In this document: piece by piece, positions 1 to 64,000 of the stretch | Numbering within the stretch: position 1 is the stretch's first letter | Layout of the letters: every line of letters starts with the position of its first letter | Source: Pseudomonadota bacterium | Lineage (GTDB): Bacteria > Pseudomonadota > Gammaproteobacteria > Burkholderiales > Burkholderiaceae_C | Direction: 5' to 3' | Assembly: GCA_021805825.1 (NCBI GenBank) | Contig: JAJZEC010000001.1 | Span: forward strand, 62,001-126,000 | Length of the DNA stretch: 64,000 nt | Made by a program: the position numbers and the translations under genes | The notes under the pieces: generated by a model | The model's input: the letters and a program-made list of their open reading frames with translations, nothing else | The model's database searches: none | What the model was told of the DNA's origin: nothing

Positions 1-249
1 CCCCTTGGCGTAGACCACGCAGGCGGCGGCCAGCGCGCCGGCGGGGTCGCGCAGGCTCAGCAGCAGCGGCTGCCAGCCGGTGTGCGGGACGGCACAGGAA
101 CTGCGCTCCAGCGCCGCCAGCCAGGCGTGGCGCTGGAATACCGAGGTTCCAGGGGTGGCGTCGACCAGCGCGTCCCACTGCGCGGCGTCCATCGTGTCCA
201 CCCCTTCGCCGATGTCGATGCGAAAATCCTCATCCATGCCATTGTCCAT
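1..249 (-). CDS. GNAT/FemAB-like N-acyltransferase (COG3146/DUF482-like), N-terminal part only, truncated by window edge
   Basis: Minus-strand frame from ATG at 249 reads MDNGMDEDFRIDIGEGVDTMDAAQWDALVDATPGTSVFQRHAWLAALERSSCAVPHTGWQPLLLSLRDPAGALAAACVVYAKG, open to the window edge; start could be 249 or 237. Confidence 0.7.
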   Translation of the reverse strand, partial: MDNGMDEDFRIDIGEGVDTMDAAQWDALVDATPGTSVFQRHAWLAALERSSCAVPHTGWQPLLLSLRDPAGALAAACVVYAKG

Positions 250-1930
250 TGCCATTGCCCAATTCAATTCCAAGGTCGGCGATCTCGCCGGGAACAGCCT
301 TGCCATCGAAGCCCTGGCCGAGCAGGCGCATGCGCAGGGAGCCCGGGTGCTGCTGACCCCGGAGCTGGCCCTCACCGGCTATCCGCCCGAGGATCTGCTG
401 CTGCGACCGGCCTTCCTGCAGGCGGTGGAGCAGACCCTGCGCCAGCTGGCGCAGCGGCTGCGCCGGCTGCCCGGGCTGGCACTGGTCGTCGGCCACCCCC
501 ATGTGCCGGGAAACCTGGCCGACGAGCGTACGCCATCGACGCAGCGCCCGCTGCGCTGGAACGCGGCCTCGGTGCTGCGCGACGGCCGCATCGAGGCGTG
601 CTACGGCAAGCTGGAACTGCCGAACTACCAGGTCTTCGATGAACGACGCTATTTCACCAGCGCCGGTCGGGCCGTGGTGTTCGACTGCGAGGGCGTGCGC
701 CTGGGCATCAACATCTGCGAGGACGCCTGGTTCGAGGAGGCCCCGCGCCGCGCGCGCGCCGCCGGCGCGCAGGTGCTGCTGGTGCTCAACGCCTCGCCGT
801 TCCACCTCGGCAAGAGCGCAGAGCGCGAGGCCGTGATGCGCAGGCGCTGTCGCGAGAACCACATGGCGCTGGTGTTCGCGCACGGCGTGGGCGGGCAGGA
901 CGAACTGGTGTTCGACGGCGGATCCTTCGTGCTCGATGCAGCCGGCGAGCCCTGCCTGCGCGCACCGCAGTTCGAGTCCTGCCTGCCGCTGGCGCGCTTC
1001 GACGGCCCGCGCGCTCTGCCGGGATCGATGGCGCCGCCCGCTTGCCTGCACCAGCAGGCATGGTCCGCGCTGGTCACCGGAACCCGCGACTACGTGAACA
1101 AGAACGGCTTTCCCGGGGTGCTCATCGGGCTGTCCGGCGGTGTCGATTCGGCGCTGGTGCTGGCGATCGCCGTCGATGCCCTCGGCGCCGATCGGGTGCA
1201 CACGGTGATGATGCCCTCGCCGTACACCGCGCCGATCTCCCTCGAGGACGCCAGGGAGATGGCGTGCAGGCTCGGGGTGCGCCACAGCGAGCTCGACATC
1301 GGCCCGATGTTCGACGCCTTCCGTGCCGCGCTGCGCCCGTTGTTGCATGCCCACGAGGGCGACACCACCGAGGAGAACCTGCAGTCGCGCATCCGCGGCG
1401 TGCTGCTGATGGCCTTGTCGAACAACACCGGCTCGATGGTTCTGACCACCGGCAACAAGAGTGAAATGGCCACCGGCTACGCCACCCTGTATGGCGACAT
1501 GGCGGGGGGCTTCGCGGTCATCAAGGACGTGCGCAAGACCCTCGTGTGGGAACTCGCGCGCTGGCGCAACGAGCAGGCGCTGCGGGCCGGTCAGCCGCAG
1601 CCGATCCCTCAGCGCATCATCGAGCGGCCGCCGTCGGCCGAATTGCGCCCCGACCAGCTCGATCAGGACAGCCTGCCGCCCTACGAGGTGCTCGACGCCA
1701 TCCTCGAGGCCTACATGGAAAACGATCAGGGTCTCGACGATCTGCTGGCCCGGGGCATGCCGGCGGCCGACATCCAGCGCGTGCTGCGGTTGCTGCGCCT
1801 GGCCGAGTACAAGAGACGGCAGGCGCCTCCGGGGGTGCGCATCACCTATCGTGCCTTCGGCCGCGACTGGCGCTATCCGATCACTTCCAGCTGGCGCGAG
1901 GACGTATCGACGCCGGCCGCCGAGGGCTGA
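236..1930 (+). CDS. nadE: NAD+ synthase, glutamine-hydrolysing (nitrilase-type amidase domain plus NAD synthetase domain)
   Basis: MPLSIAIAQFNSKVGDLAGN..., ELALTGYPPEDLL, GINICEDAW, GLSGGVDSALVLAIAVDAL motifs. Confidence 0.95.
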   Translation: MPLSIAIAQFNSKVGDLAGNSLAIEALAEQAHAQGARVLLTPELALTGYPPEDLLLRPAFLQAVEQTLRQLAQRLRRLPGLALVVGHPHVPGNLADERTPSTQRPLRWNAASVLRDGRIEACYGKLELPNYQVFDERRYFTSAGRAVVFDCEGVRLGINICEDAWFEEAPRRARAAGAQVLLVLNASPFHLGKSAEREAVMRRRCRENHMALVFAHGVGGQDELVFDGGSFVLDAAGEPCLRAPQFESCLPLARFDGPRALPGSMAPPACLHQQAWSALVTGTRDYVNKNGFPGVLIGLSGGVDSALVLAIAVDALGADRVHTVMMPSPYTAPISLEDAREMACRLGVRHSELDIGPMFDAFRAALRPLLHAHEGDTTEENLQSRIRGVLLMALSNNTGSMVLTTGNKSEMATGYATLYGDMAGGFAVIKDVRKTLVWELARWRNEQALRAGQPQPIPQRIIERPPSAELRPDQLDQDSLPPYEVLDAILEAYMENDQGLDDLLARGMPAADIQRVLRLLRLAEYKRRQAPPGVRITYRAFGRDWRYPITSSWREDVSTPAAEG

Positions 1931-2341
<411 letters not shown>

Positions 2342-2369
2342 GCGTACGCGTCCTTCCCGGGCGCGGTGT

Positions 2370-2954
2370 TCAGATGTTTTCCCGCATGCGCCACCAGGGG
2401 TCGGCCGATATCGGCTGTGCCCCGGCCAGGCGCTCGAGCAGGCGTGCGGGATGGTCGTCGACCTGCAGCAGGCCGAGGATGTCGGGCGCGACCAGGCCCT
2501 GTTCGTGGCTCTGCGCCAGAAAGTCGAGCAGGCCGTCGTAGTAGCCGGCGCAGTTGAGAAGCCCGACCGGCTTGTTGTGGTAGCCGAGCTGGCGCCAGGT
2601 CCAGATCTCGAACAACTCCTCCAGGGTGCCGAGCCCCCCGGGCAGGGCGACGAAGGCCTCGGCGTAGTCGGCCATCATCTTCTTGCGCTGGTGCATGGTC
2701 TGCACCACGTGCAGTTCGCTCAGCCCCTGGTGCCCGATTTCGCGTTGCATCAGCAGCTCGGTCGTCACGCCGACGACCCGCGCTCCGCCGGCCAGCGCGG
2801 CCTCGGCCGCGATCTGCATCAAGCCCACGCTTCCCCCGCCGTACACCATGGTCATCCCGCGCGCCGCGATGGCCTGCCCGAGATCCGCCGCGGCCTGCGC
2901 GTAGCGCGCATCGATGCCGACGCGGGAACCACAGTAGACACAAAGGGAATGCAT
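2370..2954 (-). CDS. LOG family protein (TIGR00730; cytokinin riboside 5'-monophosphate phosphoribohydrolase-like)
   Basis: MHSLCVYCGSRVGIDARYAQAA...VYGGGSVGLMQIAAEAAL...ALPGGLGTLEELFEIWTWRQLG. Confidence 0.9.
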   Translation of the reverse strand: MHSLCVYCGSRVGIDARYAQAAADLGQAIAARGMTMVYGGGSVGLMQIAAEAALAGGARVVGVTTELLMQREIGHQGLSELHVVQTMHQRKKMMADYAEAFVALPGGLGTLEELFEIWTWRQLGYHNKPVGLLNCAGYYDGLLDFLAQSHEQGLVAPDILGLLQVDDHPARLLERLAGAQPISADPWWRMRENI

Positions 2955-2991
2955 GGGCTCGAGGCAGGGAAGGGCCAGGGGCGCCGGCCGT

Positions 2992-3372
2992 TCACAGCCA
3001 GCGCGGCAGCAGCAGCAGCGTCCAGGTCAGGGCGCACAGCGCCAAGGTTAGCAGCACCGCGGCGCTTCCCAGATCCTTCGCCCGGCGGCTGAGTTCGTGG
3101 GGCTCCAGGGAAATGCGGTCGACCGCATCCTCCAGCGCCGTGTTGAGCAGTTCCACGATGGGCACCAGCAGGGTCGATCCGGCGAGGAGTGCGCGCTGCG
3201 TGCCGTCGCGGCCCAGCCACAGGCCAAGCGGCAGCAGCACGGCCACGAGCAGCGTCTCCTGGCGCAGCGCCGATTCGCTGCTCCATGCCCCGCGCAGGCC
3301 GCGCAGCGAGTTGCGCAGTGCGCCGACGGCGCGCGTGGCGCCCGAGGTCTTGTACGGGGAGGCGCTGGCCAA
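2992..3372 (-). CDS. dgkA: Diacylglycerol kinase (prokaryotic DgkA); start uncertain (TTG 3372 suggested)
   Basis: SPYKTSGATRAVGALRNSLRGLRGAWSSESALRQE...VPIVELLNTALEDAVDRISLEPHELSRRAKDLGSAAV. Confidence 0.88.
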   Translation of the reverse strand: MASASPYKTSGATRAVGALRNSLRGLRGAWSSESALRQETLLVAVLLPLGLWLGRDGTQRALLAGSTLLVPIVELLNTALEDAVDRISLEPHELSRRAKDLGSAAVLLTLALCALTWTLLLLPRWL

Positions 3373-3382
3373 GACGCCGCCT

Positions 3383-4417
3383 TCAGTGCACGCCGATCGC
3401 GTCGGCGTCCGACCCCGGCTCGACAGCCAGACGCAGTTGCTGCAGGAATTGTTCGGTGGCCCGAGCCCAGCTGAACTGGCGGGCATGGGCCACTGCGTTG
3501 TGGCGGGGGATGCGCAGCGCTTCCAGGCAGGCCGTGCGCAGGTCTTCGTGCAGGGCCCCGGCCGGTGCGTCGCCGATGACGTCCAGCGGGCCGGTCACCG
3601 GATAGGCGGCCACCGGGCAGCCGCAGGCCAGCGCCTCCACCAGCACCAGGCCGAAGGTGTCGGTGCGACTGGGGAACACGAACACATCGGCGCCGGAATA
3701 GACCTCGGCCAGGCGTTGCTGGCTGAGCACGCCGAGGAAGCGCACCTGCGGGTACTCGCGACGGATGCGCGGCAGTTCGGGGCCCTCGCCGACCACCCAC
3801 TTGGTTCCCGGCAGATCCAGGCGCAGGAACGCGTCGATGTTCTTTTCCACCGCGACGCGGCCCACGTACAGGAACACCGGCGGCTCGCCTTCCAGGCGCT
3901 GGCCCGCATGCGGGTGGAACACCGAGGTATCGACGCCCCGCGACCAGATGGCCAGGTTGCGCAGTCCCTGGGCCTGCAGGTCGTCGCGCACGACCCGCGT
4001 GGGCACGAGGGTGACGCGCGCGGCGCCGTGGAACCAGCGCAGGTACCCGTAGGTCCACGACAGCGGCACTCCAAAGCGCGCCTGCACGTACTCGGGGAAA
4101 CGCGTGTGGTAGGCGCTGGTCAGCGGCAGCCCGAGGCGCCTGGCGGCGCGGCGCGCGGCCAGGCCCAGTGGGCCCTCGGTGGCCAGGTGCACCACATCCG
4201 GGTCGAAGTCGCGCATGCGCGACAGGATCGCAGGATAGGAACGCCAGCTCAGGCGGATCTCCGGGTAGGTCGGGCAGGGCAGGGTGCGGAATCCCCCGGG
4301 CTCGACCACCTCGACGTCCTCGCCGCGCGCGCGCAGTTCGTCGATGGTGGTCTTCAGCGTGCGCACGACGCCGTTGACTTGCGGGCTCCAGGCGTCGGTG
4401 GCGATCAGGATGCGCAT
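3383..4417 (-). CDS. GT4-family glycosyltransferase, Agt-like (diacylglycerol glycosyltransferase type)
   Basis: MRILIATDAWSPQVNGVVRTLKTTIDEL...SRGVDTSVFHPHAG...YVGRVAVEKNIDAFL...FPSRTDTFGLVLVEALACGCPVAAYPVTGPLDVI. Confidence 0.88.
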   Translation of the reverse strand: MRILIATDAWSPQVNGVVRTLKTTIDELRARGEDVEVVEPGGFRTLPCPTYPEIRLSWRSYPAILSRMRDFDPDVVHLATEGPLGLAARRAARRLGLPLTSAYHTRFPEYVQARFGVPLSWTYGYLRWFHGAARVTLVPTRVVRDDLQAQGLRNLAIWSRGVDTSVFHPHAGQRLEGEPPVFLYVGRVAVEKNIDAFLRLDLPGTKWVVGEGPELPRIRREYPQVRFLGVLSQQRLAEVYSGADVFVFPSRTDTFGLVLVEALACGCPVAAYPVTGPLDVIGDAPAGALHEDLRTACLEALRIPRHNAVAHARQFSWARATEQFLQQLRLAVEPGSDADAIGVH

Positions 4418-5337
4418 GGCACGGCCTGCGGATGCCACTCGGCCAGCACCTGGGGGGCATGCGCCGATGGCGCCCACATCAGAAGCTGCAGGGCGCCATT
4501 GTCGAGCTCCGCGACGGCGGTCAGGCTCTCCACCCAGTCGCCGCAGTTGGCGTACAGGGTGGATCCGATCGGGCGCAGTTCGGCGCGGTGGATATGGCCG
4601 CAGACGACGCCCTGGCAGCCCCGTCGCGTCGCCTCCTCGGCCAGCAGCTGCTCGAAGTTCGAGATGTAGCTGACCGCGTTCTTCACCTTGCCCTTCAGGT
4701 ACTGCGACAGCGACCAGTAGGAAAAGCCCATGCGGTGCCGCGCATGGTTCAGCCAGCGGTTGAGCTTCAGGCTGAACAGGTACAGCGCATCGCCCAGGTG
4801 GGCCAGCCACTTGGCATGCATCACCACGCCGTCGAACCAGTCGCCATGCACGACCCACAGGCGCAAGCCCGAGGCGCTCAGGTGCACGGCATCGCTGGCG
4901 ACCTCGATGCCACCGAACTGCAGCCCGGCATAGTGCCTGGCGAATTCGTCGTGGTTGCCCGGTACGAACACGACGCGGGTTCCCTTGCGCGCCTTGCGCA
5001 GCAGCTTCTGCACCACATCGTTGTGCGCCTGCGGCCAGTACCAGCCCTTGCGCAGCTGCCAGCCGTCGATGATGTCCCCGACCAGGTAGATGGTGGTCGC
5101 GTGGCAATGCCGCAACAGTTCGAGCAAAGCCTCGGCCTTGCAGTCGCGCGTGCCCAGGTGGATGTCCGACAGCCACAGGGTGCGGTAGTTGTGCGGGTGG
5201 TGCTCATCGCCGCCGTCGTCCACCACGCCGGCGCCGGCCAGGCGCGTCGCCATCGCGGCCTGCGCCTGGGCAGCCTGGGCAAGCACCCGTTCCTGGCCGG
5301 AGCGGCGCAGCGAGCGGGGGAAGGTTGCAGACCACAT
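4405..5337 (-). CDS. Metallophosphoesterase, COG2908/PlcP-like (annotated elsewhere as UDP-2,3-diacylglucosamine diphosphatase-like); start uncertain
   Basis: YRTLWLSDIHLGTRDCKAEALLELLRH...LVGDIIDGWQLRKGWYWPQAHNDVVQKLLRKARKGTRVVFVPGNHDEF...VHGDWFDGVVMHAKW...VVCGHIHRAELRPIGSTLYANCGDWVESLTAV. Confidence 0.88.
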   Translation of the reverse strand: MWSATFPRSLRRSGQERVLAQAAQAQAAMATRLAGAGVVDDGGDEHHPHNYRTLWLSDIHLGTRDCKAEALLELLRHCHATTIYLVGDIIDGWQLRKGWYWPQAHNDVVQKLLRKARKGTRVVFVPGNHDEFARHYAGLQFGGIEVASDAVHLSASGLRLWVVHGDWFDGVVMHAKWLAHLGDALYLFSLKLNRWLNHARHRMGFSYWSLSQYLKGKVKNAVSYISNFEQLLAEEATRRGCQGVVCGHIHRAELRPIGSTLYANCGDWVESLTAVAELDNGALQLLMWAPSAHAPQVLAEWHPQAVPCAS

Positions 5338-5361
5338 GCCCACGCATTCCAGCGCCACCGC

Positions 5362-5401
5362 GTGACGCCGGCATGACATCCATGTGGCAGTCGCGTGACA
5401 G
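5362..5401 (-). promoter_or_regulatory. Candidate Pho box: four half-repeats at 11-bp spacing
   Basis: Minus strand 5'-CTGTCAC GCGA CTGCCAC ATGG ATGTCAT GCCG GCGTCAC-3'; half-sites begin (plus coordinates) at 5362, 5373, 5384 and 5395, exactly 11 bp apart; directly upstream of the PlcP-like gene. Confidence 0.72.
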
Positions 5402-5436
5402 CGGCGTCGCGCAGCTGCGCGGCCGGGAGTCGCTTC

Positions 5437-6222
5437 TCAGTGGACTGTCGTCGGGGAAGCTGCTGCCGATGCGGAAGGTACGGCAGGTACGGCAGGTACG
5501 GCAGGCGCGGCAGGCGCGGCAGGCGCGGCAGGCGTGGCAGGCGTGGCAGGCGTGGCAGGCGTGGCAGGCGTGGCAGGCGTGGCAGGCGTGGCAGGCGTGG
5601 CAGGCGTGGCAGGCGTGGCAGGTCTGGGGGCCGAAGCGGCGGCAGCGTGCCCCGGCGGAGCCGGGTTCGGCATGGTCACGGGGGCTGTTCCTGCGGCAGG
5701 ATGGCGGGCACCGAATTGCACGACATGCGGAGGGCGCGGCGGCTGGTGGGCCTGGCGCTCGAGCGCGCGCCGCTGCTGCGGGCTGAGCTTCTGGTAGCTC
5801 TCCCACGCCCGGCGGCGGCTTTGCAGCGGTGCGCGGCCGGTGGCAAGGAAATTCTCGCGGGCCAGGCGGCGCTGCCGCGGGCTCATGTGTGCCCAGGCCA
5901 CCATGCGGCGCTGCAGGATCTTGCGCTGTGCCGGGCTCATCAGCGGATAGCGCGTGGCGATGTTCAGCCACTTGCGGCGGCGCATCTCGGAAAAGCCGTG
6001 CCATTGGGCGTGCAGCGGCGCCAGCGCCTGGCGCTGCATCGGGCTCAGGCGGCTCCAGTCGCTGCGGCTGGCGGCGATCGCTGGCGGCGCGGCCAGCAAC
6101 AGGGCGCAGCACAGCATGCACAGGGCGCATGCCGCCCGGCGGGCCACGCGAATCGCGCGCGATCCCGCGGATGGGTGCACGGGCGCTCGGGATCGGCTCG
6201 GCGAGAACAGCCCCGGCATCAC
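5437..6222 (-). CDS. DUF3106-domain exported protein with C-terminal Pro/Ala/Thr tandem-repeat region
   Basis: MPGLFSPSRS... then hydrophobic signal ACALCMLCCALLLAAPPAIAA, WSRLSPMQRQALAPLHAQWHGFSEMRRRKWLNIA, LSPQQRRALE; (ATP)n(AAP)n(AVP)n tail. Confidence 0.78.
   Translation of the reverse strand: MMPGLFSPSRSRAPVHPSAGSRAIRVARRAACALCMLCCALLLAAPPAIAASRSDWSRLSPMQRQALAPLHAQWHGFSEMRRRKWLNIATRYPLMSPAQRKILQRRMVAWAHMSPRQRRLARENFLATGRAPLQSRRRAWESYQKLSPQQRRALERQAHQPPRPPHVVQFGARHPAAGTAPVTMPNPAPPGHAAAASAPRPATPATPATPATPATPATPATPATPATPATPAAPAAPAAPAVPAVPAVPSASAAASPTTVH
5473..5625. repeat. 9-bp tandem repeat, 17 units (ggcaggcgt and variants)
   Basis: Read by eye: 1x ggaaggtac, 2x ggcaggtac, 3x ggcaggcgc, 10x ggcaggcgt, 1x ggcaggtct; in frame with the DUF3106 gene. 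Confidence 0.95.
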
Positions 6223-6647
6223 GCTCCCTGCCGCAGGTAGTCGCGGAATCCCGGATCCGTGTAGGCTTGTGGCGGGAGGTCGTCCAGCAGCAGCGCGGTG
6301 TCGATGTCGGCGATGCGGTGCACAAAACGCTCCTGCTGGTAGTGTTGCAGCGCAAGCAATCCGAGCCACAGCAACGGCAGCGCCAGCGCCGCGGCCAGGC
6401 GCGCCTTCCAGTTCCCGCTGGCTCCCCGGCGCGCTCCGAGCACGGCCTGGTTGCCCAGGCGCACCCAGGCAGGCGCATCCTCGGCGCGCTTGCGGCGCGC
6501 GACGGCCTGCGCCCGGATCCGCCCCAGCGATGCGGCCACCTCGGGTGCCAGCTGCTCGCTGCCTTGCGTCAGCCCCGCCGCGACCCCGTAGCCGAAGCGT
6601 GCTCGCGCGGCCTCGAGCCGCGCTGCAGATTCGTTATTCGTTCTCAT
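6219..6647 (-). CDS. DUF3619 family protein, single predicted TM segment
   Basis: MRTNNESAARLEAARARFGYGVAAGLTQGSEQLAPEVAASLGRIRAQAVARRK...ARLAAALALPLLWLGLLALQHYQQ; between sigma factor and DUF3106 genes. Confidence 0.75.
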   Translation of the reverse strand: MRTNNESAARLEAARARFGYGVAAGLTQGSEQLAPEVAASLGRIRAQAVARRKRAEDAPAWVRLGNQAVLGARRGASGNWKARLAAALALPLLWLGLLALQHYQQERFVHRIADIDTALLLDDLPPQAYTDPGFRDYLRQGA

Positions 6648-7215
6648 CGTTCCAACCTCGTGCCCGCAGCGCCTTGGCCAGGGTCTGCGTCGCGCGCGAG
6701 CAGTGGGTTTTCACACTGCCCTCGGAACAGCCCATGGCGCCAGCGGTTTCGGCCACATCCAGCCCCTCCCAATAACGCAGCAGGAAGGCCTCGCGTTGAC
6801 GCTCGGGAAGTTTGGAGATCTCCGCTTCGAGCACGGCCAGCGTCTGTGCGCGCTCGAGCTGGCGATCCGAGCCCTCACCCTGCCCGTTCAGGCGGCCCAG
6901 ATCCAGGGACTCCAGCAGGTCGAATTCCGACTCCGGATCGTCCTCGGCCGGGTGGAACTCCGACATGTTGGTCATCCAGCCCGCGCGAACCTTCTGGCGC
7001 CGATGCCAGTCGAGGATGGCATTGCTGAGGATTCGCTGGAACAGCATCGGCCATTCCGATGCGTTGTGGTCGCCGTACTTCTCTGCCAGACGGATCATCG
7101 AATCCTGCACGATGTCCAGCGCCGAGTCGGGATTCTGGGTGGCGAACTGGGCGCGCTTGAACGCCCGGTTCTGCACGCTGCGCAAGAAGAGCGAAAGTTC
7201 CTGTTCTGAGGCCAC
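6634..7215 (-). CDS. RNA polymerase sigma factor, sigma-70/ECF family (GTG start)
   Basis: VASEQELSLFLRSVQNRAFKRAQFATQNPDSALDIVQDSMIRLAEKYG...ILSNAILDWHRR...LPERQREAFLLRYWEGLDVAETAGAMGCSEGSVKTHCSRA. Confidence 0.92.
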   Translation of the reverse strand: MASEQELSLFLRSVQNRAFKRAQFATQNPDSALDIVQDSMIRLAEKYGDHNASEWPMLFQRILSNAILDWHRRQKVRAGWMTNMSEFHPAEDDPESEFDLLESLDLGRLNGQGEGSDRQLERAQTLAVLEAEISKLPERQREAFLLRYWEGLDVAETAGAMGCSEGSVKTHCSRATQTLAKALRARGWNDENE

Positions 7216-7303
7216 GTGCCGGGCCCTGAGGTCAGGGCAAGAGCGAAGCAGTCCGCGATTATGCCCCCCACGACGGGGTCGCCGAGGGCAGCGTCCCGGG
7301 GAT

Positions 7304-7609
7304 TCAGTCCTGCGATGCGTCGAGCAGGTCGAAATGCTCGACCTGCGGCGGGCGGGCGAAGAAGGGCGCGACGATTTCGCGCCAGCGCGCGTAGTCGGCC
7401 GACTGGCGGAAGCCCTGCATGTGGTCGTCGACACTGCGCCAGCGGATCTGCAGCAGATAACGCTGGGGGCTGTCGATGCCCTTGTGCACCTGCCAGCCGA
7501 GGAAGCCCTCGGCACGGGCGATGATCTCGCGCACTCCGCGCTGGATCGCGGCGTCGAATTCGGCCTCGCGGCCCGGCTGAATGTGGAAGTCGGCTAGTTC
7601 CAGGATCAT
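7304..7609 (-). CDS. Antibiotic biosynthesis monooxygenase (ABM) family protein
   Basis: MILELADFHIQPGREAEFDAAIQRGVREIIARAEGFLGWQVHKGIDSPQRYLLQIRWRSVDDHMQGFRQSADYARWREIVAPFF. Confidence 0.85.
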   Translation of the reverse strand: MILELADFHIQPGREAEFDAAIQRGVREIIARAEGFLGWQVHKGIDSPQRYLLQIRWRSVDDHMQGFRQSADYARWREIVAPFFARPPQVEHFDLLDASQD

Positions 7610-7805
7610 GGCGGTCTGGGTCGGTAGGATCGCCGGCGGGGTATTCCGCCGCAACCCGTATTGTGCGGCAGACCGCGGGGCCGCGATGCCGGCGCGCCGG
7701 CGCACCTACAATGGAGGATCTGTTTGCGCGCCCTTCGCCCTCGTCTGGCGGGCGCCGCCTCCTTCCCCGCTGTTTCCCCGTCCCCGCGTCGCGGCCTCCC
7801 GCATC

Positions 7806-8948
7806 ATGCCCATCCAGCCCATTTCGGATATCGTCGACGACCTGCGGGCCGGACGCATGGTCGTGCTGGTCGACGAGGAGGATCGCGAGAACGAGGGCGA
7901 TCTCGTGCTGGCGGCCGAGCATGTGTCGCCGGAGGCGATCAATTTCATGGCCACCCATGGCCGCGGCCTGATCTGCCTGACCCTCACGCGCCAGCGCTGC
8001 GAGCGCCTCGGGCTGCGCCCCATGGTGCGCAACAACGGATCGGCGCACGGCACCGCGTTCACGGTGTCGATCGAGGCGGCCGAGGGGGTGAGCACGGGGA
8101 TTTCCGCCGCCGATCGCTCCCACACCATCCGGGCCGCGGTGGCGCGCAACGCCTGCGCCGAGGACATCGTGCAGCCCGGACATGTGTTCCCGCTGATGGC
8201 CCAGGATGGCGGGGTGCTGATGCGCGCCGGGCACACCGAGGCTGGCTGCGACCTGGCACAGCTCGCCGGCCTGGAACCGGCGGCGGTGATCTGCGAGATC
8301 ATGAACGAGGACGGCACGATGGCCCGCCTGGGCGACCTCGAGTCCTTCGCCGCGCGCCACGGGCTGAAGATCGGCGCGATCGCCGACCTGATCGAATACC
8401 GCAGTCGCCATGAGAGCCTGATCGAGGTGGTGCAGCAGCGCAGCATGCAGACGGTGGCCGGCACCATGCGCGCGCTGCTGTACCGCGACCGTGCCGGAGG
8501 CGGCGTGCACATGGCGCTGGTCAAGGGCGAGCCCGCGCGCAGTGCGCAGCCGGTGCTGGTTCGCGTGCACGAGCCGCTGTCGGTGCTGGATCTGCTCGAC
8601 CGCGAGTCCAGCGTGCACAGCTGGAGCGTGCATCAGGCGCTGCAACGTATCGCCCAGGCGGACTGCGGAGTGGTCGTGCTGCTCAATGCAGGCGAGGACG
8701 CTGCCTCGGTGGCGCAGCGTTTCGCCGCCTCCGCGAGCGTGCCGCAGATGCGCGGCGCGGCGGCCGCCTTGCGCAATTACGGCATCGGCGCGCAGATCGT
8801 GCGTGACCTCGGGGTGCGACGCATGCGCCTGCTGGCCTCGCCGCGCAGGATGCCCAGCATGGCGGGCTTCGGGCTCGAGGTCGAAGGCTTCGAACCCCCG
8901 CCGCGGGAATCCGATTCCCCGGCCTTGGCCGCCCGACATCAGGACTGA
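7806..8948 (+). CDS. ribBA: 3,4-dihydroxy-2-butanone 4-phosphate synthase fused to a degenerate GTP cyclohydrolase II-like domain
   Basis: MPIQPISDIVDDLRAGRMVVLVDEEDRENEGDLVLAAEHVSPEAINFMATHGRGLICLTL...; C-terminal half lacks the Cys-rich Zn motif of RibA. Confidence 0.93.
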   Translation: MPIQPISDIVDDLRAGRMVVLVDEEDRENEGDLVLAAEHVSPEAINFMATHGRGLICLTLTRQRCERLGLRPMVRNNGSAHGTAFTVSIEAAEGVSTGISAADRSHTIRAAVARNACAEDIVQPGHVFPLMAQDGGVLMRAGHTEAGCDLAQLAGLEPAAVICEIMNEDGTMARLGDLESFAARHGLKIGAIADLIEYRSRHESLIEVVQQRSMQTVAGTMRALLYRDRAGGGVHMALVKGEPARSAQPVLVRVHEPLSVLDLLDRESSVHSWSVHQALQRIAQADCGVVVLLNAGEDAASVAQRFAASASVPQMRGAAAALRNYGIGAQIVRDLGVRRMRLLASPRRMPSMAGFGLEVEGFEPPPRESDSPALAARHQD

Positions 8949-8955
8949 AACCGAG

Positions 8956-9429
8956 ATGCAACACGCCTTCCGCCGGGACGACCCGGCCCTGCTCGACGCC
9001 ACCGGTCTGCGCATCGCGGTGGTGCAGGCACGTTTCAACTTCGACATCACGGAGCGCCTGGCCGCCTCCTGCGTGCAGCAGTTGGTCGAACTGGGGGGCG
9101 AGGCGCCGCGGGTGATCGAGGTTCCCGGCGCGCTGGAGATTCCCCAGGCGCTGGAATGGCTGGCGCGCGCCGGCGCTTACGATGCGCTGGTCGCTCTGGG
9201 TTGCGTGATTCGCGGCGAGACCTACCATTTCGAGCTGGTCTGCGAGGTTTCCGCGGCCGGGGTGCAGCAGGTGGCGCTGCAGCATGGGCTGGCGGTGGCC
9301 AACGGCATCCTCACCGTGGAAAACCGGGAGCAGGCCGTGCAGCGACTGGACAAGGGCGCCGAGTGTGCGCGCGTTGCCGTGGAAATGGCCAGGCTGGCGC
9401 GGGCGCTGCGCGCGCACCGCGCAGACTGA
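8956..9429 (+). CDS. ribH: 6,7-dimethyl-8-ribityllumazine synthase
   Basis: RIAVVQARFNFDITERLAASCVQQL...VPGALEIPQALEWLA...ALGCVIRGETYHFELVCE. Confidence 0.96.
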   Translation: MQHAFRRDDPALLDATGLRIAVVQARFNFDITERLAASCVQQLVELGGEAPRVIEVPGALEIPQALEWLARAGAYDALVALGCVIRGETYHFELVCEVSAAGVQQVALQHGLAVANGILTVENREQAVQRLDKGAECARVAVEMARLARALRAHRAD

Positions 9430-9445
9430 GCAGGCCGAGGAGGGG

Positions 9446-10021
9446 ATGGCGATGACAACCGCGTCGGCTCCGGCCAAGAGCGCGCGCCGCAAGGCGCGCG
9501 AACTGGCCTTGCAGGGCTTGTTCGAATGGCTGCTCTCCGGAACCGATGCGGGGGCCATCGAGGCCTTCCTGCACGAGCGCTACCCGACCATCAAGCTCGA
9601 CCGTGCCTTGTTCGAATCCTTGCTGCATGGATGCATCCGCGAGGCGGCGATGCTGGACGAGTTGCTGCAACCGCTGCTCGACCGCCCGAGCCGCGAGCTC
9701 TCCCCGGTCGAGCATGCCTTGCTGCTGCTGGGTGCCTACGAAATGCGGTTCCTGCCCGAGGTGCCGTACAAGGTGATCATCAACGAGGCGGTCGATCTGG
9801 CCAAGGTATACGGCGGAACCGACGGCTTCAAGTACGTCAATGGCGTGCTCGACCGCCTGGCCCCGGAACTGCGCGGCGACGAGACCGCGCAACGCGCGCC
9901 GCGTGCGCCGACCGTGCGTGCGCCGCGCGCGCAGTCGCCGGCGCAGGCCCACGCCGCGGTGCCGGTGCGCATCAAGGAGCCTCGGGAAGGTGCCTCGCCG
10001 CGGCGCGACCGCCGCGGCTGA
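9446..10021 (+). CDS. nusB: Transcription antitermination factor NusB
   Basis: ARRKARELALQGLFEWLLSG...SPVEHALLLLGAYEMRFLPEVPYKVIINEAVDLAKVYGGTDGFKYVNGVLDRLA. Confidence 0.95.
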   Translation: MAMTTASAPAKSARRKARELALQGLFEWLLSGTDAGAIEAFLHERYPTIKLDRALFESLLHGCIREAAMLDELLQPLLDRPSRELSPVEHALLLLGAYEMRFLPEVPYKVIINEAVDLAKVYGGTDGFKYVNGVLDRLAPELRGDETAQRAPRAPTVRAPRAQSPAQAHAAVPVRIKEPREGASPRRDRRG

Positions 10022-10055
10022 TGAACGGTCGGCGGGCGCGCGAGGCGGCCGGCGC

Positions 10056-11198
10056 CTAGCCGCCGGACAGACGGGCCTGCCAGCGCCAGTCCCCGCCGAG
10101 GGCCTCGACCTGCACCTGGCTCAGCCGCAGTGCGTCGCGTAGCTGCTGCAGGGGGCCGAACGGGGCGATCGGCGCGCCCTGGCCGAGCAGCAGCGGCGCC
10201 TGGTACAGCAGCAGTTCATCGACCACCCCGGCAGTCAGCAGCGAGGCGTTCAGGCGCGCTCCGGCCTCGGTGTGCAGTTCCCCGATCTGGCGCTGCGCCA
10301 GCGCACGCATCAGCGCCTGCAGATCGACCTTGCCCGGCTTTGCGGGATCCTCGGGCAGGGCCAGGCACTGCACACCCAGGCGCAGCAGGGGTTCCGCCCG
10401 TCGTTGCGCCTCGGCGATCGGCAGCGCATGCGCGACCAGCAGCCTGCCGGCGCGGGCGTGGTGCATCACGCGCGCGGTCGGCGACAGCTGCAGCCGGCTG
10501 TCGACCACCACGCACCATGGCTGGCGGGGGCTGGCGACATGGCGCACATCCAGTTGCGGGTCATCGTCGCGCACCGTGCCGATTCCGGTGAGCACGGCGC
10601 AGGCCCGAGCGCGCCAGTGGTGGGCGTCCACCCGCGCTGCCGCGCCGGTGATCCACTGGCTGGAACCGTTGGGCAGCGCGGTGATGCCGTCCAGCGAGGC
10701 GGCGACCTTCAACCGCACCCAGGGCCGGCCGCGTTCGATGCGGGAGAAGAATCCGAGGTTCATCGCGCGCGCCTCGTTCTCCAGCAGTCCGCAGCTGCAG
10801 TCGATGCCGGCCGCGCGCAGGCGCGCCAGCCCGCTGCCGTCGACCAGGGGGTTCGGGTCGCGCACCGCGGCCACCACGCGTGCCACGCCGGCGGCGACCA
10901 GCGCATCGGCGCAGGGCGGCGTACGGCCGTGGTGCGCGCAGGGCTCCAGGCTGACGTAGGCCGTGGCTCCGCGCGGGTCGATGCCGCGCGCGCGGGCCTC
11001 GTCGAGGGCGACGATTTCGGCGTGACGGCGTCCGGCTTCCTCGGTGGCGCCTTCCGCCAGCACCTGGCCATCAAGCACCAGTACGCAGCCGACGCGAGGG
11101 TTCGGATGGCTGCGATACAAAGCACGCGAAGCGAGTTGCAGCGCGCGCTGCATCATGCGCAGGTCAAACTGTGCGGAACCTTCGTTCGGCGCGCTCAT
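10056..11198 (-). CDS. ribD: Bifunctional riboflavin deaminase/reductase
   Basis: [37 protein letters not shown]...[11 protein letters not shown]...[19 protein letters not shown]. Confidence 0.95.
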
Positions 11199-11698
11199 GA
11201 CTTGCGTCGGCCGGCGCCGGCGCGCCGGGGGCTGGGACGGGGCGCGCCGCCGCGCGCCATTTCCTCGAGGATCTGCACGAACTGCGCCGGATCCTTGAAG
11301 CTGCGGTACACGGACGCGAAGCGCACGTACGCGACGTCGTCCAGGCGCTTGAGTTCGTCCATCACCCACCCCCCCAATTGCGCCGAGGGCAGTTCACGCG
11401 CTCCGCTCTGCAGCAGCCGTTGCTCGATGCGCCCGATCGCCGCATCGACCTCCTCGGCCGCCACCGGGCGCTTGCGCAGGGCCAGCGCCAGCGAGGCGGC
11501 CAGCTTGGGCCGGGAGTAGTCCACGCGTCGGCCGTCCTTTTTCACCACCGCGGGAAAGCTCACCTCCGAGCGTTCGTAGGTGGTGAAGCGCTTGTCGCAA
11601 CCGGCGCAGCGCCGGCGGCGGCGCAGCGCGGTGCCGTCCTCGACTTCACGGGTTTCCACCACCTGGGTGTCGGGGTGCTGGCAGAACGGGCATTTCAT
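11195..11698 (-). CDS. nrdR: Transcriptional repressor NrdR
   Basis: [45 protein letters not shown]. Confidence 0.96.
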
Positions 11699-11775
11699 GG
11701 CGCGTGCGGCAGGCAAAACCCCGATTATCCGCCTCCGCCCCGGGGGGAACGCGGCGCGCCGATTACACTGACCGC

Positions 11776-12408
11776 ATGACGGCCGGACAGCTTTCGATGG
11801 TGGTGCTGATTTCCGGCGCCGGAAGCAACCTGCGTGCGATCGCGCGCGCCTGCGCCGAGCAGCGCTGGCCGGCGCGCATCGCCGCGGTTCTGAGCAATCG
11901 CGCCGATGCCCCGGGGCTGCGCTTCGCCGCCGAGCATTCGATCCCCACCGAGGTGCTCGACCACCGCGCGGCTGGCAGCCGGGAGGCCTACGACGCCGAG
12001 CTGGCGCGGCGCATCGACCGCCATGCTCCGGCCGCGGTGGTGCTCGCGGGTTTCATGCGCGTGCTGACGGCGGATTTCGTGCGCCATTACGAGGGGCGGT
12101 TGATCAACGTGCATCCCTCGCTGCTGCCGGCCTTTCCCGGACTGCACACCCACCGCCGAGCACTCGAGGCCGGGGTGAAATGGCATGGCGCGACGGTGCA
12201 TCTGGTCAGCCCCGAAGTGGATGCCGGCCCGATCGTCGATCAGGCGGTCGTTCCGGTGCTCGACGACGATACCGAGCAGAGCCTGGCCGAGCGTGTGCTG
12301 GAGCAGGAGCACCGCATCTTTCCACCGGCGGTGCGCGCCCTGCTCGAGGGCCGCCTGCAGGTGCGGGGGCGCTGCGTGCGCGTGCTGCCGGCGGGGCCGT
12401 CGGCATGA
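11776..12408 (+). CDS. purN: Phosphoribosylglycinamide formyltransferase
   Basis: [18 protein letters not shown]...[13 protein letters not shown]...[35 protein letters not shown]. Confidence 0.95.
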
Positions 12409-13706
12409 AGCGCGGCGCGCCGCGTACGCGCCCGGCGGCCGCGCGTGGCGCAGGCCTGGCCGAACACGGCGTCGCGCTGCTGCGCGAGGTGCTGCTGTGG
12501 CAGTTTCCCGCCGATTCCGTGGTGTCGCGCTACTTCCGCGCCCACGCGCAACTCGGCCAGCGCCAGCGCCACGTGCTGGCCGAGACCGTGTACGCGGTGC
12601 TGCGCAACCTGCGCCTGTGGCGCCATCTGGCGCAGTCGGCGACCGAGGGCAGCGTCGAACTGCGCCTGCTGCTGCTCGGCTGGCAGGGCACGCCGCAGGA
12701 ATGCGGGGCAGCGGCATCGCTGCTGGAATGGCGCCGTCAGGCGCTTGCGCTGCCGTGCGCGAACCTGCCGGCGGCCTTGCGCTGGAGCCTTCCCGACTGG
12801 CTCGCCCAGCGCCTGCAGCAGTCGCTGCGTCCACTGGGCGAGACCGCCTTCGAGACCCTGGCGCAGGCACTGCTGCAACCCGCGCCGCTCGACCTGCGGG
12901 TGAACCTGCTGAAGGCGGATCGCCAGCAGGCGCGACAGGCGCTGGATCTCGAGGGCATCGTGTCGCGGCCCACCGCGCTCTCGCCCTGGGGCCTGCGCGT
13001 GGAGGGCAAACCCGCGCTGCAGCGCAGCCAGGCCTTCACCCAGGGCCTGGTGGAGGTGCAGGACGAGGGCAGCCAGTTGCTGGCCCTGCTGCTGGCGCCG
13101 CGGCGGGGCGAGATGGTGGTGGACTTCTGTGCCGGAGCCGGAGGCAAGACGCTGGCGCTGGGAGCCATGATGCGCGGCAGCGGCAGGCTGTACGCCTTCG
13201 ATGTCTCGCAGGCGCGGCTGGATCGGTTGCGCCCGCGGTTGCAGCGCAGCGGATTGTCCAACGTCTACCCGGTGGCCATCCGCAGCGAGCGCGACGACCG
13301 TGTGCAGCGCCTGGCCGGCAAGATCGATCGCGTGCTGGTCGACGCGCCGTGCAGCGGGGTGGGTACGCTGCGCCGCAACCCGGATCTCAAGTGGCGTTTC
13401 GAGGAACAGCAGTTGCCGCGGCTGGCGCAGCAGCAGCGCTCGATCCTGGCGCAGGCCGCCGCCCTGCTCAAACCCGGAGGGCAACTGGTCTACGCCACCT
13501 GCAGCCTGCTGGAGGAGGAAAACACCGAAGTCGTGCAGGACTTCCTCCGGGAGCACCCGCAGTGGCGCCTGCTCGATGCCGGCGACTGGTGGCAGCGCCA
13601 GGGGCTGCCCGGGGCGGCTGTCGGAGCGCCCTATCTGCGGCTGTACCCGCACCTGCATGGCAGCGACGGCTTCTTCGCTGCGCTGATCGAGCGCGGTCCG
13701 GCTTGA
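12405..13706 (+). CDS. RsmB/NOP2/Sun-family RNA (cytosine-5) methyltransferase
   Basis: VEVQDEGSQLLALLLAPRRGEMVVDFCAGAGGKTLALGAMM...VDAPCSGVGTLRRNPDLKWR...YATCSLLEEENTEVV. Confidence 0.92.
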   Translation: MKRGAPRTRPAAARGAGLAEHGVALLREVLLWQFPADSVVSRYFRAHAQLGQRQRHVLAETVYAVLRNLRLWRHLAQSATEGSVELRLLLLGWQGTPQECGAAASLLEWRRQALALPCANLPAALRWSLPDWLAQRLQQSLRPLGETAFETLAQALLQPAPLDLRVNLLKADRQQARQALDLEGIVSRPTALSPWGLRVEGKPALQRSQAFTQGLVEVQDEGSQLLALLLAPRRGEMVVDFCAGAGGKTLALGAMMRGSGRLYAFDVSQARLDRLRPRLQRSGLSNVYPVAIRSERDDRVQRLAGKIDRVLVDAPCSGVGTLRRNPDLKWRFEEQQLPRLAQQQRSILAQAAALLKPGGQLVYATCSLLEEENTEVVQDFLREHPQWRLLDAGDWWQRQGLPGAAVGAPYLRLYPHLHGSDGFFAALIERGPA

Positions 13707-13753
13707 GCGGAGGGCGGTTGCCGTGGCGCCGGCGGTGTCCACGCCAGGGTCGC

Positions 13754-13782
13754 TTGGCCCTGTGCCCCCGCTGCGCTATGCT
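13754..13782 (+). promoter_or_regulatory. Candidate sigma-70 promoter of the desaturase gene
   Basis: TTGGCC (13754-13759), 17-bp spacer, TATGCT (13777-13782). Confidence 0.45.
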
Positions 13783-13795
13783 CCCCCGCATGCAA

Positions 13796-13818
13796 GCGCC
13801 CGCCGCCGCGGCGGGCGC
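13796..13818 (+). other. Strong 10-bp stem hairpin in the desaturase 5' region
   Basis: gcgcccgccg-ccg-cggcgggcgc perfect inverted repeat, 16 nt before the ATG. Confidence 0.7.
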
Positions 13819-13834
13819 GTGATCGGGATATTCG

Positions 13835-15064
13835 ATGGTGGATGGACTGCTGAGCTGGGCCGCGCACGGCTCTTTCGTGGACTGGGCCGCTCACGGCCTG
13901 TGGCATGCCGGCTGGGGCACGCTGCTGGTGTACACCCTGCTGCTCACCCACGTCACCATCGTGGCGGTGACGGTGTACCTGCACCGCTCGCAGGCCCACC
14001 GCGCGCTGGATCTGCATCCGGCGCTGGCGCACTTCTTCCGTTTCTGGCTGTGGCTGAGCACCGGCATGTCGACCCGGCAGTGGGTGGCCGTGCACCGCAA
14101 GCACCACGCGCGCTGCGAAACCGCCGAGGATCCACACAGCCCGGTGACCCGCGGCATCACGACCGTGCTGCTGCGCGGCGCCGAGCTCTACCGCGCCGAG
14201 GCGGGCTGCGCGCAGACCATCGAGCGCTACGGCCACGGAACCCCGGATGACTGGCTGGAACGCCGTGTCTACTCCCGCCTGGAGTGGCAGGGCGTGGGTC
14301 TGATGCTGCTCATCGACCTGCTGCTGTTCGGGGTCATCGGCGCCACCGTGTGGGCGGTGCAGATGCTGTGGATCCCGGTATGGGCGGCGGGGGTGGTCAA
14401 CGGCATCGGGCATTGGTCGGGCTACCGCAACTTCAGCAGCCGCGACGCCAGCCGCAACGTGATTCCCTGGGGGCTGATCATCGGCGGCGAGGAACTGCAC
14501 AACAACCACCATACCTACCCGACGTCGGCCAAGCTGTCGGTCAAGTGGTGGGAGTTCGACATCGGCTGGGGCTACATCACCGTGCTGCGCTGGCTCGGGC
14601 TGGCGCAGGTGCGCAAGCTGCCGCCGCGGCCGCGCCTCGGGCAGGCGCGGGAGCAGGTCGATCCGGCCTTGCTGCATACGGTGATCGCCAACCGATACGA
14701 CCTCATGGCACGCTATGCACGCGAACTGCGTCGCGCGTTGCGCGCCGAACTGCGCAGGCTGCGCGCGGCCGGCGCGCATCGCTCGCGCTTGCGCGCGTTG
14801 CGCCAGGCGCGACGCCTGGTCGAGCAGGAGCCCGATACCCTGGATCCGGCTGCGCGCGCCTTGCTCGACAGCGCCGTGCAGGACAGCTCCGTGCTGCCGC
14901 GCCTGCTGCGCATGCGCGAGGAACTGGCCGAGGTCTGGCTGCAGTCGAGCGCGTCGGCCGAGCAATTGCGGCAGCACCTGCAGGACTGGTGTCTGCGCGC
15001 CGAGCACAGCGGCATCGCGGCGCTGCAGTCGCTGGCGCTGCGCGTGCGCAGCTACGCAGCCTGA
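13835..15064 (+). CDS. Membrane fatty acid desaturase with charged C-terminal extension
   Basis: HRSQAHRAL, HRKHHARCE, EELHNNHHTYPTSAK histidine boxes; multiple hydrophobic segments. Confidence 0.9.
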   Translation: MVDGLLSWAAHGSFVDWAAHGLWHAGWGTLLVYTLLLTHVTIVAVTVYLHRSQAHRALDLHPALAHFFRFWLWLSTGMSTRQWVAVHRKHHARCETAEDPHSPVTRGITTVLLRGAELYRAEAGCAQTIERYGHGTPDDWLERRVYSRLEWQGVGLMLLIDLLLFGVIGATVWAVQMLWIPVWAAGVVNGIGHWSGYRNFSSRDASRNVIPWGLIIGGEELHNNHHTYPTSAKLSVKWWEFDIGWGYITVLRWLGLAQVRKLPPRPRLGQAREQVDPALLHTVIANRYDLMARYARELRRALRAELRRLRAAGAHRSRLRALRQARRLVEQEPDTLDPAARALLDSAVQDSSVLPRLLRMREELAEVWLQSSASAEQLRQHLQDWCLRAEHSGIAALQSLALRVRSYAA

Positions 15065-15091
15065 GCCCGGCGCGCCGCGCTCGCGGCGTCC

Positions 15092-20096
<5,005 letters not shown>

Positions 20097-20108
20097 GGCA
20101 CAGCAGGC

Positions 20109-22475
20109 ATGTCCGACCAACCCTCCACGAACTCCGGCCTGCCGCCGGCTGATTCCACCCCCGATCGGTTCGCCGACGCCGCCGGCGATGCGCTCGATCT
20201 CGGCTCCTACGCGCGCCAGGCCTACCTCGATTACGCGATCTCGGTGGTCAAGGGACGCGCGCTGCCTGATGTGTACGACGGCCTCAAGCCGGTGCAGCGC
20301 CGCATCCTCTACGCCATGGATCGCATGGGACTGGGCGCCGGTGCCCGGCCCGTGAAATCGGCGCGCGTCGTCGGCGACGTCCTGGGCAAGTTCCATCCGC
20401 ATGGCGACCAGGCCGCGTACGACGCCCTCGTGCGCCTGGCGCAGGATTTCGCGCAGCGCTATCCCCTGATCGACGGACAGGGCAACTTCGGCTCGCGCGA
20501 CGGCGATGGCGCGGCGGCGATGCGCTACACCGAGGCCAGGCTGACCGCGCTGGCACGCCTGCTTCTCGAGGAAGTCGACCAGGGCACGGTGGACTTCGTC
20601 CCCAACTACGATGGATCGACCCAGGAGCCTAGGCTGCTGCCGGCGCGCCTGCCGATGCTGCTGCTCAACGGCGCCAGCGGCATCGCGGTGGGCATGGCCA
20701 CCGAGATTCCCTCGCACAACCTGGCCGAGGTCGCCGCGGCTTGCGTGGCCCTGCTGCGCAAGCCGGCGCTCGGTCTCGACGAGTTGCTGCAGTTGCTCCC
20801 GGGGCCGGATTTTCCCGGAGGCGGGCAGGTCATCAGTAGCGCCGCCGAGATCCGCGCCGCCTACGCCAGCGGCCGTGGCAGCCTGAAGGTGCGCGCGCGC
20901 TGGACGGTGGAGGAACTGGCGCGCGGGCAGTGGCAGCTGGTGGTCACCGAGTTGCCACCGGGCAGCTCGGCGCAGCGCGTGCTGCAGGAAATCGAGGAAC
21001 TCACCGACCCCAAGCCGAAGGCCGGGCGCAAGGCGCTGAGCGCCGAGCAGCAGCAGTTGCGCCAGACGGTGCTGTCGGTGCTCGATGGGGTGCGCGACGA
21101 AGCTGGGCGGGAAGCCGCGGTGCGCCTGGTGTTCGAGCCCAGGAGTTCGCGCACCGAGGTGGCCGAGCTGGTCTCGGTGCTGCTGTCGACGACCAGCCTG
21201 GAAACCGGCGTGGCGCTGAACCTGGTGATGATCGGCGCCGACGGCAAGCCGCGGCAGAAGCATCTGCTGCAGATCCTGCAGGAATGGACCGGCCTGCGGC
21301 TGCAGACCCTGCGCCGGCGCAGCGCGCACAGGCTGCAGCAGGTGCTCGATCGCCTGCACATCCTCGAGGGGCGGCGCGAGGTGCTGCTGCATATCGACGA
21401 GGTGATCCGGATCATCCGCGAGAGCGACGAGCCCAAGCCCGCGTTGATGGAGCATTTCCGCCTGAGCGAACGGCAGGCGGAAGACATCCTGGAAATCCGC
21501 CTGCGCCAGCTCGCCCGCCTGGAGGCCCTGCGCATCGAGCAGGAGATCTCCCGCTTGCAGGAGGAGTCGCGCGAATTGCGCAGCCTGCTCGATGACGACA
21601 AGGCGCTGCGCAAGCGCGCGATCAAGGAGATCGAGGCCGACGCGCGGCAGTTCGGCGACGCCCGCCGCACCCTGCTGCAAAGCGACAGCCGCGCCACCCT
21701 CGATCTGCGCGTGGCCGACGAGCCGGTCACCGTCGTCGTCTCGCGCATGGGCTGGTTGCGCGCGCTCAAGGGCCATGGCCTGGATGCGGCGGCCTGGAGC
21801 TTCAAACCCGGCGACGGCCTGCTGGACTCCTTTGCCTGCCGCAGCACCGACACCCTGTGGGTGCTGGGCAGCGATGGTCGGGCCTACAGCCTGGCGGTGG
21901 CGCAGTTGCCCGGCGGCCGCGGCGACGGTGTCCCTGTGACCCGTTTCATCGAGCCGACGCCGGGAAGCACCCCCGCGCATTACTGGTGCGGGCCGCCGGA
22001 CACCCCGCTGCTGCTCGCCACTTCCGGCGGCTACGGCTTCGTCGCTCCGGCGCAGGCCCTGGGCAGCCGGCAGCGCGCGGGCAAGAGCTTCGTCAGCCTC
22101 GAGGATGGCGAGAGCCTGCTGCCGCCGCAGGCGCTGCGCCGCGTCGACGAGCAGCAGGCCATGCTGGTGGCGCGGCGCGTGGCGGCGCTCGACGACGCGG
22201 GCCGATTGCTGCTGTTCGATCCGGCCGAGTTGCGCGAGCTGCCGCGTGGCGGCCGTGGCGTGCAGTTACTCGGCGCGCGCCCGGGAACTTCGCTGCTCGG
22301 GGTGCTCGCGCTGTACCCCGGCGACGGCCTGGAGCTGTCGGGCAGCGGACGCGGCGGCAAGCCGCGCAGCCAGCTGCTGTCGGCGCGCGCGCTGGAGGAG
22401 TTCGTGGGCCGGCGCGCGGGGCGCGGCAAGCCGATTCTCGGCTCGCTGCGGCCGCAGGCGATGCGCCGCGCCTGA
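20109..22475 (+). CDS. parC: DNA topoisomerase IV subunit A
   Basis: [38 protein letters not shown]...[22 protein letters not shown]. Confidence 0.96.
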
Positions 22476-22484
22476 ACGGCGGCG

Positions 22485-22943
22485 TCAGTCCTGCAGCTCG
22501 GCGATGAGCTCGATCTCCACGGCGGCGCCCATCGGCAGTTGCGCGACACCGAAAGCGCTGCGCGCATGGCGGCCGGCGGCGCCGAAGACCTCGCCCAGCA
22601 GCTCCGATGCGCCGTTGATCACCAGGTGCTGATCGGTGTACGCGGGGGTCGAGTTGACCAGTCCCAGCAGCTTGACGATGCGGCGCACCCGCCGCAGGTC
22701 ACCGCTGGCGGCGTGCAGCGTGCCCATGAGATCGATGGCCACCAGGCGCGCCGCGTCGCGGCCTTGCGCGGTGTCGAGATCTCGCCCGAGCTGGCCCGCC
22801 AGCACCTTGCCGTCGCGCTTGCTGATGTGTCCGGACAGGAACAGCAGCTGGCTGCTGCGCACGTAGGGCAGGTAGGCAGCCGCCGGGGTGGCGACTTCGG
22901 GCAGGGTGATTCCCAGGCTCTGCAGGGTGGCGTAGATCGGCAT
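22485..22943 (-). CDS. RidA/YjgF family protein
   Basis: SSQLLFLSGHISKRDGKVLAGQLGRDLDTAQGRDAARLVAIDLMGTL...RHARSAFGVAQLPMGAAVEIELIAEL. Confidence 0.9.
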   Translation of the reverse strand: MPIYATLQSLGITLPEVATPAAAYLPYVRSSQLLFLSGHISKRDGKVLAGQLGRDLDTAQGRDAARLVAIDLMGTLHAASGDLRRVRRIVKLLGLVNSTPAYTDQHLVINGASELLGEVFGAAGRHARSAFGVAQLPMGAAVEIELIAELQD

Positions 22944-23068
22944 CTCGGTGGTTCCCGTGGAATGGCTTTGGACGGCCGGCGGCCCGCGCCGGATCCCGCA
23001 GCATAGATCCCCGGCACGTCCGCCGGCCTGCAGGTGGACATGCGGCCCGCGTGATACACTGCCAACCT

Positions 23069-23212
23069 TTGCCGGTACGTTGACAGTTTGCGCTGCCGGC
23101 AATCGGGTGTTGCACCAGCGTGCGGGCGGCTTGGCTGCCGCGGGCTCGGGTTGCATCCGCCGTTTGCCGGCTCGAAGCCGGCCCTTTGCCAGGCGAAAAA
23201 CTGGAGTTTCGC
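23069..23212 (+). other. Structured leader candidate upstream of rhlE (three inverted repeats)
   Basis: ttgccgg..ccggcaa (23069-23102); gccggc-tcgaa-gccggc (23166-23182); gcgaaa-aactggag-tttcgc (23193-23212). Confidence 0.4.
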
Positions 23213-23339
23213 GTCCCGTGAGCGGCGACGCACAGGTGCATGAGCCTGTGCGCGCGGCGGCGGAGACGGCTGGAACGGTCGCCGAGGCTTCCCGTCGCCC
23301 CCTGGAACAGAACCGGGTGCGCGGGCTCCGAAAGACTTC

Positions 23340-24704
23340 ATGACCTTCTCATCCCTCGGGCTCGGCGAGCCCATCCTGCGCGCGGTTGGCGAGCAGGGCT
23401 ACGACACACCCACCCCCATCCAGTTGCAGGCGATTCCCGCGGTGCTCGCGGGGGGCGACCTGCTCGCGGCGGCGCAGACCGGAACCGGCAAGACCGCCGC
23501 CTTCACCCTGCCGCTGCTGCAACGGCTCAGCCAGGGCAAGCCGGCGCGCAACGCGCGCGGCCAGGTCGTACCGCGCGTGCTGGTGCTGGTTCCCACCCGG
23601 GAACTGGCGGCGCAGGTGGCCGACAACATCCGCGACTATGGCAAGCACCTGCCGCTGCGCAGCATGGTGATGTTCGGCGGCGTGGGCATGCAACCGCAGG
23701 TCGATGCCCTGCGTCGCGGCGTGGACATCGTGGTGGCGACTCCCGGGCGCATGCTCGACCACCATGGCCAGCGCAACCTCGACCTGTCGGCCATCGACAC
23801 CCTGGTGCTCGACGAGGCCGATCGCATGCTCGACATGGGCTTCATCCACGACATCCGCAAGGTGCTTGCGCTGCTGCCGGCGAAGCGGCAGAACCTGCTG
23901 TTCTCGGCGACCTTTTCCGACGACATCAAGGCGCTGGCCAACAGCCTGCTCGACCGTCCGCAGGTCATCGAAGTGGCGCGCCGCAACGTCGCCGCGGCCA
24001 CCGTGCGCCAGACCGTGCATCCGGTGGGACGCGAGCGCAAGCGGGAACTGCTGAGCCACCTGGTGCGTGAACACAACTGGTTCCAGGTGCTGGTGTTCAT
24101 GCGCACCAAGCACGGAGCCAACCGCCTGGCCGAGCAACTGCGCACCGACGGCATCGGCGCCGATGCGATCCACGGCAACAAGAGCCAGGGCGCACGCACC
24201 CGCGCGCTGGCCGACTTCAAGAGCGGCAAGCTGCAGGTGCTGGTGGCCACCGACATCGCGGCGCGGGGTATCGACATCGACCAGCTGCCGCTGGTGGTGA
24301 ACTACGAACTGCCCAACGTGCCCGAGGACTATGTGCACCGCATCGGGCGAACCGGTCGCGCCGGAGCCGAAGGGCAGGCGATCTCCCTGGTGTGCGTCGA
24401 CGAACTGGCCTTCCTGCGTGACATCGAGCGCCTGATCGGGCGCAGCGTCGAGCGCAGCCTGATCGCCGGCTTCGAGCCCGATCCCCAGGAACGGGCGCAA
24501 CCGATCCGCGTCGGTCGCACGGTGATCGGCGGCGGCAAGGCGGGCGGGGCGCGGCGTGCCGATGCCCCGCGCGCGCAAGGAGCCCGCGGCGATGCCGGCG
24601 CGCGTCACCACGGGCGCGCGCGCAACGAGGGCCAGCCGCGGCGCGACGGCAGCTCGTCGCGCTCCGGCGGCGGCATCGCGCGCCGCAACGCCCCCCGGGG
24701 CTGA
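23340..24704 (+). CDS. rhlE: DEAD-box RNA helicase, RhlE-like
   Basis: Q-motif [51 protein letters not shown]; basic Gly/Arg-rich C-terminus. Confidence 0.94.
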
Positions 24705-24728
24705 GGGGCGCCCGCGGGCGCCCCTCAG
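24701..24728. terminator. Perfect 28-bp palindrome containing both stop codons of convergent rhlE and waaF
   Basis: CTGAGGGGCGCCCG|CGGGCGCCCCTCAG; TGA of rhlE at 24702-24704 and stop of waaF at 24725-24727 inside it; no T-tract. Confidence 0.6.
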
Positions 24729-25780
24729 GCCGCGTCGCGTGGCATCGCGGCCTGCATCAGCTCGCGCAATGTCTGCCAGGCCCAGGAAGCGTCGAGGGCG
24801 CGCAGGCAGTTGCGATGGCCGAGTGGGCAGTCGCGCGCGAAGCATGGGCTGCACGGCAGATGCAGCCACAACGCGCGGCTGCGGTGCGCGGCGGGCGGCG
24901 TGTGGCGGGGGTCGGTCGAGCCGTAGATGCCCACCGTCGGACGGCCCAGCGCGGCCGCGATGTGCATCAATCCGGAGTCATTGCTGACCACCCCGTCGGC
25001 CGCCGCGAGCAGCTCGATGGCCTGCTGCATGCTGGTGCGGCCGCACAGATCGGACACCGGCGCGGCGCCCGCGGGCAGCGCCCCCGCGATCGCGGTGGCC
25101 ATCGTTCGCTCGCGCGGACTGCCGAGCAGGGCCACGCGCCAGCCGGCGGTCTGCGCCAGCGCGGCCAGCGCGGTGTACTGCTCGGCCGGCCACTGCTTGG
25201 CCGGGCCGTATTCGGCTCCCGGACACAGGGCGATGAAGGGCTGCCGCAGACCGTGGTGGTCGGCGCTGGCACGGGCCTGCCGCTGCGCCACCTGCAGGCG
25301 CGGTTGCTCCAGCGCGGCGATGTCGCAGTCGCCGGCCAGGAGCGCGTAGTGCAGGCGCATGTCCTGCCGCGTCGCCGTCGGGGAAGGCTGCAGCGCCTGG
25401 GTGAGCAGCCAGCCGGCAGCTTCACCACGCCAGCCGATGCGCTCGGGGATGCGCGCCAGCCACGGAACCAGCCGCGCCTTGACGTTGTTGCCCAGCACGT
25501 AGGCGCGCGCGAAGCCCTCGCCGCGCAGACCCTGGGCGATGCGCAGGCGCGCGCGCAGGTCGAGCCGTCCATGCGCGAAGGGCATCTCGAGCACCTGTTC
25601 GATGCCCGGCATCGCGCGCAGTACCGGGGCCACCGCGGGCAGTGCCAGCGCGTGCACGCGTTCGCCGCGCGCGGCCAGCCGCTGCACCAGCGGCTGGGCC
25701 ATCACCGCGTCGCCGATCCACTGCGGCGCCACCAGCAGGCTGCGCGATGCGGGCGGCCCGGATGCCGCGGACGGGTTCAA
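24725..25780 (-). CDS. waaF: Glycosyltransferase family 9, lipopolysaccharide heptosyltransferase II-like (TTG start suggested)
   Basis: SLLVAPQWIGDAVMAQPLVQRL...FIALCPGAEYGPAKQWPAEQYTAL...LCGRTSMQQAIELLAAADGVVSNDSGLMHIAAALGRPTVGIYGSTDP. Confidence 0.9.
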   Translation of the reverse strand: MNPSAASGPPASRSLLVAPQWIGDAVMAQPLVQRLAARGERVHALALPAVAPVLRAMPGIEQVLEMPFAHGRLDLRARLRIAQGLRGEGFARAYVLGNNVKARLVPWLARIPERIGWRGEAAGWLLTQALQPSPTATRQDMRLHYALLAGDCDIAALEQPRLQVAQRQARASADHHGLRQPFIALCPGAEYGPAKQWPAEQYTALAALAQTAGWRVALLGSPRERTMATAIAGALPAGAAPVSDLCGRTSMQQAIELLAAADGVVSNDSGLMHIAAALGRPTVGIYGSTDPRHTPPAAHRSRALWLHLPCSPCFARDCPLGHRNCLRALDASWAWQTLRELMQAAMPRDAA

Positions 25781-25977
25781 TGGCCGTGCGCGACCTCGCC
25801 CTCGGCCAGGCGGTAGCGGGTGCCGCAGTACGGGCACGCCGCTTCGCCGTGGCGGACGTCGAGGAACACGCGCGGATGCGCGCTCCACACCGGCATCGCC
25901 GGGTTGGGGCAGAACGCCGGCAGGTCCGACGCCTTGAGTTCGACCAGGGGCATTTCGGTCTTCGGGATCGCGCTCAT
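25777..25977 (-). CDS. Zinc-finger domain-containing protein (COG4391 type)
   Basis: LPAFCPNPAMPVWSAHPRVFLDVRHGEAACPYCGTRYRL. Confidence 0.88.
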   Translation of the reverse strand: MSAIPKTEMPLVELKASDLPAFCPNPAMPVWSAHPRVFLDVRHGEAACPYCGTRYRLAEGEVAHGH

Positions 25978-26018
25978 CTCATGTGCCTTCTGCGGAGGGT
26001 CAGGTTCTGCCGGGCCGA

Positions 26019-26960
26019 TCAGACGGCGCTGAGCCAGTCGGCGTACTTGGGGTTGCGCCCGCCGACGATGTCGAAGAACGCCTGCTGGATGCGCTCGGTG
26101 ATCGGGCCGCGGCGGCCGATGCCGATGCGCACGCCGTCGAGTTCGCGGATCGGGGTGATCTCGGCCGCGGTGCCGCTGAAGAAGGCCTCGTCGGCGATGT
26201 AGACCTCGTCGCGCAGGATGCGCTTCTGCACCACCTGCAGCCCCAGATCCTGGCAGATCGAGAACACCGTGCGGCGGGTGATGCCGTTGAGCGCACCCGA
26301 GGAGGAGTCGGGGGTGTACACCACGCCGTCGTGCACGATGAAGATGTTCTCTCCCGCGCCTTCGCTCACGAAGCCCTGCGGGTCGAGCAGCAGCGCCTCG
26401 TCGTAGCCGTCGGCCGTGACTTCCAGGTTGGCCAGGATGCTGTTGGTGTAGTTGCTGACCGCCTTCGCGTTGCACATGGTGATGTTCACATGGTGCCGCG
26501 TGTAGCTGCTGGTCTTCACCCGGATGCCGTTGGCCAGCCCGTCCTCGCCGAGGTAGGCGCCCCAGGGCCAGGCAGCGACCATCAGGTGGATGGTGTTGCC
26601 GCGCGGGGACACGCCGAGCTTGCGGTCGCCGATCCAGACCAGCGGGCGGATGTAGCAGGACGAGAAGCCGTTGACCTTCACGACCTCGCGTTGCGCCTGC
26701 ATCGCCTGCTCGACGCTGAAGGGGATCTCCATGCGCAGGATCTTGGCGCTGTCGAACAGCCGCCGCGTGTGGTCCTGCAGCCGGAAGATCGCCGGGCCCT
26801 GGGCGGTCTCGTAGGCGCGCACGCCCTCGAAGGCCCCGCAACCGTAGTGCAGGGTATGGGTCAGCACGTGGATCTTGGCGTCGCGCCATTCGACGAGCTG
26901 GCCGTCCATCCAGATTTTCCCGTCGCGGTCGGACATGGACGCGGGATTCGGCATGACCAT
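26019..26960 (-). CDS. ilvE: Branched-chain amino acid aminotransferase
   Basis: KIWMDGQLVEWRDAKIHVLTHTLHYGCGAFEGVRAYET...GITRRTVFSICQDLGL...FFSGTAAEITPI. Confidence 0.96.
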   Translation of the reverse strand: MVMPNPASMSDRDGKIWMDGQLVEWRDAKIHVLTHTLHYGCGAFEGVRAYETAQGPAIFRLQDHTRRLFDSAKILRMEIPFSVEQAMQAQREVVKVNGFSSCYIRPLVWIGDRKLGVSPRGNTIHLMVAAWPWGAYLGEDGLANGIRVKTSSYTRHHVNITMCNAKAVSNYTNSILANLEVTADGYDEALLLDPQGFVSEGAGENIFIVHDGVVYTPDSSSGALNGITRRTVFSICQDLGLQVVQKRILRDEVYIADEAFFSGTAAEITPIRELDGVRIGIGRRGPITERIQQAFFDIVGGRNPKYADWLSAV

Positions 26961-27122
26961 GGAATTCTCCGGTAGCAGCTGCTGAAAGTTGCATTCTAAG
27001 GACGCCGGCAGCGCGCGCCCAGAACCCACGTTGCGGGCACAATGGCGCCTTGCCTGCCGCGGCGCGGCGCGGCGCAGTCGCCGCCGTGCCGCGCCGCGGA
27101 GCCCACCGAAGCCATCCCCGCC

Positions 27123-28919
27123 ATGTCCAGTCCGCCCCCCGCCGCCCGGCCGTACCGCTTTTCCATGCGCCAGTTCCTGGAGATCGCCAAGCCCTACTGG
27201 GTTTCGGAGGACAGGCGCATGGGCTGGCTGCTGCTGGGCAGCGTGCTGGCGATGAACCTGGCGCTGATCTGGATCAACGTGCGCCTGAACTTCTGGAACC
27301 GGGATTTCTTCAACGCCCTGCAGGCGCACGCCTACCCGCGCTTCCGCCATCTGCTGCTGGTGTTCACGGTGCTGGCCTTCATCTACATCGTGCTCGCGGT
27401 CTACTCCCAGTATCTGCAGCAGATGCTGCAGATCCGCTGGCGCCGCTGGGTCACCGAGGTCTTCCTGCGCGACTGGCTGGGAGACGCCACGCACTACCGC
27501 ATGGCCCTGCGCCGCGGCCAGGAGGACAACCCGGATCAGCGGATCTCCGACGATATCCGCGCGCTGGTCAATACCACGCTGAACCTGTTCTTCGGCCTTG
27601 TCTCCTCGGTGGTCACCCTGGCTTCCTTCCTGGTCGTGTTGTGGCAGCTCTCGGGTGCCTTCACGCTGTGGGGGTTGCACATCCCGGGCTACATGGTGTG
27701 GGCGGCGCTGCTGTACTCGGGGATCGGAAGCTACCTGGCGCACCGTGTCGGGCGGCCGCTGATCCGGTTGAATTTCGAGCAGCAGCGCTACGAGGCGGAC
27801 TTCCGCTTCGGCCTCGCGCGCACCCGTGAGCACAACGAGGGCATCGCCCTCTACCGCGGCGAGGCGCGCGAGCTCGAAGGGCACCGCGAGCGTTTCGCCC
27901 GCGTCTGGGACAACTGGTGGGGCATCATGAAGCGGCAGAAGCTGTTCACCTGGTACAGCTCCTTCTACGCCCAGCTGGCCATCATCTTCCCGATCCTGGT
28001 GGCGGCGCCGAGGTACTTCGCCGGCAAGATCCACCTCGGCGGGCTGACGCAGACCACCAACGCCTTCGGGCAGGTGCAGGGTTCGCTGTCCTGGTTCATC
28101 TCGGCCTACACGGACATCGTCGGCTGGCTGGCCACGCTGCAGCGTCTGGCGACCTTCCTGGAGTCGGTCAAGGAGGACAAGGCGCGCGGCCTGCAGCAGG
28201 CCGTCGAGCCGTCGCCGCAGCCAGGGGCACGCGACGACTGCGTGCAACTGGGGGAACTGCGCATCGACACTCCGGACGGTCGCCCGCTGCTGCAGGCCGC
28301 GGGCCAGTGCATCGAGCCGGGGCAGCACACCCTGATCGTCGGCGTCTCCGGCCTGGGCAAGAGCACCCTGATGCGCTGGCTGGCCGGCATCTGGCCTTAT
28401 GCGCAAGGGCGTCACGCCCACCTGCCGGGCGCCAGCATGCTGTTCCTGCCGCAGAAGCCCTATCTGCCGATGGGTTCGCTGCGCGAGGTGCTGTGCTATC
28501 CGATGCCTGTGCGATCCTTCACCGACGCGCGCCTGCGCGAGGTGCTGGAGCGCACCCGGCTGCCGCATCTGGCCGCGCTGCTCGACCTCGACGATGGCTG
28601 GATGCAGCGCCTGTCGCCCGGGGAGCAGCAGCGGCTGGCCATCGCCCGCGCGCTGCTGGCCGCCCCGGACTGGCTGTTCCTCGACGAAGCCACCAGCGCC
28701 CTCGACGCCACGCTGGAGGCAGGGATGTACCGTCTGCTGGAGGAGGAACTGCCGCGCACGACCCTGGTCAGCGTCGCACACCGCAGCGGCGTGGCCTCGT
28801 TCCACCGCCAGGTTTTCGAACTGCAGGCCGCCGGCGAGGCGCAGCCTGCGCGTATCCGGGTATGCAGTCCGCAGCAGTGGCTGCAACAGCTCGCGCAGCA
28901 GCCGGAGCCGGTGGGCTGA
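27123..28919 (+). CDS. ABC transporter, fused permease/ATPase (YddA/SbmA-BacA-like)
   Basis: YWVSEDRRMGWLLLGSVLAMNLALIWINVRLNFWNRDFFNALQ...GVSGLGKSTLMRWLAGIWPYAQG...FLPQKPYLPMGSLREVLCYP...LFLDEATSALD. Confidence 0.92.
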   Translation: MSSPPPAARPYRFSMRQFLEIAKPYWVSEDRRMGWLLLGSVLAMNLALIWINVRLNFWNRDFFNALQAHAYPRFRHLLLVFTVLAFIYIVLAVYSQYLQQMLQIRWRRWVTEVFLRDWLGDATHYRMALRRGQEDNPDQRISDDIRALVNTTLNLFFGLVSSVVTLASFLVVLWQLSGAFTLWGLHIPGYMVWAALLYSGIGSYLAHRVGRPLIRLNFEQQRYEADFRFGLARTREHNEGIALYRGEARELEGHRERFARVWDNWWGIMKRQKLFTWYSSFYAQLAIIFPILVAAPRYFAGKIHLGGLTQTTNAFGQVQGSLSWFISAYTDIVGWLATLQRLATFLESVKEDKARGLQQAVEPSPQPGARDDCVQLGELRIDTPDGRPLLQAAGQCIEPGQHTLIVGVSGLGKSTLMRWLAGIWPYAQGRHAHLPGASMLFLPQKPYLPMGSLREVLCYPMPVRSFTDARLREVLERTRLPHLAALLDLDDGWMQRLSPGEQQRLAIARALLAAPDWLFLDEATSALDATLEAGMYRLLEEELPRTTLVSVAHRSGVASFHRQVFELQAAGEAQPARIRVCSPQQWLQQLAQQPEPVG

Positions 28920-28938
28920 GACGGCGCGCGGCGCGCCT

Positions 28939-30345
28939 TCAGTCGGTCTCGGGCAGGTCGCGCAGAAGATCCAGCGCCTGGTCGATGCGCTGCACCGGAT
29001 GCAGTTGCATGCCGTCGATGGTCTGGACATGCTGGCGCGGCGCGTTCGCGGCCGGGATGATGGCCCTCGAGAAGCCCAGCTTGGCGGCTTCGCGCAGCCG
29101 CTCCTGGCCGCGCGGCGCCGGGCGGATCTCGCCGGCCAGGCCGACCTCGCCGAAGGCCGCCAGCCCGCGCGGCAGCGCGCGGTTGCGCAGCGAGGACTGG
29201 ATGGCCAGCAGCACCGCCAGATCGGCCGCCGGTTCGGCCACGCGCACACCGCCGACGGCGTTGACGAACACGTCCTGGTCGGCGCAGGACACCCCGGCGT
29301 GCCGGTGCAGTACCGCCAGCAGCATGGCCAGGCGTGCCGGATCCAGTCCCACGCTCAGGCGGCGCGGGCTGGGCGCGGCCGCGTGGTCGGCGAGGGCCTG
29401 GATTTCCACCAGCAGCGGGCGGCTGCCCTCGAGGGTCGCCAGCACGCAGGATCCGGGAACCGGAGCGCCGTGCTGGGACAGAAAGATCGCCGAGGGGTTG
29501 GCCACCCCCTTCAGGCCGCGTTCGGTCATCGCGAACACGCCGAGTTCGCCGACCCCGCCGAAGCGGTTCTTGATGGCGCGGATCAGGCGGAAGCTGCTGT
29601 GGGTGTCGCCCTCGAAGTACAGCACGGTGTCGACCATGTGTTCGAGCACCCGGGGGCCGGCCAGCGCGCCTTCCTTGGTCACATGCCCGACCAGCAGCAT
29701 GCAGGTGCCGGCGGACTTGGCATGCCGGGTCAGTTGCGCCGCGCACTCGCGCACCTGCGCCACCGAACCCGGCGCCGACGCCAGGGCCTCGGTGTAGACG
29801 GTCTGGATGGAATCGATCACGCACACCGCCGGTCGCTCGGCGGCGAGGGCGTCGCCGATGCGTTCGAGCTGGATCTCGGCCATCAGGCGCACGGCGGCCT
29901 GCCGCAGGCCCAGGCGCTGCGCGCGCAGCCCGACCTGGGCCGCCGACTCCTCGCCGCTGACGTACAGCACCTGGGTGTGCGCCGCCAGTTGCCCCAGCAC
30001 CTGCAGCAGCAGCGTGGACTTGCCGATCCCGGGGTCGCCGCCGAGCAGCACCACGCTGCCGGCGACCAGCCCGCCGCCGAGCACGCGGTCGAGTTCGCCG
30101 ATGCCGCTGGGCATCGATTGCTGCGCCGCCGCCGGCACGCTGGCCAGATCCTGCACGCTCGAGCCGGGGGCCAGCGCCGCCGGCACGGCGCGTTGCGCGC
30201 GACCCAGCGTGGCGGATCGCGGGTCGCCGCCGGTGCGCGTCTCGACCAGGGTGTTCCAGGCGCCGCAGTGCGGGCACTTGCCCAGCCATTGCGCCGATTG
30301 CCCGCCGCAATCGCTGCAGACGAAGGCGGTGCTCGAGCGCGCCAT
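28939..30345 (-). CDS. radA: DNA repair protein RadA
   Basis: FVCSDCGGQSAQWLGKCPHCGAWNTLVE zinc finger; GGDPGIGKSTLLLQ; KNRFGGVGELGVF. Confidence 0.97.
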   Translation of the reverse strand: MARSSTAFVCSDCGGQSAQWLGKCPHCGAWNTLVETRTGGDPRSATLGRAQRAVPAALAPGSSVQDLASVPAAAQQSMPSGIGELDRVLGGGLVAGSVVLLGGDPGIGKSTLLLQVLGQLAAHTQVLYVSGEESAAQVGLRAQRLGLRQAAVRLMAEIQLERIGDALAAERPAVCVIDSIQTVYTEALASAPGSVAQVRECAAQLTRHAKSAGTCMLLVGHVTKEGALAGPRVLEHMVDTVLYFEGDTHSSFRLIRAIKNRFGGVGELGVFAMTERGLKGVANPSAIFLSQHGAPVPGSCVLATLEGSRPLLVEIQALADHAAAPSPRRLSVGLDPARLAMLLAVLHRHAGVSCADQDVFVNAVGGVRVAEPAADLAVLLAIQSSLRNRALPRGLAAFGEVGLAGEIRPAPRGQERLREAAKLGFSRAIIPAANAPRQHVQTIDGMQLHPVQRIDQALDLLRDLPETD

Positions 30346-31472
30346 CAGCGCATGCGCACCGCCACCCGCGGGGCGACGGCGCACATCAGCTCGTAGCCGA
30401 TGGTCGCGCAGGCCTGCGCGACCTCGTCGATGCCGAGTTCGCCTTGCGCATCGCGGCCCCAGCACAGCACCGGGCTGCCGACCTCGGCAGCGCGACCCGC
30501 TGCGCGCACCGGCTCGAGGTCGATGCACAGCATGTCCATCGACACACGGCCGACGACGCGCGTGCGCACGCCATCGACGACGATCGGCGTGCCGCTGGGG
30601 GCGTGTCGCGGGTAGCCGTCGGCGTAGCCGACCGCGGCCACGCCGATGCGCATTGGCCGCTCGGCGCGAAATCCGGCGCCGTAGCCGACCGCGGCGCCGG
30701 CCTCGATCTGCTGCACGCCGATGATGCGGGTGCTCACGCTCATGGCTGGCTGCAGGTGCCATTGCCGGGCATCTTCGGCCAGCCCGGTCGGTGAGCCGCC
30801 ATACAGCGCGATGCCCGGGCGCACCCATTCGCCCAGAACCGCCGCGGCATCGTGACGTGGAGGGCGGGCATCGGCGCCGAAGCGCAGCAGGGCGGCCGAA
30901 TTGCACAGGCTGCGCTCCCCGGGCAGGCCCTCCACCGTGGCGAGGAAGGACTCCAGGGCTTCATCGATGCCGGCGGCGCCGTCGGCGGTGGCGAAATGGG
31001 TCATGTGCGACACCGCGCCCACCGACGGCAGTTCGTGCAGGCGTTGCCAGGCGGCGCGGTACTGCGCGGGGTGGAAGCCCAGGCGGTTCATGCCGCTGTT
31101 GAGCTTGAGGAACACGCGGTGCGCGCGTGCCTTGCTGCGCAGCCCGAGCCAGTGGATCTGCGCCGGGTCGTGCACCACATGCCACAGGTTCAGGCGCTCG
31201 CAGGTGGCCAGGTCGTCGAGCCCGAAGCAGCCTTCCAGCAGCAGGATCGGCCCGCCCCAGCCGAGGGCGCGCAGCGCCTCGGCCTCGGCGATGTCGAGCA
31301 GGGCGAAGCCGTCGGCATCGCGCAGCGCGCCGAACACGCGCTGGATGCCGTGGCCGTAGGCATTGGACTTGACCACCGCCCACAGTCGTGCCGAACCCGC
31401 CGCCTGGCGCATGCGCGCCAGGTTGTGGCGCAGCGCAGAAGCATCGATGGTGGCCTGGATCGGGCGGGGCAT
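30345..31472 (-). CDS. alr: Alanine racemase
   Basis: [46 protein letters not shown]...[18 protein letters not shown]. Confidence 0.95.
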
Positions 31473-31516
31473 GGCATCGGCCAGTGTAGTGCCTGGCCGT
31501 TCGGCGCGGGCTCGCA

Positions 31517-31544
31517 GGGTGCGCCGGGCCGGCCCGGCGCACCC
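31517..31544. promoter_or_regulatory. Perfect 28-bp palindrome in the divergent alr/lplT intergenic region
   Basis: GGGTGCGCCGGGCC|GGCCCGGCGCACCC, 12 bp before a TATAAA hexamer (31557-31562). Confidence 0.55.
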
Positions 31545-31659
31545 CCGGTGCTGTGCTATAAAAGCCCGTTTGGGTCGCCACGCGAAGCAGGCCGCCGCAG
31601 GAGCATTGCGCTCGGATCTCGCAGCCCGCAGATTGCGGCGGCCAATCTTGAAGGAACGA

Positions 31660-32985
31660 ATGAAAAAAGGCTTCTACTGGATCATGGCCGCGCAGTTCTT
31701 CTCGTCGCTGGCCGACAACGCGCTGCTCATCGCGGCCATCGCGTTGCTGATCCAGTCGCAGGCTCCGGGATGGATGACCCCACTCCTGAAGTTCTTTTTC
31801 ACCGCGTCCTACGTGCTGCTGGGTCCCTTTGTCGGTGGTTTCTCCGATTCCCTGCAGAAGGGCCATGTGATGCTGATCACCAACCTGGTCAAGCTCGCCG
31901 GCCTGCTGCTGATGCTCTTCGGCACCCATCCCCTGTGGGCCTACGCGGTGGTCGGACTCGGTGCCGCGGCCTATTCCCCCGCCAAGTACGGCATACTCAC
32001 CGAGCTGCTGCCGCCGCAGCAACTGGTGGCGGCCAATGGCTGGATCGAGGGCACCACGGTGGGCTCGATCATCCTCGGCACGGTGCTCGGCGGCTATCTG
32101 GTCAGCGACAGCGCATCGGCCTGGCTGCTCGAGCTGCGGCCGCTGCAGGCCATGCATGTCGCCACCTCGGCGAATGCCGCGCTGGCCAGCATCGCGGTGG
32201 TCTACGTGATCGCCGCGGCCTGCAATCTGCGCATTCCCGACACCGGTGCCCGCTACCCCCACCAGACCTACCATCCGGGACGCCAGCTGGTGGAGTTCGG
32301 GCATTGCATGCGCGTGCTGTGGAGCGACAGGCTGGGCCAGATCTCGATGGCCGTGACGACCCTGTTCTGGGGTGCCGGAGCGACCCTGCAGTTCATCGTC
32401 ATCAAATGGGCCGAGTCCGCTCTCGGCCTCGACCTCAGCGACGCCGCGTCGCTGCAGGCCACGGTGGCCTTCGGCGTGGCCTTCGGGGCGATGCTGGCAG
32501 CCGTGCGCGTGCCGCTGAAGAAGAGCCTGCGCGTGCTTCCGGTGGGTATGGCGATGGGGGTGGCCTGCATGCTGGTGGCCTTTTACTCGCGCGCCTGGGT
32601 GCCCGAGCTGCAGCTCTCCGTGGGTCGCCTGCATGTTCCGCTGTACCTGCTGTTCGCGGGCCTGTTCATGATGGGCATCGGCGCCATGGCGGGCTACTTC
32701 GTGGTGCCGATGAACGCCCTGCTGCAGCATCGCGGCTACGTGCTGCTGTCGGCCGGACATTCGATCGCCGTGCAGAACTTCAACGAGAACCTCAGTGTGC
32801 TGGTGATGCTGGGCATGTATTCGCTGCTCGTCGGCGCCAACCTGGGGGTGCAGTCGACGATGGTGCTGTTCGGCGCTTTCGTGCTCGCCAGCATGTGGTT
32901 GGTGATCCGCTGGAACCGGCGCAACATGCGCGAGCGCGACTGGACGCAGCTCATCGGCGAGCCACGCCGGGTGCTGCCCCGCTGA
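31660..32985 (+). CDS. lplT: Lysophospholipid transporter LplT-like MFS protein
   Basis: [30 protein letters not shown]...[23 protein letters not shown]...[41 protein letters not shown]. Confidence 0.92.
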
Positions 32986-33021
32986 GCCGCCGTCAGCCAC
33001 CGTCAGCCGCCGCTGCCTGCC

Positions 33022-33843
33022 ATGGACGCGATCCGCCTCGGCCCGCTGCTGCTGCCGGCGATGCCCGTGCTGCTGCTGCTGGGCGGGTGGGCAGGGCACG
33101 CGGCCGCGGTTGCGCTGGGCAGGCGGCAGGCTCCGCCGCCAGGCGTCGGGGCGCCGCTGCTGAGCGCCGCCGTGCTCGGGCTGCTTGCGGCACGCCTGAC
33201 CTTCGTGCTGCAGTGGCGGGCGCAGTATTCGCTGGCCGCGGCCCTGTTCGGCTGGCGCGATCTGGGTTTCGCAGCCTGGGCCGGCTGGCTGGCCGCGGCG
33301 CTGGTGCTGCTGCTGTGGGGTCTGCGGCGTGCCCCCTTGCGCCGCCCGCTGGCCGGCGCGCTGGCGCTGGCGGCGCTGCTGGTCTTCGGTGGACAGGCCC
33401 TGCTGCGGTTGCTGCAACCGGTGCCGCGGCCCTTGCCGGCGCTGGTGTTGCGCGACCTGCAGGGCCGGGCGGTGGCCTTGCGCGATCTGCGCGGCCAACC
33501 GCTGGTTCTCAATTTGTGGGCGACCTGGTGCCCTCCCTGCCGGCGCGAACTGCCGATGCTGCTGCGTCGTGCCTCGACGACGCACGGCGTGCGCATCGTG
33601 CTGGCCGAGCAGGGTGACGCGCCCCAGGCGGTGGAGGATCTGCTGCGCCGACTCGGCCGGCCGCGGGCGCCCCAGGTGCTGCTCGACCCGGCGCGCCAAC
33701 TGTCCACCTACTACCAGGTGCCGGGCTTTCCGACCACGCTGTTCCTGGGCGCCGACGGCACGCTGCAGCGCATGTACGTGGGCGAAATGTCGGCGGCGAC
33801 CCTGCAGCAGGGCATGGCCCGGCTGCAGCAGGGTGCGCGGTGA
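33022..33843 (+). CDS. TlpA-family thioredoxin-like protein with N-terminal multi-TM (Lgt-like) region
   Basis: N-terminal hydrophobic segments; LNLWATWCPPCRRELPML CXXC motif. Confidence 0.85.
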   Translation: MDAIRLGPLLLPAMPVLLLLGGWAGHAAAVALGRRQAPPPGVGAPLLSAAVLGLLAARLTFVLQWRAQYSLAAALFGWRDLGFAAWAGWLAAALVLLLWGLRRAPLRRPLAGALALAALLVFGGQALLRLLQPVPRPLPALVLRDLQGRAVALRDLRGQPLVLNLWATWCPPCRRELPMLLRRASTTHGVRIVLAEQGDAPQAVEDLLRRLGRPRAPQVLLDPARQLSTYYQVPGFPTTLFLGADGTLQRMYVGEMSAATLQQGMARLQQGAR

Positions 33844-34790
33844 ACGCGGCGCCGCAGCCAGCCCGCGGTTGCGCAGCCTGGCTGGCCGCTGCCGGCCTGG
33901 CCGGCAGCGCGCTCGTCTGGGGGCTGTCCTGGTGGCCGGTGCGCCATCTGCAGCAGTTGGGTGTGCAGCCGCTGTGGACGACCGCGCTGGTCTACGCACC
34001 CGGAGCGCTGCTGGTGCTGCTGGCGCGCCCGCGGGCGCTGCGTGGACTGCTGCGCCATCCCTCGCTCCTGCTGGTGGCCCTGGGCGCCGGCGGGGCCAAC
34101 GTGTGTTTCAACCTGGGCGTGGCCACCGGCGACGTGGTGCGGGTGGTGCTGCTCTTCTACCTCATGCCGGTGTGGGCCACGCTGCTTGCGCGCTGGCTGC
34201 TGGGCGAGCGCATCGGCCCGGGCGCGCTGCTGCGCCTGGTGCTGGCGCTGGGTGGAGCGCTGGTCGTGCTGTGGCCGCGCGCCGGCGGCTGGCCGCTGCC
34301 GCGGCAGGCCGCCGACTGGCTGGGCCTGTGCGGGGGCATGTTCTTCGCCCTCAACAATGTCATGCTGCGCCGTTGCGCCGAAGTCGATGCGGCAGCGCGC
34401 GCGCTCGCGATGTTCGCCGGCGGCCTGGCCTGCGGCGCGCTGCTGGCGCTGCTGCTGCAGGCGCTCGGGGAGGCCCCGGGCCTGCCGCGGCCGCAGGCCG
34501 CCTGGCTGCTGCCGGCACTCGCCCTGGGGCTGGCGCTGTGCGCCGGCGGACTGGGCCTGCAGTATGGCGCGGCGCGCCTGCCAGCGACCTTGACCGCGGT
34601 GATCATGATGCTGGAGATCGTGTTCGCCAGCCTGAGTTCGGCCTGGCTGGGCGCGGGCAGGCTGGGGCCGCGGGTGTTCGCCGGCATCGTGCTGATCGGC
34701 GCCGGCGTGGTGCTGGGCGCGCGCGCCGAGGCGGCGCACAATGACGCCGGCGAAGCCGAGACCCTTTCGAGCGCCCCGAGGAACAGCTGA
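33840..34790 (+). CDS. DMT (EamA) family transporter
   Basis: Ten hydrophobic segments; ALVWGLSWWPVRHLQQLGVQPLWTTALVYAPGALLVL; VVLLFYLMPVWATLLARWLLGERI. Confidence 0.88.
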   Translation: MNAAPQPARGCAAWLAAAGLAGSALVWGLSWWPVRHLQQLGVQPLWTTALVYAPGALLVLLARPRALRGLLRHPSLLLVALGAGGANVCFNLGVATGDVVRVVLLFYLMPVWATLLARWLLGERIGPGALLRLVLALGGALVVLWPRAGGWPLPRQAADWLGLCGGMFFALNNVMLRRCAEVDAAARALAMFAGGLACGALLALLLQALGEAPGLPRPQAAWLLPALALGLALCAGGLGLQYGAARLPATLTAVIMMLEIVFASLSSAWLGAGRLGPRVFAGIVLIGAGVVLGARAEAAHNDAGEAETLSSAPRNS

Positions 34791-35347
34791 TGACCCCTCC
34801 TTCTCCCGCCGCCGAGCATCCCGCCGCGCCGCGCGTCGATGGCACGGTGCACGTGCGCAGCGCCTTCGATTTCAGCGCCCGCGACATCGAGGGTCGTGAG
34901 CAGGCCCTGGCGCGCTGGCGCGACCAGGTGTTGCTGGTGGTCAATACCGCGAGCGCCTGCGGTTTCACCCCCCAGTATGCCGGCCTGCAGGCGCTGCAGC
35001 ACGCCTACCGCGATCGCGGGTTCAGCGTGCTCGCCTTTCCCTGCAACCAGTTCGGCGCCCAGGAGCCGGGAACCGCGGCGCAGATCGCCGCGTTCTGCGC
35101 GCGCAACTACGGAGTGGAGTTCCCGATCTTCGACAAGATCGACGTCAACGGGACACATGCCCACCCCTTGTGGCGATGGCTGAAGGAGCAGGCCAGCGGC
35201 GTGCTGGGCACCGAGGCGATCAAGTGGAATTTCACCAAGTTCCTGGTCGGGCGCGACGGCCAGGTGATCCGGCGCTACGCGCCGCAGACCCAGCCCGACG
35301 CGCTGCGCGCCGATATCGAGATGGCCCTCGACGCTGCGCGGCCTTGA
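34790..35347 (+). CDS. Glutathione peroxidase (Cys type)
   Basis: VNTASACGFTPQYAGLQAL...VLAFPCNQFGAQEPG...IKWNFTKFLVGRDGQVIRRYAP. Confidence 0.94.
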   Translation: MTPPSPAAEHPAAPRVDGTVHVRSAFDFSARDIEGREQALARWRDQVLLVVNTASACGFTPQYAGLQALQHAYRDRGFSVLAFPCNQFGAQEPGTAAQIAAFCARNYGVEFPIFDKIDVNGTHAHPLWRWLKEQASGVLGTEAIKWNFTKFLVGRDGQVIRRYAPQTQPDALRADIEMALDAARP

Positions 35348-35489
35348 ACCCCTTCACAATCGTGGGTATTGTCTCGCCGGGGGCCAGCTTGCGTCCGTGC
35401 CTGCCCGACAATGCTTTTTTTCGCCGGCGCGCACCGGGTCGACGCGGCGCGTAGCCTCCCCAGCCTTCCCCAGCCTCCGCACTGCCGAC

Positions 35490-36071
35490 ATGGGACACCG
35501 CCTGACGCAAATCACCACCCGCACCGGAGATTCCGGCAGCACCGGACTGGGCGACGGCACGCGCTGCTCGAAGGCCGCGCCGCGCATTGCCGCGCTGGGC
35601 GAGGTCGACGAACTCAACAGCCATCTCGGCCTGTTGCTGTGCGAGGATCTGCAGGAGCCGCATCGGCAACTGCTGTTGCAGATCCAGCAGGATCTGTTCG
35701 ACCTCGGCGGAGAACTCGCGGTGCCCGGCACCTCGCTGCTGCGCGAGGCCGCGCTGCTGCGTCTGGACGAGGCGATCGCAAGCGGCAACCGGAACCTGCC
35801 GCGGCTGCGCGAATTCATCCTGCCCGGCGGCAACCGGGCGTCCAGCCAGGCGCATGTCTGCCGCGCCGTGGCGCGGCGCGCCGAGCGCGCGCTGGTGCGC
35901 TTGCAGGAGGAGTCGGCGAGCGCCAGCCGCGCCGACAGCGCAGCGGGCAGCTTGCCGCTGCAGTACCTCAACCGCCTGTCGGACCTCCTGTTCGTGCTCG
36001 CCCGCCTGTTCCACGGCTCGGGCGCGGAGCGGCAGTGGGAGCACGCGCGCGCGCCGCGCGCTCAGACTTGA
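35490..36071 (+). CDS. Cob(I)yrinic acid a,c-diamide adenosyltransferase (PduO type)
   Basis: MGHRLTQITTRTGDSGSTGLGDGTRCSKAAPRIAALGEVDELNSHLG...REFILPGGNRASSQAHVCRAVARRAERA. Confidence 0.93.
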   Translation: MGHRLTQITTRTGDSGSTGLGDGTRCSKAAPRIAALGEVDELNSHLGLLLCEDLQEPHRQLLLQIQQDLFDLGGELAVPGTSLLREAALLRLDEAIASGNRNLPRLREFILPGGNRASSQAHVCRAVARRAERALVRLQEESASASRADSAAGSLPLQYLNRLSDLLFVLARLFHGSGAERQWEHARAPRAQT

Positions 36072-36230
36072 GCCCGTCCGCGGCGGTTTCGGCTTTGCAA
36101 CAATCCTTCACCGAAGCTGCATGATGTCGCAATATCCGCCGCGCAACATGGCTGCGGCCGGGGCCATGCGGTGTCTTGTCGCTGCGCCCGCGACCGACCG
36201 TGCCCGAGGCGCCGAGAATCCGATCCAACG

Positions 36231-37538
36231 ATGAACCCTCGCCCTGACGAAGCTACCCCGATGCGCCGCGTGCCGGCGCGGCGCCGAGCCTGGATGCTGC
36301 TGCTGGTGCTGCTGGCTGCGGCCGTGCTGGGTGGGTGGTGGTACCGGGCCCACCGCGCGGCCGGCGGCGCGGCGCGCGGCGGGCATGCGGCCTTCGGGCG
36401 GCAGGAGATCCCCGCGGTGACCGCGGCGCGCGTGCGCACGCAGACCCTGCCGGTGTGGCTGAGCGCGCTCGGAACGGTCACCCCGCATACCCTGGCCAAC
36501 GTGATGCCGCGCGTCTCCGGCCTGCTGCAGAGCGTGGATTTCCACCAGGGGCAGCCGGTGCGTGCCGGGCAGTTGCTGGCGACCATCGACCCCCGGCCTT
36601 TCCGCATCGCCGTCGAGCAGGCGCAGGCGCAGCGTGCGCAGACGGCGGCGCAGCTGGCCGGCGCGCGCATCGACCTGCGGCGTTACGAAACGCTGTTGCG
36701 CCAGCGCGCGGTGTCTGCGCAGCAGGTTTCCGATCAACGCGCCACGGTCGCTCAGCTGACGGCCCAGCTCGACGCCAACACCGCGGCACTGGACGATGCG
36801 CGGCTGCAGTTGCAGTGGACTCGCATCACCGCGCCGGTGTCGGGCATCGCCGGGCTGCGCCGGGTCGATCCCGGCAACATGGTCGGCCCCTCGGGAGCCG
36901 TCGGCGTCAGCGCCCCGTCGACGTCCGGTTCCTCCGCCAGCGGCAGCAGCCAGGGCAGCGGAGCCACGCCGATCGTCAGCATCGCGCAGGTGCAGCCCAT
37001 CGAGGTCAGCTTCGCGTTGCCGCAGTCGCAGGTCGGCGCCCTGCTGCGCCAGCTCGCCTCCGGTCGCCATGCGCTGGTGCAGGCGTGGGACGCCGGCGAC
37101 CACGAGATGCTGGCGCAGGGCCAGTTGCTGGCTGCGGACAACCAGATCTCCTCCAGCACCGGAACGCTCGGCCTGCGCGCCCGCTTCGACAACACCTCGC
37201 TGGATCTCTATCCGAACCAGTTCGTCAACGTGCGCGTGCTCGAACGCGAGGTCGAGCACGCGGTGGTCGTGCCCAGCACCGCGGTGGCGGTGGGCGGCGA
37301 CGGGAGTTATGTCTATGTCCTGGGGGCGGACGACAAGGTCGGCGTGCGGCAGGTACGCACCGGGGTGAACTGGGATGGCCTGACGCAGTTGCTCGACGGC
37401 GTCGTCCCCGGGCAGCAGGTGGTCACCAGCGGACTCGATCATCTGCGCGACGGCGATCGCGTGCGCGTGGTTCCCGCGCACGACGCGTCGGCGGGGCCGC
37501 GCGGCGGCCGGCCGGGGTCGGCCGCCGCGGCGCACTGA
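36231..37538 (+). CDS. mdtA: RND efflux periplasmic adaptor, MdtA-like
   Basis: [55 protein letters not shown]...[10 protein letters not shown]. Confidence 0.9.
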
Positions 37539-37539
37539 C

Positions 37540-40500
37540 ATGCAGGCGCCCGAGGAACCGGCGCAGGCGCAGCCGCAAGCGCAGCCAGCCGCGTCGGCGC
37601 GGCCGAGCCCGTCTCGGGTGTTCATCCTGCGCCCGATTGCGACCAGCCTGCTGATGCTCGCCGTGCTGGTGGCCGGGCTCGTCGGCCTGCGGCTGCTGCC
37701 GCAGGCGCCGCTGCCGGAGGTCGACTACCCGACCATACAGGTCAGCACCCTCTACCCGGGCGCCAGCCCCGACGTGATGTCCTCGGCGGTGACGGCGCCG
37801 CTGGAGCGCCAGTTCGGGCAGATGCCGGGCCTGGCGCAGATGTGGTCGGTGAGTTCGGGCGGCGCCTCCGTGCTCACCCTGCGTTTCGATCTTTCGCTGC
37901 CGCTGGACGTGGCCGAGCAGGAAGTTCAGGCGGCGATCAACGCCGCCAGCGCGCTGCTGCCCAAGGATCTGCCGCAGCCTCCGATCTACGCCAAGGTCAA
38001 CCCGGCCGACGCGCCGGTGATCACCCTCGGGATGACCTCGGAGTCGCTGCCGCTGAGCACCCTGTACGACCTGGCCGACACCCGCCTGTCGCAGAAGCTG
38101 TCGCAGGTGCCGGGGGTCGGGCTGGTCAGCCTGTCGGGCGGCCACAAGCCGGCCGTGCGCATCGAGGTCGACGCGCGTGCGCTGGCGGCGCGGGGCATCG
38201 GGCTGGATGCGCTGCGCACGGCGATCGCCGATGCGAACGTCAACAGCCCCAAGGGCAGCATCGACGGACGCGAACAGACCTTCACCATCGACGCCAACGA
38301 CCAGCTTGCGGATCCTGCGCAGTACCGCCGCCTGGTCATCGGCTACAGCGGGGGCGCCGCGGTGCACCTCGGCGACGTGGCGCAGGTGCGTACCGGAGCG
38401 GAGAACGCGTGGCAGGCCGCGCTGGTCAACGGCCACCCGGGCATCGTGCTCAACGTGCAGCGCCAGCCGGGGGCCAACGTGATCCAGGTCGTCGACCGCA
38501 TCCATGCCCTGCTGCCCGAGCTGCGCGCGCAGCTGCCGCATGCGGCGCGCCTGCAGGTGCTGTCGGATCGCACGGTGACCATCCGCACAGCCATCCAGGA
38601 TGTCAGCTTCGACCTGCTGCTGTCGGTGGCGCTGGTCGTGCTGGTGATCTTCGCCTTCCTGCGCAGCGCCCGCGCCACCTTCATCCCGGCCACCGCGGTG
38701 CCGCTGGCGCTGGTCGGTACCTTCGGCGCGATGTACCTGCTGGGCTTTTCGCTGAACACCCTGACCCTGATGGCCCTGACGGTCGCGACGGGCTTCGTGG
38801 TCGACGACGCCATCGTGATGATCGAGAACGTCGCACGCCACATCGAGGCGGGCAGGCCGCCGCTGCAGGCCGCGCTGCAGGGTGCCGGGGAAATCGGCTT
38901 CACCATCATTTCCCTGACCTTTTCGCTGATCGCTGTCCTGATTCCCCTGCTGTTCATGGGTGACGTGGTCGGGCGCCTGTTCCGCGAGTTCGCGATCACC
39001 CTGGCGGTGGCCATTGTGATTTCCGCGGCGGTGTCGCTGAGCTTCACGCCCATGCTGTGCGCACGCCTGCTGCACCATGTGCCGCAGCAGGATCAGGGCA
39101 GGTGGTTCCGCGCCTCGGGCGAGGCCTTCGATCGCCTGGCCGACGCCTATGCGCGCGCGCTGCGCTGGATCCTGCGCCACCAGCCGGCGGTGCTGCTGGC
39201 CACGCTGGCGCTGGTTCTTCTGACCGGCGCGCTCTACGTGGCCGTGCCCAAGGGATTCTTCCCCGTCGAGGATACCGGGCTCATCGAGGCGACGATGGTC
39301 GCCGGCCAGGATGTGTCCTTCGCCTCGATGCAGCAGCGCCAGGCCGCGCTGACGCGCGCGCTGCTGCGCGACCCGGCGGTGCAGAGTGTTTCGGCGGTCG
39401 CCGGCATCGACGGCATCAACACAACGATGAACAGCGCGCGCCTGCTCATCGCCCTCAAACCCCTGGCGCAGCGCCCGCGCGTGGGTGCCGTGGTGCGGCA
39501 ACTGCAGCGGCGGGCCGATGCCTTGCCCGGCGTGTCGCTGTTCCTGCGTCCGGTACAGGATCTGAGCATCGACGACCTGCGCAGCCGCTATCCCTACCAG
39601 TTCAGCCTGTCGGCGACCAGCACGCGGGAACTCGGCGATGCGCTGCAGTCGCTGCTGCCCCGCTTGCGCGCGCTGCCGCAACTGTCGGGGGTCAGCGACG
39701 ACCTGCAGCGCAACGGCCTGCAGGCCTATGTCGATGTCGATCGCGCCGCTGCCGCTCGCCTGGGGGTGACGATGAGCGCCATCGACGCGGCGCTGTACGA
39801 CGCCTTCGGCCAGCGCCTGGTGTCGACCGTGTTCACGCAGTCGGCCCAGTACCGCGTGGTGCTCGGCGTGCAGGTGCCGCAGGGCGCCGGGCTCGGCGCC
39901 TTCGACAAGGTCTATCTCACGACCTCCAGCGGCGAGCAGGTTCCGCTGCGCAGCGTGGCGCGCATCGAGCAGCGGCGCACCGCGCTGACGCAGAACCATC
40001 TCGGGCAGTTCCCCGCGGCGCTGGTGTCCTTCGAACTCGCTCCGGGCGCCTCGCTGGGGTCGGCGGTGCAGGGCATCGAGCAGGCGGCGGCGCAGGCCCG
40101 CCTGCCGGCATCGGTGAGCCTGCGCTTCCAGGGCGCGGCCAGCGCCTTCCAGGCCGCGCTGCGCAATGAACTCTGGCTGCTGCTCGCCGCGGTGGCGACG
40201 ATGTACATCGTGCTGGGCGTGCTCTATGAAAGCTATATCCATCCGGTGACCATCCTGTCGACGCTGCCGTCGGCGGGCATCGGCGCGCTGCTGGCGCTGC
40301 TGGCCAGCGGGCACGACCTGAGCGTGATCGCCATCATCGGCATCGTGCTGCTCATCGGCATCGTGCAGAAGAACGCCATCCTGATGGTCGACTTCGCGCT
40401 CGACGCCCAGCGCAGGCAGGGCATGCCGGCCGAGCAGGCGATGCTGCAGGCGGCCCGGCTGCGGCTGCGGCCGATCCTGATGACTACCTTCGCCGCGCTG

Positions 40501-40704
40501 TTCGGGGCCGTTCCGCTGGTCATCGGCGGCGGCATGGGGGCCGAACTGCGCCAGCCGCTGGGCATTTCGCTGATCGGCGGCCTGCTGCTGTCGCAACTGC
40601 TGACCCTGTTCACGACGCCGGTCATCTATCTGGCCTTCGACCGCCTGGCCTTGCGGCTGGCGGCGTGGCGCGCCGCTCCCGGCACGGCGGAGGAGGCGCG
40701 GTGA
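37540..40704 (+). CDS. mdtB: RND efflux transporter permease, MdtB-like
   Basis: [74 protein letters not shown]. Confidence 0.9.
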
Positions 40705-43700
40705 ACCTGAGCGCGCCGTTCATCCGGCGTCGCGTGGCGACCACCCTGCTGGCGCTGGCCGTGCTGCTGGCCGGTGCGGTGGCCTTCCTGCAGTTGCCGG
40801 TGTCCCCGCTGCCGCAGGTGGATTTTCCGACGATCGTCGTGCAGGCCAGCCTGGCTGGCGCCAGCCCGCAGGTCATGGCCGCCACCGTCGCCACCCCGCT
40901 GGAGCGCGCGCTGGGGACGATTTCCGGCATCAGCCAGATGACTTCCAGCAGCGACCTGGGCTCGACGCGGGTGGTGCTGCAGTTCGATCTGTCGAAGAAC
41001 ATCAACGACGCGGCACGCGAGGTGCAGGCAGCGATCAACGCCGCGCAGCCGCTGCTGCCCAGCGGGCTGGCCGGCAACCCGACCTACCGCAAGGTCAATC
41101 CGGCGGACTCGCCGATCATGATCATCGCCCTGACGTCGAAGGTGCTGTCGCGCGGCCAGATGTACGACGCGGCCTCGACCATCCTGGCGCAGAAGATCTC
41201 CCAGCTGCCTGGGATCGGCCAGGTGATCGTCGGAGGCTCGGCGTTGCCGGCAGTGCGTGTCGAAGTCGATCTGCCCCGCCTGGACAGCCTGGGAATCGGC
41301 CTCGAGCAACTGCGCCAGGCGATCGCCGACGCCAACGTCGACGCCCCGAAGGGAGCCATCGACAGCGGCGGCCGGCGCTGGCAGGTGGCGGCCAACGACC
41401 AGCTCAGCCTGCCCGCGCAGTACCGCGACATCACGGTTGCCTACCGCGACGGGGTCGCCGTGCCGCTGTCGCAGGTGGCCTCGGTGCGGGAGGGCCTGCA
41501 GGACACGCGCAACGTGGGCCTGGCCGACGGCAGGCCGGCGGTGCTGCTGATCGTGTTCCGCCAGCCCGGGGCGAACATCATCCAGGCAGTCGACGGCGTG
41601 CAGGCCGCGCTGCCGGGCCTGCAGGCGTCGATCCCGGCGGCCATCGACGTGCGCGTGCTGTCGGATCGGACGACCACCATCCGCGCTTCGCTGCGCGAGG
41701 TCGAGAGCACCCTGCTGCTCGCGGTGCTGCTGGTGGTGCTGGTCGTCTGGGCCTTCCTGCGCGACTGGCGCGCGACCCTCATCCCCGCGCTGGCGGTTCC
41801 GCTGTCGCTGGTGGGTACCTTCGCCGCCATGTGGCTGCTCGGCTATTCGCTGGACAATCTGTCCTTGATGGCGCTGATCGTGGCGACGGGCTTCGTGGTC
41901 GACGACGCCATCGTGGTCACCGAGAACATCGCGCGCCATGTCGAACTCGGCCTGCCGCCCTTGCAGGCCGCGCTGCGCGGCGCGCGCGAGGTCGGGTTCA
42001 CGGTGCTGTCGATGAGCCTGTCGCTGGTCGCGGTCTTCCTGCCGGTGCTGTTCATGGGAGGCGTCATAGGCCGGCTGTTCCATGAATTCGCCGTCACCCT
42101 GTCGGTGGCCATTGGCATTTCCCTGCTGGTGTCGTTGACCGTCACCCCGATGCTCGCATCGCGCTGGCTGCGCCCGGCAGCCGCGGGCGGCGCGCCGCGG
42201 CTGCAGCGAGCCTGGGACGCGGTGCATGCGGCCTACGCGGACAGCCTGCGCGTGGCGCTGCGCCATCCTCTGCTGATGCTGCTGCTGTTCTTCGGCAGCA
42301 TCGCGCTGGCCGGCTACCTGTACGCCGTGGTGCCCAAGGGCTTTTTTCCGACCCAGGACACCGGCCTGCTGCTGGGCTCGGTGCATGCCGACCAGTCGAC
42401 ATCCTTCCAGGCCATGAGCCGCCGCCTGGATCGCATCGTGGGAATCGTGCGCGCCAATCCGGCGGTGCAGCATGTGATGGCATTCGCCGACGGTGGCAGC
42501 GGGGCCTTCCTGTACATACAGCTCAAGCCGATTTCCCGCCGCGTCGGGGTGCAGCAGGTGATGGTGCAGTTGCGCCGGGCCTTGTCCGGCGTCGGCGGCA
42601 TGCGGGTGTTCCTGTTCCCCGGACAGGATATCCACGTCGGCGGTCGCGCGGCGCAGGCGATGTACGAATACACCCTGCAATCGGGCGACCTGCAGCAGCT
42701 GCTGCGCTGGGAGCCGAAGGTGCTGGAGGCCTTCCGGCGCATACCCGGCATGAACAATGTCAACAGCGACGAGCAGGCCAGCGGCCTGGAGCTGCGTCTG
42801 GTCATCGACCGGGCCGCGGCGGCGCGCCTGGGCATTCCCATCGCCACCATCGATGCCACGCTGAACGACGCCTTCGGGCAGCGCCTGGTGTCGACCATCT
42901 ATGCGCCGCTGAACCAGTACCGGGTGGTGCTGGAGGCGGCGCAGGCCTACCAGCGCGACCGCAATGCCTTGCGCCGGGTGCATGTGGTGGCGCCGTCGGG
43001 AGCCGTGGTTCCTCTGGGACAGCTGGTGCACTACGAACTGGGCAACACTCCGCTGTCGGTGAACCACCAGGGTCTGTTCGCGTCGGCCACCATCTTCTTC
43101 AACCTCGACCCCGGTGTGTCGCTGAGCCAGGCGCAGTCGCGCATCCAGCAGGCCATGGCCGAGATCGCCCTGCCGGCGGACGTCCACGGCGGATTCCAGG
43201 GCACGGCGCGGGTGTTCGCGCAGACCCTGAACAACCAGCCGCTGTTCATCCTGGCGGCGATCTTCGCGATCTACGTGGTGCTGGGCATGCTCTACGAAAG
43301 CACTCTGCACCCGCTGACCATCCTGTCGACCCTGCCGCCGGCCGGGGTCGGCGCGGTGCTGGCGCTGATGCTGTTCCACACCGAGTTCTCGATCATTGCC
43401 CTGATCGGGGTGTTCCTGCTGATCGGCATCGTGAAGAAGAACGCGATCCTGATGGTGGATTTCGCGCTGCAGGCCGAGCGCACGCAGGGGCTGGATCCGC
43501 GCGAGGCCATCTACCGCGCGGCGACGCAGCGACTGCGCCCGATCCTCATGACCACCATGGCCGCGTTGCTCACCGCGCTGCCGCTGGCCTTGATCACCGG
43601 CGACGGCGCGGAAATGCGCCAGCCGCTGGGCATCGCCATCTCCGGAGGGCTGGTCGTCAGCCAGGCGCTGACCCTCTACACCACTCCGGTCATCTACCTC

Positions 43701-43781
43701 GAGCTCGACCGCCTGCGCCGCTGGACGCTGCGCCGCTTCGGTCGTCGCGTCGACCCGATGCCCCTGGACTCCCTGCCATGA
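40701..43781 (+). CDS. mdtC: RND efflux transporter permease, MdtC-like (GTG start overlapping mdtB stop)
   Basis: [76 protein letters not shown]. Confidence 0.9.
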
Positions 43782-45226
43782 ATCCAGCATCCTCGCGCAG
43801 TCCCCGCCGGCCCGCGATCCTGCTGGCCTTGCTGCTCGCCGCCTGCTCGGCGCAGCCGCCGATGCCCGCGCTGCACACCGCGATGCCCGCGACCTGGGGC
43901 AGCACCGGATCCTGGGCCCAGGCTCCGGCACCGGTGTCGATGCCCGTAGACGGCGCCTGGTGGAAGGTGTTCGACGACCCCGAACTGGATCGGCTGCAGC
44001 ATGCCTTGCTGCTGCACAACCAGAGCCTGGCCGCGCAACTGGCGATCCACGAGCAGGCGCAGGCCGCGCTGGAACAGGCCCGCGCGGCGGAATACCCGAG
44101 CCTGTCGACGCAGGTCGGGGGCAGCCGCGGCGCAGCCGCGGGCGCCGGGGTCGGAGCGCGCAACCAGGTCTCGGCTCAACTGTCGGCGAGCTGGGAGCCC
44201 GACTTGTGGGGGCGCGTGCGGCTGCAGGTCGAGCAGGGCAGGGCGCAGTTGCGGGCCAGTGCCGACACCCTGCGTGCCACCCGCCTGAGCCTGCAGGCGA
44301 GCCTGGCGCAGAGCTATCTGCAGTTGCGCGTGGTGGATGCCCAGTCGGCGCTTGCCGAGCGCACGGTGCGCGACTACGCGCAGGCGCTGCAGCTGACCCT
44401 GCACCGCCTGCAGGGTGGCGTGGCCACCGACGCCGACGTGGCGCAGGCGCGCACCCAGCTGCTCCAGGCGCAGACCGCGCGCACCGATCTGGAGGTCACG
44501 CGCAAGCAGTTGCTGGACGCCATCGCGGTGCTCAGCGGCGCACCGGCCCCGCGCTTTGCCTTGGCCGCGGGGCAGGCGCTGCCGCGGCTGCCGCGCATAC
44601 CGGCCGGGATCCCGGCGCAACTGCTGCTGCGGCGCCCCGACCTGGCCGCCGCGCAGCAGCAGGTGCAGGCGGCGAACGCGCAGATCGGCATCGCCGAACG
44701 CGCCTGGCTGCCGGCGCTGACCCTGGGCGCCAGCGGTGGAAGCCAGGCTTCCGCGCTGGCCGGGCTGCTGCGCGCGCCCAGCCTGTACTGGTCGCTGGGC
44801 CCGAGCCTGGCGGCCACGCTGTTCGACGGCGGCCTGCGCAGCGCGCAACTGGCGAGCAGCCGGGCCGCCTACCGCCAGGTCGTGGCCCAGTACCGCCAGG
44901 CCGTGCTGCAGGCCATGCAGCAGGTGGAGGACAACCTGGGGGCGCAGCGCATCCTGCGTGCAGAGGCGCTGCAACAGGCGCAACTGGTGCAGGCCGCCGA
45001 GCTTTCGCTGCGCCTGGTGCTGAGCCAATACAAGGCGGGCACCGTCAGCTACCTGAACGTGATCAACGCGCAGACCGCGGCGACCAGCGCGCGCAACGGC
45101 GTGCTGGCGCTGCGCCAACGGCGCTACGCGGCCGCGGTCGGTCTGATCGCCGCCCTCGGCGGTGCCTGGAGCGACGGCCGCGGCCCGGGCGTCGCGGATT
45201 CCTCGGCACGGCCGCCCGGCCCCTGA
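43778..45226 (+). CDS. Outer-membrane efflux lipoprotein, NodT family
   Basis: LLALLLAACSAQPPMP lipobox; WWKVFDDPELDRLQHALLLHNQSLAAQLA; IPAQLLLRRPDLAAAQQQVQAANAQIGIAERAWLPAL. Confidence 0.92.
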   Translation: MNPASSRSPRRPAILLALLLAACSAQPPMPALHTAMPATWGSTGSWAQAPAPVSMPVDGAWWKVFDDPELDRLQHALLLHNQSLAAQLAIHEQAQAALEQARAAEYPSLSTQVGGSRGAAAGAGVGARNQVSAQLSASWEPDLWGRVRLQVEQGRAQLRASADTLRATRLSLQASLAQSYLQLRVVDAQSALAERTVRDYAQALQLTLHRLQGGVATDADVAQARTQLLQAQTARTDLEVTRKQLLDAIAVLSGAPAPRFALAAGQALPRLPRIPAGIPAQLLLRRPDLAAAQQQVQAANAQIGIAERAWLPALTLGASGGSQASALAGLLRAPSLYWSLGPSLAATLFDGGLRSAQLASSRAAYRQVVAQYRQAVLQAMQQVEDNLGAQRILRAEALQQAQLVQAAELSLRLVLSQYKAGTVSYLNVINAQTAATSARNGVLALRQRRYAAAVGLIAALGGAWSDGRGPGVADSSARPPGP

Positions 45227-45257
45227 TCCGGCGCCAAGCCTCTCACCGTCTCCTCGC

Positions 45258-46718
45258 ATGCCGACCTCCCCTCCGATGCCGGGCCCCGCGCCGGCCCCCG
45301 ACACCGCGCAGCCGGTGCGCGTGGCGCGCTTCGCGCAGCTGTTCACCGCGGTGATGCTGCCGATCTTCCTGGCCGCGCTCGACCAGACCCTGCTGGCCAC
45401 GGCCACGCCGGCGATCGCGCGCGACTTCGGCAACCTGCACGACAGCACCTGGATTGCCGTCGGCTACCTGCTGGCCTCCACCATCATGGCCCCGCTGTAC
45501 GGGCGCCTGGGCGATCGCTACGGCCGGCGCGATGCGCTGCTGGGGGCGCTGGCGCTGTTTGCCGCGGGCTCGGTGGCGTGTGCCGCGAGTCCCGGCATGT
45601 GGTGGCTGATCGCCGCGCGCGTGCTGCAGGGCCTGGGTGGGGGCGGGCTCATGGTGATGAGCCAGGCGCTGATCGGCGAGGTCGTGCCGCCGCGCCAGCG
45701 TCCGCGCTTTCAGGCCTGGCTCAGCGGCGTGTTCGTGTTGTCGAGCGTCACCGGCCCGGTGGTCGGCGGCCTGGTGGTCAGCGCCTACAGCTGGCGCTGG
45801 CTGTTCGTCGCCAACCTGCCGTTGTGCGCGGTGGCCGCCTGGCGGGTGGCGCGCCTGCAGCGCGTGCGCGGCCACGCCGAGCCCGGGCAGGAGCACGATG
45901 CGGCCGGGGTGCTGCTGTTCTCCACGGGCGCCGCGCTGGCGCTGCTCTGGCTGACCCTGGCCGGGCACCGCTTCGGCTGGTTGTCGGCCCCCAGCCTGGG
46001 CATGGCCTCCGGCGCCTGCGCGCTGGCCTGGCTGCTGCTGCGCCATGAACGACGCCAGCGCCATCCTTTTCTTCCGCTTGAATTGCTGCGCCTGGCGCCG
46101 ATCGCGTGGATCACGCTGACGGTCATGTTGTTCGCCTGCAGCATGTTCGCCCTGGTGTTCTTCCTTCCTGTCTACCTGCAGATCGCCCACCACGGCAGCG
46201 CGGCACATGCGGGGCTTCTGCTGCTGCCGCTGACGGTGGGCATCGTCCTCGGCGCCAACGCCAGCGGGCGCGTGATCGCGCGCAGCGGCCGGCCCGACCT
46301 GCCCCCGCGCTTCGGCCTGACGCTGTCGGCGGCCGCGCTGCTGGCGCTGGCCTTCGCTCCGGCGCAGAGCCTGCAGGTCGGCGCGCTGGGCATGCTGGCC
46401 GGCCTGGGCTTTGGCAGCGTCATGCCCAGCGCGCAACTGCTGGTGCAGACGGTGGCCGGGCGCAGCCGACTCGGAGCGGCCGCGGCGACCATCTCGCTGG
46501 CCCGCTCCACCGGTGCCTCGCTGGGCACCGCGGTGTTCGGCGCGCTGGTGTTCGGGCTGGTCTCGCCGGCCGACCTGCACGCCGCCTTGCATGCGGCGGG
46601 TGGGGCGGTGGCCTTGCGCGTGACGCATGCCTTCCATGTCGGCTTCGCGGCCGCCGCGGCCCTGACGCTGGTGGCCGTGGTGGCCGCCAGTCGGGTGCCC
46701 CGAGTCGACCTCGAGTAG
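45258..46718 (+). CDS. MFS transporter, DHA2/EmrB-QacA type
   Basis: AALDQTLLATATPAIARDFGNLHDSTWIAVGYLLASTIMAPLYGRLGDRYGRR; VLQGLGGGGLMVMSQAL. Confidence 0.9.
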   Translation: MPTSPPMPGPAPAPDTAQPVRVARFAQLFTAVMLPIFLAALDQTLLATATPAIARDFGNLHDSTWIAVGYLLASTIMAPLYGRLGDRYGRRDALLGALALFAAGSVACAASPGMWWLIAARVLQGLGGGGLMVMSQALIGEVVPPRQRPRFQAWLSGVFVLSSVTGPVVGGLVVSAYSWRWLFVANLPLCAVAAWRVARLQRVRGHAEPGQEHDAAGVLLFSTGAALALLWLTLAGHRFGWLSAPSLGMASGACALAWLLLRHERRQRHPFLPLELLRLAPIAWITLTVMLFACSMFALVFFLPVYLQIAHHGSAAHAGLLLLPLTVGIVLGANASGRVIARSGRPDLPPRFGLTLSAAALLALAFAPAQSLQVGALGMLAGLGFGSVMPSAQLLVQTVAGRSRLGAAAATISLARSTGASLGTAVFGALVFGLVSPADLHAALHAAGGAVALRVTHAFHVGFAAAAALTLVAVVAASRVPRVDLE

Positions 46719-46736
46719 CCGGCGCGGCCGGCGCGT

Positions 46737-47498
46737 TCAGCCCGCGCCGGCCTGCCCGCACACCGGACAGAGCGGATTGCGCGGCACGGCAATGCTGCGG
46801 ATGTCCATGTGCAGGCCGTCGATCAGCAGCAGCCGTCCCGCCAGGCTCTGCCCGGCGCCCGCCAGCAGCTTCAGCGCCTCCAGAGCCTGCAGGCTGCCGA
46901 CCACTCCGACCAGGGGAGCGGCCACTCCCATCACGGCACAGCGCACTTCCTCGACCGCCGCGTCGGGCTCGAACAGACAGGCGTAGCAGGGCCCTCGCGT
47001 GTCCGGGCGGCTGTCGAACACGCCGACCTGGCCGTCGAAGCCGAGGGCTGCACCGCTGACCAGGGGCACGGCGTGCCGCACGCAGGCTGCGTTCAGCGCA
47101 TGCCGGGTCGCGTAGTTGTCACTGCAATCGAGGGCCACCGAGGCGTCGTCGAGCAACAGGTCGAGCAGCGCCGCGTCGGCGCGCCGCGCGAGGGTGCGCA
47201 CCCGGGGGCCCGGGTTGATCTGCTGCATCGCCACGCGCGCCGATTCCACCTTGGGCTGGCCGATGCGCTGCTCGCTATGGGCGATCTGCCGCTGCAGGTT
47301 GGTGGCGTCGACGGTGTCGTCGTCGATCAGGGTGATGCGGCCTACCCCCGACGCGGCCAGGTACAGCGCCACAGGGGAGCCCAGGCCGCCGGCGCCCAGC
47401 ACCACGGCGTGCGCGTCCAGCAGCCTCTGCTGCCCCTCGACGCCGATGGCGTCGAGCAGGATATGCCGCGAGTAGCGCAGGAGTTCGGAGTCGTCCAT
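46737..47498 (-). CDS. HesA/MoeB/ThiF-family adenylyltransferase
   Basis: LLRYSRHILLDAIGVEGQQRLLDAHAVVLGAGGLGSPVALYLAASGVGRITLIDDDTVDATNLQRQ; CPVC zinc pair. Confidence 0.93.
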   Translation of the reverse strand: MDDSELLRYSRHILLDAIGVEGQQRLLDAHAVVLGAGGLGSPVALYLAASGVGRITLIDDDTVDATNLQRQIAHSEQRIGQPKVESARVAMQQINPGPRVRTLARRADAALLDLLLDDASVALDCSDNYATRHALNAACVRHAVPLVSGAALGFDGQVGVFDSRPDTRGPCYACLFEPDAAVEEVRCAVMGVAAPLVGVVGSLQALEALKLLAGAGQSLAGRLLLIDGLHMDIRSIAVPRNPLCPVCGQAGAG

Positions 47499-47532
47499 CG
47501 AAGCCGCGGCCGGCGCGGCCGCCTGCCGCGCC

Positions 47533-49059
47533 TCAGTGCGCAGGCGCCGCCGCGGAAGCGGCGGGCGCGGGGGCCGACGCGGCCGCCCGGGCCGAGGCGG
47601 CTGGCGTCGCGGCAGCCGCAGGCGCCGAGGCTCCCGCCAGGATCCTGGGCACAGGCGATGTCAGCACCGGCTTGTGCTGCAGCAGGTTCAGAGCCTGCTC
47701 GAGCTGCCAGTCCTTGGCACTGCCGTAGGCGGGAAGCTTGGGGAATTTCTTCGGATCCTGCTCGATCTGTGCTTCCAGCGCGCGCCGGGCCTCCTGCTGG
47801 AGTTGCAGGGCCTTGCGCACCGCCGGCGAGCTCGACGCATCATTGCCGGTGCCGATCTGGTTGGCGTAGTCGACTTCGCGCATGCGCAGCGCCGCATAGG
47901 GATCGCCGCTCGGCAGCGGGCCGACGATGTAGTCCGGGCTGATGCCGCGCGCCTGGATCGACTGCCCGTTGGGCGTGAAATAGCGCGCGGTGGTCAGCTT
48001 CAGCGCGGTGTCAGGCCCCAGCGGCAGCACCGTCTGCACCGAGCCCTTGCCAAAGGTGGGCTCACCCATCACCACACCGCGCTTGTAGTCCTTCAGCGCA
48101 CCGGTGACGATCTCCGAGGCCGATGCCGAGCCCCCATTGACCAGCACCACCAGCGGAACCTTCTTGACCGCCGCCGGTAGCGAGGCCAGCGGGTTGTCGC
48201 CGACGGTGTTGGAGTAGTCGCTGGGTGTGTTGCGGTAGCTGGCGTTGGCCTCGGGGATCTGCCCGCGGGTGGAAACGATCACCGCGTCGGAGGGCAGGAA
48301 CGCCGAGGCCACGCCGACCGCGCTTTCCAGCAGGCCCCCGGGGTCGTTGCGCAGGTCGAGCACCAGGCCCTTGAGCTGCGGATCGGCCTTGTACAGCGCG
48401 TCGATGCTGGAAACGAACTGCGGCAGGGTGTCCGACTGGAACTGGCTGATGCGCACCCAGCCGTAGCCCGGCTGCACCATGCGGCTGCGCACGCTCTGGA
48501 CGTGGATCTCCTCCCGGGTGATGACCAGGGTGAAGCGGCGGTTCGCGCTCTTGCGCCACAGCGACAGGCTGACCTTGGTGCCCGGCTTGCCGCGCATCAG
48601 CTTGACCGCCCGATCCAGCGACAGCCCCTTGACCGCGGTGTTGTCGATCGAGGTGATCAGATCTCCAGCCTCGATGCCGGCGCGCGCCGCCGGAGAACCC
48701 TCGATCGGCGAGACGACTTCGATCAGGCCGTCGCGCGGGGCGATCTCGATGCCCACGCCGACGAATTTGCCGCTGGTGCTTTCGCGGAAGGCCTTGTAGT
48801 CCTTGACGTCGAGGTATTCCGAATGGGGGTCGAGGCCGTTGACCATGCCGTTGATGGCATCGTGCACCAGCTTGCTGCCCCGCACCGGCTCGAAGTAGTC
48901 GGCCTTGATCAGGCCGTAGACCGCCGCGAGTTGCTGCAGTTCATGCAGCGGCAACGGCGACACGGTACCGCGGGCGAAGGCCTGCAGTTGCAGGGTTCCC
49001 AGCGCGCCTGCGAGCACGCCGGCGCCCATCCAAGCAGCGAATCTGAATTTGCCAGCCAT
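47533..49059 (-). CDS. S41 family C-terminal processing peptidase (PDZ domain)
   Basis: DPHSEYLDVKDYKAFRESTSGKFVGVGIEI...KGLVLDLRNDPGGLLESAVGVA...VVLVNGGSASASEIVTGAL; Ala/Pro-rich tail. Confidence 0.94.
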   Translation of the reverse strand: MAGKFRFAAWMGAGVLAGALGTLQLQAFARGTVSPLPLHELQQLAAVYGLIKADYFEPVRGSKLVHDAINGMVNGLDPHSEYLDVKDYKAFRESTSGKFVGVGIEIAPRDGLIEVVSPIEGSPAARAGIEAGDLITSIDNTAVKGLSLDRAVKLMRGKPGTKVSLSLWRKSANRRFTLVITREEIHVQSVRSRMVQPGYGWVRISQFQSDTLPQFVSSIDALYKADPQLKGLVLDLRNDPGGLLESAVGVASAFLPSDAVIVSTRGQIPEANASYRNTPSDYSNTVGDNPLASLPAAVKKVPLVVLVNGGSASASEIVTGALKDYKRGVVMGEPTFGKGSVQTVLPLGPDTALKLTTARYFTPNGQSIQARGISPDYIVGPLPSGDPYAALRMREVDYANQIGTGNDASSSPAVRKALQLQQEARRALEAQIEQDPKKFPKLPAYGSAKDWQLEQALNLLQHKPVLTSPVPRILAGASAPAAAATPAASARAAASAPAPAASAAAPAH

Positions 49060-49116
49060 GCAGGGTTCCTCGAATGCCGCAAGAGTATAGGCCCGGGGTG
49101 CCCGGCGCGCCCCGCT

Positions 49117-49824
49117 TCAGCCCTGCGCCGACGGCTGCTCGAGGTAGTAGCGATGCAGTGGGCGCAGTTCGGCGTCGAGCTCGTAGACCAGCGGGATGCC
49201 GTTGGGGATGTTCAGGCCGACGATATCGGCGTCGGAGATGCCGTCCAGGTGCTTGATGATCGCGCGCATCGAATTGCCATGGGACACCGCCAGCACGCGG
49301 CGGCCCGCGCGGATCGCCGGCGCCAGCGATTCCTCCCACAGCGGCAGCACCCGATGCACGGTGTCCTGCAGGCACTCGGCCAGCGGCAACTCGGCGGCAT
49401 TGACCTTGGCGTAGCGCGGATCCGCGGCCAGCTGCTGGCGGTGCGATTCATCCATCAGGGGCGGACGCACGTCGTAGCTGCGCCGCCAGAGCAGGACCTG
49501 CTCGTCGCCGAAGCGGGCCGCGGTCTCGGCCTTGTTCAGGCCCTGAAGGGCTCCGTAGTGGCGCTCGTTGAGCCTCCAGCTGTGCACCGTCGGCAGCCAC
49601 ATGCGATCCATTTCCTCCAGGCACAGCCACAAGGTGCGCACCGCACGCTTGAGCACCGAGGTATAGGCCAGGTCGAAGTCCAGTCCGTGGGACTTCAGCA
49701 GCTGGCCGGCGCGGCGTGCCTCGGCGGCGCCCTTGTCGGTGATGTCCACGTCCACCCAGCCGGTGAAGCGGTTTTCCTGGTTCCAGGTCGACTCGCCGTG
49801 GCGAATCATCACGAGTTTGTGCAT
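49117..49824 (-). CDS. gpmA: 2,3-bisphosphoglycerate-dependent phosphoglycerate mutase
   Basis: [44 protein letters not shown]. Confidence 0.97.
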
Positions 49825-49900
49825 GGCGGGAAGGCGGCGCGGCGCGTGCAAAGCCTCTATCGTAGTGCAGGCGCGGCACGCGCGAGCCGCCGCAAGTTCC

Positions 49901-49906
49901 TACAAT
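49901..49906 (+). promoter_or_regulatory. Candidate -10 hexamer TACAAT upstream of the rhodanese gene
   Basis: gttccTACAATacg; no clear -35 by eye. Confidence 0.3.
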
Positions 49907-49939
49907 ACGTGGTTGGCCTACAGCCTCGTGGAGTGCAAC

Positions 49940-50353
49940 GTGAAGTTCATCATCGACAACCTGGCGCTGATCGCCATTGCCCTGGTATCGGGTGGAATGC
50001 TGCTGTGGACTTCGTTCGCGCGCGGTGGCAGCCCGGGCGGGGTCTCGGCGGCCGAGGCCGTGCGCCTGATGAATCGGGAGAAGGGCGTGCTGATCGACGT
50101 CTGCGAGCCCGGCGAGCACGCGGCCGGCCATTGCACCGGGGCGCGCAACATTCCGCTCGATCAGCTCGAGAAGCGCGCCGCCGAATTGCCCAAGAACAAG
50201 CAGTTGCCGGTGCTGCTGATGTGCCAGACCGGGGCGCGCTCGGGGCGCGCCGCGGCCACCCTGCGCAAGCTCGGCTACGAGCGCGCGCTGCCGGTCAACG
50301 GCGGGCTGAGGGCCTGGCGCGAGGCCGGGCTGCCGGTGGAGAAGGCCGCCTGA
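49940..50353 (+). CDS. Membrane-anchored rhodanese-like protein (GTG start)
   Basis: VKFIIDNLALIAIALVSGGMLLW anchor; VLIDVCEPGEHAAGHCTGARNIPLDQLE; CQTGARSGRAA active-site loop. Confidence 0.88.
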   Translation: MKFIIDNLALIAIALVSGGMLLWTSFARGGSPGGVSAAEAVRLMNREKGVLIDVCEPGEHAAGHCTGARNIPLDQLEKRAAELPKNKQLPVLLMCQTGARSGRAAATLRKLGYERALPVNGGLRAWREAGLPVEKAA

Positions 50354-50417
50354 TGCGGGAGACCTGAAGAGCGAGGGCGGCCTGCAGAGCGCCCACGTCC
50401 CGGGTTTCGTCCCCCCC

Positions 50418-50448
50418 AGCCCCGGGCTGCGGCCAGCCCGCCGGGGCT
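50418..50448 (+). other. Stable hairpin between the rhodanese gene and grxC
   Basis: AGCCCC GGGCTG-CGGC-CAGCCC gcc GGGGCT: 6+6 bp stem with 3-nt bulge. Confidence 0.5.
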
Positions 50449-50494
50449 GATCGCTTCGAAGACCTCAGCAACCACGACACAAGGAGATCGGGCC

Positions 50495-50770
50495 ATGCCG
50501 ATGCCCACCATACGCATGTACAGCACCGCGGTCTGCCCCTATTGCCTGCGCGCCAAGGATCTGCTGCGCCGACGTGGTGTCGAGCACATCGAGGAGGTGC
50601 GCGTGGATCTCGACCCGCAGGCGCGGCAGGACATGATGCGCCGGACCGGGCGGCGCACCGTGCCGCAGATCTACATCGGCGACACCCATGTCGGCGGCTG
50701 CGACGAACTGCATGCCCTGGATGCTGCCGGCGGCCTGAGCATCCTGCTGCAGGGCCGCGCCAGCGCCTGA
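50495..50770 (+). CDS. grxC: Glutaredoxin 3
   Basis: IRMYSTAVCPYCLRAKDLLRRRGVEHIEEVRVD...RRTVPQIYIGDTHVGGCDELHALD. Confidence 0.95.
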   Translation: MPMPTIRMYSTAVCPYCLRAKDLLRRRGVEHIEEVRVDLDPQARQDMMRRTGRRTVPQIYIGDTHVGGCDELHALDAAGGLSILLQGRASA

Positions 50771-50804
50771 ACCTGCGCGCGGCGGCCTGCCGCGCCGGCG
50801 CTCC

Positions 50805-50810
50805 TACAAT
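50805..50810 (+). promoter_or_regulatory. Candidate -10 hexamer TACAAT upstream of secB
   Basis: cgcgccggcgctccTACAATg; same block occurs upstream of ribBA. Confidence 0.3.
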
Positions 50811-50905
50811 GCCTGCGCAGTGGCCGCGTCCCGCGCGGCAACCGGGCGCCTGCCCCTGCGGCTCGCGTTGTCCGATTTCCTCCAAACAGCCAGGAGTCTT
50901 TCTGC

Positions 50906-51400
50906 ATGAGCACCCCCGACGCCGCGCAACAGGCAACGCAACCCGTATTCGCGTTGCAGCGTTGCTACCTGAAGGACCTTTCGCTGGAACAGCCCAATTC
51001 GCCGCAGATCCTGCTCGAGCAGGCCCAGCCGACGGTCGACGTGCAGATGAACCTGGAGTCGCAGAGCCTGGCCGAAGGCGTGGTCGAGGTCTGCGTGACT
51101 GCGACCATCACCGCTCGTGTCGACCAGCGCACCCTGTTTCTGGTTGAAGGCAAGCAGGCCGGGATTTTCGAGATGCGCAATGTCCCGCAGGAGCATGTCG
51201 AACTGCTGATGGGCATCGCCTGTCCGCAGACCGTGTATCCCTACCTGCGCGCCAACCTGGCCGACGCCATCACGCGCGCCGGATTCCCCCCGGTGCATCT
51301 GGCGGAAATCAATTTCCAGGCGATGTACGAGGCCCAGCGCGAACAGCAGCAGGCCCAGACGCAGGGGCAAGGCGCCGCGCCTGGCGCGTCGCTGAACTGA
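50906..51400 (+). CDS. secB: Protein-export chaperone SecB
   Basis: [41 protein letters not shown]...[39 protein letters not shown]. Confidence 0.96.
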
Positions 51401-51410
51401 GCCTGCGGCG

Positions 51411-52481
51411 GTGCCCGCGGCCGCGGTTCCGACCCCGATGCATGCGCCGGGCCTGCCCCTGGCCGTGCTCGGCGCTGGCGCCTGGGGAAGCGCATTGGCT
51501 GTTCATGCCTGCGCGCGCAATCCGGTGCTGCTGTGGGCGCGCGATCCGCAACTGGTGCGCCAGTTGCGCCAGCGCGGCGAAAACTCCCGTTACCTGCCCG
51601 AGATTGCGCTTCCCGATTCGCTGCGCGTCGAGGATTCGCTGCCGGAGGCGTTGCGGCATGCAGCCGCGGGCATGCTGGTGCTCGCGGTTCCGGTGGCCGC
51701 GCTGCGTTCCGTGGCGCTTGCCCTGCGTCGGCTCTGGCAGGATCCGCAGGCACCGCGACCGGTTCCGCTGCTGATCCTGGCCAAGGGATTCGAGCAGGGC
51801 AGCGCGCTGCTGCCCCACGAGGTGGTCGAGGAGGTGTTCGCCGACGCCGACGAGCGCCCGCCGATCGGCCTGCTGTCCGGGCCGAGCTTCGCGCTGGAGG
51901 TTGCCCGCGGCCTGCCGGCGGCGCTGGTTGCCGCGGGCTCGTCGGCGGTACGCGACGCCGCGGTGCGCGCGCTGCACGGCGGAGCCCTGCGCATCTATGC
52001 CAGCGAGGATCTTGTCGGGGTGGGCGTCGGCGGCGCGGTCAAGAACGTGCTGGCGATTGCCTGTGGCATCAGCGATGGCTTGCGGCAGGGGGCCAATGCA
52101 CGCGCCGCCTTGATCACCCGCGGGCTGGCCGAAATGGCACGTCTCGGACAGGCGCTGGGCGCGCGCCACGAGACCTTCATGGGACTGAGTGGGGTCGGCG
52201 ACCTGGTGCTGACCTGCACCGGAGACCTTTCACGCAACCGCCGTGTGGGGCTGCAACTGGCCGCGGGCAAGGATCTGCCGGGGGTCATGCGCCAGCTCGG
52301 CCATGTCGCCGAGGGTGTGCATGCCGCGCGCACCGTGCGGGAACTGGCGCGCAGGCACCAACTGCGCATGCCGATCACCGAGCAGGTTTGCGAACTGCTC
52401 GATGGCAGGGTCGATGCGCAGGCTGCGCTGCGGGCGCTGCTGGCGCGCGAGCCGCGCGCCGAGGCAGAGGGCGAGGCATGA
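51411..52481 (+). CDS. gpsA: Glycerol-3-phosphate dehydrogenase [NAD(P)+] (GTG 51411 or ATG 51438 start)
   Basis: [29 protein letters not shown]...[18 protein letters not shown]...[23 protein letters not shown]. Confidence 0.95.
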
Positions 52482-53071
52482 TCCGCCTGATCGTCGGCCT
52501 GGGCAATCCGGGAGCCGAGCACGCACAGCAGCGCCACAATGCCGGGTTCTGGTGGGTGGATCAGATCGCCGTTTCGGAGAACCTGCCCCTGCGCCCGCAG
52601 AAGGGCTTCTTCGGCGACCTGGCGCGGCTGCGCGGCCCCGCCGGCGACGTCTGGCTGCTCGAACCTTCGACCTACATGAACCGCTCGGGGCAGTCGGTGG
52701 CGGCGGTGGCGCGCTTCTACAAGATCGCCCCCGAGGAGATCCTGGTCGCCCACGACGAGCTGGATCTGCCGCCAGGGCAGGTCAAGCTCAAGAGTGGAGG
52801 GGGCCACGCCGGACACAACGGCCTGCGCGATCTGGTCGCCCAGCTGGGAACGGCGGCATTCTGGCGACTGCGCCTGGGCATCGGCCACCCGGGCAGCCGC
52901 GAGGCGGTGATCGGCTACGTGCTCGGGCGCCCGCCGCGCTCGGAGCTGGAGCGCATCGAACAGGCGATGCACCGGGCGCTGCTTCTGCTGCCCCGCATGC
53001 TGCGCGGCGAGCTCGACGCCGCGGTGATGGAACTGCACCGCGGCAACACCGAGGAAGACAAGCCGCGCTGA
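52478..53071 (+). CDS. pth: Peptidyl-tRNA hydrolase
   Basis: [31 protein letters not shown]...[13 protein letters not shown]...[23 protein letters not shown]. Confidence 0.96.
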
Positions 53072-53083
53072 GCCCGCCGAGCT

Positions 53084-54047
<964 letters not shown>

Positions 54048-54071
54048 GACGGGTTCCAGGAAGGTGCAGAG

Positions 54072-54686
54072 TCAGCGGCCGCCCGCCAGGGGTCGCAGCA
54101 GCGCATAGTGCACCTGGCCCGCGCGGGCGCTGCGAAGCACTTCCCAGCCGTCGGCGGCCCAGAGCTTCAGGCTCTCGGCGTCCGGGGCCTGCAGGTAGGC
54201 CACGCCGCCGTGGGCCAGCACTCGTGCGGCCTGTCGCAGCGCCTGCTGGTGCGCGCCCTGCAGCGCGAACGGGGGGTCGACGAAGACCAGATCATAGCTG
54301 GCCGGGGCACAGCCGGCGGCGAAAGCCAGGGCGTCGCCGGCGTGCAGGTGCACGGTGTCGGCGTGCAGGCGCGTGCTGGCCTGGGCCAGCGCCAGCACGC
54401 GTTGCGCATCGCGTTCGACCATGTCCACGCGCGCCGCCCCGCGCGAGGCCGCTTCCAGTCCGAGGGCGCCGCTGCCGGCGTACAGATCGAGGCAGCGCCA
54501 GCCCTCGAGTTGCTGGCCGAGCCAGTTGAACAGGGTTTCGCGCACGCGATCGGGGGTCGGTCGCAGACCGGGCAGGTCGGGAACCGGCAGCCGGCTGCCG
54601 CGCAGGCGTCCGCCGATGATGCGCACACTGCCGGCGGCGCGGGGGCCGCGGCGCGTGGGGCGGGATGGGGGCATGAACCGCAGCAT
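54072..54686 (-). CDS. rsmD: 16S rRNA (guanine966-N2)-methyltransferase
   Basis: VRIIGGRLRGSRLPVPDLPGLRPTPDRVRETLFNWLGQ...CLDLYAGSGALGLEAASRGA...LVFVDPPFA. Confidence 0.94.
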   Translation of the reverse strand: MLRFMPPSRPTRRGPRAAGSVRIIGGRLRGSRLPVPDLPGLRPTPDRVRETLFNWLGQQLEGWRCLDLYAGSGALGLEAASRGAARVDMVERDAQRVLALAQASTRLHADTVHLHAGDALAFAAGCAPASYDLVFVDPPFALQGAHQQALRQAARVLAHGGVAYLQAPDAESLKLWAADGWEVLRSARAGQVHYALLRPLAGGR

Positions 54687-54774
54687 AGCGGTTGTCCGAT
54701 CCCAGCAGATCCGGGCAAGCGACAATAGCGTTTCACCGGCCCGTCCTGCGCGCGCACACAGCCCGTACACGCCC

Positions 54775-55833
54775 ATGTTCCGTTTCCTCAAGCGCAAGTC
54801 CACCACCACCGAGGCATCCCACAACGAGGTCGCCGCACCGACGGGCGCGGCGCCCGATGGGCCTGCGCCGCCCGCCGAGGCGATCGCCTCGCGGGTGGTG
54901 TCGCCCGCCACAGCGCAGCCCGCCACAGCGTCGCCGCCCACCGGCTGGTACGCGAGGCTGCGTCAGGGCCTGCGCAAGACCGGCGCCGGGCTGTCCGGTC
55001 TGTTCGGGGGGGCGCGCATCGATGACAGTCTGTTCGAGGAACTGGAAAGCGCACTCATCCTCGCCGATGCCGGCACCAGCGCCACCGCCGAGGTGCTGCG
55101 GGAACTGCAGCGCCGGGTGCGCGCCAGCCGCGCCGAAACCCCGCAACAGCTTCGGGAATTGTTGCGCGAGGTGCTGGCGGGGATGCTTGCCCCGCTGCGC
55201 AAGAGCCTGGATATCGGCGCCACCACCCCCACGGTGATCATGATGGTGGGCGTCAACGGAGCCGGCAAGACGACCAGCATCGGCAAGCTCACGCGGCACC
55301 TGCAGTCCGCCGGTTGTTCGGTGCTGCTGGCCGCCGGCGATACCTTCCGGGCGGCGGCGCGCGAGCAGCTTGCCGCCTGGGGGCAGCGCAACGAGGTGCA
55401 GGTGATCGCGCAGCAGGGCGCCGACCCAGCCGCGGTGGCCTTCGATGCGGTGCAGGCAGGGCGTGCCCGGGGCAACGACGTGGTGATCGTGGACACCGCC
55501 GGGCGGCTGCCGACCCAGGGCCACCTGATGGAGGAACTGAAAAAGATCCAGCGGGTGATCGCCAAGGCGATGCCCGGCGCGCCGCATGAAATCCTGCTGG
55601 TCATCGACGCCACCAACGGCCAGAATGCGCTGGCCCAATTGCGAGCCTTCGACGATGCGCTAGGACTGACCGGGGTCATCCTGACCAAGCTCGACGGCAG
55701 TGCCAAGGGCGGAGTGGTGGCGGCCATCGCCCGGGAGCGCCCGGTGCCGATCTATTTCATCGGTGTCGGTGAATCCCTCGAGGATCTGCAGGTCTTCGAT
55801 CCGGAGGCCTTCGCCCGCGCGCTGGTCGACTGA
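54775..55833 (+). CDS. ftsY: Signal recognition particle receptor FtsY
   Basis: MMVGVNGAGKTTSIGKLTRHLQ...LAAGDTFRAAAREQL...VIVDTAGRLPTQGHLMEELKKI...GVGESLEDLQVFDPEAFARALVD. Confidence 0.97.
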   Translation: MFRFLKRKSTTTEASHNEVAAPTGAAPDGPAPPAEAIASRVVSPATAQPATASPPTGWYARLRQGLRKTGAGLSGLFGGARIDDSLFEELESALILADAGTSATAEVLRELQRRVRASRAETPQQLRELLREVLAGMLAPLRKSLDIGATTPTVIMMVGVNGAGKTTSIGKLTRHLQSAGCSVLLAAGDTFRAAAREQLAAWGQRNEVQVIAQQGADPAAVAFDAVQAGRARGNDVVIVDTAGRLPTQGHLMEELKKIQRVIAKAMPGAPHEILLVIDATNGQNALAQLRAFDDALGLTGVILTKLDGSAKGGVVAAIARERPVPIYFIGVGESLEDLQVFDPEAFARALVD

Positions 55834-55862
55834 GCCGGGGCAGCTGCCCTTGTCTCCGCGGC

Positions 55863-57293
55863 TCAGGAGCCGGGCGCCGATGCGCCGTGTCCGCTGACGG
55901 CGGAGCCGTCGGCGGGGCGTAGCCGCAGGAAGGCGGGGATCGCCAGCAGTGGCAGCAGCGCCAGCATGACGAAAGCCATGCGCAGGTGATCCAGGCTGGG
56001 GGTCGCCTGAGGGGCCAGCAGCCGCAGGGCCGCGGCGCCCGCGCCGACGCCCAGGCTCACGGTGAGCTGCTGCAGCAGGCCGCCCAGGCTGGTGGCGCGG
56101 CTCAGGCGCGCGGCCGCGACGTCGGCATAGGCCAGGGTGTTGGAACTCATGAACTGGGTCGAGCGCACGGCGCCGTAGACGACGATGGCCAGGGCGATCG
56201 CCCATTGCGGGGTGTCGCGCCCGATGGCCGCGAAGGCGGCCAGGCATGCCGCGCTGGCCAGGGCGCTGCCGCCGAGCAGCGCGCGGAAACCCCAGCGCTT
56301 GAGCGCCGGGCCGACTCCCAGGCGGATGGCGGGCGCACCCAGCGCCGACAGGAACACCAGCGAGCCCGCCTGCACCGGGCTCATGCCCAGCCCGAGCTGC
56401 AGCAGCAGCGGCAGCAGGTACAGCGGCGCGTTCATCGCCACCCGGCACAGGCCTCCCGCCAGGGTCGCGATGCCGAAGGCGCGTTCGCGCAGCAAGTCGA
56501 GCTCGACCGCCGGGCGCGCGCAGCGTCGGCTGTGCAGCACGAAGCCCAGCAGCAGCGCGACGCTGGCCAGCAGTTCCAGCAGCAGCGTGGCCGCCGAGGC
56601 CAGGCCGAGGGATTCGACCACCCACTGCAGCAGCGCCACCGCGCCGGCGAACACCAGGAACCCGGCGAGGTCGAACGGTGCCCGCGGCTCCGCCGCCTGC
56701 GGGCTGACATGGCGCGTCGCGAGCACGATGCCCAGCAGCCCGAACGGCACGTTGACATAGAAGATCCAGCGCCACGACGCATAGGTCGTCAGGTAGCCAC
56801 CGAGCAGCGGGCCCAGCAGGGGTCCGATGATCGCCGGCACGGTGATGTAGGTCATCGCCCGCACGAGCTGGCTGCGCGGGAAGCTGCGCAGCAGGATGAG
56901 CCGCCCCACCGGGGTCATCATCGCACCGCCGAGCCCCTGCAGCACCCGCGTGGCCACCAGCATCGGCAGGTTCTGCGCCGCCCCGCAGGCCATCGAGCCG
57001 AGGCTGAACAGCAGCAGCGCGCTGATGAACACCCGGCGGGTTCCGAAGCGGTCGGCGAACCAGCCGCTGAGCGGAATGAACACCGCCAGCGTGAGCACGT
57101 AGGCGCTGACCGCCAGGTTCATGTCCAGCGCGCTGGCGTGCAGCGCGACGGACATCGCCGGCAGCGCGGTGGTGATGATGGTCGAGTCGAGCTGTTCCAT
57201 CAGGAAGGCCACCGCCACCACGCCGGCGATCAGCAACGGCGAACGCGGGGGCGCAACGTCGTCGCGTTGCGCGGCATCGGGGATGGTCGGCAC
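55863..57293 (-). CDS. MFS transporter, DHA2 family (GTG start)
   Basis: LMEQLDSTIITTALPAMSVALHASALDMNLAVSAYVLTLAVFIPLSGWFADRFGTRRVF; VLQGLGGAMMTPVGRLILLRSFPRSQLVRAM. Confidence 0.91.
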   Translation of the reverse strand: MPTIPDAAQRDDVAPPRSPLLIAGVVAVAFLMEQLDSTIITTALPAMSVALHASALDMNLAVSAYVLTLAVFIPLSGWFADRFGTRRVFISALLLFSLGSMACGAAQNLPMLVATRVLQGLGGAMMTPVGRLILLRSFPRSQLVRAMTYITVPAIIGPLLGPLLGGYLTTYASWRWIFYVNVPFGLLGIVLATRHVSPQAAEPRAPFDLAGFLVFAGAVALLQWVVESLGLASAATLLLELLASVALLLGFVLHSRRCARPAVELDLLRERAFGIATLAGGLCRVAMNAPLYLLPLLLQLGLGMSPVQAGSLVFLSALGAPAIRLGVGPALKRWGFRALLGGSALASAACLAAFAAIGRDTPQWAIALAIVVYGAVRSTQFMSSNTLAYADVAAARLSRATSLGGLLQQLTVSLGVGAGAAALRLLAPQATPSLDHLRMAFVMLALLPLLAIPAFLRLRPADGSAVSGHGASAPGS

Positions 57294-57495
57294 GGAATGG
57301 GGGAGTCGGGGCGGGGGCGGGGCGGGGCGGAGGCGGGTTCGGAGATCGGCGCAGTGTCGCGATCCACCGTTCCGGCAGGCAAGCCTAGCGCCTGCGCCGT
57401 GTTCGAGGCGCGGGAGGGGGCATGCGCGCCGCGGGCAAGCGCCTCGCGCCGGACTTGCGGTGGATCAGCCCGGCGGCCGCCAGGGCGGAGCTTCG

Positions 57496-57522
57496 TTAGC
57501 ACTCTCCTTCCGTGAGTGCTAA
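57496..57522 (+). promoter_or_regulatory. Perfect CIRCE element (HrcA operator)
   Basis: TTAGCACTC-tccttccgt-GAGTGCTAA: exact 9-bp arms with 9-bp spacer. Confidence 0.95.
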
Positions 57523-57553
57523 ACTACGGCCTGTGATGAAAGGGAGGACAGCG

Positions 57554-58468
<915 letters not shown>

Positions 58469-58483
58469 GCCGACGCGGGCGGC

Positions 58484-59425
58484 TCAGCCGGGGGCGTGGC
58501 GGGGCGCCAGCCGCTCCCAGTCGGCGACCCCGAGCAGCACCTCGCACAGCGCCTGCGCCGCCGAGGAAAGCCGACGCTCGTCGCTGGTGAACAGCCCGAT
58601 GCGCCTTTGCACCTGGATGCCCCGCAGCGGCAGGCAGCGCGCCCCCAGCTCGAGCATCTGCGGCACGCAGAAGCCCGGAACCGCGCTGACACCCAGCCCC
58701 TGCGCGACCATGCGTCCGAGGGTGGCCAGCTGGTGGCACTCGAAAGCCGCGGCCATGCTGCGGCCGCTTTCGGCGAAGGCGCGCTCGAGCAGCACGCGCA
58801 CGGCCGATGGGCGCTGCAGGGTGATGAAACGTTCGTCGGCCAACGCGGTCCACGCCACCGACTCCGCGGCGCACAGCGGGCTGCCCGGCGGCACGACGGC
58901 CACGAAACGGTCGGTATAGAAGGGGGCGAAATGCAGGCGGCCTGCACCATAGGGCTCGAAGGCGATTCCCAGCTCGACATGCCGGCTGTGGATCATCTCC
59001 AGCACCTCCTCGTTGATCACGTCGTGCACCGCGACATGGATCCGCGGGTAGCGCTGCACGAACAGCGCCAGCGCGCGCGGCAGCAGGTTGCCCGCGAAGG
59101 ACGGGATGGCGGCGATGGAGACGCGGCCGATGTCCAGCTCGAAGTGCTGGCGCATGAGGTCGCGCGCGTTATCCCAGTCGGCGAGCAGTCGAGGCGCGAT
59201 GGCCAGCAGCACCTCGCCCTCCGGGGTCAGCTGCACATTGCGGCTGCTGCGCACGAACAGCGCGCCTCCGAGGGAGTTCTCCAGCGCCTTGATGGCCAGG
59301 CTCAGCGCGGGCTGCGACAGATGAAGGCGTTCGCAGGCCTGCACGAAGCTCAGGCTCTGGGCGACGGCCAGGAAGGCCTTGAGCTGCTTGAGGGTCACTG
59401 GTCTTTTAGGAAAACAATGGATCAT
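58484..59425 (-). CDS. LysR family transcriptional regulator
   Basis: VTLKQLKAFLAVAQSLSFVQACERLHLSQPALSLAIKALENSLGGALFVRSSRNVQLTPEG. Confidence 0.95.
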   Translation of the reverse strand: MIHCFPKRPVTLKQLKAFLAVAQSLSFVQACERLHLSQPALSLAIKALENSLGGALFVRSSRNVQLTPEGEVLLAIAPRLLADWDNARDLMRQHFELDIGRVSIAAIPSFAGNLLPRALALFVQRYPRIHVAVHDVINEEVLEMIHSRHVELGIAFEPYGAGRLHFAPFYTDRFVAVVPPGSPLCAAESVAWTALADERFITLQRPSAVRVLLERAFAESGRSMAAAFECHQLATLGRMVAQGLGVSAVPGFCVPQMLELGARCLPLRGIQVQRRIGLFTSDERRLSSAAQALCEVLLGVADWERLAPRHAPG

Positions 59426-59444
59426 ACTGAAAATTAAAATTAAC

Positions 59445-59457
59445 AAATCGTCGATTT
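59445..59457. promoter_or_regulatory. Candidate LysR-type regulator operator half (AAATCG-T-CGATTT palindrome in AT-rich island)
   Basis: Perfect 6-1-6 palindrome in the divergent LysR/scoA intergenic region. Confidence 0.4.
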
Positions 59458-59562
59458 CCGGCGACCATCGGTGGTTGAGCCCCGGCGATGGGCCGGGATG
59501 CAGCGGGGCAGCAGGCGCGGGGTCGCGGTGGCCGACGGCCATGCCCCGGAGAAGGAGCAAGG

Positions 59563-60261
59563 ATGAGAGGACTCGACAAGCGCGTGGCCAGCTACGAGCA
59601 GGCCCTGGAGGGCCTGCAGGACGGCATGACCGTGGTCGCCGGGGGCTTCGGCCTGTGCGGGATCCCGGAGAACCTGATTGCCGAGATCCGGCGTCGCGGG
59701 GTGCGCGACCTGACCGTGGTGTCGAACAACTGCGGGGTGGACGGCTTCGGCCTGGGCCTGCTGCTGGAGAACCGGCAGGTGCGCAAGGTCGTCGCGTCCT
59801 ACGTCGGCGAGAACGCGCTGTTCGAAAAGCAGCTGCTGGCCGGGGAGATCGAGGTCGTGCTCACGCCCCAGGGCACGCTGGCGGAAAAGCTGCGCGCCGG
59901 CGGCGCCGGGATCCCGGCCTTCTACACCGCCACCGGCTATGGCACCCCGGTGGCCGAGGGCAAGGAAGTGCGCAGCTTCGGGGGCCGCAACTACATCCTG
60001 GAAGAGGCGATCACCGGCGATTTCGCGATCGTCAAGGGGTGGAAGGCCGACTACTTCGGCAATGTGATCTACCGCCACACGGCGCAGAACTTCAATCCCC
60101 TGGTGGCCACTGCCGGGCGCATCACCGTGGTCGAGGTGGAAGAGATCGTTCCACCCGGCACGCTCGAGCCCAGCCAGATCCATACCCCCGGGATCTACGT
60201 CGACCGTCTCATCCAGGGGACGTTCGAGAAGCGCATCGAGCAGCGTACCGTGCGCAGCTGA
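59563..60261 (+). CDS. scoA: 3-oxoacid CoA-transferase subunit A
   Basis: [68 protein letters not shown]. Confidence 0.93.
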
Positions 60262-60290
60262 GACGGATCGGCCAACCGAAGGATCAAGCC

Positions 60291-60947
60291 ATGAGTCTGA
60301 CACGTGAACAAATGGCCCAGCGCGTGGCGCGGGAGCTGCGCGACGGCTACTACGTCAACCTGGGAATCGGCATTCCGACCCTGGTCGCCAACTATGTGCC
60401 CGAGGGCATGGACGTCATGCTGCAGTCGGAGAACGGGCTGCTCGGCATGGGACGCTTCCCGACCGAAGCCGAGCTCGACCCGGACATGATCAACGCCGGC
60501 AAGCAGACGGTGACCGCGCGCCCTGGCGCCGCGATCTTCAGTTCCGCCGAGTCCTTCGCGATGATCCGCGGCGGGCACGTGGATCTCACCGTGCTGGGCG
60601 CCTTCGAGGTCGACGTCGAGGGCAATATCGCGTCGTGGATGATTCCCGGCAAGCTGGTCAAGGGCATGGGCGGGGCGATGGATCTGGTGGCCGGGGCGGC
60701 CAACATCATCGTGGTCATGACCCACGCGTCGAAGAATGGTGAGTCCAAGCTGCTGCCGCGCTGCAACCTGCCGCTGACCGGAGCCGGCTGCATCCGCCGC
60801 GTGCTCACCGACCTGGCCTACCTGGAGATCGAGGACGGAGCCTTCGTGCTCAGGGAGCGCGCTCCCGGGATCCCGGTGGAGGAGATCGTCGCCAAGACCG
60901 CCGGCAGGCTGGTCGTGCCCGACCACGTTCCGGAAATGCAGTTCTAG
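60291..60947 (+). CDS. scoB: 3-oxoacid CoA-transferase subunit B
   Basis: VNLGIGIPTLVANYVPEGMDVMLQSENGLLGMG (SENG active-site Glu). Confidence 0.94.
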   Translation: MSLTREQMAQRVARELRDGYYVNLGIGIPTLVANYVPEGMDVMLQSENGLLGMGRFPTEAELDPDMINAGKQTVTARPGAAIFSSAESFAMIRGGHVDLTVLGAFEVDVEGNIASWMIPGKLVKGMGGAMDLVAGAANIIVVMTHASKNGESKLLPRCNLPLTGAGCIRRVLTDLAYLEIEDGAFVLRERAPGIPVEEIVAKTAGRLVVPDHVPEMQF

Positions 60948-60984
60948 GGCGCAGCGCCCGGCGCCGGGCAGCCCCCGGCGCCCA

Positions 60985-62475
60985 TCACAGGAGCACGATG
61001 TCGAACTGGTGCTGGTGGTAGGCCGGTTCGACCTGCAGCGCGATCGGCTTGCCGATGAAGTCCGACAGCTCGGCCAGGTGCGCACTTTCCTCCTCGAGGA
61101 ACAGGTCGATCACCGCGTCGCAGGCCAGGATGCGGAATTCCTTCGGGTTGAACTGCCGCGCTTCGCGCAGGATTTCCCGCAGGATGTCGTAGCAGGTGGT
61201 GCGCGCGGTCTTCACCTGACCCTGGCCTGCGCAGGCCGGGCAGGGCTCGCACAGCAGGTGGGCAAGCGACTCGCGGGTGCGCTTGCGGGTCATCTCCACC
61301 AGTCCGAGCTGGGAAAATCCATTGACCGTCACCTTGACCTTGTCGCGGGCAAGGGACTTGCGCAGTTCCTCCAGCACCGCGGTGCGATGCTGCTGGCTGT
61401 GCATGTCGATGAAGTCGATGAGGATGATCCCCCCCAGGTTGCGCAGCCGCAGCTGGCGCGCGATGGCCTGCGCCGCCTCGAGGTTGGTCTTGAACACCGT
61501 ATCGTCGAAATTGCGGGCGCCAACGAAGCCCCCGGTGTTCACGTCGACGGTGGTCATCGCCTCCGTCTGGTCGATGATGAGGTAACCGCCGGACTTGAGA
61601 TCCACCCTGCGGCCGAGGGCCTTCTCGATCTCCCCGTCGATGCTGTAGAGGTCGAACAGCGGGCGCTCGCCTCGATACAACTGGATCTTGTCGACCATCG
61701 AGGGCATGTACTCGGCGGCGAAGTCCCGCAGTCGCTCGTGGTTCTCCCGTGAATCCACCTGGATCGAGCGTGTCAGATCCGAGGCCAGGTCGCGCAGTAC
61801 CCGCTGCGCCAGGCTCAGCTCCTGGTACAGCAGCGCCGGGGCCTGCGCGTTGCGCACCCGCGCCTGCAGCGCGTTCCAGGTCTTGCGCAGGTAGGCGATG
61901 TCCTCCAGCAACTCGGCATCGCTGGCGTCCTCGGCGTTGGTGCGCACGATGAAGCCCATGCTCGCCTTGGCGTCGTGCTGCTGTGCCAGGCCGGCCACGC
62001 GCTGGCGCAGGCTGTCGCGCAGCGCCGGATCCTCGATTTTCTGCGAAATCCCGATATGGCCGTCCTGCGGCAGGTGCACCAGCAGGCGCCCCGCCAGACT
62101 GATCTGGGTCGACAGGCGGGCACCCTTGGCGCCGATCGGATCCTTGATCACCTGCAGCAGCAGCGACTGCCCTTCGAACACCAGCTTCTCGATCGGCAGC
62201 GCCTGGGCGCCGCCGGCGCCCTGTCGGCCCTCGGGGCCTCCGACCATGCGTTGCCAGAGGTCGGCCACATGCAGGAAGGCCGCGCGCTCCAGCCCGATGT
62301 CGACAAAGGCCGATTGCATTCCCGGTAGCACCCGGGCCACCCGCCCGAGGTAGACGTTGCCCGCCAGGCCGCGCTCGAGGGTACGTTCGATGTGGATTTC
62401 CTGCACCGCGGCCTGGGCGACGAGCGCGACCCGCGTTTCCTGCGGGGTGATGTTGATCAGCAGATCTTCGTGCAT
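60985..62475 (-). CDS. rng: Ribonuclease G
   Basis: MHEDLLINITPQETRVALV...NVYLGRVARVLPGMQSAFVDIGLERAAFLH...TTVDVNTGGFVG...CPACAGQGQVKT. Confidence 0.96.
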   Translation of the reverse strand: MHEDLLINITPQETRVALVAQAAVQEIHIERTLERGLAGNVYLGRVARVLPGMQSAFVDIGLERAAFLHVADLWQRMVGGPEGRQGAGGAQALPIEKLVFEGQSLLLQVIKDPIGAKGARLSTQISLAGRLLVHLPQDGHIGISQKIEDPALRDSLRQRVAGLAQQHDAKASMGFIVRTNAEDASDAELLEDIAYLRKTWNALQARVRNAQAPALLYQELSLAQRVLRDLASDLTRSIQVDSRENHERLRDFAAEYMPSMVDKIQLYRGERPLFDLYSIDGEIEKALGRRVDLKSGGYLIIDQTEAMTTVDVNTGGFVGARNFDDTVFKTNLEAAQAIARQLRLRNLGGIILIDFIDMHSQQHRTAVLEELRKSLARDKVKVTVNGFSQLGLVEMTRKRTRESLAHLLCEPCPACAGQGQVKTARTTCYDILREILREARQFNPKEFRILACDAVIDLFLEEESAHLAELSDFIGKPIALQVEPAYHQHQFDIVLL

Positions 62476-62494
62476 CGATGGCCCCATGCCCCCT

Positions 62495-63118
62495 TCAGAT
62501 GGAAAGCCCGGCCTGGCGGAGCAGCGCGGCGGTTTCGAACAGCGGCAGCCCCATGATGCCGGAGTAGCTGCCCCGGATGTCCTCGATGAACGTCGCCGCG
62601 CGCCCCTGCACGGCGTAGCCTCCGGCCTTGCCGAAGGGCTCGCCGCTGGCCACGTAGGCGTCGATGGCAGCTTCGTTGAGCGTGGCCATGCGCACCACGC
62701 TCTGCTGCAGCGTGGCCGCGCGCTGCCACCGACCCTGCCGATCGGGCCAGGCCACGGCCACCGCGCTGAGCACCCGGTGCCGGCGTGCGCTCAGGCTGCG
62801 CAGCATGGCGCGCGCCTGCGCGGCGTCGCCCGGCTTGCCCAGGATGCGTCGGTCGACGACCACCGTGGTGTCGGCACACAGCACCGGCGCCGCAGCCAGC
62901 GCGCGGCGGCGCAGCCGCTGCAGCGCCGCGTCGAGCTTGGCCTCGGTCACGCGCGCGACGTAGGCCGCGGCGGCCTCGCCGCGCAGCGGTGTTTCCAGCG
63001 CCTCGGCGTCCTCGTCGTCGCCGGCGGCCAGCAGGGTGCAGCGCAGGCCGATCTGCCGCAGCAGTTCGAGGCGTCTCGGGCTGGCCGAGGCAAGGTACAG
63101 CGCGGGAGGTTCGTGCAT
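62495..63118 (-). CDS. Maf family nucleotide pyrophosphatase
   Basis: [24 protein letters not shown]...[20 protein letters not shown]...[16 protein letters not shown]. Confidence 0.93.
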
Positions 63119-63246
63119 CGCGGGCAGGCAGGGGCAGGCGACCCATCATACGGCCGCTGCCGGCCGCAGCGCGCGGCTCGGCCGGCGGGCTGGCACAATG
63201 AGGGTTTCCCCGGCGCGGCCTTGCGGCGCGCGTATCGAAGCACTCC

Positions 63247-64000
63247 ATGTCCCTGCTCAGCTGCCAGGATCTGTTCCTGTCCTTCGGTGTGCATCCCTTG
63301 CTCGACCACGCCTCGATGAGCCTGGACAGCGGTGAGCGCGTGGGCCTGATCGGGCGCAACGGCAGCGGCAAATCCTCGCTGCTGCGCGTGGTCTGCGGCC
63401 AGGAGGCGGCCGACGCCGGGGAAGTGCGCCGACAGCAGGGCCTGCGCCTGGCCTACGTCGCGCAGGAGCCGCGACTCGAGGGCTTCGAATCGGTGTTCGA
63501 CGCCGTTGCCGAAGGGGTGGGGCAGGCGCGCGCGTTGCGCGACCGTTTCGAGAACCACGGCGACGCCGAAGACCTGGACGCGCTGCAGACGCGCATCGAG
63601 CTGTTGCAGGGCTGGAACTGGGAGCAGCGCGTGCAGGAAGCGCTTCAGCGCCTGGGCCTGGACGGCGCGGCGCGTGTGCGCGAGCTGTCGGGCGGGCAGC
63701 AGAAACGCGTGGCGCTGGCGCAGGCCCTGGTGGCCGGCCCCGATCTGCTGCTGCTGGACGAGCCGACCAACCATCTCGACCTGCAGGCCATCGCCTGGCT
63801 GGAAGAGCTGCTGCAGTCCTTTCGTGGCGCGGTGCTGCTGGTCAGCCACGACCGCGCCTTCATCGACGCCGTGGCCACGCGCATCGTCGAACTCGACCGT
63901 GGCCAACTGCGCAGCTATCCGGGAAACTATACAGCCTTCGAACAGCGCAAGGCGCGCGAGCTCGCCGACGAGGCGCTGGCGCAGGCGCGCGCCGACAAGC
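63247..64000 (+). CDS. ABC-F family ATP-binding protein (Uup-like), truncated by window edge
   Basis: MSLLSCQDLFLSFGVHPLLDHASMSLDSGERVGLIGRNGSGKSSLLRVV...LSGGQQKRVALAQALVAGPDLLLLDEPTNHLDLQAIAWLEELL. Confidence 0.93.
   Translation, partial: MSLLSCQDLFLSFGVHPLLDHASMSLDSGERVGLIGRNGSGKSSLLRVVCGQEAADAGEVRRQQGLRLAYVAQEPRLEGFESVFDAVAEGVGQARALRDRFENHGDAEDLDALQTRIELLQGWNWEQRVQEALQRLGLDGAARVRELSGGQQKRVALAQALVAGPDLLLLDEPTNHLDLQAIAWLEELLQSFRGAVLLVSHDRAFIDAVATRIVELDRGQLRSYPGNYTAFEQRKARELADEALAQARADK

Follow-up and report, generated by a model that had tools for sequence, protein, structure and literature searches.

Membrane remodelling by PlcP and Agt is an established pathway (PMC8528852, PMC9239053, PMC4796936). 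In Pseudomonas aeruginosa, PlcP and Agt1 have been tested experimentally, and the products of the gene pair make glycolipids at low phosphate (PMC8528852). In Pseudomonas putida BIRD-1, one report counts DagK, along with PlcP, among the lipid-remodelling proteins that respond to phosphate and describes it as PHO-dependent (PMC5082522). PlcP–Agt remodelling is known from alpha- and gammaproteobacteria; here we describe it as a unit that carries a Pho box, occurs across Burkholderiales and contains a built-in kinase.

The window, a stretch of 64,000 nucleotides, carries three consecutive genes on the minus strand, whose existence, position and order are as an earlier note had claimed from the letters alone and are borne out by open reading frames and Pfam matches. 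The first, plcP (4405..5337), encodes a predicted intracellular PlcP-type phospholipase (calcineurin-like metallophosphoesterase; Pfam Metallophos, 48 bits). It is followed by agt (3383..4417), for a GT4 diacylglycerol glycosyltransferase of the Agt1 clade (Glyco_transf_4, 92 bits; Glycos_transf_1, 73 bits), and by dgkA (2992..3372), for an E. coli-type integral-membrane diacylglycerol kinase (DAGK_prokar, 104 bits). plcP and agt overlap by 13 bp, and the probable start of dgkA, a TTG at 3372, lies about 10 bp past the agt stop; spacing and conservation both support dgkA as a probable member of the operon, as had been proposed. Next on the minus strand is a LOG-family gene (2370..2954; TIGR00730, 203 bits), which starts 37 bp past the dgkA stop, with glnB and nadE beyond it on the opposite strand. 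This gene adjoins dgkA in the window's genus, a TetR-like gene intervenes in Burkholderia and Cupriavidus, and a terminator scan of the region gave two terminator-like matches, both within genes. The LOG gene is a plausible co-transcribed passenger, outside the lipid pathway. Beside the operon, a DUF3106 gene (5437-6369) contains a long in-frame tandem repeat of GGCAGGCGT units (near 5480-5620) that encodes a Pro-Ala-Thr-rich C-terminus.

Judging from these genes and their relatives, we consider it likely that the trio is a PhoB-controlled operon for membrane lipid remodelling, with DgkA as its overflow valve or return path. When phosphate is scarce, PhoB would bind a tandem Pho box and turn the operon on. 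PlcP would then strip the phosphorylated headgroup from membrane phospholipids, leaving diacylglycerol, to which Agt would add sugar from a UDP-sugar, giving phosphorus-free glycolipids; both reactions, and the binding of PhoB, are predicted from characterised homologues. DgkA, made from the same transcript, would convert diacylglycerol not taken by Agt to phosphatidic acid for new phospholipid synthesis, and would so act on diacylglycerol both as overflow valve and as return path. It is reasonable to infer such a branch point between glycolipid and phospholipid.

In favour of this operon are a gene order and identity like those of the P. aeruginosa pair, a separate LpxH, the Pho box, the presence of phoB, an intact DgkA and the recurrence of the trio. 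Against it, DgkA spends ATP and returns phosphate to lipid, which is paradoxical under phosphate starvation, and the trio could persist by shared descent, not function. The paradox would be resolved if DgkA acted as an overflow valve, if it supplied a route from phosphatidylethanolamine to phosphatidylglycerol, or if it allowed fast recovery on the return of phosphate. A more ambitious proposal, which we regard as doubtful, is that PhoB drives the trio so that diacylglycerol would be split between glycolipids and a headgroup-swapping loop (phosphatidylethanolamine to diacylglycerol to phosphatidic acid, and on to phosphatidylglycerol and cardiolipin), tuning membrane charge and phosphorus and permitting quick restoration, and that this is widespread in Burkholderiales, Burkholderia included.

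The kinase itself appears sound. Against the E. coli DgkA structure, the window DgkA scores 103 bits. None of its catalytic residues (R9, E28, E34, E69, N72, E76, K94 and D95) has been lost, and the other triplet DgkAs retain them wherever their sequences span these positions. From its family and residues, the enzyme is probably functional.

The arrangement recurs well beyond the window. Within the window's genus, plcP-agt-dgkA was found at 29 of 32 loci (some from one genome; the rest limited by contig ends or short flanks), indicating that it is not a product of chance, with an agt-dgkA spacing of -7 to +59 bp. In 120 Burkholderiales genomes we found 42 plcP genes of the window type: in 29 of the 42, agt lay no more than 1.5 kb away on the same strand, and eight had agt and dgkA in the same order, these falling in five families including the window's. 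Altogether the trio was seen in at least four Burkholderiales families besides the window's and in SAR116, its carriers among named genomes being Burkholderia, Paraburkholderia, Caballeronia, Cupriavidus, Polynucleobacter and SAR116 alphaproteobacteria. Among named loci with a plcP-agt pair and enough downstream sequence, dgkA came next in 21 of 51, and pairs without an adjacent dgkA are at least as common as the trio. Burkholderia and its relatives commonly carry the trio, which makes it a less unusual arrangement than the earlier note had implied. A DgkA tree, built on few columns, requires a minimum of five changes of the trio label. The DgkA of the SAR116 trio (L219, L220, L221, L223) groups with the kinases of Polynucleobacter and other betaproteobacterial trios, hinting that the whole trio may have moved between classes.

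Recurrence of this kind also fits an explanation that overlaps with the operon we favour and that we hold to be possible but not probable: plcP-agt would be the phosphate-starvation unit, and dgkA a housekeeping kinase that merely shares its transcript and recycles diacylglycerol from phosphoethanolamine transfer to periplasmic glucan or lipid A. As a housekeeping role would have it, the genome yielded no E. coli-type dgkA besides that of the window, its other match being a divergent gene by a polyketide synthase and an alpha-oxoamine synthase. The wider gene order around the trio is alike in Burkholderia and Cupriavidus, which fits inherited synteny, and stand-alone dgkA genes mostly lack a Pho box (one of 20 had such a site upstream), suggesting that phosphate control of DgkA is no general need. 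The gap between agt and dgkA is roomy enough for a separate promoter in some relatives; in the window, however, its roughly 10 bp leave little promoter room. Also against a mere passenger, dgkA adjoins 20 of 48 genes of GT_B, a distinct glycolipid-type group of GT4 enzymes with about 40% identity to Agt, and in family f21 a paralogous cluster, plcP-GT4-dgkA-GT4, has a Pho box of its own, which together suggest a repeated functional association. GT_B-dgkA pairs without plcP occur in many Burkholderiales (L130-L149), and two of these loci (L131 and L136) have a Pho box in the interval that separates dgkA from the GT4 gene. The divergent DgkA-like kinase gene noted above (contig C29, L036:6676-7047) directly follows the polyketide-synthase-like gene and the alpha-oxoamine synthase, a neighbourhood that suggests an unusual pathway for amino-lipids or sphingolipid-like lipids, served by a dedicated lipid kinase.

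Phosphate control of the operon would act through a tandem Pho box on the minus strand (5362..5401), four 7-bp repeats at 11-bp spacing identified by a fixed-consensus scan (CTGTCAY every 11 bp). The box goes unmentioned in the earlier note and is our strongest new evidence. Its sequence is CTGTCAC-GCGA-CTGCCAC-ATGG-ATGTCAT-GCCG-GCGTCAC, with repeats exactly 11 bp apart, and about 25 bp separate its end from the downstream ATG of plcP (5337). For two, three and four repeats alike it was the top-scoring site on either strand of the 64-kb window, and in the 3.35 Mb genome it was one of three sites with at most one mismatch to CTGTCAYN4CTGTCAY; the other two precede, as judged by eye, a regulator-like gene and a gene for an EAL-domain protein. 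Allowing two mismatches gave 21 sites against 13 for a reversed control pattern, so the weaker matches carry little information. Because pstS, which has a weaker box, escaped the genome-wide search, the list of sites is not a regulon. The regulator is present in the genome: PhoB matched at 321.6 bits, and adjacent open frames read as phoR, phoU and pst genes. By analogy with characterised systems, we predict that PhoB binds the plcP Pho box and induces the operon at low phosphate.

Across relatives, a Pho-like site (shuffle P ≤ 0.05, with shuffles that preserved base composition only) lay upstream of 70% of 142 plcP relatives and of plcP in 45 of 50 triplet loci, which are not phylogenetically independent. 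Control regions gave such sites at agt in none of 104, at triplet dgkA in two of 55 and at the LOG gene in one of 21; most control genes fell at 0-5%, and the sigE control region reached 22%. Against this background we judge it improbable that the operon's glycolipids serve another purpose, such as acid or metal envelope stress, with the Pho box a minor input. Some plcP relatives have no clear Pho box, and the closest named relative of the window plcP is on a Thiomonas metagenome-assembled contig (83%), which makes the host a Thiomonas-like member of Burkholderiales, Thiomonas being a genus from acidic, metal-rich waters; yet this Pho box outscores every other site in the window, and most relatives have one as well. 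A second PlcP-type gene in the same genome (contig C50, L035:2706-3686; 49% identical) has no adjacent agt, and genes nearby are similar to those for E1 subunits of acetoin or pyruvate dehydrogenase. A scan of its upstream region found no Pho box, and PlcP duty may therefore be shared between the two genes. On a plasmid of Mitsuaria sp. 7 (L107:5908-8974), a plcP without agt lies directly upstream of the polyphosphate kinase gene ppk1, with a Ppx gene beyond.

The remodelling operon further depends on the first two genes being what their names say. The window PlcP is 57% identical to P. aeruginosa PlcP and 53% to S. meliloti PlcP, and retains the metal-site motifs SDIHLG, GDIIDGW, GNHDE, HGDWFD and GHIH; in the alignment the residues of the two-metal calcineurin-like site (SD-H-LG, GDI-D, GNHD, HGD and GHIH) are invariant. 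A PDB sequence search with PlcP returned no match. In the PlcP tree, both characterised PlcPs fall in the family of the window protein and LpxH, the genome's own included, lies far outside, with modest inner support. The P. aeruginosa sequence came from plasmid CP075839.1 (L106). A chromosomal block captured by this plasmid includes, in order, azoR3, the phosphoesterase, the glycosyltransferase and cyaB; judging by this order and the flanking genes, we infer that the pair is PA3219-PA3218. In the S. meliloti record the phosphoesterase, which we take to be SMc00171, has an AHL synthase gene and a LuxR gene as neighbours. The two reference PlcP sequences are 46.6% identical, matching the published 46% (PMC8528852) and supporting both assignments.

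Over 326 amino acids, the window GT4 shares 52% identity with P. aeruginosa Agt1. In a GT4 tree with Agt1 as the characterised Agt, the two share one strongly supported 37-row clade (SH-aLRT 99), apart from the other sampled GT4 enzymes, with GT_B as a separate clade. The first two genes, which the note had said resemble PlcP and Agt, are on this sequence evidence PlcP and Agt, with the order of the P. aeruginosa pair. From characterised homologues, the window PlcP is predicted to cleave membrane phospholipid as a phospholipase C, and the window Agt to transfer a sugar such as glucose or glucuronate from a UDP-sugar to diacylglycerol.

The earlier note had also foreseen that generic annotation would name the phosphoesterase as LpxH-like: the P. 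aeruginosa and S. meliloti records both read 'UDP-2,3-diacylglucosamine diphosphatase', and the PlcP family often carries this LpxH enzyme name in public records. That label and a weak profile match (28.9 bits) are what speak for an LpxH-type UDP-2,3-diacylglucosamine hydrolase of lipid A synthesis beside an unrelated GT4 envelope sugar transferase, a reading effectively refuted by a score far below the LpxH cut-off (190.35), by the true LpxH encoded as a separate gene on contig C11 (195.6 bits), by 53-57% identity to two characterised PlcPs and by the adjoining Agt1-type gene. LpxH identity was accordingly rejected for the window phosphoesterase.

With PlcP and Agt so identified, a remodelling operon that includes DgkA raises a testable question. 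A kinase on the same transcript would undo the first step of the pathway, and the trio could show how diacylglycerol is handled while phospholipids are shed. Its carriers include workable genera such as Cupriavidus.

Compared with described systems, the window shares something with each. E. coli DgkA belongs to the same family and has identical catalytic residues; it recycles other diacylglycerol, and to our knowledge E. coli has no plcP-agt. S. meliloti PlcP (SMc00171) is a phospholipase, 53% identical to the window protein, but unlike in the window its gene has no adjacent agt or dgkA. Methylosinus trichosporium has a plcP-agt operon for phosphate-limited glycolipids, as proposed here, but the paper mentions no kinase (PMC9239053); in Methylocystis, a close relative, we found a plcP-agt pair in the window's PlcP and Agt families. 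For DagK of P. putida BIRD-1, the relevant passages of the report describe no operon with plcP-agt and do not state whether the protein is of DgkA or YegS/DagK type (PMC5082522). In our search of the open-access literature, neither a plcP-agt operon with dgkA in third place nor the unit in Burkholderiales was described, an absence that is weak evidence. The closest parallel is P. aeruginosa plcP-agt1 (PA3219-PA3218, PMC8528852), which resembles the window in gene order, gene overlap, Pho box and sequence (57% and 52% identity) but has no dgkA attached, cyaB being the next gene. Beside it, what we found in the window is an established pathway joined by one further gene that is itself widespread there.
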